Source: Sulfurospirillum sp. (GTDB lineage Bacteria > Campylobacterota > Campylobacteria > Campylobacterales > Sulfurospirillaceae). From it: a stretch of 48,134 bases of DNA. Shown piece by piece: positions 1 through 48,134 of this stretch. The translations under genes and the position numbers were made by a program. The DNA is taken from NCBI GenBank assembly GCA_026987955.1, contig JALSME010000077.1, forward strand, positions 1 through 48,134, read 5' to 3'. Within the stretch, counting starts at the first letter, position 1. Each line of letters starts with the position of its first letter. The notes under the pieces were generated by a model that did no database searches, was not told the origin of the DNA, and saw only the letters and a program-made list of their open reading frames with translations.

Positions 1-16
1 AATAAAGGAGCCTATC

Positions 17-205
17 ATGTGTATTATGCATGCACCAATAAACAGAAAAACTCCAACTGTTAGAAAGTCAAAAAAAAGGGTAGTGACCCAAAGAACACCT
101 TTTAATAAGGAGCTTTTAAAGCCAGATCCTGATTTTGTAGATGAGAGGAAGATAGCACCTAAAGTAGAAAGTAAAGGATTTTTTAGTAAACTACTAGGAA
201 TATAA
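17..205 (+). CDS. Small hypothetical protein, 62 aa
   Basis: I do not recognise this gene. The ATG at 17 follows a good ribosome binding site (AAGGAG at 5-10, six bases away), so it is probably translated. The product is basic and rich in Lys, Arg and Pro, with no membrane segment or signal peptide. It ends in a short hydrophobic, possibly amphipathic stretch (GFFSKLLGI) that could touch a membrane or a partner protein; that is inference. It lies 15 bases upstream of lpxB on the same strand and probably shares its transcript. Anything upstream is outside the window. Confidence 0.6.
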   Translation: MCIMHAPINRKTPTVRKSKKRVVTQRTPFNKELLKPDPDFVDERKIAPKVESKGFFSKLLGI

Positions 206-220
206 CTATTAGGGCAACCC

Positions 221-1249
221 ATGAAACTCCTTCTTTCGATTCTTGAGCCTTCTGGCAACTTACATGTAGAGCCTATTTTGGATGCGCTTGAAAATTATGA
301 ACTTTTTGGTATATTTGATGAGAAGTTTGGAAAGCCTTTGCTTCCAAGTTCTGCGTTTTCTATCATGGGTTTTGTAGATGCTATCCCAAAGATAAGATTG
401 GCTAAAAAAACTATAAAAGAGATGGTGCAACTGAGTTTTAAAGTCGACAAAGTTCTGCTTATCGACTCCCCTGCTTTTAATCTGCCTTTGGCAAAAGCTA
501 TAAAAGAGGCAAATCCAAAAGTACAGATTATCTACTACATACTTCCTCAGGTTTGGGCTTGGAAGGCTAAAAGAGTTGCAAAGGTAGAAAAGTATTGTGA
601 TGTTTTGGCTTCTATTCTTCCTTTTGAACAACAGTTTTACAACAAAGCCACTTATGTTGGACACCCTTTGCTTGATGAAATTTCTAAATACAAAGACTCT
701 TATCAACCATCAGAGTATATCTGCTATTTGCCAGGAAGTAGAAAAAGTGAGATACAAAAACTCATGCCTATATATAAAGAGGTAGCAAAAAAAATAGCTA
801 AAAAAAATATACTTGTAATTCCTCCTCATTTTAGTGATGAAAAGATAGAAGAAATTTATGGCGATATTAGTGAATTTGAGATTTCCAAAGATACTCATGA
901 GAGTTTTTTAAAGAGTGAGTTTGCTTTTGTTTGTTCTGGAACTGCTACACTTGAAGCATCACTTATTGGGGTACCACTTGTGCTTGCTTATAAAGCAAAA
1001 GCACTAGATGCTTTTATTGCAAGAAGATTTGTAAAGCTTTCTCATGTGGGTTTAGCAAATATTATATTTGATTTTGCTAAAATAGAGCCTCTTCATGTTG
1101 AGCTTCTTCAAGATGATGTAACAGTAGAAAATCTTTTAAAAGAGTATAAAAAGATAGATAAAAAAGAGTTTTTTGAAAACTCTAAAAAGCTACATAAACT
1201 TCTAAAGTATGGAAGTAGAGATAGTATGATAAAATTGATAAGGAATTAA
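221..1249 (+). CDS. lpxB: Lipid-A-disaccharide synthase LpxB
   Basis: Glycosyltransferase of lipid A synthesis. It joins UDP-2,3-diacylglucosamine to lipid X to make the tetra-acyl disaccharide 1-phosphate, at the inner face of the inner membrane. The 342-residue length is a little shorter than the E. coli enzyme (about 380). Family motifs are visible: VGHPLLDE near residue 146, PGSRKSEI near 171, and CSGTATLE near 238 followed by a hydrophobic GVPLVLAYK segment. The ATG at 221 lacks a strong ribosome binding site and may depend on coupling to the small gene upstream. greA follows after one base. The LpxH-like phosphatase that would supply lipid X lies 1.5 kb downstream. Confidence 0.93.
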   Translation: MKLLLSILEPSGNLHVEPILDALENYELFGIFDEKFGKPLLPSSAFSIMGFVDAIPKIRLAKKTIKEMVQLSFKVDKVLLIDSPAFNLPLAKAIKEANPKVQIIYYILPQVWAWKAKRVAKVEKYCDVLASILPFEQQFYNKATYVGHPLLDEISKYKDSYQPSEYICYLPGSRKSEIQKLMPIYKEVAKKIAKKNILVIPPHFSDEKIEEIYGDISEFEISKDTHESFLKSEFAFVCSGTATLEASLIGVPLVLAYKAKALDAFIARRFVKLSHVGLANIIFDFAKIEPLHVELLQDDVTVENLLKEYKKIDKKEFFENSKKLHKLLKYGSRDSMIKLIRN

Positions 1250-1250
1250 G

Positions 1251-1736
1251 ATGAGCAAACAGCCTATGACTATGTATGGTCATGAAAAATTAAAAGCAGA
1301 ACTAAATGATCTAAACAAGGTACAGCGACCCGAAACCGTAATAGAGATTGATGTAGCAAGAAGTCATGGAGACTTAAAAGAGAATGCAGAGTACCATGCA
1401 GCAAGAGAAAAATTGAGATTTATTGAGGGGCGTATTGCCGAGCTTGGAGAGTTGCTTGTAAATTCACAAGTGGTTGACCCTGCATCATATGAACACGAAA
1501 GAGTGAGATTTGGTTCAACCGTTGAGCTTGAAGATATGCAAACGCAAGAGCAGATAAGCTATACCATAGTAGGACAGATAGAGAGTAACCCAGAAAAAGG
1601 ACTCATATCTTTTAACACACCTTTAGCTCGTGGACTTATGGGCAAGCAAGAGGGCGATGAGGTAGAGATAAATCTACCTGTTGGTAAAAAAGAGTTTGAA
1701 ATACTTAGCGTAGAATACAAAGATATAAAGTTTTAA
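1251..1736 (+). CDS. greA: Transcription elongation factor GreA
   Basis: GreA enters the secondary channel of stalled RNA polymerase and stimulates cleavage of backtracked RNA. The 161-residue length is typical. The N-terminal coiled coil carries the conserved tip GDLKENAEYHAAREK (residues 40-54), whose acidic residues D41 and E44 coordinate the catalytic magnesium. The C-terminal FKBP-like domain ends the protein. The start codon lies one base after the lpxB stop, and the greA stop overlaps the argC start, so the three genes are co-transcribed. In C. jejuni greA and lpxB are also neighbours, as I recall. Confidence 0.96.
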   Translation: MSKQPMTMYGHEKLKAELNDLNKVQRPETVIEIDVARSHGDLKENAEYHAAREKLRFIEGRIAELGELLVNSQVVDPASYEHERVRFGSTVELEDMQTQEQISYTIVGQIESNPEKGLISFNTPLARGLMGKQEGDEVEINLPVGKKEFEILSVEYKDIKF

Positions 1737-2746
1737 TGATGACAAAAGTAGCAATAATAGGTGCAAGTGGATATACTGGGTTAGAATTGATTAAAATTCT
1801 CCATTCTCATCCAAAGTTTGAGATAGTATATGTAGGTACATCGCAAGGCGGGGAAAAACTAAGTAAGCTTCACCCAAGTCTTAAAGGCGTAGTAGAGTTT
1901 GATGTGCAAAGAAGTGATGCAAATAAGATTGCAAAAGTAGCTGATTTAGCATTTTTGGCACTTCCTCACAAAACTGCCATGGGTTTTGCAAAAGAGCTTT
2001 TAGCTCTACATGTAAAGGTTGTGGACCTCTCAGCAGACTACCGTCTGGAACTTGATGCTTATGAGGAGTTTTACTGTTCACATGAAGATAAAGAAAATCT
2101 AAAAAATGCAGTTTACGGGTTGCCTGAAATAAATAGAGATAAGATAAAAAAGAGCCAATTAGTAGCTAATCCAGGTTGCTATCCAACAGCAAGCCTGCTT
2201 GGTCTTTTACCATTTGCAAACTATATAGATGAAGACTATCCAATTTTTATTGATGCAAAGAGCGGATTAAGTGGGGCTGGAAAAAAACTAAATGAGATGA
2301 CACAATTTGTCAATATGAACGAAAACATGTTTGCATATAACCCTCTAAAACATAGACACTCACCTGAGATAAGAGAGAAGTTAAAGCATATGACTAACAA
2401 AGACTTTGAAGTAAATTTTGTTCCGCACCTGATCCCAATTACAAGAGGTGAGTTAGTTAGTATCTATTTGAAACTAAACTCTAAAATAGATGCAAAAAAT
2501 ATACTAAGTGAGTTTTATAAAAATGAGAAGTTTATAAGAGTACGAGAAACTCCAGTAGATCTAAAATCAACAGCAGGAACAAATTTTTGTGATATTTTTG
2601 TAGCACAAAATGGAACTTCATTATTTATATCATCAAGTATAGATAACCTCCTAAAAGGCTCATCCTCAGGAGCAGTGGTCAATGCAAACTTGATGTGTGG
2701 ATATGAAGAGAATCTAGGAATTCCAATCTTTGCTTATGTGCCATAA
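1736..2746 (+). CDS. argC: N-acetyl-gamma-glutamyl-phosphate reductase ArgC
   Basis: NADPH-dependent reductase of arginine synthesis that converts N-acetylglutamyl phosphate to the semialdehyde. It has the N-terminal nucleotide-binding motif IGASGYTGLEL (from residue 8), the catalytic cysteine in NPGCYPTA (C148) and the late motif PHLIPITRGE. The 336-residue length is usual. Two adjacent start codons (1736 and 1739) overlap the greA stop, so the N-terminus may be one residue shorter. A one-mismatch copy of the dispersed 14-bp palindrome lies at 2004-2017 and encodes LHVK at residues 91-94. Confidence 0.95.
   Translation: MMTKVAIIGASGYTGLELIKILHSHPKFEIVYVGTSQGGEKLSKLHPSLKGVVEFDVQRSDANKIAKVADLAFLALPHKTAMGFAKELLALHVKVVDLSADYRLELDAYEEFYCSHEDKENLKNAVYGLPEINRDKIKKSQLVANPGCYPTASLLGLLPFANYIDEDYPIFIDAKSGLSGAGKKLNEMTQFVNMNENMFAYNPLKHRHSPEIREKLKHMTNKDFEVNFVPHLIPITRGELVSIYLKLNSKIDAKNILSEFYKNEKFIRVRETPVDLKSTAGTNFCDIFVAQNGTSLFISSSIDNLLKGSSSGAVVNANLMCGYEENLGIPIFAYVP
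2004..2017. repeat. Dispersed palindrome, one-mismatch copy
   Basis: CTCTACATGTAAAG in argC, read as LHVK at residues 91-94. Confidence 0.6.
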
Positions 2747-3464
2747 GATTAAAAATGGAGCTATTTTTATAGCTGATGCCCATGAAAATGATAGAAGGGA
2801 TAAGCTATATAGTTTTTTGCAAAAAATAGAATCAAAACAGATCGCTACATCTCAACTTTTTCTTATGGGAGATATGTTTGACTTGCTTATAGGTCATATT
2901 AAGTACTCACAAAACAAATGGCAAAAATATATTGATTTGATAGATAAAATAGCTTTACATGTAGAGGTGTTTTATCTTGAAGGCAATCATGATTTTCAGC
3001 TCTCATATGTTTTTAAAAACATCAATATAATCCCAATAAAACAGCAACCAGCTCATTTTATACTAGAAGACAAAACAGATATATACTTGTCTCATGGGGA
3101 CAAATACAGTGGAGATTTTCTATATATAGTCTATACAAAACTTATACGCTCAAGTGTTGTGCTAAAAATATTAAATTTTATAGATACAAGAAAAGAAAAT
3201 TTTATATCCAAAAAAATAGAAAATGATCAACACAAAAAGAGCATATGCACAAAAATCAAAAATTTTGAAGATATAGTTAGAAAAAAAATAGTACATTTTA
3301 AAGTAAGAAAAGGAAGTTTTATAGTCGAAGGTCATTACCATCAGAACCATAGTTTTGTAGTAAATGGATATAATTATATAAATTTGCCATCTTTTGCGTG
3401 TAATCAAAGTTATTTTATTGTAGAATGTTACCAACATGATAAGTTTACAAGTAAATTGTTGTAA
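2730..3464 (+). CDS. LpxH-like metallophosphoesterase (UDP-2,3-diacylglucosamine pyrophosphatase candidate)
   Basis: Calcineurin-like phosphoesterase with a complete metal-site set: DAH (16-18), GDMFD (47-51), GNHD (85-88), HGD (122-124) and GHYH (201-204). The fold, the 244-residue length and the nearby lpxB suggest hydrolysis of UDP-2,3-diacylglucosamine to lipid X, but sequence alone does not prove the substrate. The start is uncertain. A TTG at 2730 has AGGAA nine bases upstream, and an in-frame ATG lies at 2736; both overlap the end of argC. The middle region (about residues 140-190) is very Lys/Ile-rich and poorly conserved. A one-mismatch palindrome copy at 2953-2966 encodes LHVE. Confidence 0.8.
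   Translation: MLMCHKIKNGAIFIADAHENDRRDKLYSFLQKIESKQIATSQLFLMGDMFDLLIGHIKYSQNKWQKYIDLIDKIALHVEVFYLEGNHDFQLSYVFKNINIIPIKQQPAHFILEDKTDIYLSHGDKYSGDFLYIVYTKLIRSSVVLKILNFIDTRKENFISKKIENDQHKKSICTKIKNFEDIVRKKIVHFKVRKGSFIVEGHYHQNHSFVVNGYNYINLPSFACNQSYFIVECYQHDKFTSKLL
2953..2966. repeat. Dispersed palindrome, one-mismatch copy
   Basis: CTTTACATGTAGAG in the LpxH-like gene, read as LHVE from residue 76. Confidence 0.6.
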
Positions 3465-3478
3465 ATTAAGGGGTTAAA

Positions 3479-4426
3479 ATGTTTGATGATGATGTCTTAA
3501 AAGTAGGCTCCAATGAGATGGAGTTAGTAGATTTCCGTATTCTTAAACAAGAAGAGGATCGGATTTATGAAGGAATCTATGGAGTAAATGTAGCAAAAGT
3601 TAGGGAGATAATTAAAATCCCAAAGCTTACAGAACTTCCAGGTGTTCCTGAGTATATAGAGGGTATTTTTGATCTTCGTGGAGTGGTGATTCCTGTTGTA
3701 AATCTTGCAAAATGGATGCAGATAAAAGAACCACCAGAAGAGAATCTAAAACCAAGAGTTGTAATCACAGAGTTTAGTGATATTTTGATAGGATTTATAG
3801 TTCATGAAGCTAAAAGAATTAGAAGAATCAGTTGGAATGATATAGAGCCAGCCTCTTTCGTAGCAGGTATGGGCTCACTTGATAAATCACAAATCACAGG
3901 TGTAACTAGAATAGAGAATGATGAAGTTCTTCTTATCTTAGATCTTGAAAGCGTTGTTCAAGAGCTTGGACTTTATCAGCCAAATGTAGAAGTAGATAAC
4001 AAAATTATAGAAGAGATAGGCGGAACCGCTTTAGTGTTAGATGATAGCATGACAGCTAGAAGGCTCTCTCGCGATGCTCTTGAAAGAATGGGTATGAGAG
4101 TTGTTGAAGCAAAAGATGGTATAGAGGGAATTCAAAAGATGAATGAACTTTATGGTGTTTATGGTAAAGACTTGAATAAAGAGCTTAAAATTATCATCTC
4201 AGATGTTGAGATGCCAAAAATGGATGGTTTTCATTTTGCTGCAAACATGAAAGATGACGAGAGATTTTCAAGCATCCCTATCATATTTAATTCATCCATA
4301 AGCGATCATTTTAGTGAATTAAGAGGAAAAGAGGCGGGCGGCGAGGCCTATTTAACAAAATTTGATGCATCGGTTTTTTACAAAGAAGTTTCTAAAGTAA
4401 TTAAATCGCATGTAGATACAGAGTAA
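3479..4426 (+). CDS. cheV: Chemotaxis protein CheV (CheW domain plus receiver)
   Basis: Coupling protein that links chemoreceptors to CheA and can be phosphorylated. The N-terminal CheW-like domain (about residues 15-165) contains PGVPEYIEGIFDLRGVVIP. The C-terminal receiver domain (about 185-310) has the acidic pair at DD188-189, the phospho-acceptor D242 in SDVEMPKMDG, and a late TKFD lysine. Length 315. A good ribosome binding site (AAGGGG) precedes the ATG. cheA begins within a few bases of the stop codon, and the cheV-cheA-cheW order matches the Campylobacter cluster. The receiver may act as a phosphate sink or in adaptation; that is family knowledge, not shown here. Confidence 0.95.
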   Translation: MFDDDVLKVGSNEMELVDFRILKQEEDRIYEGIYGVNVAKVREIIKIPKLTELPGVPEYIEGIFDLRGVVIPVVNLAKWMQIKEPPEENLKPRVVITEFSDILIGFIVHEAKRIRRISWNDIEPASFVAGMGSLDKSQITGVTRIENDEVLLILDLESVVQELGLYQPNVEVDNKIIEEIGGTALVLDDSMTARRLSRDALERMGMRVVEAKDGIEGIQKMNELYGVYGKDLNKELKIIISDVEMPKMDGFHFAANMKDDERFSSIPIIFNSSISDHFSELRGKEAGGEAYLTKFDASVFYKEVSKVIKSHVDTE

Positions 4427-4436
4427 GGTGAGAACG

Positions 4437-6752
4437 ATGGATGATATACAAGAAATTTTGGAAGATTTTTTGGTCGAAGCGTTCGAACTTGTAGAACAGC
4501 TTGACCAAGATTTAGTAGAACTAGATACTAGACCAGAAGATTTAGAACTTTTAAATAGCATATTTAGAGTTGCACATACTATTAAAGGCTCATCATCATT
4601 TTTGAGTTTTGATGTTTTAACAAAACTAACTCATCACATGGAAGATGTCTTAAACAAGGCTAGAAAAGGTGAGTTGAAGCTCAATGAAGAGATTATGGAT
4701 GTAGTCTTAGAGTCAATTGATATGATGAAAACACTTCTTCACTGTATTCGAGATAACGGAGATGACACTACAATCGGTATGGATTTAGCAGATATTATTG
4801 GCCGTCTTGAAGCGGTAAGTGAAGGTAAAGAGATACCAGAACTTAGTGAAGATATTCAAGAGAGTAGTGAAGTTGAAGAGACTCCCAAAGAAGAAGTAAA
4901 AGAAGAATCAAAAGAAGAAGAGATAAGTAGTGAAGACTACTCGGCTATGAGTGATGATGAGGTAGAGGCTGAAATTGAGCGACTTTTAAGTGAGAAAAAA
5001 GCTGAAGCTAAAAAGAAGAAGCAGGCTAAAAATGCAGCAGAGCCTGAGAAGAAGCAACCTACTAAAGCAGCACCAGTTACTAAAAAAACAACTAATGCTG
5101 CACCTCCAGCTAAAAAGCATGCTTCAACTTTAGAGCAGACAATTCGTGTTGAGGTTAGCAGACTTGATCATTTGATGAATCTTATTGGAGAGCTTGTTCT
5201 TGGTAAAAATAGACTTCTTAAGATTTATGATGATGTTGAAGAGCGTTATGAAGGAGAGAAGTTTCTAGAAGAGCTTAATCAAGTTGTTTCAGCTATATCG
5301 TTAGTAACAACAGATCTTCAAATCGCAGTTATGAAGACAAGAATGCTTCCAATTGCAAAGGTATTTAATAAGTTTCCAAGAATGGTTCGTGATTTATCCC
5401 GCGAGTTAGGAAAGGGAATTGAGCTTAAAATATCTGGAGAAGATACAGAGTTAGATAAGTCAATTGTAGAAGAGATTGGTGATCCGCTTGTTCATATTAT
5501 TAGAAATTCATGTGACCACGGTATAGAAGATGGGGATACTAGGGAACAAAGAGGCAAAAACAGAACTGGACTTATTGAGCTTAAGGCATATAACGAGGGC
5601 AATTCTATTGTTATTGAGATTACAGATGATGGAAATGGATTAGATGCTGATATGCTTAGAGTAAAGTGTATAGAAAAGGGACTTATAAGCGAGAGAGAAG
5701 CAGATGCTATGGGCGATAAAGAGGCATTTGCACTTATATTTAAACCAGGATTCTCTACAGCAGAAAAACTTACAAATGTTAGTGGCCGTGGCGTTGGAAT
5801 GGATGTTGTTAAGACAAATATAGAAAAACTCAATGGTATTATTGATATTGATAGTGAGATTGGTAAGGGAACTGTTATTAAGATGAAAATCCCTCTTACT
5901 TTGGCTATTATTCAAGCACTATTAGTTGGTGCCCAAGAGGAGTACTATGCTATACCACTTGCATCTGTTTCAGAGACTGTAAGAATATCGCTTGATGAGA
6001 TATATACAGTAGAGGGAAGAAATGTGCTTAGGCTAAGAGATGAAGTTCTTTCTTTAGTAAGGCTATCAGATATATTTGGAGTAAAGCAAGTTTATGAAGC
6101 AGGTGAACATACCTATGTTGTTGTAATAGGTCTTGCTGAATCTAAGTTAGGATTGATAGTAGACACACTTGTAGGGCAAGAAGAGACAGTTATTAAGTCT
6201 ATGGGCGATTATCTTCAAGGTATTAATGGGATTGCAGGAGCAACTATTCGTGGTGATGGTGGGGTAACTCTTATTGTTGATATTGCATCTTTGATGGATA
6301 TGGCAAAGGGTTTAAAGGTAAACATTCGTGAGAGTATGCAGTCACAAAATAAAGTTAAAACAAAACCAGAAGATTATACCGTTTTGATAGTAGATGATAG
6401 CAAGATGGATAGAACTATAATGAAAAAATCCATTGATCCAATTGGAATCAAAATCATTGAAGCATCAAATGGTCAAGAGGCACTAAATACTTTGAAAAGC
6501 GGAGAGCATGATATTGATATTATGTTAATTGATATAGAGATGCCACGAATGGATGGTTATACACTCGCAAGTGAGATTAGAAAATACTCTAGATACAAAA
6601 ACTTACCGCTTATAGCAGTAACATCTAGAACCTCAAAAGCTGATAGATTAAGAGGTGTTGAGTCTGGAATGACAGAGTATATAACTAAGCCTTATTCGCC
6701 AGAGTACCTAGAGAATGTGGTACGAAAAAATACGAAACTAATAGCGGAGTAA
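4437..6752 (+). CDS. cheA: Chemotaxis histidine kinase CheA with C-terminal receiver (CheAY)
   Basis: Central kinase of chemotaxis. Domains in order: HPt with phospho-acceptor His47 (VAHTIKGSSSF), a long acidic then Lys/Ala/Pro-rich linker, the dimerisation helices, an HATPase domain (HIIRNSCDHGIE, then a GRGVGMDV glycine box), a CheW-like regulatory domain, and a receiver with LIDIEMPRMDG and a TKPY lysine. The attached receiver is typical of Campylobacterota. I chose the ATG at 4437 because AAGGTGAG sits just upstream at a suitable distance. A GTG at 4428, two bases after cheV, would add three residues. cheW follows after four bases. No cheY, cheB or cheR lies in this window. Confidence 0.95.
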   Translation: MDDIQEILEDFLVEAFELVEQLDQDLVELDTRPEDLELLNSIFRVAHTIKGSSSFLSFDVLTKLTHHMEDVLNKARKGELKLNEEIMDVVLESIDMMKTLLHCIRDNGDDTTIGMDLADIIGRLEAVSEGKEIPELSEDIQESSEVEETPKEEVKEESKEEEISSEDYSAMSDDEVEAEIERLLSEKKAEAKKKKQAKNAAEPEKKQPTKAAPVTKKTTNAAPPAKKHASTLEQTIRVEVSRLDHLMNLIGELVLGKNRLLKIYDDVEERYEGEKFLEELNQVVSAISLVTTDLQIAVMKTRMLPIAKVFNKFPRMVRDLSRELGKGIELKISGEDTELDKSIVEEIGDPLVHIIRNSCDHGIEDGDTREQRGKNRTGLIELKAYNEGNSIVIEITDDGNGLDADMLRVKCIEKGLISEREADAMGDKEAFALIFKPGFSTAEKLTNVSGRGVGMDVVKTNIEKLNGIIDIDSEIGKGTVIKMKIPLTLAIIQALLVGAQEEYYAIPLASVSETVRISLDEIYTVEGRNVLRLRDEVLSLVRLSDIFGVKQVYEAGEHTYVVVIGLAESKLGLIVDTLVGQEETVIKSMGDYLQGINGIAGATIRGDGGVTLIVDIASLMDMAKGLKVNIRESMQSQNKVKTKPEDYTVLIVDDSKMDRTIMKKSIDPIGIKIIEASNGQEALNTLKSGEHDIDIMLIDIEMPRMDGYTLASEIRKYSRYKNLPLIAVTSRTSKADRLRGVESGMTEYITKPYSPEYLENVVRKNTKLIAE

Positions 6753-6756
6753 TAAT

Positions 6757-7251
6757 ATGGCAGATAAATTAAATCAAATACTACAAAAACAGCAACAACA
6801 GATTCATGAACCAGACCACACAGATGATGATATAATTCAGCTTGTTGGTTTTATTATAGGGGATGAAGAGTATGCAATTCCTATTTTGAATATTGTTGAA
6901 ATAATTAAGCCAATAGAGTTTACTAGAGTACCTAGCGTTCCAGAGTATGTTCTAGGTGTTTTTAATATAAGAGGTAGTGTAATACCACTAATTGACTTAA
7001 GAAGAAAGTTTAACTTAACCCCTATGAACAATACAGGAGATACAAGGTATATAGTCATGAAAGGAGAGCACAATACTGCAGGATTTGTAATAGATAGACT
7101 AACAGAAGCGATTAGAATAAAATCAAATAGAATTGATCCTGCACCAGACAGTATTGGTGGCGATAAGGGCATGATATATGGTATTGGTAAGCGTGAAGAT
7201 AGTATGCTTACAATCCTTAAAGTAGAAGCTCTTTTAAAAAGAGACTTTTAA
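6757..7251 (+). CDS. cheW: Chemotaxis coupling protein CheW
   Basis: Adaptor that bridges chemoreceptor tips and CheA. A polar, Gln-rich N-terminal extension (LQKQQQQ, about 25 residues) precedes the single CheW domain, with EYAIPILNIVEIIKP and PSVPEYVLGVFNIRGSVIP. At 164 residues it is normal for the family. It is the last gene of the cheV-cheA-cheW group. A GC-rich hairpin follows the stop codon and may end or protect the transcript. Confidence 0.96.
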   Translation: MADKLNQILQKQQQQIHEPDHTDDDIIQLVGFIIGDEEYAIPILNIVEIIKPIEFTRVPSVPEYVLGVFNIRGSVIPLIDLRRKFNLTPMNNTGDTRYIVMKGEHNTAGFVIDRLTEAIRIKSNRIDPAPDSIGGDKGMIYGIGKREDSMLTILKVEALLKRDF

Positions 7252-7258
7252 GACCTTT

Positions 7259-7283
7259 GCGGGGCCAACAAGGCTAGCCCCGC
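7259..7283 (+). terminator. GC-rich hairpin after cheW
   Basis: A 7-bp perfect stem GCGGGGC/GCCCCGC (7259-7265 with 7277-7283) with an 11-base loop starts eight bases after the cheW stop codon. It stands out in this AT-rich sequence. No uninterrupted T tract follows (CTCTCTCTAAATG), so it may be a weak terminator or an mRNA 3'-end stabiliser rather than a classical intrinsic terminator. Confidence 0.5.
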
Positions 7284-7307
7284 TCTCTCTAAATGTAAAG
7301 AAAAATA

Positions 7308-7928
7308 ATGAAATTATGCGTATTTGATTTTGATTCAACACTAATGGACGGTGAGACAATAGATTTTTTTGCCTCAAAGTTAGGCGTTGAAGAAGAGGTT
7401 TCAAAGATAACAGAACTAGCTATGCAAGGTAAATTAGATTTTTTTGAGAGTCTTACCACTAGAGTTGAACTTTTAAAAGGGCTTGATATAAAAATTGTTG
7501 ATGAAATTTGCAAAAACTTACCATACATGAGTGGTGCTTATGAGGCTATCGAAGGGCTAAAAGCAAGAGGTTATAAAGTAGCAGTTTTTAGTGGTGGATT
7601 TCGAAATGCAACAGGTTTTGCAAAAGATATCTTAGGCTATGATATAGACTTTTCCAATGTTTTACATGTTAAAGATGGAAAGCTTACAGGTCTTGTTGGC
7701 GGTGATATGATGTTTGATTTTTCAAAAGGTGATATGATTCAAAGACTTCAGAGGTTTCTTGGAGTTAGTAGAAAAGATACAGTGGTAGTAGGTGACGGAG
7801 CCAACGATAGATCAATGTTTGCTCATGCTGATTTAAGAGTTGCATTTTGTGCAAAAGAGATACTAAAAAAAGAGGCAAATGTTATAATAGATAAAAAAGA
7901 TATGAGAGAGTTACTAAAATATGTATAA
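7308..7928 (+). CDS. serB: Phosphoserine phosphatase SerB (HAD family)
   Basis: Last step of serine synthesis: hydrolysis of phosphoserine. The HAD motif I is FDFDSTLMDGE (nucleophile D7, acid/base D9), followed by SGGFRNATG (motif II) and VVGDGANDRSMF (motif III). The 206-residue length fits the short SerB type. It begins 56 bases after cheW and overlaps the transaldolase start by eight bases, so those two are translationally coupled. The che-serB-tal order also occurs in C. jejuni, as I recall. Confidence 0.92.
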   Translation: MKLCVFDFDSTLMDGETIDFFASKLGVEEEVSKITELAMQGKLDFFESLTTRVELLKGLDIKIVDEICKNLPYMSGAYEAIEGLKARGYKVAVFSGGFRNATGFAKDILGYDIDFSNVLHVKDGKLTGLVGGDMMFDFSKGDMIQRLQRFLGVSRKDTVVVGDGANDRSMFAHADLRVAFCAKEILKKEANVIIDKKDMRELLKYV

Positions 7929-8880
7929 TGTAGAAAATTTTTCACTTTGGTGTGATTTTGTAGAAAGAGATTTTTTAAAAGGTGAGTTTATAGAGCTTTT
8001 GGATAGTAAAGTTTTTAATGGAGCAACGAGTAATCCAGCTATTTTTAAATCTGCTTTTTTAACTTCGCCCGCATATAAAGAGGATAGAGAAAAACTAAAA
8101 AATTTAGATGCAAAAGAGATATATGAAAAATTGGCTATTGAAGATATTAAAAGAGCAGCTGATACAATGCTACCACTCTATAAAAATAACAATGATGGAT
8201 TTATCTCTATTGAAGTTGATCCAACTCTTTGTGATGATTCTGAGGGGACAATTAAAGAGGGAAAAAGACTTTTTAAAGAGATAGCAAGAGAAAATGTAAT
8301 GATAAAAATTCCAGCAACTAAGGCGGGATATGTTGCGATGGAAGAGCTGATGAGATGTGATATAAATGTAAATGCAACGCTAATTTTTTCTCCAGATCAA
8401 GCAAAGGGATGTATGGAGGCATTTAAGCGAGCAAATAACCTTAACCCAAAAGGAGTAGTAAGTGTATTTGTAAGTAGATTTGATGGAAAATTAGACAAAC
8501 AGATAGAAAATTTGGGAATGCAAACAGCAAAGGTTGGCATATATAATGCAACAAAAATATACGATTTAATAGAAAGCTATAATTTGCCAAATATCAGAAC
8601 ACTTTTTGCTAGCACAGGAATAAAGAGTGAAGGGCTAGAAGTTGATTACTATATAAAAGAACTTCTTTTTAAAAACTCAGTAAATACAGCACCATTAGGA
8701 ACAATTAAAGCATTTATCAAGTCAAAAGCAGTTGAAAAAATACCGACAAAGGAGTATGAGAACTATTTTAGCGAGCTTAAACTAAATGGTATTGATATGC
8801 ATAAAGTTTATGATGAGCTTTTAGAAGATGGTTTAAAGTCTTTTAAAGATGCATTTGCGCAGATTTTAAAGGAGCTGTAG
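7921..8880 (+). CDS. tal: Transaldolase
   Basis: Pentose-phosphate enzyme that moves a dihydroxyacetone unit between sugar phosphates. The sequence has GATSNPAIF near residue 35, the Schiff-base lysine in VMIKIPATKAG (K129), and an NVNATLIFS strand. Length 319, typical of the bacterial TalB-like group found in Campylobacter and Helicobacter. The ATG overlaps the end of serB. The stop codon directly abuts the pilT ATG with no spacing, which suggests coupled translation. Confidence 0.92.
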   Translation: MYNVENFSLWCDFVERDFLKGEFIELLDSKVFNGATSNPAIFKSAFLTSPAYKEDREKLKNLDAKEIYEKLAIEDIKRAADTMLPLYKNNNDGFISIEVDPTLCDDSEGTIKEGKRLFKEIARENVMIKIPATKAGYVAMEELMRCDINVNATLIFSPDQAKGCMEAFKRANNLNPKGVVSVFVSRFDGKLDKQIENLGMQTAKVGIYNATKIYDLIESYNLPNIRTLFASTGIKSEGLEVDYYIKELLFKNSVNTAPLGTIKAFIKSKAVEKIPTKEYENYFSELKLNGIDMHKVYDELLEDGLKSFKDAFAQILKEL

Positions 8881-10062
8881 ATGTCAATAGATATTAATGT
8901 AGAAGATTTAACTTTTGAGATGACAAAAAGGCTTAGATTTTATCTTAGTAAATTAGTAGAGCATGGTGGAAGTGATCTTCATATTAAGAGTGGACTCAAT
9001 ATAAGAGGTAGAATCAATGGTGAAATTGTTTCACTCTCCAAAGAGATACTGCATCATGATGATGGTCTTACTCTAGCAAAAGAGCTTTTACGAACTAGAT
9101 TTAAAGAATTGGTAGAAAAAAAGAATATTGACTTCACATTTAAGCTTAATGAGGACTACCGCTTTCGTGTTAATCTGTTCTTTCAAGTAGATGGTGTTAG
9201 TGGGGTTTTTCGTACAATTCCCATGAATATGCCTACAGTTGAGTCACTAAAACTTCCAAATGTCATTAATAATTTTTGTCATATTTCTCGTGGACTTGTT
9301 TTGGTTACTGGTCCAACAGGTAGCGGTAAAACAACAACTTTAGCATCGATTATAAACCAGATAAATCAGACACAAAAAAAGCATATTATTACTATTGAAG
9401 ATCCAGTTGAGTTTGTATATAGAGATGCACTTAGCATTGTAAATCAAAGAGCTATTGGTCAAGATGCCATAAGTTTTGCAGACTCTCTAAGAGCAGCTCT
9501 TAGAGAGGATCCAGATGTTATTTTGGTTGGTGAGATGAGAGATTTAGAAACAATAGAAACTGCAATGCACGCAGCAGAAACTGGGCACTTGGTTCTTTCA
9601 ACTTTGCATACCATGGATGCAAAAGAGACAATCGGGCGTATTATTGGGATGTTCCCTGGAAATGAGCAAAATAGAATTAAAATGTCACTAGCTTCTGTTT
9701 TACAAGGTGTTGTTTCTCAAAGATTAATGCAAACAGTCGATGGCGGTAGAATCGCAGCAGTTGAAGTTTTAGTAAAAAACACTAGAATAGAAACACTCAT
9801 CATGGAAGGAAGAGATAGTGAGATTCCAGATGCTCTTAAAGAGGGGAAAGATGTCTATAAATCACAAACTTTTGACCAAGCACTACTAGACCTATATGCA
9901 AGTGGAAAAATTTCAAAAGATGAAGCACTTCATGGGGCTACAAGCAAAAATGATCTTCTTATGGCGCTAGACTTTTATGAAGCGGAAAAGAAAATTGCAA
10001 CTAAAAGAGAAGAGAGTGCCTATATTGGTGAAGATAGGGATATAATAGGTTTGAAAAAGTAA
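8881..10062 (+). CDS. pilT: PilT-type twitching ATPase
   Basis: Hexameric ATPase of the secretion superfamily that would power type IV pilus retraction. It shows Walker A GPTGSGKTT (144-152), the Asp box IEDPVEFVY, Walker B VILVGEMRD, and the His box HAAETGHLVLSTLHT. It starts with a PilT-like HGGSDLHIKSG segment rather than the longer N-terminus of PilB. Length 393. No other pilus gene is in this window, so its partners must be encoded elsewhere. Its C-terminal tail past residue 360 is charged and less conserved. The stop codon lies upstream of a likely rplY promoter that overlaps the pilT end. Confidence 0.92.
   Translation: MSIDINVEDLTFEMTKRLRFYLSKLVEHGGSDLHIKSGLNIRGRINGEIVSLSKEILHHDDGLTLAKELLRTRFKELVEKKNIDFTFKLNEDYRFRVNLFFQVDGVSGVFRTIPMNMPTVESLKLPNVINNFCHISRGLVLVTGPTGSGKTTTLASIINQINQTQKKHIITIEDPVEFVYRDALSIVNQRAIGQDAISFADSLRAALREDPDVILVGEMRDLETIETAMHAAETGHLVLSTLHTMDAKETIGRIIGMFPGNEQNRIKMSLASVLQGVVSQRLMQTVDGGRIAAVEVLVKNTRIETLIMEGRDSEIPDALKEGKDVYKSQTFDQALLDLYASGKISKDEALHGATSKNDLLMALDFYEAEKKIATKREESAYIGEDRDIIGLKK
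10041..10046 (+). promoter_or_regulatory. Candidate -10 box for rplY
   Basis: A perfect TATAAT lies inside the last codons of pilT, about 70 bases upstream of the rplY ATG. No clear -35 is visible. It would give a leader of about 60 bases that contains the hairpin at 10067-10089. Confidence 0.45.
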
Positions 10063-10066
10063 AAAT

Positions 10067-10089
10067 TAAGTATATTTTCAGTATACTTA
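10067..10089 (+). other. Hairpin in the rplY leader
   Basis: Perfect 8-bp inverted repeat TAAGTATA/TATACTTA with a 7-base loop, in the 54-base gap between pilT and rplY. It may be a weak terminator for pilT transcripts or a control element for rplY. No strong T tract follows directly (GCCCTCAAATTTTT), so its role is open. Confidence 0.4.
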
Positions 10090-10116
10090 GCCCTCAAATT
10101 TTTAAAAAGGACAGAA

Positions 10117-10653
10117 ATGTTAGAAGGTATTATTAGAGAGAGTATTGACAAAAAAGCTACTAAAGCTTTAAGAAAAGATGGTTTTCTAATTGCTAACATT
10201 TATGGAAAAGGTGTTGAAAATATTAACGCTGCGTTTAAATCAAACGAATTCATAAAAGCAATCCGAAACAAAACATCTTTAGCTTTTCCAGTTAAAGTTG
10301 CAGGAACTGAGTATAAAGTTATTATTCAGGAGTATCAAAAACATCCAGTAACAAGCATATTGTTACATGTAGATTTACGCATTGTTCAAGATGGAGTACT
10401 TTCAAAGTATTTAATTCCGGTTAAAACAGAAGGAACACCTAAAGGTCTTAAAAACAAAGGTATTTTAATTAACTCAAAAAAGCGTCTTTTAGTTAAGTGC
10501 ACTGGTGAGAATTTACCAAATAGTTTTACACTAGATGTAAGTAATCTTGATGTTGGTGATTCAATCTTAGTTCGTGATATAGAAGTTCCTGAAAATGTAA
10601 CAATCATGGATGCAGATAGAGTTGCAGTTACTGGAGTTATAAAAGCTAAGTAA
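10117..10653 (+). CDS. rplY: Ribosomal protein bL25 (long CTC form)
   Basis: Protein of the large subunit that binds 5S rRNA. At 178 residues it is the two-domain form: an N-terminal L25 domain ([19 protein letters not shown] around residues 70-88) plus a C-terminal TL5/CTC-like beta domain ([20 protein letters not shown]). The ATG has AAAAAGGACAG upstream. pth follows after two bases, and this rplY-pth pair is common across bacteria. The LHVD segment has a loose resemblance to the dispersed palindrome (TTACATGTAGAT), but here the peptide is a normal family feature. Confidence 0.95.
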
Positions 10654-10655
10654 CA

Positions 10656-11210
10656 ATGACTCTCATTGTAGGACTTGGTAACCCAGGTTTAAAATATAAA
10701 AATAACCGACATAATGTCGGTTTTATGGTTATCGATAAACTAGTCGATGACCATAACTCTTCAGATATAAGTAAGCCACTTTTTAAAGGCGAACTTAGAA
10801 AATCAAAAAATATACTTTTTTTAAAACCAAATACATATATGAATCTCTCGGGAGAAAGTGTTAGGGCTGTATGTGATTACTACAAACCAGAGAGAGTTAT
10901 AGTGGTTCATGATGACTTAGATCTTCCTTTTGGAACCCTTCGCTATAAGATAGGAGGAGGACATGGTGGACACAATGGACTTCGCTCTATCGACTCGCAT
11001 ATAGGTAAAGATTATTATAGAGTTCGAATTGGCATTGGAAAGCCAGTTAAGAAGCAAGAGGTTGCTGCATTTGTACTATCAGACTTCCCAAAAGCACAAA
11101 AAGATGAGCTTGAAAAGATTATCGATGTAAGTGTACAAGCGATTAAAGAACTAATAAATGAAGAGTTAAGTACAATAACTTCAAAATATACATTGAAAGC
11201 ACAAAAATGA
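10656..11210 (+). CDS. pth: Peptidyl-tRNA hydrolase
   Basis: Releases tRNA from peptidyl-tRNA that falls off ribosomes. Catalytic motifs are present: GLGNPGLKYKNNRHNVGF (N9 and H19), the aspartate in VVHDDLDLPFG, and GGGHGGHNGLRSI. Length 184, standard. The stop codon overlaps the start of the next gene (ATGA), so the permease gene downstream is translated by coupling. Confidence 0.96.
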   Translation: MTLIVGLGNPGLKYKNNRHNVGFMVIDKLVDDHNSSDISKPLFKGELRKSKNILFLKPNTYMNLSGESVRAVCDYYKPERVIVVHDDLDLPFGTLRYKIGGGHGGHNGLRSIDSHIGKDYYRVRIGIGKPVKKQEVAAFVLSDFPKAQKDELEKIIDVSVQAIKELINEELSTITSKYTLKAQK

Positions 11211-12268
11211 AGTTGTATCAAAAATATATAATATTACACTACTTAAAAAACTTTTTTATAATTTTTATATCTTTAGAGTTTTTTTATGTTGGTATTGATG
11301 TCTTGTCAAATTATAAAGATTTTCCTAACTCCGCAAACTTACAGCTTTTGTATGTAGTATTTAAAACGCTTGATGCTATTAATTATTCTGTTCCACTTTC
11401 TATCGTATTTGCAATGATTGTTACAAAGTTTGCAATGATAAAATCAAATGAATTAGTTACACTATATGCTATTGGTATAACAAAACGAGATGTTGTAAAA
11501 CCACTTTTTTTTTCAGCACTTAGTTTAACTTTAGTATATATTAGTCTCAATTTTACATCTTTTGCATATGCTTATGAGTACAGTAGAAACCTCTTAAAAT
11601 ATAGTACAGTTGCAACTGCTTCAAACAGTCTTTTTTTAAAAAATGATAACCAATATATTTTTTTTAAAAAACTTGATCCTATAAAAAAACAGGCAACTGA
11701 TATAAAAATCTTTAATATTATAGAGCATGATTTAACACAGATTGTATCAGCAAAAAGTGCATATTTTGATGGTAAAAATTGGGTTTTGCACGATGTTACG
11801 ATAATAAAAAAACCAAAAGTGACTTCTATTGATAGCGAAGGGATAAAAGAGATTTATCAAGATAGATATATTGCTTTAAAGGATTTTAGACCAAAAATTA
11901 TAGAAAATGTTCACAAAGGTGAGTACAATATGTCAATCTTAGATACTATAGATGCTATTATGTTTTTTTCATCTCAAGATGTGAATCTTGATAGGATAAA
12001 AACACTTTTGTATTCACAGCTTTTTTTCCCACTCTTTGCACCACTTTTAGTGCTGATACTTTTTTATAGGCTACCAATTAGCAGTAGATTTTTTAATGCA
12101 GCTTTTTTAAGTTTTACTTTTATATTTACAACACTTAGTATTTGGGGGATTTTGTTTATTCTTACAAAGTTATCTTCAACTTCTGTAATATATCCTGAAA
12201 TCGGGGTAATTTTGCCTATATCTTTGATAGCAATTTACGCTTTAGGGCAGTACTACAAAGAAAATTAA
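11207..12268 (+). CDS. LptF/LptG family permease (YjgP/YjgQ)
   Basis: Inner-membrane subunit of the LPS export machine, which with LptB extracts lipopolysaccharide and passes it to the periplasmic bridge. The 353 residues show the family layout: about three N-terminal membrane helices (residues 10-120), a periplasmic beta domain (about 125-260), then three C-terminal helices ending near residue 345. The cytoplasmic coupling segment KSNELVTLYAIGITKRDV (residues 82-99) matches the conserved element that contacts LptB. Whether it is LptF or LptG cannot be settled from one copy; I lean to LptG. The start overlaps the pth stop. Confidence 0.85.
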   Translation: MKLYQKYIILHYLKNFFIIFISLEFFYVGIDVLSNYKDFPNSANLQLLYVVFKTLDAINYSVPLSIVFAMIVTKFAMIKSNELVTLYAIGITKRDVVKPLFFSALSLTLVYISLNFTSFAYAYEYSRNLLKYSTVATASNSLFLKNDNQYIFFKKLDPIKKQATDIKIFNIIEHDLTQIVSAKSAYFDGKNWVLHDVTIIKKPKVTSIDSEGIKEIYQDRYIALKDFRPKIIENVHKGEYNMSILDTIDAIMFFSSQDVNLDRIKTLLYSQLFFPLFAPLLVLILFYRLPISSRFFNAAFLSFTFIFTTLSIWGILFILTKLSSTSVIYPEIGVILPISLIAIYALGQYYKEN

Positions 12269-12280
12269 TCTATATTTAGA

Positions 12281-12298
12281 TAAAATAAGTCTATTTTA
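12281..12298 (+). promoter_or_regulatory. Short inverted repeat and weak -10 upstream of lysA
   Basis: TAAAATA/TATTTTA with a 4-base spacer lies in the 45-base gap before lysA. TAAAAT at 12281-12286 could serve as a -10 element, and the repeat could be a small hairpin or operator. The evidence is positional only. Confidence 0.25.
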
Positions 12299-12313
12299 CA
12301 AAAGAGGCTTATT

Positions 12314-13513
12314 ATGCAGTACAACAAGTTAGCAAAAAAGTATGGAACACCACTTTATGTGTACGACTTTAATCATATAACAAATCAATTCAATCAATTA
12401 AAAGAGGCATTTAAAGCAAGAAAATCACTTGTTTGTTATGCAGTAAAAGCAAACTCAAATCTATCTGTTTTGAAACACTTAAAAGAGCTTGGTGCGGGGT
12501 GTGATTGTGTCTCTATAGGTGAAGTTAAGCGAGCACTTTATGTTGGCGTTGCAAAGTATAAGATAATATTTTCAGGTGTCGGGAAAAGAGATGATGAGAT
12601 AAAAATAGCCCTTCAAGAAGATATACTCATGATAAATCTTGAGAGTGAAGAGGAGATGGAAAGAGTTGAGCTTATAGCAAAAGAGCTTGGGCTCAAAGCA
12701 AGAATTAGTATAAGAGTCAATCCAAATATAGATGCAAAAACTCATCCATATATATCTACAGGATTACACGATAATAAGTTTGGAGTTGACATTGATAGTG
12801 CAAAGAGGATGTATATTAAAGCAAAAAATTCTAATCATCTAGAGCCTATTGGAATCCATTCACATATTGGTAGCCAAATAACAGAGTTAGAGCCATTTAG
12901 AGCTGCTGCAAGAGTGGTTTCAGATCTTGTAAGAAATTTAAAATCACTAAATATCGATATAAAGTTTTTTGATGTTGGCGGTGGAGTTGGTATTCAGTAC
13001 AAAGATGAAAAAACTTTGGATTTATATGACTATTCACAAGCGATATTTGAAAATTTGACAGGTCTTGATGTTACTCTAACATGTGAGCCAGGTAGATTTT
13101 TAGTAGGTAACAGTGGAGTATTTTTAACAAAAGTACTTTATGAAAAAAACAATGGTAAAAAACGATTTATAATAGTAGATGGTGCGATGAATGATTTAGG
13201 GCGTCCTAGTTTGTATGGAGCATATCATAAAATAGAAGTTATAGGTCGTAATGAAGATTTAAGTAAAGCAGATGTTGTTGGACCTGTTTGTGAAAGTACA
13301 GACTTTTTTGCAAAAGATAGAGTGTTACCACTTACAAAACATGATGATTTACTTGTTATTAAGAGTGCTGGTGCATACGGTTTTACTATGAGTAGCAACT
13401 ATAATACAAGAGCAAGAGTAGCAGAAGTGGCAATTAAAGATGGGCAAGATAAGCTAATAAGAGAGAGAGATTGCTTTGAAGATATGATTAAGGAAGAGGC
13501 AAAATGTATCTAA
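12314..13513 (+). CDS. lysA: Diaminopimelate decarboxylase LysA
   Basis: PLP enzyme of the last lysine step: meso-diaminopimelate to lysine. The PLP lysine is K45 in CYAVKANSN. The motif HSHIGSQI and glycine-rich GGGVG follow, and the active-site cysteine motif is VGPVCESTDFFAKDR. Length 399, typical. The ATG has AAAGAGG upstream. The end overlaps the HAD gene by ten bases. In C. jejuni lysA also opens the lysA-HAD-pheA-hisC-fli run, as I recall. Confidence 0.96.
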   Translation: MQYNKLAKKYGTPLYVYDFNHITNQFNQLKEAFKARKSLVCYAVKANSNLSVLKHLKELGAGCDCVSIGEVKRALYVGVAKYKIIFSGVGKRDDEIKIALQEDILMINLESEEEMERVELIAKELGLKARISIRVNPNIDAKTHPYISTGLHDNKFGVDIDSAKRMYIKAKNSNHLEPIGIHSHIGSQITELEPFRAAARVVSDLVRNLKSLNIDIKFFDVGGGVGIQYKDEKTLDLYDYSQAIFENLTGLDVTLTCEPGRFLVGNSGVFLTKVLYEKNNGKKRFIIVDGAMNDLGRPSLYGAYHKIEVIGRNEDLSKADVVGPVCESTDFFAKDRVLPLTKHDDLLVIKSAGAYGFTMSSNYNTRARVAEVAIKDGQDKLIRERDCFEDMIKEEAKCI

Positions 13514-14244
13514 TAGATGTTCAAGGAACGCTAATTGATGATAAAGATAAAAAACCAATCAATGGAGCTATAGATTTTGTCAACAATCTAAAAGAGCCAT
13601 TTGTAGTAGTAACAAATAACACAAAAAAACCTAGTGCAGAGTTTTACAGTTTTTTAAAAAATTTAGGCTTTAACATTCCAAAATCAAGTTATTTAGACCC
13701 TTTTATGGTTCTAAAAAACTCTCTACAAGTAGAGAAGGTATACTGCTTTGGTCCACAAGAGTTTATAGAAGTTATTGAATCGCTTGGATATAAAAATACA
13801 CCCAAGAGCCCAGAAGCTATTTTGGTAACAAGTAGTAAAGAGTTTAGCTCAGAAGATTTTGCTAGTATGATAGAGATGGTTAGTGATGGCGCAAAGCTCA
13901 TTGGTATGCATGCAACTAGTATATATGCAAAAGATGGTCGTAGATATGCGGGCGTTGGTGCTATCATGAAGATGATATCTTATGCAACAGGTAGTAAGTA
14001 TGAAGTGATTGGAAAACCTAGTCCTGCTTTTTATAAAGAGGCCTTAAAAATTTTAAATGTGAATAATTTTGATAATATAGAGATGATAAGCGATGATGCA
14101 GTTGGAGATTTAGTGGGCATAAAAGAGCTTGGAGCTAAAACTACCTTGGTTTTAAGTGGTAAGTGTAAGAGCAAAAAAGAGGCTCTACATGTAGAGCAGT
14201 CAATTGACCAAATAGTTGAAAATATAGGAATCTTAAATGGATGA
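13504..14244 (+). CDS. HAD-superfamily protein, subfamily IIA-like, with altered motif I
   Basis: HAD-fold protein resembling NagD-type phosphatases. Motif I reads DVQGT (residues 5-9), so the second aspartate, normally the general acid/base, is glutamine. Motif II is VVTNNTKKP, the motif III lysine is in VIGKPSP, and the final acidic motif is MISDDAVGDLVG, so the rest of the site looks intact. Activity may therefore be low or altered. The substrate is unknown. It is tightly coupled between lysA and pheA. It carries one exact (14183-14196) and one single-mismatch (13721-13734) copy of the dispersed palindrome, encoding LHVE and LQVE. Confidence 0.8.
   Translation: MYLIDVQGTLIDDKDKKPINGAIDFVNNLKEPFVVVTNNTKKPSAEFYSFLKNLGFNIPKSSYLDPFMVLKNSLQVEKVYCFGPQEFIEVIESLGYKNTPKSPEAILVTSSKEFSSEDFASMIEMVSDGAKLIGMHATSIYAKDGRRYAGVGAIMKMISYATGSKYEVIGKPSPAFYKEALKILNVNNFDNIEMISDDAVGDLVGIKELGAKTTLVLSGKCKSKKEALHVEQSIDQIVENIGILNG
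13721..13734. repeat. Dispersed palindrome, one-mismatch copy
   Basis: CTCTACAAGTAGAG, inside the HAD gene. It is read as L-Q-V-E from residue 74, in the same frame as the exact copy near the end of this gene. Confidence 0.6.
14183..14196. repeat. Dispersed palindrome, exact copy
   Basis: CTCTACATGTAGAG, extended to a 16-bp perfect palindrome by flanking G and C (14182-14197). It lies in the HAD gene and encodes LHVE at residues 228-231. Confidence 0.8.
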
Positions 14245-15307
14245 GCTAGATATTTATCGTAAAGAGATAGATGAAATAGATAATGAAATTTTAAAACTTT
14301 TAAACAGAAGAATGAAGTCTGTTGAGGCGATAGGTATTGCAAAGCAGACAACAGGAGCTGCTATATATAGACCTGAGCGTGAAAAAGAGATTTTGGATCG
14401 TTTAAAAAGTTTAAATGATGGAATGCTTAATGCAAAAGCAATAGAGGCTATATTTTTAGAAGTCTTTGCTGTGAGTCGTAACCTTGAAATGCCTGAAAAA
14501 GTTGTATTTTTAGGACCAGATGGAAGTTATACTCATCAGGTTGCAGAGAGTCGTTTTGGGGCTATGGGAAATTATATCGCATTAAACTCTATTGAGGCAG
14601 TTTTTAATGTTTTGGCAAATGGTGAAGCAAAGTATGGAGTAGTTCCTATTGAGAACAATACAGAAGGTGCTGTTGGTATTACGCTTGATTGTCTTGGTAA
14701 GTTTGATTCTCTTATCGTATCTGAAATTTATATGGACATTCATCACTCATTTGCAACAACTTGTGAGAGTATAAAAGATATTAAAAAAATTTATTCACAT
14801 CCTCAAGGCTACAATCAATGTAGAAAGTTTTTAGAAGAGCATATGCTTTTAGATGTAGAATTCATTCCAACTAAATCCACTGCAGCCTCTGCAAAACTTG
14901 CATCAAAAGAGCCAAATAGTGCCTCAATTTGTTCTCATATTGCAGCCAAATTATATAATGTCCCAATTCTTTTTGATAAGATAGAAGATAATTTAGCCAA
15001 CAAAACACGCTTTTTTATACTAAGTGATTTTAAAAATAGAGCAGGACTGCAAAATAAAACTTCTATTCTTGCAAAAACTCAAAATAGACCTGGAGGACTA
15101 GTAAGTTTTCTACAGAGTTTTGAAGATGAAAAGGTAAATATAACCAAGATAGAATCACGACCAACAAAAGAGAGTGGCTTTCAAGCTGTTTTTTATCTTG
15201 ACTTTGAGGGTCATATTGATGATGAAAATGTACAGAGAGTTTTAAAAGCAAATGAGGGCATAAATGAAATCAAGTGGCTAGGAAGCTATGTAAAATCAGG
15301 AGAGTAG
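14237..15307 (+). CDS. pheA: Bifunctional chorismate mutase / prephenate dehydratase
   Basis: Makes phenylpyruvate from chorismate. The N-terminal mutase domain (about residues 1-85) has the helical EIDEIDNEILKLLNRRM pattern. The dehydratase domain (about 90-270) has the segment VPIENNTEGAVG and the NKTRFFIL motif with the catalytic Thr-Arg-Phe. A C-terminal ACT domain (about 280-356) carries KIESRP, which usually mediates feedback by phenylalanine. Length 356. The ATG overlaps the HAD gene by eight bases, and hisC starts directly after the stop codon. Confidence 0.95.
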   Translation: MDELDIYRKEIDEIDNEILKLLNRRMKSVEAIGIAKQTTGAAIYRPEREKEILDRLKSLNDGMLNAKAIEAIFLEVFAVSRNLEMPEKVVFLGPDGSYTHQVAESRFGAMGNYIALNSIEAVFNVLANGEAKYGVVPIENNTEGAVGITLDCLGKFDSLIVSEIYMDIHHSFATTCESIKDIKKIYSHPQGYNQCRKFLEEHMLLDVEFIPTKSTAASAKLASKEPNSASICSHIAAKLYNVPILFDKIEDNLANKTRFFILSDFKNRAGLQNKTSILAKTQNRPGGLVSFLQSFEDEKVNITKIESRPTKESGFQAVFYLDFEGHIDDENVQRVLKANEGINEIKWLGSYVKSGE

Positions 15308-16402
15308 ATGAAATTCAATAGTGTATTAGATAACTTAAAAATATATGAAGCAGGAAAGCCAATAGAGTTGGTTGTTAGAGAGTTTGGTATTGATGAAAAA
15401 GATATCATTAAACTTGCAAGTAACGAAAATCCACGAGGTTGTAGTCCAAAAGTCATTGAAGCTCTCAAAGATGAGGCGAAAAAAGCAAACCTATATCCAG
15501 ATGATAGCATGTATGAGTTAAAAGAGGGTTTAGCCAATAGATTTGAAGTAAAGAGTGAAAATATCATAGTTGGAGCGGGAAGTGATCAGGTAATTAACTT
15601 TGCACTCCAATCTAAAGCCAATGAAAATAGCTCAATATTGATGGCAAAAACTACATTTGCGATGTATGAAATATATGGTCGCCAAACTGGAGCAAAAATA
15701 CTCAAAACTCCTTCACATACTCACAATCTTGATGAGTTTTTAGAGATGTATAAAACAAATCCAGATATCTCAGTTATATTTTTGTGTTTGCCTAACAACC
15801 CTCTTGGAGAGTGCTTGGATACAAAAGATGTATATGATTTTATAGAACAAATTGATAAAGATACATTAGTTGTTGTTGATGGCGCATATCAAGAGTATGC
15901 TAAGGTAAAAGACGCAAACAAAGAGATTGATGTAAAAGATATGATTACAAAATTTTCAAATGTTCTTTACTTGGGTACTTTTTCAAAAGCTTATGGACTT
16001 GGTGGCATGAGATGTGGGTATGGGGTAGCTAGTGAAGAGATTATAAAAGCACTGCATAAACTAAGATCACCATTTAATATTACAACACTTAGTTTGAGAG
16101 CTGGTATAGAAGCACTTAAAGATGAAGAGTTTGTTCAAAAGTGTATAGAAGAAAACTTTTCTGAAATGGTAAGATATGAAGAGTTTGCTCTTGAAAATGG
16201 TTTCGATTTTATACCAAGTTATACCAATTTTATAACACTAAAATATGATAATGAGAAAAAATCTTCCAATATTGCACAAAATCTCTTGAAAAAAGGTATA
16301 ATTGTAAGAGATTTGGGGGCATACGGTATGAATACAATTAGAGTTACCATAGGCACACCAGACCAGAACAGTAGATTTTTTAAAATATACAGAAGTTTAT
16401 AA
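15308..16402 (+). CDS. hisC: Histidinol-phosphate / aromatic aminotransferase HisC
   Basis: PLP aminotransferase, fold type I. The PLP lysine is K227 in [16 protein letters not shown]. Other family marks are ASNENPRG near residue 37 and the substrate-site stretch LPNNPLGE near 161. Length 364. HisC converts imidazole-acetol phosphate to histidinol phosphate. Placement directly after pheA suggests it may also transaminate phenylpyruvate or similar keto acids, a known side role in this family; this is inference. The gene abuts pheA and precedes fliF by eight bases. Confidence 0.9.
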
Positions 16403-16410
16403 GGGCATAA

Positions 16411-18141
16411 ATGGAGTTTAAGACGCTTTTAGATCAGATAGCAACACTTTTTCAAAACTTTACACTTAGACAGAGGATAGTAGCACTAGTTTCAATTCTT
16501 TTAGTAGTCGGTTTTATCGCATTTTTACTACTTTTTAAGTCGGATAATAGCATGGTAGGAAGTGGGTATAGTATACTTTTTGATAAGACAAATGCTGGTG
16601 ATTCTGCACTTATTATTCAACAACTAGAAAAAGATGGCGTTCCATACAAAGTTGTCAATGAGGGTACTATCGCTGTTCCATCAAGCATGGTTTATAAACA
16701 AAGAATTGCAATTGCAGCTCTTGGTATTCCAAAAGATAGTAAAGTTGGTTTTGAAATATTTGATAAAAATGAGTTTGGTGCAACTGATTTTGAGCAGAAG
16801 ATTAAATACTTAAGAGCTTTAGAGGGCGAACTCTCAAGAACTATCGAAGGTCTTCAGCCAATAGAAAATGCAAGTGTTCATATTGCTATCCCTAAAGAGA
16901 CTGTTTTTGCTGAGCAAAAAAGCCCTGCAACTGCTTCAATTGTTTTAAATATAAACAGGGGTATGAAGCTATCTTTAAAACAAATCACAGGTATTAAAAA
17001 TCTAGTTTCTTCATCTATTACAAATCTTCTGCCAGAAGATGTTTCTATTGTTGATCAAGATGGCATACCTTTAGGAGATGAAAATAGTGCAGCTTTTGAA
17101 GGTGAGTTAGTTAAGTCGCAGCTAAAGTATAAAAAAGATTTTGAGAGGGATATAGAAGATAAAATTATCAATGTTTTAGCTCCTGTTATTGGTGGCGTAG
17201 ATAAAGTTGTAGCAAAAGTTACAATTGATTTTGATTTTGCAAGGGTTAATACTACTAGTGAGGTATATGATCCAAATTCAGTTCCAAGAAGTGAGCAGAC
17301 AGTTGAAGAGAAAAAAGAGGGAAGTACTCCTAAAGATGTAGGAGGAGTTCCCGGAGCAGTAAGCAATATAGGTCCTGTTCAAGGTTTAGAGAAAAACAAT
17401 AAAACAGAAAAATATGAAAAAAGCTCATCAACTGTAAACTATGAAATATCTAAAAAAATCACCAATACAAAGGGCGAATTTGCCACTATAAAAAGGCTTA
17501 CAGCAGCAGTTGTAGTTGATGGAAATTATGATTTTGAAAAAGATGCAAATGGTGATAACACTGGCAATCTACAGTATATTGCACTTAACGATGCACAAAT
17601 GGCTTCTATCAATGCAATTGTTAAGCAGACTGTTGGGTTCAACCCAAAAAGAGGGGATGAAGTAACTGTAAGTAATTTTGAATTTAAACCTCTTCAAAAA
17701 GACGGAAAAAAGGCTCCAACACAGACATTTATAGATAAGCTATCATATTATGGCTCACCTTTAGTTCCAATTATCAAGTATTTGATTGCGGCAATTTTGT
17801 TATTTGTTTTTTATAAAAAGGTAATCGAACCATTTAGTCAAAAAATGATTGAGCAGAGTGTTGAAGAGCTTAACACTGATGATATAAAGCTTGAAGATGA
17901 TGATGAAGATAGTGCTGAAGATACACTTGAGAAGTTTAAAAAAGCTCGTAAAAAAGTTGAAGAACAGCTTGGTATTGGGGATGACTTTAATGAAGATGAG
18001 CTTAAGTATGATGTACTACTTGAAAAACTTAAAACACTCTCTGACGATAAGAGTGAAGAGATTGCAGGTCTTCTTCAAAGTATGATTAGAAATGAGAGTG
18101 ACTTTGATTTTCAGCCTAAAAATGCAGGAAGTGGAGAATGA
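16411..18141 (+). CDS. fliF: Flagellar MS-ring protein FliF
   Basis: Builds the membrane ring at the base of the flagellum and houses the export apparatus. The 576 residues have an N-terminal membrane helix (about 23-43), periplasmic ring-building motifs, a variable Lys/Glu/Gly-rich insert (about 285-345), a second membrane helix (about 450-470), and an acidic cytoplasmic tail that should bind FliG. The fliG start overlaps the stop (ATGA). The gene follows pheA-hisC without its own obvious promoter, so flagellar and aromatic amino acid genes seem co-transcribed. Confidence 0.95.
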   Translation: MEFKTLLDQIATLFQNFTLRQRIVALVSILLVVGFIAFLLLFKSDNSMVGSGYSILFDKTNAGDSALIIQQLEKDGVPYKVVNEGTIAVPSSMVYKQRIAIAALGIPKDSKVGFEIFDKNEFGATDFEQKIKYLRALEGELSRTIEGLQPIENASVHIAIPKETVFAEQKSPATASIVLNINRGMKLSLKQITGIKNLVSSSITNLLPEDVSIVDQDGIPLGDENSAAFEGELVKSQLKYKKDFERDIEDKIINVLAPVIGGVDKVVAKVTIDFDFARVNTTSEVYDPNSVPRSEQTVEEKKEGSTPKDVGGVPGAVSNIGPVQGLEKNNKTEKYEKSSSTVNYEISKKITNTKGEFATIKRLTAAVVVDGNYDFEKDANGDNTGNLQYIALNDAQMASINAIVKQTVGFNPKRGDEVTVSNFEFKPLQKDGKKAPTQTFIDKLSYYGSPLVPIIKYLIAAILLFVFYKKVIEPFSQKMIEQSVEELNTDDIKLEDDDEDSAEDTLEKFKKARKKVEEQLGIGDDFNEDELKYDVLLEKLKTLSDDKSEEIAGLLQSMIRNESDFDFQPKNAGSGE

Positions 18142-19163
18142 AACTATCAAATGAGCAAAAACTACAGTTTGATGAATTAGGTATGACTGAGAAAGTTGCA
18201 ATTTTATTGATTCAGCTTGGAGAAGATACAACAACTAATCTTTTTTCTCATATGGATATAGATACAGTAACAGAGATTTCTCAATACATTGCAACAGTAA
18301 AAAACATAGATAAGTCAGTTGCTAATGCAGTTTTAGAGGAGTTCTATGCAATACTTCAATCAAATCAATTCATAAGAAGTGGTGGCATGGAGTATGCAAA
18401 AGAGATTCTTTATCGTACTTTTGGTAGTGAAGCAGCTCAAAAGATTATGGATAAACTATCTAAAAGTATGGAAAATACACAAAGTTTTGGTTATCTTTCC
18501 CAGATAAAACCCCAGCAACTTGCAGATTTTATTGTAACAGAACATCCTCAAACAGTCGCACTTATACTAGCCCACATGGACCCTACTAGTGCTGCTGAGA
18601 CTATATCTTACTTTCCAGATGAGCTTAAAAGTGAAGTTACAATTCGTATGGCAAATCTAGGCGATATATCTCCATCAGTTGTAAAAAGGGTATCTGCCGT
18701 GCTAGAGAACAAACTAGAGTCTCTTACTTCATATAAAGTTGAAGTTGGAGGACCTAGAGCAGTAGCTGAAATACTCAATCGTCTTGGTCAAAAAGCATCA
18801 AAAACTACGATTGCATATATTGAACAAACAGATGAAGTTCTTGCAAATACGATAAAAGAGATGATGTTTACATTTGAAGATATTATGAAATTGGACTCTA
18901 CTGCAATTAGAGAGATATTAAAAGTTGCAGATAAAAAAGACTTAATGATAGCACTGAAAGGCGCACCAGATGAGTTAAGAGATAAGTTTTTAGAAAACAT
19001 GTCACAGCGTGCACAAGATGCTTTCATAGAAGAGATGGGCTTTTTAGGAGCTGTTAGAGTTAAAGATGTTGAAGAGACACAAAGACGCATAGTAGAAGAG
19101 GTTCAAAAACTTGCAGAACAAGGACTTGTTCAAGTAGGCGAGGCTGAAGAGATGATAGACTGA
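18138..19163 (+). CDS. fliG: Flagellar motor switch protein FliG
   Basis: Rotor protein that contacts the stator and transmits torque. The 341 residues contain the N-terminal FliF-binding domain (TEKVAILLIQLGED), the middle EHPQTVALILAHM motif, and the C-terminal torque helix with charged residues (KDLMIALKGAPDELRDKFLENMSQRA). The start overlaps fliF by four bases. fliH begins 19 bases after the stop. Confidence 0.96.
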   Translation: MKLSNEQKLQFDELGMTEKVAILLIQLGEDTTTNLFSHMDIDTVTEISQYIATVKNIDKSVANAVLEEFYAILQSNQFIRSGGMEYAKEILYRTFGSEAAQKIMDKLSKSMENTQSFGYLSQIKPQQLADFIVTEHPQTVALILAHMDPTSAAETISYFPDELKSEVTIRMANLGDISPSVVKRVSAVLENKLESLTSYKVEVGGPRAVAEILNRLGQKASKTTIAYIEQTDEVLANTIKEMMFTFEDIMKLDSTAIREILKVADKKDLMIALKGAPDELRDKFLENMSQRAQDAFIEEMGFLGAVRVKDVEETQRRIVEEVQKLAEQGLVQVGEAEEMID

Positions 19164-19182
19164 TGTCAGAAAGAGTAGATAA

Positions 19183-19980
19183 GTGAAAAATGTAATAGAA
19201 AACAGTGCAACAGATGGACATAAGGTTGAACCATATCATTTTAAAGTACTTGGTGGTAGCAAAGTAGTACAAAGCAGTGAAGATGATGTAACTTCTTCTG
19301 TCAAAGAATCAAATAAAGAGACTAAAGATGAGCTTAATACTTTAAGTAAACCAGAAGTTGTGGTGCAAGTAGATGAGCAACAAAATAAATTTATTGAAGA
19401 GTTACTTAAAAAGAGTGATGAGCTCTCTACAAATATAGTTAAGCTTCAGATGCAGATTGAAAAGCAAGAGGAAGATTTTAATAACAGACTTAAAAATGAG
19501 CTTGAAAGAGAGTCAAAAAATGCATATGAGAGAGGTTATCAAAAGGCAAAAGATGATTTGGAGTTAGGTTTAAAAGAGATCAAAGAGAAGTTTCTAGACT
19601 CTATTAATACTCTTGATTTGGAGATAAAAAAAGGAAATGATTTTTTACATAAAATAGAAGAGGAACTTTCATCAACTGCCATTGAAATTGCAAAAGAGGT
19701 TATAGCAAAAGAGGTAAAAGAGTCGAGCAGTATCATTGCAAATACTTTAGCAAAAATTCTTATAAAAGAGTTGAAAGATGCAAAGAATATAAAGCTAAAA
19801 GTGAATCCAAAAGACTTTAAAGCCTTTAAAGAGATATACTCTGAGAGTGAAAATATCAAGGTAGATGCTGATAGCGCAATTACAGAGGGTGGAGTAGTCG
19901 TTTTAAGCGATGCAGGAAATTTAGATGGTAGCATACAAACAAGATTGGAAAAAGTAAAAAATTTGGTAGATAATGGATAA
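19183..19980 (+). CDS. fliH: Flagellar assembly protein FliH
   Basis: Regulator of the export ATPase FliI and a peripheral stator of the secretion motor. The 265 residues show a variable N-terminus, a long central coiled coil (about 65-165, KLQMQIEKQEED and on), and a conserved C-terminal domain (EIAKEVIAKEV through GGVVVLSDAGNLDGSIQTRLEKV). The start is GTG at 19183: no in-frame ATG occurs before residue 85, and a weak AAGAG lies upstream. The end overlaps dxs by eight bases. Confidence 0.88.
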   Translation: MKNVIENSATDGHKVEPYHFKVLGGSKVVQSSEDDVTSSVKESNKETKDELNTLSKPEVVVQVDEQQNKFIEELLKKSDELSTNIVKLQMQIEKQEEDFNNRLKNELERESKNAYERGYQKAKDDLELGLKEIKEKFLDSINTLDLEIKKGNDFLHKIEEELSSTAIEIAKEVIAKEVKESSSIIANTLAKILIKELKDAKNIKLKVNPKDFKAFKEIYSESENIKVDADSAITEGGVVVLSDAGNLDGSIQTRLEKVKNLVDNG

Positions 19981-21811
19981 TATAGTAAAAGGAAAATCAA
20001 TAGAAGAGTTAAAAGATATTTGTGTCTCTCTTCGTAAAAAAATTATTGAAACAGTTAGTAAAAATGGTGGGCACTTAAGCAGTAATGTAGGTGCAGTAGA
20101 GCTTATTGTTGCAATGCATTATGTTTTTGATGCGAAAAAAGACCCCTTTATATTTGATGTTTCACATCAGTCATATGCACATAAACTCTTAACAGATAGA
20201 TGGGATAGTTTTTCTACGCTAAGAGAGTTTAATGGCCTAAGCGGGTATACCAAACCAAGTGAATCAGAGTATGATTTTTTTATAGCAGGCCATAGTTCAA
20301 CCTCTATATCGTTGGCTCTTGGTGCGGCAAAGGCGATTAAACTTAAAAATGAACAAAAACATAGAGTTCCTATAGCACTTATTGGTGATGGCTCTATGAC
20401 TGCTGGAATGGCGTATGAAGCTTTAAATGAGCTTGGCGATATTAAACTTCCTGTTATTATAATTTTAAATGACAATAAAATGAGCATTGCAAAACCAATT
20501 GGTGCAATCAGTAAATTTTTATCACATGCAATTGCAGGAGATTTTTTTCAAAAAGTAAAGAAAAAAACGGAGCATGTTTTAAAGTATTTACCAGATGGTG
20601 CTACATATATGGCAAAAAAGTTTGAAGAGAGTCTAAAACTTATTACTCCAGGAATGCTTTTTGAAGAGTTAGGGATTGACTATATTGGACCAGTTGATGG
20701 GCATAATGTAGAAGATTTAATTCGTGCATATGAGTTAGCAAAAAATTTAAATAAGCCGGTTATTATTCACACACAGACACTAAAAGGCAAAGGCTATGAA
20801 ATAGCTGAGGGCTATGAAGAAAATTGGCATGGTGTTGGACCGTTTGATATAGATAGTGGAAAATCTCTTAAAAATAGTGATGGCAAAAAGAGTGCTACGA
20901 GTGTTTATAGTGATGCACTTTCAAAGCTCGCAAAAGAGCATGAAAATGTAGTTGGTGTAACAGCTGCAATGCCTACAGGAACAGGTTTATGTAGACTTAT
21001 GAATGAACATCCAACTCGTTTTTGGGATGTTGCAATTGCAGAACAACATGCCGTAACATCTATGTCTGCAATGGCAAAAGAGGGTTTTAAGCCATTTATA
21101 ACTATATATTCCACTTTTTTACAGCGTGCCTATGACCAAGTAATTCATGATGCTTGTATTATGAACTTAAATGTAGTTTTTGCACTAGATAGAGCTGGTA
21201 TAGTAGGTGAAGATGGAGAGACACATCAAGGGGTATTTGATATATCATATTTAAGTGCAATACCAAATATGACGCTTTTTGCTCCAAGAGATGAGAAGAG
21301 TATGTATAGAGCAGTAGAATATGCCTATAAGCATAAAGGTCCATGCTCTTTGCGGTATCCTAGAGGTTCATTTAAAGATTGTGGCGATGCTGAGGATATA
21401 CCATTTGAGTTAGGTAGGGCACAACTCTTAAAAAAAGGTGCTAGTAATAAGCTTATTATAGGTTATGGAAATGGCGTTGGAAAAGCTTTGGAAATAGCAA
21501 AGATTTTAAAAAAAGATGGCATAGATTGTGCTGTTTTAGACTTAAGATTTGTTAAACCGATTGATAAAGATATGCTTGAGAGTCTTTCTCATAGCTATGA
21601 TGAGTGGTATGTTATTAGTGATAGTGCCAAAATTGGTGGTGTAGGCTCAATAATAACATGTTTAAAAAATGATTTTTCTTGGAATAGTGTAAAGGTAGTT
21701 AGTTTTGAATATGAAGATAGCTTTATAAAGCATGGCAATACTAAACTAGTAGAAGAAGACCTTGAAATTTTACCAGAACAAATAGCAAAAAAAATTATAA
21801 CTAGAGGGTAG
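19973..21811 (+). CDS. dxs: 1-deoxy-D-xylulose-5-phosphate synthase
   Basis: First enzyme of the MEP isoprenoid route: pyruvate plus glyceraldehyde 3-phosphate to DXP. It shows the thiamine diphosphate motif GDGSMTAGMAYEALN (near residue 140), DVSHQSYAHKLL at the N-terminal active site, the catalytic Glu region DVAIAEQHAVT and the DRAGIVGEDGETHQG loop. Length 612. It overlaps fliH and lies at the end of the flagellar run, as in C. jejuni to my recollection. The Fur-family gene follows after three bases. Confidence 0.96.
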   Translation: MDNIVKGKSIEELKDICVSLRKKIIETVSKNGGHLSSNVGAVELIVAMHYVFDAKKDPFIFDVSHQSYAHKLLTDRWDSFSTLREFNGLSGYTKPSESEYDFFIAGHSSTSISLALGAAKAIKLKNEQKHRVPIALIGDGSMTAGMAYEALNELGDIKLPVIIILNDNKMSIAKPIGAISKFLSHAIAGDFFQKVKKKTEHVLKYLPDGATYMAKKFEESLKLITPGMLFEELGIDYIGPVDGHNVEDLIRAYELAKNLNKPVIIHTQTLKGKGYEIAEGYEENWHGVGPFDIDSGKSLKNSDGKKSATSVYSDALSKLAKEHENVVGVTAAMPTGTGLCRLMNEHPTRFWDVAIAEQHAVTSMSAMAKEGFKPFITIYSTFLQRAYDQVIHDACIMNLNVVFALDRAGIVGEDGETHQGVFDISYLSAIPNMTLFAPRDEKSMYRAVEYAYKHKGPCSLRYPRGSFKDCGDAEDIPFELGRAQLLKKGASNKLIIGYGNGVGKALEIAKILKKDGIDCAVLDLRFVKPIDKDMLESLSHSYDEWYVISDSAKIGGVGSIITCLKNDFSWNSVKVVSFEYEDSFIKHGNTKLVEEDLEILPEQIAKKIITRG

Positions 21812-21814
21812 TAT

Positions 21815-22222
21815 ATGGATATTTTGACACTTTTAAAGGATAGAGGGCTAAAGGCAACACCTCAAAGAATTGCAGTTTTAGAAGAGCTATCTCGAAAAAA
21901 ACATCCGACGATTGATGAATTATATAGTAACATTAGAAAGAAAAATCCTACGATTTCACTTGCAACAGTATACAAAAATGTAAACTTATTAAAAGATAAT
22001 GGTATAGTGATAGATATAAATACAGTGAATGGTAAAATGAGATATGACTGTTTTACAAATCCTCACATACATGTTGTATGTAAAACTTGTGGTAGTATTG
22101 AAGATTTAAACTATGATGAAGATCTATTTATCTATCAAAATAGTCTAGAAAAAAGTAGAGGTATTATGATTGACAGGCTTGATATCATAGCATCAGTTGA
22201 AAGTTGTAGTGTTTGTAAGTAG
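21815..22222 (+). CDS. perR: Fur-family regulator, probably PerR
   Basis: Metal-dependent winged-helix repressor, 135 residues. The DNA-binding half has GLKATPQRIAVLEEL and the recognition helix ISLATVYKNVNLL. The C-terminal dimer domain has HIHVVCKTCG and ends with CSVC, giving two CxxC pairs for a structural zinc. I name it PerR, the peroxide sensor, from context: it faces ahpC tail to tail, and dxs-perR is the Campylobacter order as I recall. Sequence alone does not rule out Fur. A 30-bp perfect palindrome overlaps the stop codon. Confidence 0.8.
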   Translation: MDILTLLKDRGLKATPQRIAVLEELSRKKHPTIDELYSNIRKKNPTISLATVYKNVNLLKDNGIVIDINTVNGKMRYDCFTNPHIHVVCKTCGSIEDLNYDEDLFIYQNSLEKSRGIMIDRLDIIASVESCSVCK

Positions 22223-22241
22223 AGAATTCTCTACTTACAAA
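22212..22241. terminator. Bidirectional terminator between perR and ahpC
   Basis: A perfect 30-bp palindrome (15-bp arms meeting at GAATTC) covers the last codons of the Fur-family gene and ends seven bases before the ahpC stop codon on the other strand. A-rich flanks on one side and T-rich on the other fit termination in both directions. An operator role is less likely at the 3' ends of two genes. Confidence 0.65.
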
Positions 22242-22248
22242 TAGATTA

Positions 22249-22845
22249 TTATAAATCGTCTACATGCTTGTCTAAGTATTCAGCAACACCTTCAGTTGTA
22301 GCTTTCATACCTTCATCACCTTTTTGCCATCCAGCAGCACATACTTCACCATGCTCATCAGTAAACTGCATAGCATCAACCATACGAAGCATCTCATCAA
22401 CATTTCTTCCTAGAGGAAGGTCATTGATAACCGCATGTCTTACGATACCTTTTGCATCGATTAAGAATGATCCACGAAGTGCAACTGCACCACCAAAAAG
22501 TACATCATAATCTTTTGAGATTTGTTTACTAAGGTCTGCTACAAGAGGAAAGTTAATTCTTCCAATTCCACCTTTATTTACTGGAGTTTCTCTCCAAGCA
22601 AAGTGTGAAAATTGGCTATCTACTGATACACCTATTACATTTACACCTCTTGCTTTAAACTCATCTACTCTTTTAGAAAAAGCGATAATCTCTGATGGAC
22701 ATACAAATGTAAAATCTAGAGGGTAAAAGAAAAGTACAGTACCTTTTTCACCATAGTTCTCACTTAATTTAAAGTCCTCTACGATAGAGCCATCTGCTAA
22801 AACTGTTGTTGCTGTAAAATCTGGAGCCGGGTTTGTTACTAACAT
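22249..22845 (-). CDS. ahpC: 2-Cys peroxiredoxin AhpC
   Basis: Reduces hydrogen peroxide and organic peroxides. The peroxidatic cysteine is C49 in DFTFVCPSEI, and the resolving cysteine is C169 in EHGEVCAAGW, so it is a typical 2-Cys enzyme. A GGIG motif is present (residues 92-95), but the C-terminus has no Tyr-Phe pair, so over-oxidation sensitivity is hard to predict. Length 198. It has its own promoter (TATAAT on the minus strand at 22887-22882) and AAAGGA upstream of the ATG. Control by the neighbouring PerR-like protein is plausible. Confidence 0.95.
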   Translation of the reverse strand: MLVTNPAPDFTATTVLADGSIVEDFKLSENYGEKGTVLFFYPLDFTFVCPSEIIAFSKRVDEFKARGVNVIGVSVDSQFSHFAWRETPVNKGGIGRINFPLVADLSKQISKDYDVLFGGAVALRGSFLIDAKGIVRHAVINDLPLGRNVDEMLRMVDAMQFTDEHGEVCAAGWQKGDEGMKATTEGVAEYLDKHVDDL

Positions 22846-22881
22846 ATTATTTCCTTTAATAGTAATTTTTATTAATAAGGA

Positions 22882-22887
22882 ATTATA
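22882..22887 (-). promoter_or_regulatory. ahpC promoter -10 box
   Basis: TATAAT on the minus strand, about 37 bases before the ahpC ATG. A 10-bp palindrome TTATTAATAA (22869-22878) sits near the expected start point and might be an operator for a Fur/PerR protein; that part is a guess. Confidence 0.6.
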
Positions 22888-22912
22888 GCCAATTAACTAT
22901 AAAAGTAATATT

Positions 22913-22941
22913 AAAGTGACACTTTTTAAAAGTATCACTTT
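22913..22941 (-). terminator. Terminator-like hairpin after the Cache chemoreceptor gene
   Basis: Near-perfect inverted repeat (13 of 14 pairs, AAAGTGA.ACTTTT with AAAAGT.TCACTTT) located 17 bases past the stop codon of the minus-strand receptor gene and upstream of the ahpC promoter. It would separate the two transcripts. Confidence 0.6.
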
Positions 22942-22957
22942 AGAGATGCCCTTTAAA

Positions 22958-24940
22958 TTAAGTCCTAAATTCATCCAACTTATTTTTAAGAGTTTCTGTC
23001 ATTCTGTTCATATGTTCTGCTGCACTTGCAATCTCTTCAACACTTCTAGTGTTTTGTGCTGCATAGTTATTTATCTTTGACATCTGTTCTACCATTTCAT
23101 TTATATCTACTTGTGTAGCTTCATAACCTTTTTCAGTAACTTCAGCAGTTGTTGTAGCAGCAGTATTAATAATGTGAGCCATAGAATCTATATTTGTTTC
23201 AACATCCATTGTTGAGTTACTTAACTGCTCTATTTTTTTAGAGTTTGCATTCATCTGATCACTCGCATCCATGATAGATTGGACTATTACATTGATGGTA
23301 GCATTAATCTCTACAAGAGACTTTTGAGTTCTCTCTGCAAGTTTTCGCACTTCATCAGCAACAACAGCAAAACCTCTACCATGTTCACCAGCTCTTGCAG
23401 CTTCTATAGCAGCATTTAGTGCAAGAAGATTGGTTTGGTCTGCAATATCACTTATAACAGTTAGTACCTCTTTAACTTGATCTGCATCACTACTTAATTG
23501 CTGTATCTTATGAGCTAGTTCAACTTCAACAGATGCACTACTTTGAATTTGAGTAGTAAGTTGTATGATTTTATCATTTGTCTCTTTCATTTTTGCATTT
23601 ACTTTTTCAAGTTCACTCTTAGCATGTTTTGCTTCTTGTACAGACGAGATAAGTTTATCTTTCATATCATTTGCTTTTTTATTTGCTATTTCTGTAGCAG
23701 TTGAAGACTCCTCAACAAGCTTACCAACTTCTAAAGAGGTAGTTGAAAGCTCATGAGCTATAGATGAATTTTCATTTGATAAACTTTTAGCATCTATAAT
23801 TAACTCTCTAACTTTGTCTATAAAGTTATTGATACCTTCACTAGCTTGTGCAATTTCATCATGACCAACGATATCAAGTTTTTTTGTTAAATCTCCATTT
23901 CCAGTAGATAGGTCTTTTGTCTTTTGTATTAGATTATTTAGTGGAGTAGCTATAAATTTATATGAAACAAGAAATGTTATGATCGCAATTATCAATACAA
24001 GAATAATAGCAGCGACGATTAGGTTTTTTCTTAGTTCTGTATTGACTTTTAGAAAATCATCTAAATGTGCTTCACCTACTATAATCCAGCGCATTTTTTT
24101 ATACTCTCTAAATATAACCTCTTTTTCTATACCATTTTCTTCATAATCAATAAAGCCATTTTTCTTTTGTAAAATCTTCGTTGCAATTTTTGAATTCGCC
24201 AACTTTCCTTGAAGTGTTTTGTGAAGGTCATACTTTTTACTTTTTGTATTTATGATGTAAAATTGTCCATTTTCACCGATTTTCATACTATTTATTTTTT
24301 TAGATAGACTCTTTAGACCATTTGTAAAGTTTGTACCTATAAAAAGTATACCTATTACATTTTTATTATCATCAAGAATTGGAGCATATACTGTTACATA
24401 GTCCTGCCCAAAGAGTCTTGCATATCCTACATATGTCTCTTTATTCATGATTGGTTTATATGCAGGGCTTTTTACTCCTAAGTATGTACCCATGGCTCTA
24501 CTACCATCTTCTTTAAGCAAAGATGTCGAGATACGAACAAAATCATCACCATCTCTTGCAAATACAGTAGCAATATCACCCGTTAAGTCACTAAATTTAC
24601 CAACAGCATCAAAGTTGTTATTTAGTACAGTCCCACCACTCGCTAGAGTAGGTGTTTGAACTCCATTAACCTCTATTTTTTCATCTGGGATTATAAAAAA
24701 ACTTTGAAAATTTAGGGCGAAGATTTTGTATAGTTTTTTTGCTTGAACCTCAAGTCCACTGTTGTATGTATCGATTGTGTGAACCATGCTAGTTACACTT
24801 GAGTTTAGTTTATACTGAGTGTCTTTTTCTACATAGTTAGTAAGGTAATTACTTACATATATGATAAAACTTAGCATCGCTACTATTGTGACTGCAACTT
24901 GTGTATAAGTTACTTTTTTTGTTATTGAGTTAAACATCAT
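22958..24940 (-). CDS. Methyl-accepting chemotaxis protein with Cache-type sensor
   Basis: Transmembrane chemoreceptor, 660 residues. Membrane helix about 10-32; periplasmic Cache-type region about 36-300 ([19 protein letters not shown] and [21 protein letters not shown] are typical); second helix about 306-328; HAMP about 327-380; then the signalling coiled coil with the conserved tip [20 protein letters not shown] (499-518). No CheR-docking pentapeptide is seen at the C-terminus. The ligand is unknown; Cache domains often bind small acids or amino acids. Two adjacent ATGs exist; AGGAG suits the second (24937) slightly better. It is monocistronic and ends before a hairpin. Confidence 0.93.
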
Positions 24941-24967
24941 TTACTCCTGCATTTTTATATGTTATGT

Positions 24968-25026
24968 TACAATACAATAGATAAATTAGAAATTAAGGGC
25001 TTTTAGAGGTGCCCTTAATTTTTTTT
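24968..25026 (+). terminator. Strong intrinsic terminator with a short upstream -10, no gene between
   Basis: A perfect 11-bp stem (24990-25000 with 25011-25021, core AAGGGC/GCCCTT), 10-base loop and eight T residues (25019-25026) form a textbook plus-strand terminator. The nearest upstream plus-strand CDS ends at 22222. An extended -10 (TGTTACAAT, box at 24968-24973) lies just upstream and could start a very short RNA. The intergenic stretch 24941-25117 otherwise holds only the receptor leader on one side and the ferredoxin promoter on the other. Confidence 0.7.
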
Positions 25027-25078
25027 CATAATTTTCATAATATATAATTGTTTTAATATATATTTAACTAACTTTTGA

Positions 25079-25084
25079 TATAGT
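25079..25084 (+). promoter_or_regulatory. Candidate -10 box for the ferredoxin gene
   Basis: TATAGT, about 34 bases before the ATG at 25118, preceded by a long AT-rich region with T runs. AAGGAG lies at 25107-25112. Confidence 0.45.
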
Positions 25085-25117
25085 TTCTAACTCAAACAAT
25101 TTTCATAAGGAGAAAAG

Positions 25118-25372
25118 ATGGCAGTAAAAATTACAGATACTTGTATTAGCTGTGGCGCATGTATTGATGAGTGTCCAGTTGAAGCGATTGTAGATGAAGA
25201 TGATAACCCAACGGGAGAGGATATCTATTATGTATATGCAGACAAATGTGTTGAGTGTATAGGTCACAACGACGAACCAGCATGTGCAGAAGCATGTCCA
25301 ACTGAAGGCTGTATCGTATGGGATGCACCAAAAACTGAGGGCGCTGTTGATGGCGAGCCTTGTGTAGAGTAG
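25118..25372 (+). CDS. 2[4Fe-4S] ferredoxin (Alvin/YfhL type)
   Basis: Small electron carrier, 84 residues. The first cluster motif is CISCGACIDECP (CxxCxxCxxxCP). The second has the wide spacing CVECIGHNDEPACAEACP (CxxCx8CxxxCP), the mark of the Allochromatium vinosum type with low-potential clusters. The acidic tail follows. It has its own promoter and a strong ribosome binding site. A paralogue lies at 41346-41597. The ferredoxin next to ndk and near ahpC recalls the fdxA-ndk order of C. jejuni. Confidence 0.93.
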   Translation: MAVKITDTCISCGACIDECPVEAIVDEDDNPTGEDIYYVYADKCVECIGHNDEPACAEACPTEGCIVWDAPKTEGAVDGEPCVE

Positions 25373-25378
25373 AAATAG

Positions 25379-25392
25379 CTCTACATGTAGAG
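25379..25392. repeat. Dispersed palindrome, exact intergenic copy
   Basis: CTCTACATGTAGAG six bases after the ferredoxin stop codon. This is the only exact copy outside a coding region in the window. Its right half pairs with CTCTACAT at 25408-25415. Confidence 0.8.
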
Positions 25393-25415
25393 GGAGTTTT
25401 TAATTCTCTCTACAT
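25385..25415 (+). terminator. Hairpin after the ferredoxin gene
   Basis: ATGTAGAGGGAG pairs with a complementary segment ending CTCTACAT: twelve pairs including two G-U, with a 7-base loop. No good T tract follows, so it could be a weak terminator of the ferredoxin transcript. Confidence 0.45.
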
Positions 25416-25454
25416 ATTCTTCAAACTTTAATCTTTCTCAAATCTTTTTTTTGG

Positions 25455-25482
25455 TATAATCCCAAGTTCTGAGTAGTCAGAA
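25455..25482 (+). promoter_or_regulatory. ndk promoter and leader hairpin
   Basis: TATAAT at 25455-25460 follows a run of eight or more T residues with no clear -35, as usual for Campylobacterota sigma-70 promoters. A small hairpin, TTCTGA-GTAG-TCAGAA (25467-25482), begins near the expected transcript start. The ATG is at 25512. Confidence 0.6.
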
Positions 25483-25511
25483 TATCTTATATAGAATTAA
25501 TTGGAGAAAAT

Positions 25512-25925
25512 ATGGAACAAACTTTATCTATTATAAAACCAGATGCAGTTGCTAAAAATGTAATTGGAAAAATTGTTGACAGATTTGAGAGCAATGGACT
25601 TAAAATCGCAGCAATGAAAAGACTTCAGCTAAGTGATGCAGATGCAGGTGCATTTTATGCAGTGCATGCTGAGAGACCTTTTTTTGGTGAGCTTGTAGAG
25701 TTTATGACAAGTGGACCAGTTGTAGCTATGGTTTTAGAGGGTGAAAATGCAGTAGCAAAAAACCGTGAACTTATGGGAGCAACTAACCCAAAAGAAGCAG
25801 CAGCAGGAACAATCAGAGCTGATTTTGCAGAGAGTATCGATGCAAATGCAGTTCATGGAAGTGACAGTGCTGAAAATGCTAAGATAGAGATAAACTTCTT
25901 TTTTAGTGGAAGAGAAATAGCGTAA
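25512..25925 (+). CDS. ndk: Nucleoside diphosphate kinase
   Basis: Transfers the gamma phosphate from ATP to nucleoside diphosphates through a phospho-histidine. The active-site histidine is H115 in NAVHGSDS, and the N-terminus [13 protein letters not shown] is typical. Length 137. It has a clear promoter and TTGGAGAA upstream. DUF177, rpmF, plsX and fabH follow in the same direction with short gaps, so ndk may head this operon. Confidence 0.96.
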
Positions 25926-25931
25926 GTTTAG

Positions 25932-26285
25932 ATGAAAATAGTTTTCAAAAAAATTCCACAATCTGGAGTAGATTTTGAAACATCATCTGATGAAATTAAA
26001 TTTTATGGTAAACTTGAAAAAAAATCTAAAAATTTAGTCCAATGTATTGGCAGATTAGAGGGGACTCTTGTTTGTCAATGTGACCGATGTGGTGATGATA
26101 TGTCTTTAAATGTCAATGAAAAGGTAGATTTGCTAGCGAGCGATGGACTATATGAGAGTGGTGATAATCTGCTTGAAGTAATGGAGTTTTTTGAAGAGAG
26201 CATAGATTTAAATACAATACTGTTGAGTGAAGTGGAAATATTAAAGAGTGATTATCACTACTGCTCTACATGTAATGTTGAATAA
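25932..26285 (+). CDS. DUF177 (YceD-like) protein upstream of rpmF
   Basis: 117 residues. The DUF177/YceD family almost always precedes rpmF and is thought to help ribosome or 23S rRNA maturation. The core is LEGTLVCQCDRCGDDMSLNV, and a second cysteine pair is in YHYCSTCNVE at the very end, so a zinc site is likely. A two-mismatch copy of the dispersed palindrome (26264-26277) covers the last codons, but in the frame that reads Ser-Thr-Cys rather than Leu-His-Val. Confidence 0.8.
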   Translation: MKIVFKKIPQSGVDFETSSDEIKFYGKLEKKSKNLVQCIGRLEGTLVCQCDRCGDDMSLNVNEKVDLLASDGLYESGDNLLEVMEFFEESIDLNTILLSEVEILKSDYHYCSTCNVE

Positions 26286-26310
26286 AACAAAATTGTAAAA
26301 GGAAAATATA

Positions 26311-26463
26311 ATGGCAGTACCTAAGAGACGCGTAAGTAAGACAAGAGCAGCAAAAAGAAGAACACACTATAATGTAACGCTACCAGTTCCTGTAAAAGAT
26401 AGCGATGGAACATGGAGAATGCCTCATCGTGTAAACAAAACAACAGGCGAATATAAAAGCTAG
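26311..26463 (+). CDS. rpmF: Ribosomal protein bL32
   Basis: A 50-codon gene that is easy to miss. The product begins [20 protein letters not shown], the standard bL32 start, and ends in NKTTGEYKS. The cysteine pairs of zinc-binding bL32 are absent. AAAAGGAAAA lies before the ATG. It sits between DUF177 and plsX, the usual bacterial order, and its TAG stop directly abuts the plsX ATG. Confidence 0.97.
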
Positions 26464-27453
26464 ATGATAAATATAGCAATAGATGCTATGGGTGGTGACT
26501 TTGGTCCTGCTCCTATCTGTGAAGGCACTATAAAAGCTCTTAAAGAGAGAGAATTTAATGCAATTTTAGTAGGAAAAACCGAAGTTGTTAGGCCACTCAT
26601 ACCATCTCGTTATCATGATCGCGTTACTTTCGTTGAAGCTAGTGATGTTTTAAGTATGAGTGATAGTGCAACTGATGCACTAAAAAGAAAAGAGACATCT
26701 ATATATAAAGCAGTTGATTTAGTCAGACAAGGTTATGCAGATGCAGTAGTATCTGTTGGACATAGTGGAGCTACTATGAGCCTTGCTACATTAAGAATGG
26801 GTAGATTAAAAGGTGTTTTAAGACCTGCTATTGCAACTCTTATGCCAAGACCTGTAGGAACACCAGCACTTGTTTTAGATGTGGGAGCAAATGTCGATTG
26901 TAAGGCAGAACATTTAGTTCAGTTTGCTATAATGGGTGAAGCATATACAAAAGATGTACTTAAAATAGAACATCCAAAAGTTGGTTTGCTTTCAAATGGT
27001 GAAGAAAAAAGCAAGGGAAATGAAGTAACAAAAAGTGCATACGATCAGCTTAGTAATATGGATAGCTTTTATGGAAACATAGAGGGCAATGATATATTCA
27101 ATGGAAAAGTAAATGTAGTTGTTTGTGATGGATTTGTAGGAAACATACTTCTTAAAACAAGCGAAGGTGTGGCAGAATCTATAACAAAAATTATTAAAAA
27201 TAATATTCGTAAATCTCCTTTGGCAATCGCAGGAGCACTTTTAATGAGAAGAGTCTTTAAGAGTTTGAAAAAACAGGTAGACTATGCTGAGTATGGTGGG
27301 GCACCACTTTTAGGTGTTAAAGGTTGTGCTATTATCGGGCATGGCAAAAGTAACTCTAAAGCAGTTAAAAACGCTATTTTTCAAGCAATAGCTTTTTCAG
27401 ATTCAAATATAAATGAAGATATCCAGATAGGGTTATCAAAACTAGAAAATTAA
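26464..27453 (+). CDS. plsX: Phosphate acyltransferase PlsX
   Basis: Makes acyl phosphate from acyl-ACP, the first step of phosphatidic acid synthesis in the PlsX/PlsY route. It starts [14 protein letters not shown], a signature of the family, and contains [16 protein letters not shown] and [10 protein letters not shown]. Length 329. The ATG follows the rpmF stop without a gap. Its partner plsY is in this window at 43974-44603. Confidence 0.96.
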
Positions 27454-27464
27454 AGGATCACCTC

Positions 27465-28469
27465 TTGTACGCAGCACTTAGATCTATAGGTAGTTATGTT
27501 CCCAAAAATATATTGACAAATCATGATTTAGAAAAAATGGTAGATACTACCGATGAGTGGATTGTTAAAAGAACAGGTATAAAAGAGCGTAGAATTGCTG
27601 ATACAGATGAAGTTACTAGTGATCTAGGTTATAAAGCAGCCCTTCAAGCAATAGAGCGTTCAGGTATAAAAACATCTGATATAGATATGGTTGTTTGTGC
27701 AACTCTTAGCCCAGACTACCTTACAATGCCATCAACTGCTGCAATGATTTCACAAAAACTTGGCATAAAAAATGTAATGGCATTTGATATAAGCGCAGCT
27801 TGTACAGGATTTGTATATCTTATGAGTCTAGCTAAAGCTTTTATAGAGTCTGGAACTAAGAAAAATATACTTATAATTGGTGCAGAAAAAATTAGTAGTA
27901 TTATAGATTATGAAGACCGCTCAACTTGCATACTTTTTGGAGATGGAGCAGGAGCAGCAGTTATATGTGCAACAGAAGATAAAAATGAAGCCATAGTAGA
28001 TGTACTTGCAAGTGCAGATGGAAACTTTGGCGAACTTCTCATAACTCCTGGTTGTGGTTCGGTCAATCCAATCCGAGAGGATAATCTTGACCAAAGACTG
28101 CAGTATATGAAGATGGCAGGCAATGAAGTTTTTAAAGTTGCTGTTAAGACTTTAACCAAAGATGTTGTTGATATACTGAAAAAAAACAGTATTGAAGCAC
28201 ATGATATTGATATGTTTATCCCTCATCAAGCAAACTATAGAATCATCGAGGCAGTTAGATCTAAACTTGACTTTCCACTTGAAAAGTGTGCAATGACAGT
28301 AGCCAAATATGGAAATACATCCTCGGCCTCAATCCCAATGGCGATGAATGACCTGTATGAAGAGGGAAAAATCAAGCATGGAGATTTGATGCTACTTGAT
28401 GCTTTTGGAGGAGGCTTCACTTGGGGAAGTGCCTTAGTAAGATTTGCAGGAAAAAATATAACTAACTAA
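27465..28469 (+). CDS. fabH: 3-oxoacyl-ACP synthase III FabH
   Basis: Starts fatty acid chains by condensing acetyl-CoA with malonyl-ACP. The catalytic triad is visible: C113 (DISAACTGF), H254 (FIPHQANYR) and N284 ([11 protein letters not shown]). Length 334. The start is TTG at 27465, because [15 protein letters not shown] is the normal N-terminus and the spacing to AAAGGA (27452-27457) is right. The leader also contains GGATCACCTC, identical to the end of 16S rRNA. The MITE-like element begins six bases after the stop codon. Confidence 0.94.
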
Positions 28470-28474
28470 ACTAT

Positions 28475-28638
28475 TATACTCATCCTAAAACAAACTAATA
28501 CATACTGATACTACTCTTTTTCTCACTATCTTCGTTAGATAACCTTTACAATAGCTAAGGCTATGCTAAAGAACATCTGCCTCAATAGTAAAAAAATAGT
28601 AGCACCATTATGTAACAGTTTGATTTAGGATGAGTATA
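28475..28638. mobile_element. 164-bp full-length hairpin, MITE-like element
   Basis: Terminal inverted repeats of 22 bp (28475-28496 and 28617-28638) match at 21 positions, with ends TATACTCATCC/GGATGAGTATA. The pairing continues inward with roughly three-quarters identity to a 4-base loop at 28556-28559, so the whole unit folds as one stem of about 80 bp. It has no coding capacity. This is the shape of a non-autonomous miniature transposable element; the TA-rich edges would fit TA-targeted insertion. No parent transposase is in the window. It may also end fabH transcription. Confidence 0.65.
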
Positions 28639-28659
28639 TATTTAACCTTTTTTAAAGAA

Positions 28660-28672
28660 GGGGGGGTATAAT
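28660..28672 (+). promoter_or_regulatory. Chemoreceptor promoter with G7 tract against the -10 box
   Basis: Seven G residues (28660-28666) directly abut TATAAT (28667-28672), 30 bases upstream of the receptor ATG. Long G runs are rare in this AT-rich sequence and are mutable by slipped-strand pairing. Length change here would alter the promoter spacer. Confidence 0.6.
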
Positions 28673-28701
28673 GATTATATCTTAATTTTAAGGGTTAAAT
28701 T

Positions 28702-30651
28702 ATGTTAAAAACAATAAAAGCGAAATTTACAGTTTCGTTTGTGATAATTGCAGTCGTTGTTGCGATTTTGGTTGGTGTCGTAATCAACGGTATAGAAAAG
28801 TCTACAAGTGGTTTTGCTAGCTACAGAGAGATGGCAAAAGACACTGTTTTGGCAAGCGGAGTACAGGCAGATATGCTTATGCTTAGAATGAATGTTAAAG
28901 AATATTTAAAAACAAACTCGACTAAAGATATAGATGAATTTAACACTTATTACGATAAAACGATGAAGTTTATTGATAAGGCAAAAGTTGAAATACAAAA
29001 ACCAGATAGAGCAAAAAAAGTCAAAATAATTAATGAACAACTAATACTGTATAAAAAAGAATTTCAAAAAGTAGTAGAGTTTTATAAAAAAAGAAATAAA
29101 ATTCTAAAAGAAAACTTAGATGTCAATGGTAAAAAAATAGAACAACTTTTGACATCAGTGATGAATAGTGCAAACAATGATGGAGATACTAAATCTGCAT
29201 TAGATGCTGCAAAGGGTGTAAGAGTATTATTGTTGGCAAGACTCTATACCGCAAAATTTTTGATTTCAAATTCTAAAAGTGACTTAGATAGAGTTAAAAA
29301 AGAGTTTGATAATCTAAGTAAAAATTTAACTATCACTAGAGATAATTTAGAAAACACAAAAAGAAGATCTCAGTTAAGGCAAGCTATTAATATAATAGAT
29401 ACTTATAAAAATGGAGTATTCCAGATAAGCACAATAATAAAATCAAGAAATGATATTATCAATAACAGACTAAATATGACAGGTCCATATATAGCAAAGC
29501 TTGCTGAAGAGGTAAAATTATCAGTTAAAAAGGAGCAAGACACAATAGGATTTAGTGTAAAAGAGAAAAATAATGAAGTTAAAAAAATAGTACTATTTGT
29601 GGGTATAGGTGCAATTTTATTTATTATTTTCTTGAGTATATTTATGGTTAAAAATATTTTAATACAACCACTTTCTATGCTAGAAAAAATAACAAGAGAT
29701 TTGTCTAAAGGAGATGGAGACTTAACTAAAAGATTAAAAGTTGTTGGGACAGATGAAATATCATTAATATCAAGCTATATAAATGCATTTATTGAGAAAG
29801 TTCAAACAACAGTAAGAGAGGCAAAACTAAGTAGTGCTGAAAATAGCTCAATTGCTGAAGAGTTATCACAAACTTCACTTGCAATAGGTCAAAAAGCAGA
29901 AGAAGAATCAACTATAGTCCAAGGAGCAGCACAAAAAGGAAAAGAGCTTCAAGATGTCTTGAATGGCTCAATCGCAGAGGCAAAAGAAACAAAAGAGGAG
30001 ATTGTAACTACAGGTAAAAAGCTAGAACTTGCAAAAACGAAGATAGCATCTCTTTCAAAAGGTGTTCATGAGAGTTCAGTTGCAGAAGTAGAGATGGCGA
30101 GTAAACTAGAACAGCTTAGCACAGATGCAGAGCAAGTCAAAGGAGTTCTTACAGTTATAGCCGACATTGCAGATCAGACTAACCTTTTGGCACTAAATGC
30201 TGCTATAGAAGCTGCGAGAGCAGGAGAGCATGGACGAGGTTTTGCTGTTGTGGCAGATGAAGTTAGACAACTAGCAGAGAGAACTCAAAAATCTCTAGCA
30301 GAAATCAATGCAACCATAAGTGTTATAGTCCAATCAATCTCAAACACAACAGAGCAGATAACACAAAATGCAAAAAAAGCGACTATATTAGCAGATACTT
30401 CAACTGAAGTAGAGCATGAGATAGATCAAAGTGTAGATAATATGCAAAGTGCTATAGCTGATATAGAAGATATTATAAATGGGTATGTGCAAAATGCAGA
30501 TTCGGCTAATGTGATTATAGAAGAGATTGAAAGCATAAATGAGCTTTCAAGTGATAATGCAAGAAGTGTAGAAGAGATTGCATCAGCAGCTGATCATATG
30601 TCACAGATGGCAGCAAAACTTTCAAATTTGTTGGAGCAGTATAAGGCGTAG
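28702..30651 (+). CDS. Methyl-accepting chemotaxis protein with long helical (HBM-like) sensor
   Basis: Chemoreceptor, 649 residues. Membrane helix about 10-30; a periplasmic region of about 260 residues predicted to be nearly all helix and rich in Lys, Asn and Glu, resembling the helical bimodular (HBM) sensor class; second helix about 294-316; HAMP about 316-370; signalling tip [20 protein letters not shown]. The tip is nearly the same as in the other receptor at 22958-24940, while the sensor parts are unrelated. No C-terminal CheR pentapeptide. HBM receptors often sense organic acids; the ligand here is not known. Expression is probably from the G-tract promoter. Confidence 0.9.
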
Positions 30652-30682
30652 TTTTATTAACTTTCTATTTAAACAGCAAGAG

Positions 30683-30688
30683 TATAAT
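30683..30688 (+). promoter_or_regulatory. -10 box of the moxR/bat operon
   Basis: TATAAT 53 bases before the moxR ATG, in the 89-base gap after the receptor gene. No clear -35. AGGAAGTG precedes the ATG. Confidence 0.5.
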
Positions 30689-30740
30689 TTTATTCTCAAG
30701 GACACATCTAAAAACCCTTAAATGATTTACAGGAAGTGAT

Positions 30741-31688
30741 ATGGATATAAAACTACAAAATGTAAAAGATGAGATTTCAAAGCTTATTGTTGGTCAAACA
30801 GCAGTTGTTGATTCTCTTTTGATCGCTCTTATTTGTGAGGGACATGTACTTCTTGAGGGAGTTCCTGGTCTTGCAAAAACAACCATGATAAACACTCTAT
30901 CAAAAACACTTGGCTTAGGTTTTGGTAGAGTACAATTCACCCCAGATCTTCTACCTTCAGATATAGTTGGAGCACAGATTTATAACCCAAAAGATAGTCA
31001 ATTTGAGACAAAACAGGGACCAGTTTTTACAAACCTGCTCTTAGCAGACGAGATAAATAGAGCTCCTGCAAAAGTGCAATCTGCTCTTCTTGAAGCGATG
31101 CAAGAGAGACAAGTTACCATTGGTGAAAACTCCTATAAGCTACCCTATCCATTTTTTGTTCTTGCTACTCAAAATCCACTTGAGAGTGAAGGTACATACT
31201 CCCTACCAGAGGCGCAACTCGACCGTTTTATGATGAAACTAAATGTTACTTATAACACAAAAGCAGAAGAGATTGAGATAGCAAAAAGAGTGGCATATAA
31301 AAGAAAAATAGATATTGAAAAAGTTATGAGTGCAGATGAGCTAGAAGATCTAAAAAGCAGACTCGATAGCATACATATAGACCCAGAAGTTGAAGAGTAC
31401 ATGGCAGATATTGTGTTTGCTTCTAGAAACCCTGAAGACTATGGGCTTGAAGAGCTTAAAGAGCTTATCAAATTTGGAGCTAGTCCAAGAGGTACTATTG
31501 ATCTGCATAAGGCGAGTCGTGCAAAAGCACTTTTGAGCGGTCGTGACTATGTAACACCTGTAGATGTTGTATTTGTCTCAAAAGAGGTTCTAAGACACCG
31601 TATCATACTTGGATATGAAGCAGAGGCAGATGAGATAACAACAGATGATATACTAGATAAGATAATAGAAACACTACCAATACCATGA
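30741..31688 (+). CDS. MoxR-family AAA+ ATPase
   Basis: Chaperone-like ATPase, 315 residues. Walker A is GVPGLAKTT (40-48), Walker B LLADEINRAP (D103, E104), and the sensor region is VLATQNPLESEGTYSLPEAQLDRFM. MoxR proteins work with VWA-domain partners to activate or mature complexes, often around the cell envelope. Here it opens a six-gene run with DUF58, DUF4381-like, BatA, BatB/C and BatD. The end overlaps the DUF58 start by four bases. Confidence 0.94.
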   Translation: MDIKLQNVKDEISKLIVGQTAVVDSLLIALICEGHVLLEGVPGLAKTTMINTLSKTLGLGFGRVQFTPDLLPSDIVGAQIYNPKDSQFETKQGPVFTNLLLADEINRAPAKVQSALLEAMQERQVTIGENSYKLPYPFFVLATQNPLESEGTYSLPEAQLDRFMMKLNVTYNTKAEEIEIAKRVAYKRKIDIEKVMSADELEDLKSRLDSIHIDPEVEEYMADIVFASRNPEDYGLEELKELIKFGASPRGTIDLHKASRAKALLSGRDYVTPVDVVFVSKEVLRHRIILGYEAEADEITTDDILDKIIETLPIP

Positions 31689-32476
31689 ACAGAAATCTTG
31701 TAAAGAAGATTATAGCCAAGAGCAAGAAGTATATTTATGGAGAGCTTTTGGGCGAGCATAACTCCAAACAGATTGGTGATGGTTATGATTTTGCCAAAAT
31801 AAGACCGTATGAGTACGGAGAAAATATCCGCCGTGTTGATCCATTTGCTACGGCAAAAACAGGTGAGATATATCTTAGAAATTTTTATGAGAGCAAAGAG
31901 GTAAATGTTGAGGTTATAGCTCTTATGAGTGGTAGTCTCTTTTTTGGAACAAAAGTTTTAAAGCAAGAAGTTGTTGCGGAAGTTATCTCAGCTATTGGTT
32001 TAGGTACCATAAAAAACTCAGATAGCTTTACTCTTTCACTATTTAGCAATAGACTAATAGAAAGAACAAAAACAACTAAAAAAGAGAGTGGCGTAATCAG
32101 TGCAGTAGAAAAAGCTCTACATGTAGAGGTACTGCATGAGTCTATTGACTACGATAAGCTAAATGATTATGCACTAAACAAGATAAAAAAACGCTCATAT
32201 CTTTTTATAGTTGGAGATTTTTTAGAAACTCCAAATCTAAAAGCGATTAGTAAAAAGCATGAGGTTGTTTTAGTTAGAGTTAGGGACAGGTTTGAGCTTA
32301 ACCCAAGTGACATTGGTGAGATTAGTATAGTAGACCCGATAAGTGAACAAAAAAGTGAGATCATTTTTTCTAAAAGTAGTATACAAAAGTATAAAAAAGA
32401 GCTAAAAAGAGCAGACTTGAAGTTTGCAAGCTATTTAAAAGAGTGTGGAGTGAGGCTTATAGAATGGAAGGATTAA
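31685..32476 (+). CDS. DUF58 protein
   Basis: 263 residues. The family signature is GDGYDFAKIRPYEYGENIRRVDPFATAKTG (about 33-62), followed by a region related to a VWA fold. DUF58 proteins are regular partners of MoxR; their exact job is not established. The ATG overlaps the moxR stop, and the end overlaps the next small gene. An exact palindrome copy (32115-32128) encodes LHVE at residues 145-148. Confidence 0.85.
   Translation: MNRNLVKKIIAKSKKYIYGELLGEHNSKQIGDGYDFAKIRPYEYGENIRRVDPFATAKTGEIYLRNFYESKEVNVEVIALMSGSLFFGTKVLKQEVVAEVISAIGLGTIKNSDSFTLSLFSNRLIERTKTTKKESGVISAVEKALHVEVLHESIDYDKLNDYALNKIKKRSYLFIVGDFLETPNLKAISKKHEVVLVRVRDRFELNPSDIGEISIVDPISEQKSEIIFSKSSIQKYKKELKRADLKFASYLKECGVRLIEWKD
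32115..32128. repeat. Dispersed palindrome, exact copy
   Basis: CTCTACATGTAGAG inside the DUF58 gene, read as LHVE at residues 145-148. Confidence 0.8.
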
Positions 32477-32805
32477 GAGACATAAAAGGACTCATTGCAG
32501 TTGAAGATTATAGTCTATATATTTTTCTAGCTATTGTTGCAGTGTTGCTAGTAGCTCTGTTTTTTATAATCAAGAAACTTATAAACTACAAAAGAGTAGT
32601 TTCGCCAATAAAAATAGCAAAAAAAGAGTTAAAAAACTTAAATTTGAGCAACAGTAAGGTAGCTGCTTATAAGCTAACAAAATATGGAGTAGTTCTTTGT
32701 GATGAAAATTTTGAGTATTTAGAAAAATATAAGTATAAAAAAGATGTGGAAGGCTTTAGTAGCGAAGATTTAAAAAAGATAAAAGGATTTTTAGATGCAA
32801 TTTGA
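32464..32805 (+). CDS. DUF4381-like single-pass membrane protein
   Basis: 113 residues from the ATG at 32464; a GTG at 32443 would add seven. The N-terminal LRDIKGL resembles the LRDIHLP start of DUF4381, a family found between DUF58 and BatA. One membrane helix (about residues 20-38) is followed by a basic cytoplasmic part and a C-terminal helical domain. The assignment rests on that short motif, size and position. It overlaps DUF58 upstream by 13 bases and BatA downstream by 11. Confidence 0.65.
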   Translation: MEGLRDIKGLIAVEDYSLYIFLAIVAVLLVALFFIIKKLINYKRVVSPIKIAKKELKNLNLSNSKVAAYKLTKYGVVLCDENFEYLEKYKYKKDVEGFSSEDLKKIKGFLDAI

Positions 32806-33706
32806 GTATCCTTTTGTTTTTACTTTTTTGGCACTGTTTATTGTGTGTGCATTTGTTTGTAAAGAAAAAAGTGGCTATATGTACATGCCTAACTTTTTTA
32901 ATATCTCTCTACATGTAAAGGTAAATCTACTAAAAGAAACTCTAAAGTGGTTAAGTGTAATTTTGCTTATAACCGCTTTAGCATCACCTATAACAAAACA
33001 TGAAAAAGTATCTACAAAACCGGCACATGCTGTGATGCTTCTTATGGATGTTAGTGACTCTATGAGTCAAGGTCGTATGGTAGTAAATTCACTTGGTGGA
33101 GTAAATACAAAGCTAAATGTAGCAAAACAAAGAGCAAGTGAGTACATACAAAAAAGGGAAAATGACAATGTAGGAATCATAGTTTTTGGAGATTTTGCAT
33201 ATGTGGCATCACCTCTTAGCTTTGATCATAAAAGTAGTGCAAAACTTTTGGAAGGAATAAGAAGAGGAGTAGCCGGTAGTAAAACTGCGATGTATGATGC
33301 ACTGTTTTTAGCAACAAGGCTACTTAAAAATTCAAAAGCAAAAGATAAAGCTATCATACTTCTTACAGATGGATTTAACACAGCTGGACAAATTCCTCTA
33401 GATGTTGCTTTGAGGGCAATTGAAGATGAAAACTTAAAAGTATTTACCGTAGGGATTGGAAGGTATGGTGATTATGATGAACAGGTACTAAAACTCATTG
33501 CACAAAGAAGCAAAGGAGAGTTTTTTAGTGCGAGTGATTCAACTAGTTTAGAGAGAATTTATAATCATATTGATAAGCTACAAAAGAGTGAACTAAAAGC
33601 AAAACCACAATTTAATAAAAATTATCTTTTTATGTACCCACTTTCATTAGGACTACTGTTTTTATTTATCTACACTCTTGTAGAGCTTAGAGGAGGAAGA
33701 AGATGA
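32795..33706 (+). CDS. batA: BatA-like VWA membrane protein
   Basis: 303 residues. Two N-terminal membrane helices (about 6-22 and 50-66), a VWA domain with the metal site DVSDSMS (D85, S87, S89), a TDG motif in AIILLTDGFN, and a C-terminal helix (about 277-294). BatA was linked to aerotolerance in Bacteroides. It overlaps its neighbours by 11 and 4 bases. It contains a one-mismatch palindrome copy (32907-32920) encoding LHVK. Confidence 0.88.
   Translation: MQFEYPFVFTFLALFIVCAFVCKEKSGYMYMPNFFNISLHVKVNLLKETLKWLSVILLITALASPITKHEKVSTKPAHAVMLLMDVSDSMSQGRMVVNSLGGVNTKLNVAKQRASEYIQKRENDNVGIIVFGDFAYVASPLSFDHKSSAKLLEGIRRGVAGSKTAMYDALFLATRLLKNSKAKDKAIILLTDGFNTAGQIPLDVALRAIEDENLKVFTVGIGRYGDYDEQVLKLIAQRSKGEFFSASDSTSLERIYNHIDKLQKSELKAKPQFNKNYLFMYPLSLGLLFLFIYTLVELRGGRR
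32907..32920. repeat. Dispersed palindrome, one-mismatch copy
   Basis: CTCTACATGTAAAG in batA, read as LHVK from residue 39. Confidence 0.6.
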
Positions 33707-35385
33707 GTTTTGTTTACCCTTGGGTACTTTTTCTACTTTTTCTAACCATATTATTTTATGGTGCAAAAAAATATTCTAAATTAGAGCAAGTATTTTCAAA
33801 AGATATTTTGGCAAAATTACAAATTGGTACTTTTGGAAGTAAAAGTATGAAGGCATATTTCCTAGTTGCAGCATTTGTGCTGTTAGTGATTGCATTGGCT
33901 CGCCCAGTTGTTCCTTTAGGGGAAAAAATAGAAGTAAATCAAAAGAGTTTTAATTTTGTAATTGCTCTTGATATTTCTAAATCTATGGAGGCAACGGATG
34001 TATTTCCAACTAGATTGAAATTCGCAAAAAAAGCAATATACTCACTTATGGATAGAGTACCAGAGGCAAATATTGCAGTCATTGCATATGCAAATGATGC
34101 ATTTTTAGTTTCGCCATTTAGCAACGATTTTAAGAGCATAAAGTTTCTACTTGAAAATCTAAATCCAGATTCACTTAGCTCAAAAGGAAGTCAAATACTT
34201 TCAGCATTAGAATCTGCCAATAGACTGTTTGAATCAACCAATGAGACAAAAAGACCAGTTCTTCTTGTAAGTGATGGTGCAGATGGGCGAGGTATTGATA
34301 AAATTGAAGAGTATATAAAAAAACATAATATACTTCTACATGTCTTAAGCATTGGAACTAAAAAAGGTACAACACTAAGAAGCGATGATGGCGGACTTAT
34401 AAAAGATAAAAATGGCAATATAGTTGTATCAAAAAGGAGTGATGAGCTTTCTAAGATTTTAAATGGTGGAGCATACCTTAGCTCAAGCGGAGAGCTTACA
34501 AAACTAGATTGGTTAGCAAAACAGATTAAAAGTTCAGCAACACTAAAAGATGAAAAGAGAGATAAGTTTGATGGAGCAAGAGAGCTTTTTTACTATCCTT
34601 TAGCTGTAAGTATATTGTTGCTATTTTTTGCATTTAATACTATTAGAGTTCCTTTTTTGCTTATCTTGCTATTTGTAAGAGTTGATGTAAATGCAGGTAT
34701 TTTTGATTTTATTGATATTTATAACGCCAATAAAAGTTATGAAAATAGAGAGTATAAAAAAGCAGAAGAGAGCTTTTCAAAATTAGATGATCAAAAGGCG
34801 AAATACAACAAAGCAAATGCACTTTATAAGCAAAAAAAGTATAAAGAAGCTCTAAAAGAGTATGAAAAAATCAACAGCTTTAGTGGAGAAGATGAGCATA
34901 TGAGACTTCATAACCTAGGAAACACTTATGCAAATCTTGGGAAAATAGATAAAGCAATACAGAGCTATAAAAAGGCACTTAAAATTAGAGATGATGAAGA
35001 TACAAAAGAGAATTTGAAGCTTTTAGAGCAGAAGAAAAAGAAGCAACAAAAACAAAAACAGCAGAAGAAAAATGGCGATAAGAATCAAAAAGATAAAAAG
35101 AAAAAACAGAAAAATGACAAAAAATCTGATGGAAAACAAAAAAATAAAGATAGCAAAAAAGGTGATAAAAAAGAGAAAAAGAAGAGCTCTAAAGGTGAGC
35201 AGAAAAAACAAGGTAAAGATAAAAAGAAGCAACAAAAGAAAGAAGGCAAAGCTCAAAAACAGAAAAAAGACAGGAAAATGAGCCAAGCAGAATTGAAAAA
35301 ATGGGAAAAACTTATGAATAATCAAAAATTTAAAACACGACCTATGAAGTTGAAAAAGGGGGAGAAAAATGAGATTTATTGGTAG
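33703..35385 (+). CDS. BatB-BatC fusion: VWA membrane protein with TPR repeats and a Lys/Gln tail
   Basis: 560 residues, much longer than a single BatB (about 330). Domains: membrane helices near 5-20 and 50-70; VWA with metal site DISKS (D90, S92, S94); hydrophobic stretch about 296-327; TPR-like repeats about 345-440 (KANALYKQKKYKEALKEYEK, then HNLGNTYANLGKIDKAIQSY); a very basic Lys/Gln tail about 443-526; and a short end NEIYW. The TPR and tail match BatC, so two usual proteins seem fused. The stretch ending VNAG before the TPRs looks like a leftover signal peptide. batD overlaps the end by 17 bases. Confidence 0.85.
   Translation: MSFVYPWVLFLLFLTILFYGAKKYSKLEQVFSKDILAKLQIGTFGSKSMKAYFLVAAFVLLVIALARPVVPLGEKIEVNQKSFNFVIALDISKSMEATDVFPTRLKFAKKAIYSLMDRVPEANIAVIAYANDAFLVSPFSNDFKSIKFLLENLNPDSLSSKGSQILSALESANRLFESTNETKRPVLLVSDGADGRGIDKIEEYIKKHNILLHVLSIGTKKGTTLRSDDGGLIKDKNGNIVVSKRSDELSKILNGGAYLSSSGELTKLDWLAKQIKSSATLKDEKRDKFDGARELFYYPLAVSILLLFFAFNTIRVPFLLILLFVRVDVNAGIFDFIDIYNANKSYENREYKKAEESFSKLDDQKAKYNKANALYKQKKYKEALKEYEKINSFSGEDEHMRLHNLGNTYANLGKIDKAIQSYKKALKIRDDEDTKENLKLLEQKKKKQQKQKQQKKNGDKNQKDKKKKQKNDKKSDGKQKNKDSKKGDKKEKKKSSKGEQKKQGKDKKKQQKKEGKAQKQKKDRKMSQAELKKWEKLMNNQKFKTRPMKLKKGEKNEIYW
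35029..35280 (+). repeat. A-rich low-complexity tract encoding the Lys/Gln tail
   Basis: About 250 bases composed mostly of A with some G, encoding about 84 residues that are mostly Lys, Gln, Asp and Glu. The composition differs sharply from the flanking sequence. No exact repeat unit is apparent. Confidence 0.7.
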
Positions 35386-36721
35386 CATTTTACTTCTTAT
35401 AAGTTCACTATTTAGTGCTGAAGCATATTTGTCGAACAGTAGTATTGTTGCTGGTGACAGGATTGTACTCATACTAAAAGCAGAAGGACAAAATATTAAA
35501 TTTCCAGATATTTCAAGTGTAGGTGGTTTTAAAGTTGTCTCAACTGGTATGCAGCAAAATGTTGAGTATATAAATGGAAATATGAGAAAAAGCATAGAAA
35601 AACATTATGCTTTTATGCCACTAAGTAGTGTAGATATTGGACCATATGAGATTGAAGTAAATGGTAAAAAAGAGTACACAAAGCCTCTACATGTAGAGGT
35701 AAAAAAAGCAGATACAACCAATAGTCCATTTATTCTTGAAATGAAAATATCTAAGCAAAATGTAATGCAATTTGAAGCTGTTCCTGTTGAGTTTGTATTT
35801 AAAAGAGATGCAAAATATGAAGTAAGAGACTTGAGATTTACTCCACCAATGTTTGAAAATTTTTGGGTGAAAGAGGGAAAAAAAGAGAAACCATTTCTTG
35901 AAAATGGTTTTGTAGTTCACAAGATGAATTTTATTATTTTTCCTCAAAAAAGCGGAGATTTTGATATAAAACCAGCTAAAGTAGATGTTGGAGTTATGAG
36001 TAAAAATAGAGATATTTTTAATATGTTAACGAACCAATTAAATTGGAAGTCAGTTATATCAAATGCCGCTTCTTTGCATGTAAAAAAGCTAGAAGGTGCA
36101 ACTCTGTATGGAGATTATAGCATCTCACTCGGTGTTGATAAAAATGAGATAGAGGGAAATGAGGGAGTAAATGTTACACTGAAAATCTCAGGTAATGGAA
36201 ATTTTGATGACATTGATGAGTATAAAATTCAAATAGATGGGGCAAATATATATAGTGATAAACCAGTTGTTAAATCAGAACCAACAACAAAAGGGATGAA
36301 GGGAGAATTTATACAAAAATTCTCAATATCTTCTAAAACAGATTTTACAATACCATCTTTAAGCATAACATATTATGACTCAAATAGTAAAAAAGTTGTC
36401 ACTAAGAGTACTAAGCCTATTTTAATAAAAGTCAAAAAAAGTACTAAAGAGCAGCCAGTACAGATATCATCTAATGAGCCAAAAGAAAAGATAGTATATA
36501 AAGAAAAGTATAATAGTCTATATGTTGTTTTGGCTTTTATTTTAGGAGTTTTGATTACTCTTTTTGTTATGTTTTTGATGAGAAAAAAAGATTATAGACT
36601 ACCAAAATTTAAAGATGATAGAGATCATTTAAAAACACTTCTTAAAAGAAGAGGAGAGAGTGAAGAGATAGATAAAAAGATTATAGAGCTAGAAAATAAG
36701 CTCTATAAAAGAGAGCTATAA
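35369..36721 (+). CDS. batD: BatD-like protein
   Basis: 450 residues. Signal peptide about 1-19 (ending FSAEA), a long beta-rich periplasmic region typical of BatD (early motif NSSIVAGDRIVLILKAEG, then KPLHVEVKK), one membrane helix (about 384-405) and a basic cytoplasmic tail. The start lies inside the end of the BatB/C gene. BatD is the last gene of the operon and converges with tyrA, the two stop codons overlapping. An exact palindrome copy at 35685-35698 encodes LHVE. Confidence 0.85.
   Translation: MRFIGSILLLISSLFSAEAYLSNSSIVAGDRIVLILKAEGQNIKFPDISSVGGFKVVSTGMQQNVEYINGNMRKSIEKHYAFMPLSSVDIGPYEIEVNGKKEYTKPLHVEVKKADTTNSPFILEMKISKQNVMQFEAVPVEFVFKRDAKYEVRDLRFTPPMFENFWVKEGKKEKPFLENGFVVHKMNFIIFPQKSGDFDIKPAKVDVGVMSKNRDIFNMLTNQLNWKSVISNAASLHVKKLEGATLYGDYSISLGVDKNEIEGNEGVNVTLKISGNGNFDDIDEYKIQIDGANIYSDKPVVKSEPTTKGMKGEFIQKFSISSKTDFTIPSLSITYYDSNSKKVVTKSTKPILIKVKKSTKEQPVQISSNEPKEKIVYKEKYNSLYVVLAFILGVLITLFVMFLMRKKDYRLPKFKDDRDHLKTLLKRRGESEEIDKKIIELENKLYKREL
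35685..35698. repeat. Dispersed palindrome, exact copy
   Basis: CTCTACATGTAGAG, extended to 16 bp by flanking C and G. It lies in batD and encodes LHVE at residues 107-110. A degenerate relative occurs at 36072-36085. Confidence 0.8.
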
Positions 36722-37543
36722 GATTTTATGAAGTGTGGTTGCATCTCCCATCCATGCTTCGAGCTCACTCCATTTTTCATTTTTAATCATCTCTTTACAT
36801 GTAGATAGTTCTTTTTCAAAAAGCTCTAGAGATGTCAATAGATTTGTTCTGTTTTGCTTGAAAATATCAGTCCACATTGTGGGCGAACTTTTAGCAAGGC
36901 GGCTCATATCTTCAAAGCCACCAGCTGCTAGAAGAAGAATACTTTTAGGGTCTTCCTGCCCAATTACACTATTGGCTAGAGCATAACTTATGGCATGTGG
37001 TAGATGAGATATAAAGCAAGCATGTTTATCATGTTCATTTGCCTCCATAAAAACTATGCGCATTCCTATATGGGAGAAGATTTGTGTTGCTCTATCTTTA
37101 TGCAGATCTGCTGTATTGTGTGTATCACAAAATACTACTATTTTGTCTTGATAAAGAGTACTAAATGCAGCATGAGGACCAAATTTTTCTGTTCCTGCCA
37201 TTGGATGTGCTGCTACAAAATTAGCTCTTATTGAGTCTGGAACACTTTTTATAATCTCACCTTTTGTACTTCCCATATCAACAATAGTTGTGTTTTTATC
37301 TACATCTTTGAGTAGATTTAGTGTACTAATGATAGCCTCAACAGGAATAGCAAGAAATATAATATCGCATTTTTTAATCTCATTAAATGAGACAATTTCA
37401 TGGATAAGTTTAAGCTCTAATGCATCTTCGCAGTTAGTTAAATTATGATCATAGCCTAAAACTTTTGATACAAGTTTTGTATCTTGCAAAGCCAATCCAA
37501 GCGAGCCACCTATAAGCCCTAAACCAACAATTCCTACAGTCAT
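36716..37543 (-). CDS. tyrA: Prephenate dehydrogenase TyrA
   Basis: NAD-dependent step of tyrosine synthesis. The N-terminal Rossmann motif is GIVGLGLIGGSLGLALQ. Further marks are VDMGSTKGEI and the conserved AAHPMAGTEKFGP. Length 275, the short monofunctional type with no chorismate mutase domain, which here is part of pheA. It starts from a promoter shared with bamA on the opposite strand and ends overlapping batD by six bases. A two-mismatch palindrome copy (36793-36806) is read as Ser-Thr-Cys-Lys, not LHVE. Confidence 0.94.
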   Translation of the reverse strand: MTVGIVGLGLIGGSLGLALQDTKLVSKVLGYDHNLTNCEDALELKLIHEIVSFNEIKKCDIIFLAIPVEAIISTLNLLKDVDKNTTIVDMGSTKGEIIKSVPDSIRANFVAAHPMAGTEKFGPHAAFSTLYQDKIVVFCDTHNTADLHKDRATQIFSHIGMRIVFMEANEHDKHACFISHLPHAISYALANSVIGQEDPKSILLLAAGGFEDMSRLAKSSPTMWTDIFKQNRTNLLTSLELFEKELSTCKEMIKNEKWSELEAWMGDATTLHKIL

Positions 37544-37572
37544 TTTTATGCCTTATTAATTCTTTTAGTGGT

Positions 37573-37578
37573 ATTATA
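37573..37578 (-). promoter_or_regulatory. tyrA -10 box in the tyrA/bamA divergent region
   Basis: TATAAT on the minus strand, 30 bases before the tyrA ATG. The overlapping plus-strand TATTAT (37572-37577) may serve bamA. The whole divergent region is only 67 bases. Confidence 0.5.
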
Positions 37579-37610
37579 TCTACTTTATTTGAAAATTATA
37601 AGGGTCATGA

Positions 37611-39866
37611 ATGAAAAAACTATTGGTAGTGTCTATTTTAATGGTATCTTTTTTACAAGCTGCTGTTGTAAAAAGCTTGAAATTTGAGGGCTTAGTACAC
37701 CTTTCTAGTGAGATTGCATCGGAGATGATTGGGATTAAAGAAGGTGATACAGTAGATATAGAAGTTATAGACAAAGCTGTCAAGACACTATACAAGCAGG
37801 GGTACTTTAAAGATGTTTGGGTAGAAGATGCAGGTAATGGTGCAATAGTATTTCATTTTGTAGAGAGACCAACAGTTGCTAAAATAGAATTAGATGGAAT
37901 TGGTGAGAATGATAAAGAAAAAGTTATAGAATTTTTAGGAATGAAAAAAGGTGAAGTTTATGATGCTGAAAAAGCAGCTTTGAGTGAGCTAAGAATTATA
38001 AAATTTTATGAAGCACAAGGCTATTTCGATACAGTAGTTGAACATGATACAGAATTTATAAACAAAAATTCACTATTGGTAAAATTTCTTATTAATCGTG
38101 GAGAAGAAGTTTTTATTAAAAAAGTTGAGATGTGTGGAGCTAAAAACTTAGAATATAGTGATTTTGAACCAAAATTAGCAAACAAAGAGGCAGAGTGGCT
38201 TCCTTGGATGTGGGGATTCAATGATGGAAAACTTAGACTTAGTGATTTACCATATGATTCATCCAGGATTAAAGATGTTTATATGGAGTATGGCTACTTA
38301 GATGCTAAGATAAGTGAACCATTTTTAAAGGCATATTTTGATAGCTATACGGCTTCTCTTACATATGATATAAATGAGGGTCAACAGTACAAGATAGGAC
38401 TAGTAGATATCAAAATACCAAAAGATATCAATATGACTTCAGATGCACTAAAAGAAGAAATGGTGCTTAAAAGTGGAGATGTTTTTGATATAAACCGTCT
38501 TAGAAAAGATATCAAAAGAGTAGAGACTGCAGTTGCTAATTTAGGATATGCATATGTTAGAGTTATCCCAGATATAAATAAAAAAACAGAAGAAGCAGTT
38601 GCCGATGTGTACCTGCGTGTTATCCCAGGAGACAAAGTATATATCAACGATGTTCGCATATCAGGAAATAGCAGAACTATTGATAGAGTAGTGAGACGCG
38701 ATGTGTATTTGGCGCCAGGAGATTTATATAGTAGAACTGACTTAAAAGACTCAAAAGCAGCACTTGGAAGAAGTAGCTATTTTGAAACGGTTAAAATTGA
38801 AGAAAAGAGAGTTAGTAGAGATAAGATAGATTTAATAGTGCATGTAACCGAAGCGTCAACAGGAAGTATCGGTGGTGGTATAGGGTATGGATCAAGTGAT
38901 GGTCTTCTTCTAAGTGCAAATCTATCAGATACCAATATCTTTGGTTCAGGTATAACTGCATCAGTTAATGTAGAAAGAAGCGATAAAGAGTTAAGCGGAA
39001 GAGTGTCATTGCAAAATCCAAGAGTTTTTGACTCTGTTTATAGCTTGGGCGGAAGTCTGTATAGAAGAAGTACAGAGTACAGTTATAGCTCATTAGGAGC
39101 AACAGCATACGATACAACGATTACAGGTTTTAATGTAAATGTAGGAAGAAAACTAGGAAGAAGATGGGGAGTTTCTACAAGCTATGTTTTAGAAGATAAA
39201 CAGTATCAATATGCAGATACTAATACAAGTTCATATGCATATCCAGATATTTTAAAAAGCTCAATCATCCCATCAGTAAGATATAACAGTACAGATAACT
39301 ACCAACTCCCAAGAAATGGAATAAGCTTTAAGAGCTCTTTAGAGTATGCTGGAGTTGGAGGAGATGCTGAATTTATCAAGAGTGTTACAAAGCTAAATAT
39401 GTACTATGGACTTAGAGATGATTTCAAATATGATCTTATTTTAAGATACAAGATGCAAGCATACTACCTTTATGATAATGGAAATATACCAATAGATGAG
39501 TACCTAACAATGGGTGGAGTTAGTACAGTAAGAGGATATGAGTCAGGAAGCATAGGACCAATAGGTTCTGCTACTGATAGATATGGTAATGTAGTAACTT
39601 ATTATAATGGTAATACAATGTTTGTTAATACCATAGAAGCTAGTTTTCCTCTTATAGAGAGACTAAAAATGCGTGGAGCTCTGTTTTTGGATTATGGTAT
39701 GATTGGTTATGATAGTATTGATGATGAGATAAGAGCTGGTACAGGTGCAGTTTTAGAGTGGGTATCTCCTATGGGACCAATCTCTCTTATATTTGCTAGT
39801 CCTCTTCTTAAAAAGGCAAATGACAGAACAGCAAGTTTTGAGTTTACGATGGGCAGACAGTTCTAA
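37611..39866 (+). CDS. bamA: Outer-membrane assembly factor BamA
   Basis: Omp85-family insertase for outer-membrane proteins. The 751 residues begin with a signal peptide (about 1-17, MKKLLVVSILMVSFLQA), then several POTRA domains (about 20-410) and a C-terminal beta barrel. The barrel has VRGYESGSIGP, the conserved VRGY/F motif of the lid loop, and the protein ends in Phe (GRQF), the usual barrel-sorting signal. AAGGG precedes the ATG. It converges with ppx, the two stop codons overlapping inside a small hairpin. Confidence 0.95.
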   Translation: MKKLLVVSILMVSFLQAAVVKSLKFEGLVHLSSEIASEMIGIKEGDTVDIEVIDKAVKTLYKQGYFKDVWVEDAGNGAIVFHFVERPTVAKIELDGIGENDKEKVIEFLGMKKGEVYDAEKAALSELRIIKFYEAQGYFDTVVEHDTEFINKNSLLVKFLINRGEEVFIKKVEMCGAKNLEYSDFEPKLANKEAEWLPWMWGFNDGKLRLSDLPYDSSRIKDVYMEYGYLDAKISEPFLKAYFDSYTASLTYDINEGQQYKIGLVDIKIPKDINMTSDALKEEMVLKSGDVFDINRLRKDIKRVETAVANLGYAYVRVIPDINKKTEEAVADVYLRVIPGDKVYINDVRISGNSRTIDRVVRRDVYLAPGDLYSRTDLKDSKAALGRSSYFETVKIEEKRVSRDKIDLIVHVTEASTGSIGGGIGYGSSDGLLLSANLSDTNIFGSGITASVNVERSDKELSGRVSLQNPRVFDSVYSLGGSLYRRSTEYSYSSLGATAYDTTITGFNVNVGRKLGRRWGVSTSYVLEDKQYQYADTNTSSYAYPDILKSSIIPSVRYNSTDNYQLPRNGISFKSSLEYAGVGGDAEFIKSVTKLNMYYGLRDDFKYDLILRYKMQAYYLYDNGNIPIDEYLTMGGVSTVRGYESGSIGPIGSATDRYGNVVTYYNGNTMFVNTIEASFPLIERLKMRGALFLDYGMIGYDSIDDEIRAGTGAVLEWVSPMGPISLIFASPLLKKANDRTASFEFTMGRQF

Positions 39867-39873
39867 ACTGTCT
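39855..39873. terminator. Hairpin holding both stop codons of bamA and ppx
   Basis: AGACAGTT-CTA-AACTGTCT: a perfect 8-bp stem with a 3-base loop. The loop and first stem base contain the overlapping stop codons of the two converging genes. It is short of T residues for a classical terminator, but it is the only structure between the genes. Confidence 0.4.
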
Positions 39874-41335
39874 CAATTACGATTGCAAAAGAGGCTGGTT
39901 TAACTAGCTTCTTAATGCACTCTTTTGCAAGAAAAAGTTTCTCTGGACTTTTGATTTTAAGTGTATGGTTTTCATACACAAATTCTAAATTAGTATTTGA
40001 GAAGTTTGCATTTAGACATTTTGCAAGTGAAATTATAAAACTAAGCCAATTTACAATCTCTATATTTGGTAGTAGTATCTCATATGCTTTGACATCTTCA
40101 TAACTAGGTAGTTTTTTTGTATGGTACTTAACAAGTAGTGCTATAAGAACTTTTTGGTTATGTGAAAAATTGTAGTTTAGATTATTGAGTATAAAGTAAA
40201 AACTATGTAGATGTTCTTGATAAAAGCTCAATATTCTACCTACACTATATAGTTTTGCAGCAATCTGTAGCTCTTCTTTATATCTAGGTTCAATCTGATG
40301 AAGATATTCAAGTGCATCAAAAAGTTTTTGAGACAATTTACTTACATGGAGACTCTCTTTTGTATTATCTATAAATCTGTCACTTAAACTTCTTGCACTA
40401 ACCTTGAAGTTTTGAGGAAATCTCTGATTTGATGAACGAAGTAGGTCTTGAAGATAGACACCCTCTCTAACGCCTGCTCCATTGGTAATTGTATTTTTAG
40501 CACCAAGAGAGTCAATCAATTCTCTATAAATTGTGCAGCCCTCTCTCATAGTGTCATATCTATCTTTTTTAACACCATAGTTTTTAAGCTCTAGTGTATT
40601 AGATGTAATTATCTGGTTTAAAATGTATCTAAACTCTTCAATACTATATTCAAATCCATGTATAGTTTCAAGAGGATAATTCATCTTTTTCATAACAATA
40701 TCTGAGAAAGCTCTAATAGTTCCACCAATTCCTATGATGGTATCTGATTTAAAATGATCAGGAAGTTTTTGAAGTTTTTTATCTATAAACTGTTTTGCTT
40801 TTTCAACTTCATTACTCTTATCGAAAAATAGCTCTTTTAGCCTTACAGTTCCAATGTCAATAGAGATAGTATCAACGATCTTACCCTCTACGATAGAAGC
40901 AAGCTCTGTTGAGCCTCCACCTATATCAATAGTAGTAGCATTTTTGATTGGTTTTAGAAGGTTTAATGAAGCTAAAGCACCATAGTAAGCCTCTTTTTTA
41001 CCATCTATGATTTTTATATTTAGGTTTAACTCTTTTTTTACTCTTTGTGTAAACTCTTTTGCGTTAGGAGCATCTCTTAGAGCTGAAGTTGCAACACAGA
41101 AAGTTTTACGGCACTTTAGATTTTTGATTATCTGACAAAACTCTTCAAGAGTATCATATGCTCGTTGCATTGGTATCTGTTGCAATACACCACTGTTTTC
41201 ATAGGCACCTTCTCCTATGCGTATTCGGCTTTTAATCTCTTTTATAAGATGAAATGCATATGCACTACTTTTTTCAAAAACAACCATTCTAGCAGAGTTG
41301 GATCCAATGTCAATTACAGCTGTTCTTTTTGCCAT
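39863..41335 (-). CDS. Ppx/GppA family phosphatase
   Basis: Exopolyphosphatase or guanosine pentaphosphate phosphatase of the actin-like ATPase fold. The N-terminal phosphate loop is VIDIGSNSARMVVF, followed by TIDIGGGSTELASI and GIGGTIRAFSDI. The C-terminal part (about residues 310-490) is an HD-like helical domain. Length 490. The family degrades polyphosphate and hydrolyses pppGpp; the preference cannot be told from sequence. It lies ten bases downstream of the second ferredoxin on the same strand. Confidence 0.88.
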   Translation of the reverse strand: MAKRTAVIDIGSNSARMVVFEKSSAYAFHLIKEIKSRIRIGEGAYENSGVLQQIPMQRAYDTLEEFCQIIKNLKCRKTFCVATSALRDAPNAKEFTQRVKKELNLNIKIIDGKKEAYYGALASLNLLKPIKNATTIDIGGGSTELASIVEGKIVDTISIDIGTVRLKELFFDKSNEVEKAKQFIDKKLQKLPDHFKSDTIIGIGGTIRAFSDIVMKKMNYPLETIHGFEYSIEEFRYILNQIITSNTLELKNYGVKKDRYDTMREGCTIYRELIDSLGAKNTITNGAGVREGVYLQDLLRSSNQRFPQNFKVSARSLSDRFIDNTKESLHVSKLSQKLFDALEYLHQIEPRYKEELQIAAKLYSVGRILSFYQEHLHSFYFILNNLNYNFSHNQKVLIALLVKYHTKKLPSYEDVKAYEILLPNIEIVNWLSFIISLAKCLNANFSNTNLEFVYENHTLKIKSPEKLFLAKECIKKLVKPASFAIVIETV

Positions 41336-41345
41336 AACTTACTAG

Positions 41346-41597
41346 TTATTCTTCATCAGTAATCTGCTCAAATTTAAGTTTAAGCTCTGCCATAGTTTCA
41401 ACATTGTCTGGATCTGGGATAATGCAATCAACAGGGCATACAGCAATACAAGAAGGCTCGTCATAGTGTCCTACACACTCTGTACAAGCATCAGGGTCTA
41501 TTATATATATGGGATCAGCTTCTTCAATTGCATAGTTTGGACACTCTTCTCTGCAAGCATCACAAGCTATACATTCATCAGTTATCATTAGTGACAT
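41346..41597 (-). CDS. 2[4Fe-4S] ferredoxin, second copy
   Basis: 83 residues. Cluster motifs CIACDACREECP and CTECVGHYDEPSCIAVCP, with the same wide second spacing as the ferredoxin at 25118-25372. The tail differs: PDPDNVETMAELKLKFEQI, longer and more charged. The two are old paralogues, not a recent duplication. It follows the histidine kinase gene by 56 bases and precedes ppx. Confidence 0.93.
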   Translation of the reverse strand: MSLMITDECIACDACREECPNYAIEEADPIYIIDPDACTECVGHYDEPSCIAVCPVDCIIPDPDNVETMAELKLKFEQITDEE

Positions 41598-41653
41598 TTT
41601 TTACTTACCTTAAATTTTTTCAACTTTATACACTATTCTAACTTTAACGGGGC

Positions 41654-42922
41654 TTATATATCACATTTTTTAGCATTTTTCGCCATTTTTTTATTAGAAA
41701 TTGGAATATGAAGCGAAGCGACTGCTCCATTTCCATCTGTTCTATTTTTAACTGATATTATTGCTCCCAATGCATCGGCTGCACCTTTTGCTAAAAATAG
41801 ACCTAATCCAGCACCCTCTTTCCCACCATATCTCTTAAATGGAGCAAAAATATCAATAGACTCATCAATACCAGTACCTTCATCTTTTACTTCAATCGTA
41901 ATGCCATTTGAATCCGTATAACTTTTCATCATAATAGTTCCACCCTTATGTGTAAATTTAATGGCATTTTGTACAAAATTTTGAAATATATGAATTAGCA
42001 ATGTAGGTTGAATCATGATTGGAAAAGATCTCGGATAAAAATTAGTAATAAAAACTTTCTCATCTTGGTGAGCAAGAATTTTAAAGTTGTTTGCATGCTC
42101 TTTTAAAAATGCTATAAGGTCAATCTCAACTGGCTGCTCAAACTGCGCTCCTTCAAGTCTTCCTATCTCTAAAATCGATCCTATCATCTTATTCATTTCA
42201 TCGATTGTTTTGTTGTTCTGTCTTAGTGTATCAATATATTTATCTTCATCTCGCTTTTTTAGAAGAGTAACTTCATTTTTTGTTTTCATTACGGCAAGAG
42301 GAGTTTTAAGCTCATGTGCAGTTCCTATAAAAAGTTCTTTTTGATACTTGACAAATGTATGTATTCTATCAACAAGTTTGTTTATGCTAAGTGCAAGTGG
42401 TTTAAATTCATCTGGTATATTATTTGTATTGATTGATTGAAAAAAGTTTTCATCCATAGCCGCTAGTTTTGTTGTTAGCGAGTGTATGGGAATTATTAGC
42501 ATACGAGAGAGAAGAAGAGCATAAAAAATAACTAGAAATATAGTTATAAAATTTATAACAATAATACTTTTTAAAATCTCATCTAAAAGTTTGTCAGTGT
42601 TAGATATGTTTTTTGTTAGAACAAAAAATGTAGACTCTTTTTTATCTATAGGGAGGTATATAGAGAGATATTTTTCATCTTTTTTTTTGTACTGTTTGAA
42701 GTTGATACGATGCTCTAAGTTTTTATTGACAAGTAGATTTAGATTGTTTCTATTTATATCGATTATATTTTGAGCATCTTTTTGAATTTCAATATTTAAA
42801 TCTTCGTATATAGATATTTTAATGTAGTTGTAGAGAATTGCAGAGAAGATTACAATTAGTGAGGCAGAAGCCAACACTAATTGTAATGCAAATTTATTTC
42901 TTATACTTTTTTGGGAAAACAA
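41654..42922 (-). CDS. Sensor histidine kinase
   Basis: Membrane kinase, 422 residues. Helices about 12-33 and 119-143 flank a small sensor domain of about 85 residues. A HAMP-like segment follows, then the H box GTAHELKTPLAV with H203, and the ATPase domain with QNAIKFTHKGG (N box), DEGTGI (G1) and GAGLGLFLAKG (G2). It overlaps the response regulator by 22 bases, so the two form a two-component system. The signal is unknown; the sensor part has no motif I recognise. Confidence 0.93.
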   Translation of the reverse strand: MFSQKSIRNKFALQLVLASASLIVIFSAILYNYIKISIYEDLNIEIQKDAQNIIDINRNNLNLLVNKNLEHRINFKQYKKKDEKYLSIYLPIDKKESTFFVLTKNISNTDKLLDEILKSIIVINFITIFLVIFYALLLSRMLIIPIHSLTTKLAAMDENFFQSINTNNIPDEFKPLALSINKLVDRIHTFVKYQKELFIGTAHELKTPLAVMKTKNEVTLLKKRDEDKYIDTLRQNNKTIDEMNKMIGSILEIGRLEGAQFEQPVEIDLIAFLKEHANNFKILAHQDEKVFITNFYPRSFPIMIQPTLLIHIFQNFVQNAIKFTHKGGTIMMKSYTDSNGITIEVKDEGTGIDESIDIFAPFKRYGGKEGAGLGLFLAKGAADALGAIISVKNRTDGNGAVASLHIPISNKKMAKNAKKCDI

Positions 42923-43572
42923 AATCTATAACCTCTACGTCTTACCGTTTCGATTGTAGAAATTTCAAGTGGTTTATCCATCTTTTGACGGATTTGGTTG
43001 ATTGCAACTTCGATTACATTTGGAGTAACTAACTCTGGCTCTTCCCAGATAGCATCAAGAAGTTGTTCTTTTGACACGATTTGATCACTATGACGAGCAA
43101 GGTGAGTAAGAACTTCAAAAGGTTTACCTTTTAGCTCAATCTCCTTACCTTGATATGTGATTTTCTCTTCATCAGGATCAATTACAAGCTCATCAATTTT
43201 GATTACATTTGTTCCACCAAATCTTAGACGAGCCTCAATTCTTGCAACTAAGATATCAAAATCAAATGGCTTTTTGATATAGTCATCAGCACCAGCTTTA
43301 AGAGCTTTAATTTCACTCTCTTTATCGTCTTTAGCAGAGATTACAACACATGCTGTTCTTGGAGCTTTTTGCTTAACAAGAGCAATAAGATCGATACCAT
43401 CACCATCTGGAAGCATCCAGTCAGTTAAAATTAGGTCGTAGTTTCTTATGCCAACATAGTATTCAGCATCTTTGTAATTCTCAGAACTATCAGTCTGGTA
43501 TCCAAACTCTTGAAGTCCTTCTGCAATTGTTTTATTTAGAGTAACTTCGTCTTCTACTATTAGAATTCTCAT
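42901..43572 (-). CDS. OmpR-family response regulator
   Basis: 223 residues. Receiver domain with acidic EDE (7-9), phospho-acceptor D51 (LILTDWMLPDGDG) and a KKPF lysine; then a winged-helix DNA-binding domain (about 125-220, ELKGKPFEVLTHLARH and ETVRRRGYRF). It is the first gene of the pair with the histidine kinase. Its promoter has TATAAT on the minus strand 33 bases upstream. Confidence 0.95.
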   Translation of the reverse strand: MRILIVEDEVTLNKTIAEGLQEFGYQTDSSENYKDAEYYVGIRNYDLILTDWMLPDGDGIDLIALVKQKAPRTACVVISAKDDKESEIKALKAGADDYIKKPFDFDILVARIEARLRFGGTNVIKIDELVIDPDEEKITYQGKEIELKGKPFEVLTHLARHSDQIVSKEQLLDAIWEEPELVTPNVIEVAINQIRQKMDKPLEISTIETVRRRGYRFCFPKKV

Positions 43573-43604
43573 TATATTCCTTTAAGGTTGTTAATTAGAA
43601 TGGA

Positions 43605-43610
43605 ATTATA
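43605..43610 (-). promoter_or_regulatory. -10 box of the two-component operon
   Basis: Extended -10 TGTTATAAT on the minus strand, about 33 bases before the response regulator ATG. AAAGGAA lies before the ATG. Confidence 0.6.
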
Positions 43611-43650
43611 ACATAATTTTAGCTAAATTTAAAGTTTTTTTTATATTGTT

Positions 43651-43977
43651 TTAATATTTTCTCATTGAACTTACCGAAACATCGCAGTGGTCGAGAATAG
43701 TAGGTTTTGAAATTTTAAGGTTGAGTGAAGATATTTGATTAAATTTTTCTTTTAGCTCTACATGTAGAGCTAAAAGAGCATCTTCAATCAGCTCGTATTT
43801 GTTGGATATCATGTTGTTTTGTATGGTTTCTGCTACGGTTGCATAGTTTATAAAAGAGCCGTCTTTATACTTATAATCAAGCTCTGCATGTAGAACTACT
43901 TTTTGTGGAGTAATTCGCTCTTGAGGCAAAATCCCAATGATAGCATAAAAAGTTAGGTTTTCAATCTCTATTGTCAT
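43651..43977 (-). CDS. folB: Dihydroneopterin aldolase FolB
   Basis: Folate pathway enzyme that cleaves dihydroneopterin. The 108 residues show the tunnel-fold pattern: IENLTFYAIIGILPQERITPQ at the start, then NYATVAETI and YELIEDALLAL. The start overlaps the plsY stop by four bases (ATGA type). An exact palindrome copy at 43756-43769 sits inside a 30-bp perfect palindrome and encodes LHVE at residues 71-74. A two-mismatch copy at 43882-43895 encodes LHAE. Confidence 0.88.
   Translation of the reverse strand: MTIEIENLTFYAIIGILPQERITPQKVVLHAELDYKYKDGSFINYATVAETIQNNMISNKYELIEDALLALHVELKEKFNQISSLNLKISKPTILDHCDVSVSSMRKY
43748..43777. repeat. 30-bp perfect palindrome around an exact CTCTACATGTAGAG copy in folB
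   Basis: The arms extend the 14-bp core by TTTTAG/CTAAAA and two further paired bases on each side. All of it is coding sequence of folB. It is the longest perfect palindrome built on this core in the window. Confidence 0.85.
43756..43769. repeat. Dispersed palindrome, exact copy (core of the folB palindrome)
   Basis: CTCTACATGTAGAG, minus-strand gene folB, residues 71-74 (LHVE). Confidence 0.85.
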
Positions 43978-44603
43978 ACTACTTTTGACTCTTTACCACT
44001 AAAAAGTCTTATTATATTTGGTACATGCTTATAGATAATTAAAAAAGAAATTATTAAAATCGGAGCATGAGTTTTTATTTCTGTAATTTCTGGGTGAATA
44101 ATAAAAGATGAAATTATCAAAGTAGCAAGTGCAATTAAAGAGGAGATAGAAGATATTTTTATTGTTTTGCCAGCAATAAACCAAGCTATAAGAGCAATAA
44201 TAGTTTCTACAGGAAGCATAAAAAGCATAACTCCCATACCAGTAGCAACCCCTTTACCACCTTCAAACTTTAGATATGGACTATAACAGTGCCCAACAAC
44301 TGCAAGAATTGCAACCATCCAAAGGGTCTGTTCACTAACGCCAAAAGCAAACTTTGCTACTACTAAAACAGCTATGCCCTTTAGAGCATCAAGTAAAAGA
44401 GTTGCAACTGCTATCTTTTTTGCTAAGACTGGGTTTGATTCTTTTAAAACTCTCAGAACATTGGTAGCACCAATGCTTCCACTACCACTCTCTCTAACAT
44501 CTATAGATGTAAATTGTTTTGCCAAAAGAAGTCCAAAAGGTATACCGCCAACTAGGTAAGCTATGATATAAAACTGTATATTTGTGTTGTATAAAAAGTC
44601 CAT
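43974..44603 (-). CDS. plsY: Glycerol-3-phosphate acyltransferase PlsY
   Basis: Integral membrane enzyme that moves the acyl group from acyl phosphate (made by PlsX) to glycerol 3-phosphate. Conserved motifs are GSGSIGATNVLR (near residue 36), GGKGVATGMG (near 114), and several hydrophobic helices. Length 209. It is transcribed from a promoter that faces the nadA promoter, and it is coupled to folB. Confidence 0.95.
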   Translation of the reverse strand: MDFLYNTNIQFYIIAYLVGGIPFGLLLAKQFTSIDVRESGSGSIGATNVLRVLKESNPVLAKKIAVATLLLDALKGIAVLVVAKFAFGVSEQTLWMVAILAVVGHCYSPYLKFEGGKGVATGMGVMLFMLPVETIIALIAWFIAGKTIKISSISSLIALATLIISSFIIHPEITEIKTHAPILIISFLIIYKHVPNIIRLFSGKESKVV

Positions 44604-44634
44604 TAAAATCCTATAAATGTAAAATATGTTGGTT

Positions 44635-44656
44635 ATTATACTAAATTTGTTATAAT
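44635..44656. promoter_or_regulatory. Divergent promoters of plsY and nadA
   Basis: Minus-strand TATAAT at 44640-44635 lies 32 bases before the plsY ATG. Plus-strand extended -10 TGTTATAAT (box 44651-44656) lies 33 bases before the nadA start. Their -10 boxes are separated by only ten bases, so the two polymerases must compete. Confidence 0.6.
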
Positions 44657-44688
44657 GCTAAGCTTTATACCATATAAGAGGAACTATT

Positions 44689-45672
44689 TTGACACTAAAT
44701 GAAGAGATTAAACAACTAAAAGAAGAACTAGATGTAACTATTGTTGCACATTTTTACCAAAAAGATGAAGTATTTGATATAGCAGATTTTACAGGGGATT
44801 CACTCGAACTTGCAAAGTTTGCAGCTCGTGATACAAAGGAAAATCTCATTTTTTGTGGTGTTGGATTTATGGGGCAGAGTGTAAAAATCTTGGCTCCAAA
44901 TAAGAGAGTAATGATGCCAAAAATCGCATGTTGTGCGATGGCAAAGATGATTGATGTTGAGTATTATGACCAAAATGTAAAGATTTTGGAAGACGCTGGT
45001 ATAACAAAAGAAGATATTATGCCAGTAACTTACATAAACTCTTCAGCTGAAGTAAAAGCAGCAGTAGGAAAGATGGGTGGGTATGTTTGCACAAGTTCAA
45101 ATGCAAAAGTTATCATACAAAGTGCACTTAAAAGTGGCAAAAAAATTCTTTTTGTGCCAGATCGTTGCCTTGGACAAAATATAGCGATAGACATGGGCTT
45201 AACATCTTGTGTAGTTGGTGATGGAAGTGATCCTAAAGAGGCAGATATTATCTGTTACAATGGTTTTTGTTCAGTTCATCAACTTTTTGATGTAGAAGAT
45301 ATAGAGTTTTATAGAGAAAAATACCCAGATATTTTAGTAATCTCACACCCTGAGTGCAAACCAGAAGTGTGTGCAAAGTCAGATTTTGTAGGCTCTACTT
45401 CACAGATTATAAAATACATAAAAGAACTACCTTTAGAGCAAAAAATAGTAGTTGGAACTGAGTATAATATGGTTAATAGACTTAGAGAAAAAAATACTTA
45501 CATTTTATCTTCAACTAAGCCAGAGTGTCCAACTATGAATGAGACAAGACTAGAAGATGTGAGGGATACGCTGTTGAGTATTAAAAACGGTGATTTTCAC
45601 AATGAGATAACTATAAGTGAAGAGACAAGAAAGTATGCTTTTGAAGCACTTAACAGGATGTTTGAGTTATGA
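44689..45672 (+). CDS. nadA: Quinolinate synthase NadA
   Basis: [4Fe-4S] enzyme that condenses iminoaspartate with dihydroxyacetone phosphate to quinolinate for NAD. Cluster cysteines are likely in ACCAMAKMID (C81 or C82), GFCSVH (C194) and KPECPTMNET (C280). The HFYQKDEV start is typical. Length 327. The start is TTG at 44689, with AGAGGA upstream at a good distance; the next ATG is not in a sensible place. nadC follows after a structured spacer. No nadB is in this window. Confidence 0.95.
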   Translation: MTLNEEIKQLKEELDVTIVAHFYQKDEVFDIADFTGDSLELAKFAARDTKENLIFCGVGFMGQSVKILAPNKRVMMPKIACCAMAKMIDVEYYDQNVKILEDAGITKEDIMPVTYINSSAEVKAAVGKMGGYVCTSSNAKVIIQSALKSGKKILFVPDRCLGQNIAIDMGLTSCVVGDGSDPKEADIICYNGFCSVHQLFDVEDIEFYREKYPDILVISHPECKPEVCAKSDFVGSTSQIIKYIKELPLEQKIVVGTEYNMVNRLREKNTYILSSTKPECPTMNETRLEDVRDTLLSIKNGDFHNEITISEETRKYAFEALNRMFEL

Positions 45673-45680
45673 AATATACA

Positions 45681-45739
45681 GAAGTTTACTTCGTGCTTCA
45701 GTCGCGAGGAATTTTTACTGGGCTTTTGCTCAGTAAAAA
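45681..45739 (+). other. Structured nadA-nadC spacer
   Basis: The 79-base gap holds a small hairpin GAAGT-TT-ACTTC (45681-45692) and a strong one at 45712-45739: a 12-pair stem (including one G-U) TTTTTACTGGGC/GCTCAGTAAAAA closed by TTTT. The nadC ribosome binding site GGGGA follows directly. There is no T tract after the stem, so it is more likely a processing, stability or repeat element than a terminator. Confidence 0.6.
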
Positions 45740-45751
45740 GGGGACAATAAC

Positions 45752-46576
45752 ATGATACGCAAATTTGTAAAGTCAGCACTGCAAGAAGATATTGGTAGAG
45801 GTGATCTGTTTTATCTAGTTGGTAATAGTAAAAAGGCGACTGCAAAGATAGTTTGTAAAGATAGTGGAGTTTTAGCAGGCGTTACTTACGCAAAGGCACT
45901 TTGTAAAGTTGAAAAATTAGATTTTAAGTTCCACAAGAAAGATGGAGATGTTTTGGTTTACGGCGACATTATAGCTACTATTAAAGGCAAATCAAAAAAG
46001 CTTTTGATGTGTGAGCGAACTATACTAAATCTACTTCAACATGCCTCAGGGATTGCAACTAATACAAATCGTTATGTAAAAGCACTTGATGGTGTAGATG
46101 TGAAACTTCTTGATACTAGAAAAACACGACCCTTGCTAAGAGTTTTTGAAAAGTATGCTGTTATGTGTGGAGGTGGAAACAACCATAGAATGGGTTTAGA
46201 TGACTGCCTTATGCTTAAAGATACTCATCAAGAAACCATAGAAGACTTAAAAGAGTTTATAGATACAGCAAGAAAAAAACTTCCATATACAACAAAGATT
46301 GAGATAGAGTGCTCTTGTGTGGAGTCTGCAAAAGAGGCAATGGCTTGCAATGTAGATATGATTATGTGCGACAATATGAGCGTCGATGAGATAAAAGAAG
46401 TCGTACAATATAAAGATACATCGGCCCCTCACATACTACTCGAAGCTAGTGGAAATATAACAGATGCAACAATCAAATCTTATGCTTTAAGTGGCGTAGA
46501 TGCCATTAGTAGCGGAAGCCTGATTCATCAGGCTGTTTGGCTTGATTTTTCTATGAAAATAACTCACAAAGAGTAG
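45752..46576 (+). CDS. nadC: Nicotinate-nucleotide diphosphorylase (carboxylating) NadC
   Basis: Converts quinolinate and PRPP to nicotinate mononucleotide. Family motifs: EDIGRGDL near the start, LNLLQHASGIAT, TRKTRPLLR, and GGGNNHRMGLDD. Length 274. It follows nadA in the same direction and shares its pathway. GGGGACAATAAC precedes the ATG. flhB begins seven bases after the stop codon. Confidence 0.95.
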   Translation: MIRKFVKSALQEDIGRGDLFYLVGNSKKATAKIVCKDSGVLAGVTYAKALCKVEKLDFKFHKKDGDVLVYGDIIATIKGKSKKLLMCERTILNLLQHASGIATNTNRYVKALDGVDVKLLDTRKTRPLLRVFEKYAVMCGGGNNHRMGLDDCLMLKDTHQETIEDLKEFIDTARKKLPYTTKIEIECSCVESAKEAMACNVDMIMCDNMSVDEIKEVVQYKDTSAPHILLEASGNITDATIKSYALSGVDAISSGSLIHQAVWLDFSMKITHKE

Positions 46577-46583
46577 ATAACAA

Positions 46584-47645
46584 ATGGCAGATGATGCGGA
46601 GAAAACGGAAGAACCCACCTCTAAGAAGATAGATGATGCTAGAAAAGATGGAAATGTTCCTAAGAGCCAAGATACAAGTAGTTTTGTAACTCTAGTAGTT
46701 GCAATTGGAGCCTTTTTTGCCCTTTTGCCATATATCAAAGAGCGAATGTTCTATCTATATAAATTTGCTCAGCCATATATGCTTAATGAGTTAGAAAAAA
46801 ATGATGTCTATGTTTTGATGATAACTGTATTTAGAGAGTTTGCACTAATGGTGCTGCCTTTAGCAGCTATTGTAGCTTTGGCAGGTGTATTAGCTTCTGT
46901 TATGCAGTTTGGATTTTTAACCACTACTAAACTACTTATTCCTGATTTTAAGAAGATTGATCCTATTAAGGGGATTAAAAATTTAGTATCAATAAAAAAA
47001 TTAATAGAGGGCTTAAAAATCATTTTGAAAGTCACTTTAGTTATGGTTGTTGCATACTATTATCTTTTGGATTTTACCAAAGAGTTACCATCTGTAGTAT
47101 TTTTTTCTCTTATGAGCCAACTAGAATGGCTTCGGGATAAAGCACTGATTTTGATAGCAGTGATGCTACTTTTGTTTTTAGGGCTTGCTCTTTTTGATCT
47201 GTTTTTTGTTCGTTATAACTATTTTAAAGATCTTAAAATGAGCAAACAAGAGATAAAAGATGAGTATAAGCAGATGGAGGGAGATCCACAAGTAAAAGCT
47301 CGAATTAAGAGAGTACAGATGGAGATGAGTAAAAAACGGATGATGAGTGATATTCCAACTGCAGATGTAGTTATTACCAACCCAACCCACTTCGCTGTTG
47401 CGATTAGGTACGATACTGAAAAAGAGAATGCCCCAAAAATTGTAGCAAAGGGAATTGATAATTTAGCTCTAAAAATTAAAGAAATTGCAAGAGAGCATGG
47501 TGTGCAAGTGGTAGAAAACCCACCACTAGCAAGAGAGCTGTATAAAAAATGTGAAATAGATCAGATGATACCTGAATCACTATATAAAGCAGTAGCAGAA
47601 GTACTAGCATTTGTATATAAAAGTTCACAAAAGGATAAAAAATGA
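46584..47645 (+). CDS. flhB: Flagellar export protein FlhB
   Basis: Substrate-specificity switch of the flagellar type III export gate. Four membrane helices lie between about residues 30 and 210. The cytoplasmic domain has the self-cleaving NPTH motif (266-269, VITNPTHFAVAIRY), and the N-terminus EKTEEPTSKKIDDARKDG is typical. Length 353. It sits between nadC and an RDD protein, apart from the fliF-fliG-fliH group. Its end overlaps the next gene by four bases. Confidence 0.96.
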   Translation: MADDAEKTEEPTSKKIDDARKDGNVPKSQDTSSFVTLVVAIGAFFALLPYIKERMFYLYKFAQPYMLNELEKNDVYVLMITVFREFALMVLPLAAIVALAGVLASVMQFGFLTTTKLLIPDFKKIDPIKGIKNLVSIKKLIEGLKIILKVTLVMVVAYYYLLDFTKELPSVVFFSLMSQLEWLRDKALILIAVMLLLFLGLALFDLFFVRYNYFKDLKMSKQEIKDEYKQMEGDPQVKARIKRVQMEMSKKRMMSDIPTADVVITNPTHFAVAIRYDTEKENAPKIVAKGIDNLALKIKEIAREHGVQVVENPPLARELYKKCEIDQMIPESLYKAVAEVLAFVYKSSQKDKK

Positions 47646-48121
47646 CATACGCAGGATTTTGGATTAGAGTTGGAGCTTCAATAATAGATACTATTATAAT
47701 GTTTATACTTTTTATCCCATTGGCAATGATGATTTATAATGTAAATTATGTGAGTAGAGAAATGAGTACTAACAATATGAGCTCATACTCAGGATATTTT
47801 CATGTAGATACAACAGGAGGATTTCTTCTAAATTATGTTCTTCCTGCAGTTGCAGTTATGGTATTTTGGCTTTATAAGTCAGCAACTCTAGGAAAGTTAC
47901 TTTTAAAGCTGAAAATAGTTGATGCAAAAACAGGAAACAAACCTACAATACTACAATTTGTCATTAGATATTTGGGCTATTTTTTATCATCTATTTTTTT
48001 CTTGGGTTTTATATGGATAGCATTTGACAGAAAAAAACAGGGTTTTCATGATAAGATTGCAGGAACTGTAGTAGTCAAAGATGTGTCAAGTGAAGAGGTA
48101 AGCTTTGAAAGTGAAGAGTAG
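47642..48121 (+). CDS. RDD-family membrane protein
   Basis: 159 residues. The RDD family signature is seen: GFWIRVGASIIDTIIMF at the start, a central helix, and a last helix before AFDRKKQGFHDKIAGTVVV. Three to four membrane helices. Members have varied or unknown roles, some in ion transport. The start overlaps flhB (ATGA). The gene is complete and the window ends 13 bases later. Confidence 0.85.
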   Translation: MTYAGFWIRVGASIIDTIIMFILFIPLAMMIYNVNYVSREMSTNNMSSYSGYFHVDTTGGFLLNYVLPAVAVMVFWLYKSATLGKLLLKLKIVDAKTGNKPTILQFVIRYLGYFLSSIFFLGFIWIAFDRKKQGFHDKIAGTVVVKDVSSEEVSFESEE

Positions 48122-48134
48122 TATAGCCATCCAA

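Follow-up and report, generated by a model that had tools for sequence, protein, structure and literature searches.

A hairpin beside fabH in Sulfurospirillum sp. as a probable relic of a gene-less, TA-inserting mobile family with a conserved fold

The hairpin downstream of fabH

The window, i.e. the whole stretch of 48,134 nucleotides analysed here, carries a hairpin of 164 bp at 28475-28638, and the coordinates given for it by a sequence-only reading proved exact. As that reading held, the hairpin has no ORF; its flanks are fabH, which ends at 28469 and leaves the element to begin 5 bp past the stop codon, and a gene for a methyl-accepting chemotaxis protein (MCP), which starts at 28702. Folding end to end yielded -54.3 kcal/mol compared with a mean of -21.6 for shuffled sequences (z -10.3), and none of 200 shuffles equalled it. 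The inverted match of 21 of 22 terminal bases was reproduced, and over a longer span of the termini 29 of 34 bases match. A property beyond the sequence-only reading was the difference between the strands, with -79.0 kcal/mol for the minus and -52.5 kcal/mol for the plus strand. The minus strand is far more stable, since wherever one strand forms a G.T pair its complement has an A.C mismatch.

The window copy consists of a terminal stem and lobe A, while the mini-hairpin and lobe B of full copies are gone (Table 1). It is an old and degraded relic that lost lobe B through deletion, and it is probably no longer of consequence to the adjacent genes. A run of seven G lies immediately 5' of a TATAAT, 35 bp upstream of the MCP start (28660-28672), and is possibly a slippage-prone, phase-variable promoter tract.

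Table 1. Parts of the window copy (positions in the window)
Feature	Position	Strand	Basis
Entire element, a subfamily-a derivative with one lobe; lobe A runs 5' to 3' along the minus strand	28475..28638	-	
Terminal inverted repeat, end once next to lobe B (TATACTCATCCTAAAACAAACT...)	28475..28508	+	
Terminal inverted repeat, A end (TATACTCATCCTAAATCAAACT...)	28605..28638	-	
Lobe A hairpin	28509..28604	-	alignment to full copies and match of model R1 on the minus strand
Lobe A internal-loop motif GAGGCA, conserved	28578..28583	-	
Lobe A facing motif TAACGAAG, conserved	28530..28537	-	
Approximate site at which about 108 bp, the mini-hairpin plus lobe B, are missing	28502..28512	-	alignment with copy C58
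TA, left copy of presumed target duplication	28475..28476	.	analogy with empty sites of other copies
TA, right copy of presumed target duplication	28637..28638	.	analogy with empty sites of other copies

Copies, empty sites and deletion derivatives

More than 12 related copies are present in the same genome (G000, 143 contigs). Ten near-complete copies of 235 to 273 bp match a 273-bp type, to which the window copy is 82% identical across 126 bp. At seven other insertion sites the orthologous sequences of congeners lack the element, with the two flanks meeting at approximately one TA. The fabH site lacks the element in the three congeners with readable downstream sequence (G004, G003 and G002). 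Here the MCP gene (28702-30651) is located between fabH and a MoxR-like AAA gene; it is absent in G004 and G002, and G003 has a different MCP-like gene in this interval. Because G004 and G002 are also devoid of the MCP gene, no exact empty site can be read for the window copy, and its TA duplication is presumed by analogy with the other copies.

The finding named beforehand as pointing away from a miniature inverted-repeat transposable element (MITE) was a single-copy sequence conserved at this position. The sequence found is multi-copy in the genome and absent at fabH in congeners, and this absence ruled out a conserved single-copy RNA at fabH. The element is short, has terminal inverted repeats and occurs in multiple copies, seven of which have TA duplications with empty sites; no transposase ORF was seen inside it or adjoining the terminal repeats examined. 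Thus the term MITE-like is borne out by copy number, by the TA-duplicated empty sites of other copies and by the absence beside fabH in congeners, yet it is an incomplete reading: the fold is conserved across species, and therefore posing the question as MITE versus structured RNA was too restrictive.

Deletion derivatives are common and comprise palindromes of the terminal repeats only (58-60 bp), scars of 21-22 bp and single-lobe forms of 161-170 bp; the single-lobe form recurs as a 165-bp copy in genome G271. The single-lobe and the terminal-repeat-only forms fit a deletion between palindromic arms. Perfect or near-perfect palindromes of 21-22 bp, TAGACTTCTTGCAAGAAGTCTA, in L264 (about 4984-5005) and L266 (about 5019-5040) were probably left by deletion of elements of the type that has GACTTCTTGC ends. 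In G271 the terminal repeat TAGACTTCTTGCA had 73 matches, many of them at contig ends, which we read as a recent burst that broke up the assembly.

Architecture and covariation of full copies

A full copy of about 272 bp folds into a four-way junction in which a 34-bp stem of terminal repeats encloses lobe A of about 97 nt and lobe B of about 99 nt with a mini-hairpin between them; the mini-hairpin often reads CCC-TTCG-GGG. This architecture is common to subfamilies a (ends TATACCCATCC), b (TATAGCCATCC) and c (TATTGCCATCC). Double compensatory changes were observed in 50 of 91 pairs of a first alignment. When 53 copies were aligned independently with MAFFT, compensatory changes were seen at 97 of the 100 predicted pairs; these are not 97 independent events because related copies were counted. 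Lobe A of the 53 copies kept the motifs GGCA..GCAGGACTAGCC..AGCTAATTCAAG..TAACG and lobe B the motifs GGCAATCTGC..TTTGAATTA..TAGTCC..CACATCTCACC; the unpaired motifs of the element are conserved. The folded shape is kept while the sequence is not, which suggests that the fold does something in its own right.

Strand asymmetry of the lobes

Strand preference was compared in the 77 copies that have three helices. The top strand gave the more stable lobe A in 76 of them, the bottom strand gave the more stable lobe B in all 77, and the terminal stem was close to balance (47 vs 30). Base pairing in the 53-copy alignment was in line with this for lobe A, where 184 cells with G.T stood against 16 with A.C and the bias was seen in each of the 53 sequences. 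The corresponding numbers were 64 and 69 for the terminal stem and 57 and 66 for lobe B, with a single near-invariant pair contributing 42 of the 57 G.T cells. The optimised strand of either lobe is the one that enters the element, 5' to 3', from the end next to that lobe. The direction of the asymmetry was unchanged under DNA energy parameters, and therefore RNA is not favoured over single-stranded DNA. The predicted stabilities argue for lobes that work as folded single strands, on opposite strands, be it in RNA or in DNA.

Occurrence in Campylobacterales

With a covariance model, 93 of the 399 Campylobacterales genomes, from 27 of the 87 genera sampled, had a match over the full length. Up to four candidates were scored per genome, so that copy numbers are to be read as 'at least'. 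All 82 full copies used measure 264-275 bp. Core clades cut across host families, and one a-type copy was detected in a MAG of Sulfurimonas. As a negative control, viral contigs totalling about 270 kb were without a match to the model, and no meaningful match was obtained in the plasmids and phages searched. Matches to Rfam 15 stayed under the gathering score, which leaves no known RNA family. No prior description of the element was met in Rfam or the papers searched, and a search of the literature on Campylobacterota repeats turned up nothing relevant. Full-length copies were found in roughly one in four of the sampled species, and the model is ready for use in annotation of Campylobacterales genomes.

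Placement near genes

Copies are intergenic as a rule, and 13 of 82 overlapped a long ORF in a simple, uncurated ORF calling. Of the 16 copies of subfamily a, 15 have an end that lies -1 to +5 nt before a start codon (one of them GTG), compared with a background of 0.6% of the TA positions in the window. Lobe B faces the start codon in all of these that have lobes. A purine run resembling a Shine-Dalgarno sequence is often left on the far side of the element, and the terminal repeat itself contains AGGA. Two copies depart from this pattern, namely the one remaining of the 16 (C30) and the window copy, which is older; in a truncated copy on C132 the A end sits at a start codon. This placement is limited to subfamily a, with varying distances to genes elsewhere.

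Ends and the search for a parent

The outer bases fall into the classes TTACCGCACC, GACTTCTTGC, CCATCC, GGGCACCTC, AAGTACC and AACCTGA, and TA was present at most element junctions across the classes as judged by eye. On the tree of the cores the end classes need 11 changes where the minimum is 6, and several switches are forced by well-supported branches. Thus we concluded that ends were exchanged or converged.

The expectation that the ends should identify a parent transposase was disappointed. No autonomous element with the same ends was found among terminal repeats with up to three mismatches in the own genome and in sampled stretches of relatives. A parent of the IS630/Tc1 type was discarded, as DDE_3 transposases number zero in the own genome and occur in 2-3 of 44 genomes of the family. 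On viral contigs the end patterns gave nothing or chance matches, save GGGCACCTCTAAAAACCC. This end class also bounds an IS5-like insertion sequence (DDE_Tnp_1/DUF772) on viral contig L271 (6626-7921), a contig that has neither a match to the element model nor the lobes. Because the flanks of this insertion sequence show no TA duplication, it is a lead only.

Discussion

We consider it probable on balance that the hairpin in the window is the degraded remnant, with one lobe, of a member of a non-autonomous mobile family that ranges across the order, inserts at TA and was kept as a folded single strand, with looping-out in RNA as the preferred mechanism. Presumably DDE transposases acting in trans would move the element, which has no genes of its own, and would need no more than roughly its outer 14 bp for recognition. 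Such a short recognition would explain why different end classes sit on one core. Mobilisation in trans is an assumption, as no transposase with these ends was found. The core fold would be kept because the element acts as a folded single strand. We propose that in RNA the element would fold into one closed structure, so that an insertion would be looped out of the transcript and do little harm to neighbouring genes. In subfamily a the element parts the Shine-Dalgarno sequence from the start codon, and a base-paired element would reunite them; the terminal repeat, moreover, has an AGGA of its own. The 34-bp stem could instead block initiation. In our judgement transposition in trans by DDE enzymes together with loss of harm by folding out is the best fit, where folding out is what we infer. 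The window copy is no illustration of the mechanism because it lies 63 bp before the downstream gene and in reversed orientation.

A more far-reaching proposal, which we put forward tentatively and think doubtful as yet, is that the selected trait of the element is the folded single strand itself, i.e. two inverted, strand-specific hairpins carried between transposon ends that render insertions tolerable and in one subfamily loop out of the gap between Shine-Dalgarno sequence and start. If true, a tiny element without genes would have retained a complex four-way fold throughout an order while swapping its ends. Selection of a MITE for its shape as RNA or single-stranded DNA would become directly testable, and so would the question of how an insertion that separates the ribosome binding site from its start codon is survived.

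The main rival is palindrome correction without function. The element would then be an ordinary MITE, its lobes foldback remnants of a lost insertion sequence and its pairing upheld by template switching, a known route to paired changes. The abundance of terminal-repeat-only palindromes, short scars and single-lobe forms agrees with such a history. Yet identical unpaired motifs and a near-constant length in many bacterial families are hard to reconcile with it, template switching ought to remove internal mismatches, and it gives no cause for opposite asymmetries of the lobes beside an unbiased stem, so that we regard this explanation as rather unlikely. The persistence of the asymmetry with DNA energies and the optimisation of each lobe on the strand that enters the element from the side of that lobe would also suit a fold that works as single-stranded DNA in transposition, e.g. 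as a folded strand whose lobes would be putative binding sites for a transposase or recombinase that recognises it. We give this a low probability, since long terminal repeats, discrete end classes and the TA duplication resemble double-strand DDE transposition, and no candidate enzyme was found.

A local role as transcription terminator or RNase III site for fabH had been suggested by the sequence-only reading. The position 5 bp past the fabH stop and the long stem that RNA would form speak for it, and the predicted hairpin RNA is a possible substrate of RNase III. On the other hand, no terminator-like site was predicted, the GC-rich stem with a following T run of an intrinsic terminator being absent, the congeners have no element beside fabH, and the more stable strand is antisense to fabH. 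The terminator is thus unsupported, and a role of either kind for fabH is very improbable.

With MITEs in general the family preferred here shares small size, lack of ORFs, terminal inverted repeats, target duplication and many copies. It differs in an intricate, order-wide fold with compensatory changes and in end classes that were switched on one core, with no same-ended parent found. The IS5 family has in common with it the end class of the L271 insertion sequence, which differs by its flanks without TA duplication on a contig without a model match. Dispersed palindromes between genes are also typical of REPs and REPINs; these were rejected, since the definition in PMC3733652, a palindrome of 20-40 bp with a terminal GTAG or CGTC tag, does not apply to the element. 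Correia elements (CREE) of Neisseria duplicate a TA target. Like the present family, they are small and mobile, end in inverted repeats, duplicate their target, have a directional core and often lie 5' of genes; as RNA they are substrates of RNase III (PMC2649163). In contrast to our 264-275 bp, two lobes and hosts in Campylobacterales, CREE are mostly 104-108 or 153-157 bp long and reported only from Neisseria (PMC2649163), and by length classes and host an assignment to Correia elements was rejected. As to position relative to promoters, several b-type insertions in L137, L140 and L144 directly follow TATAA, as if placed in or by -10 boxes.
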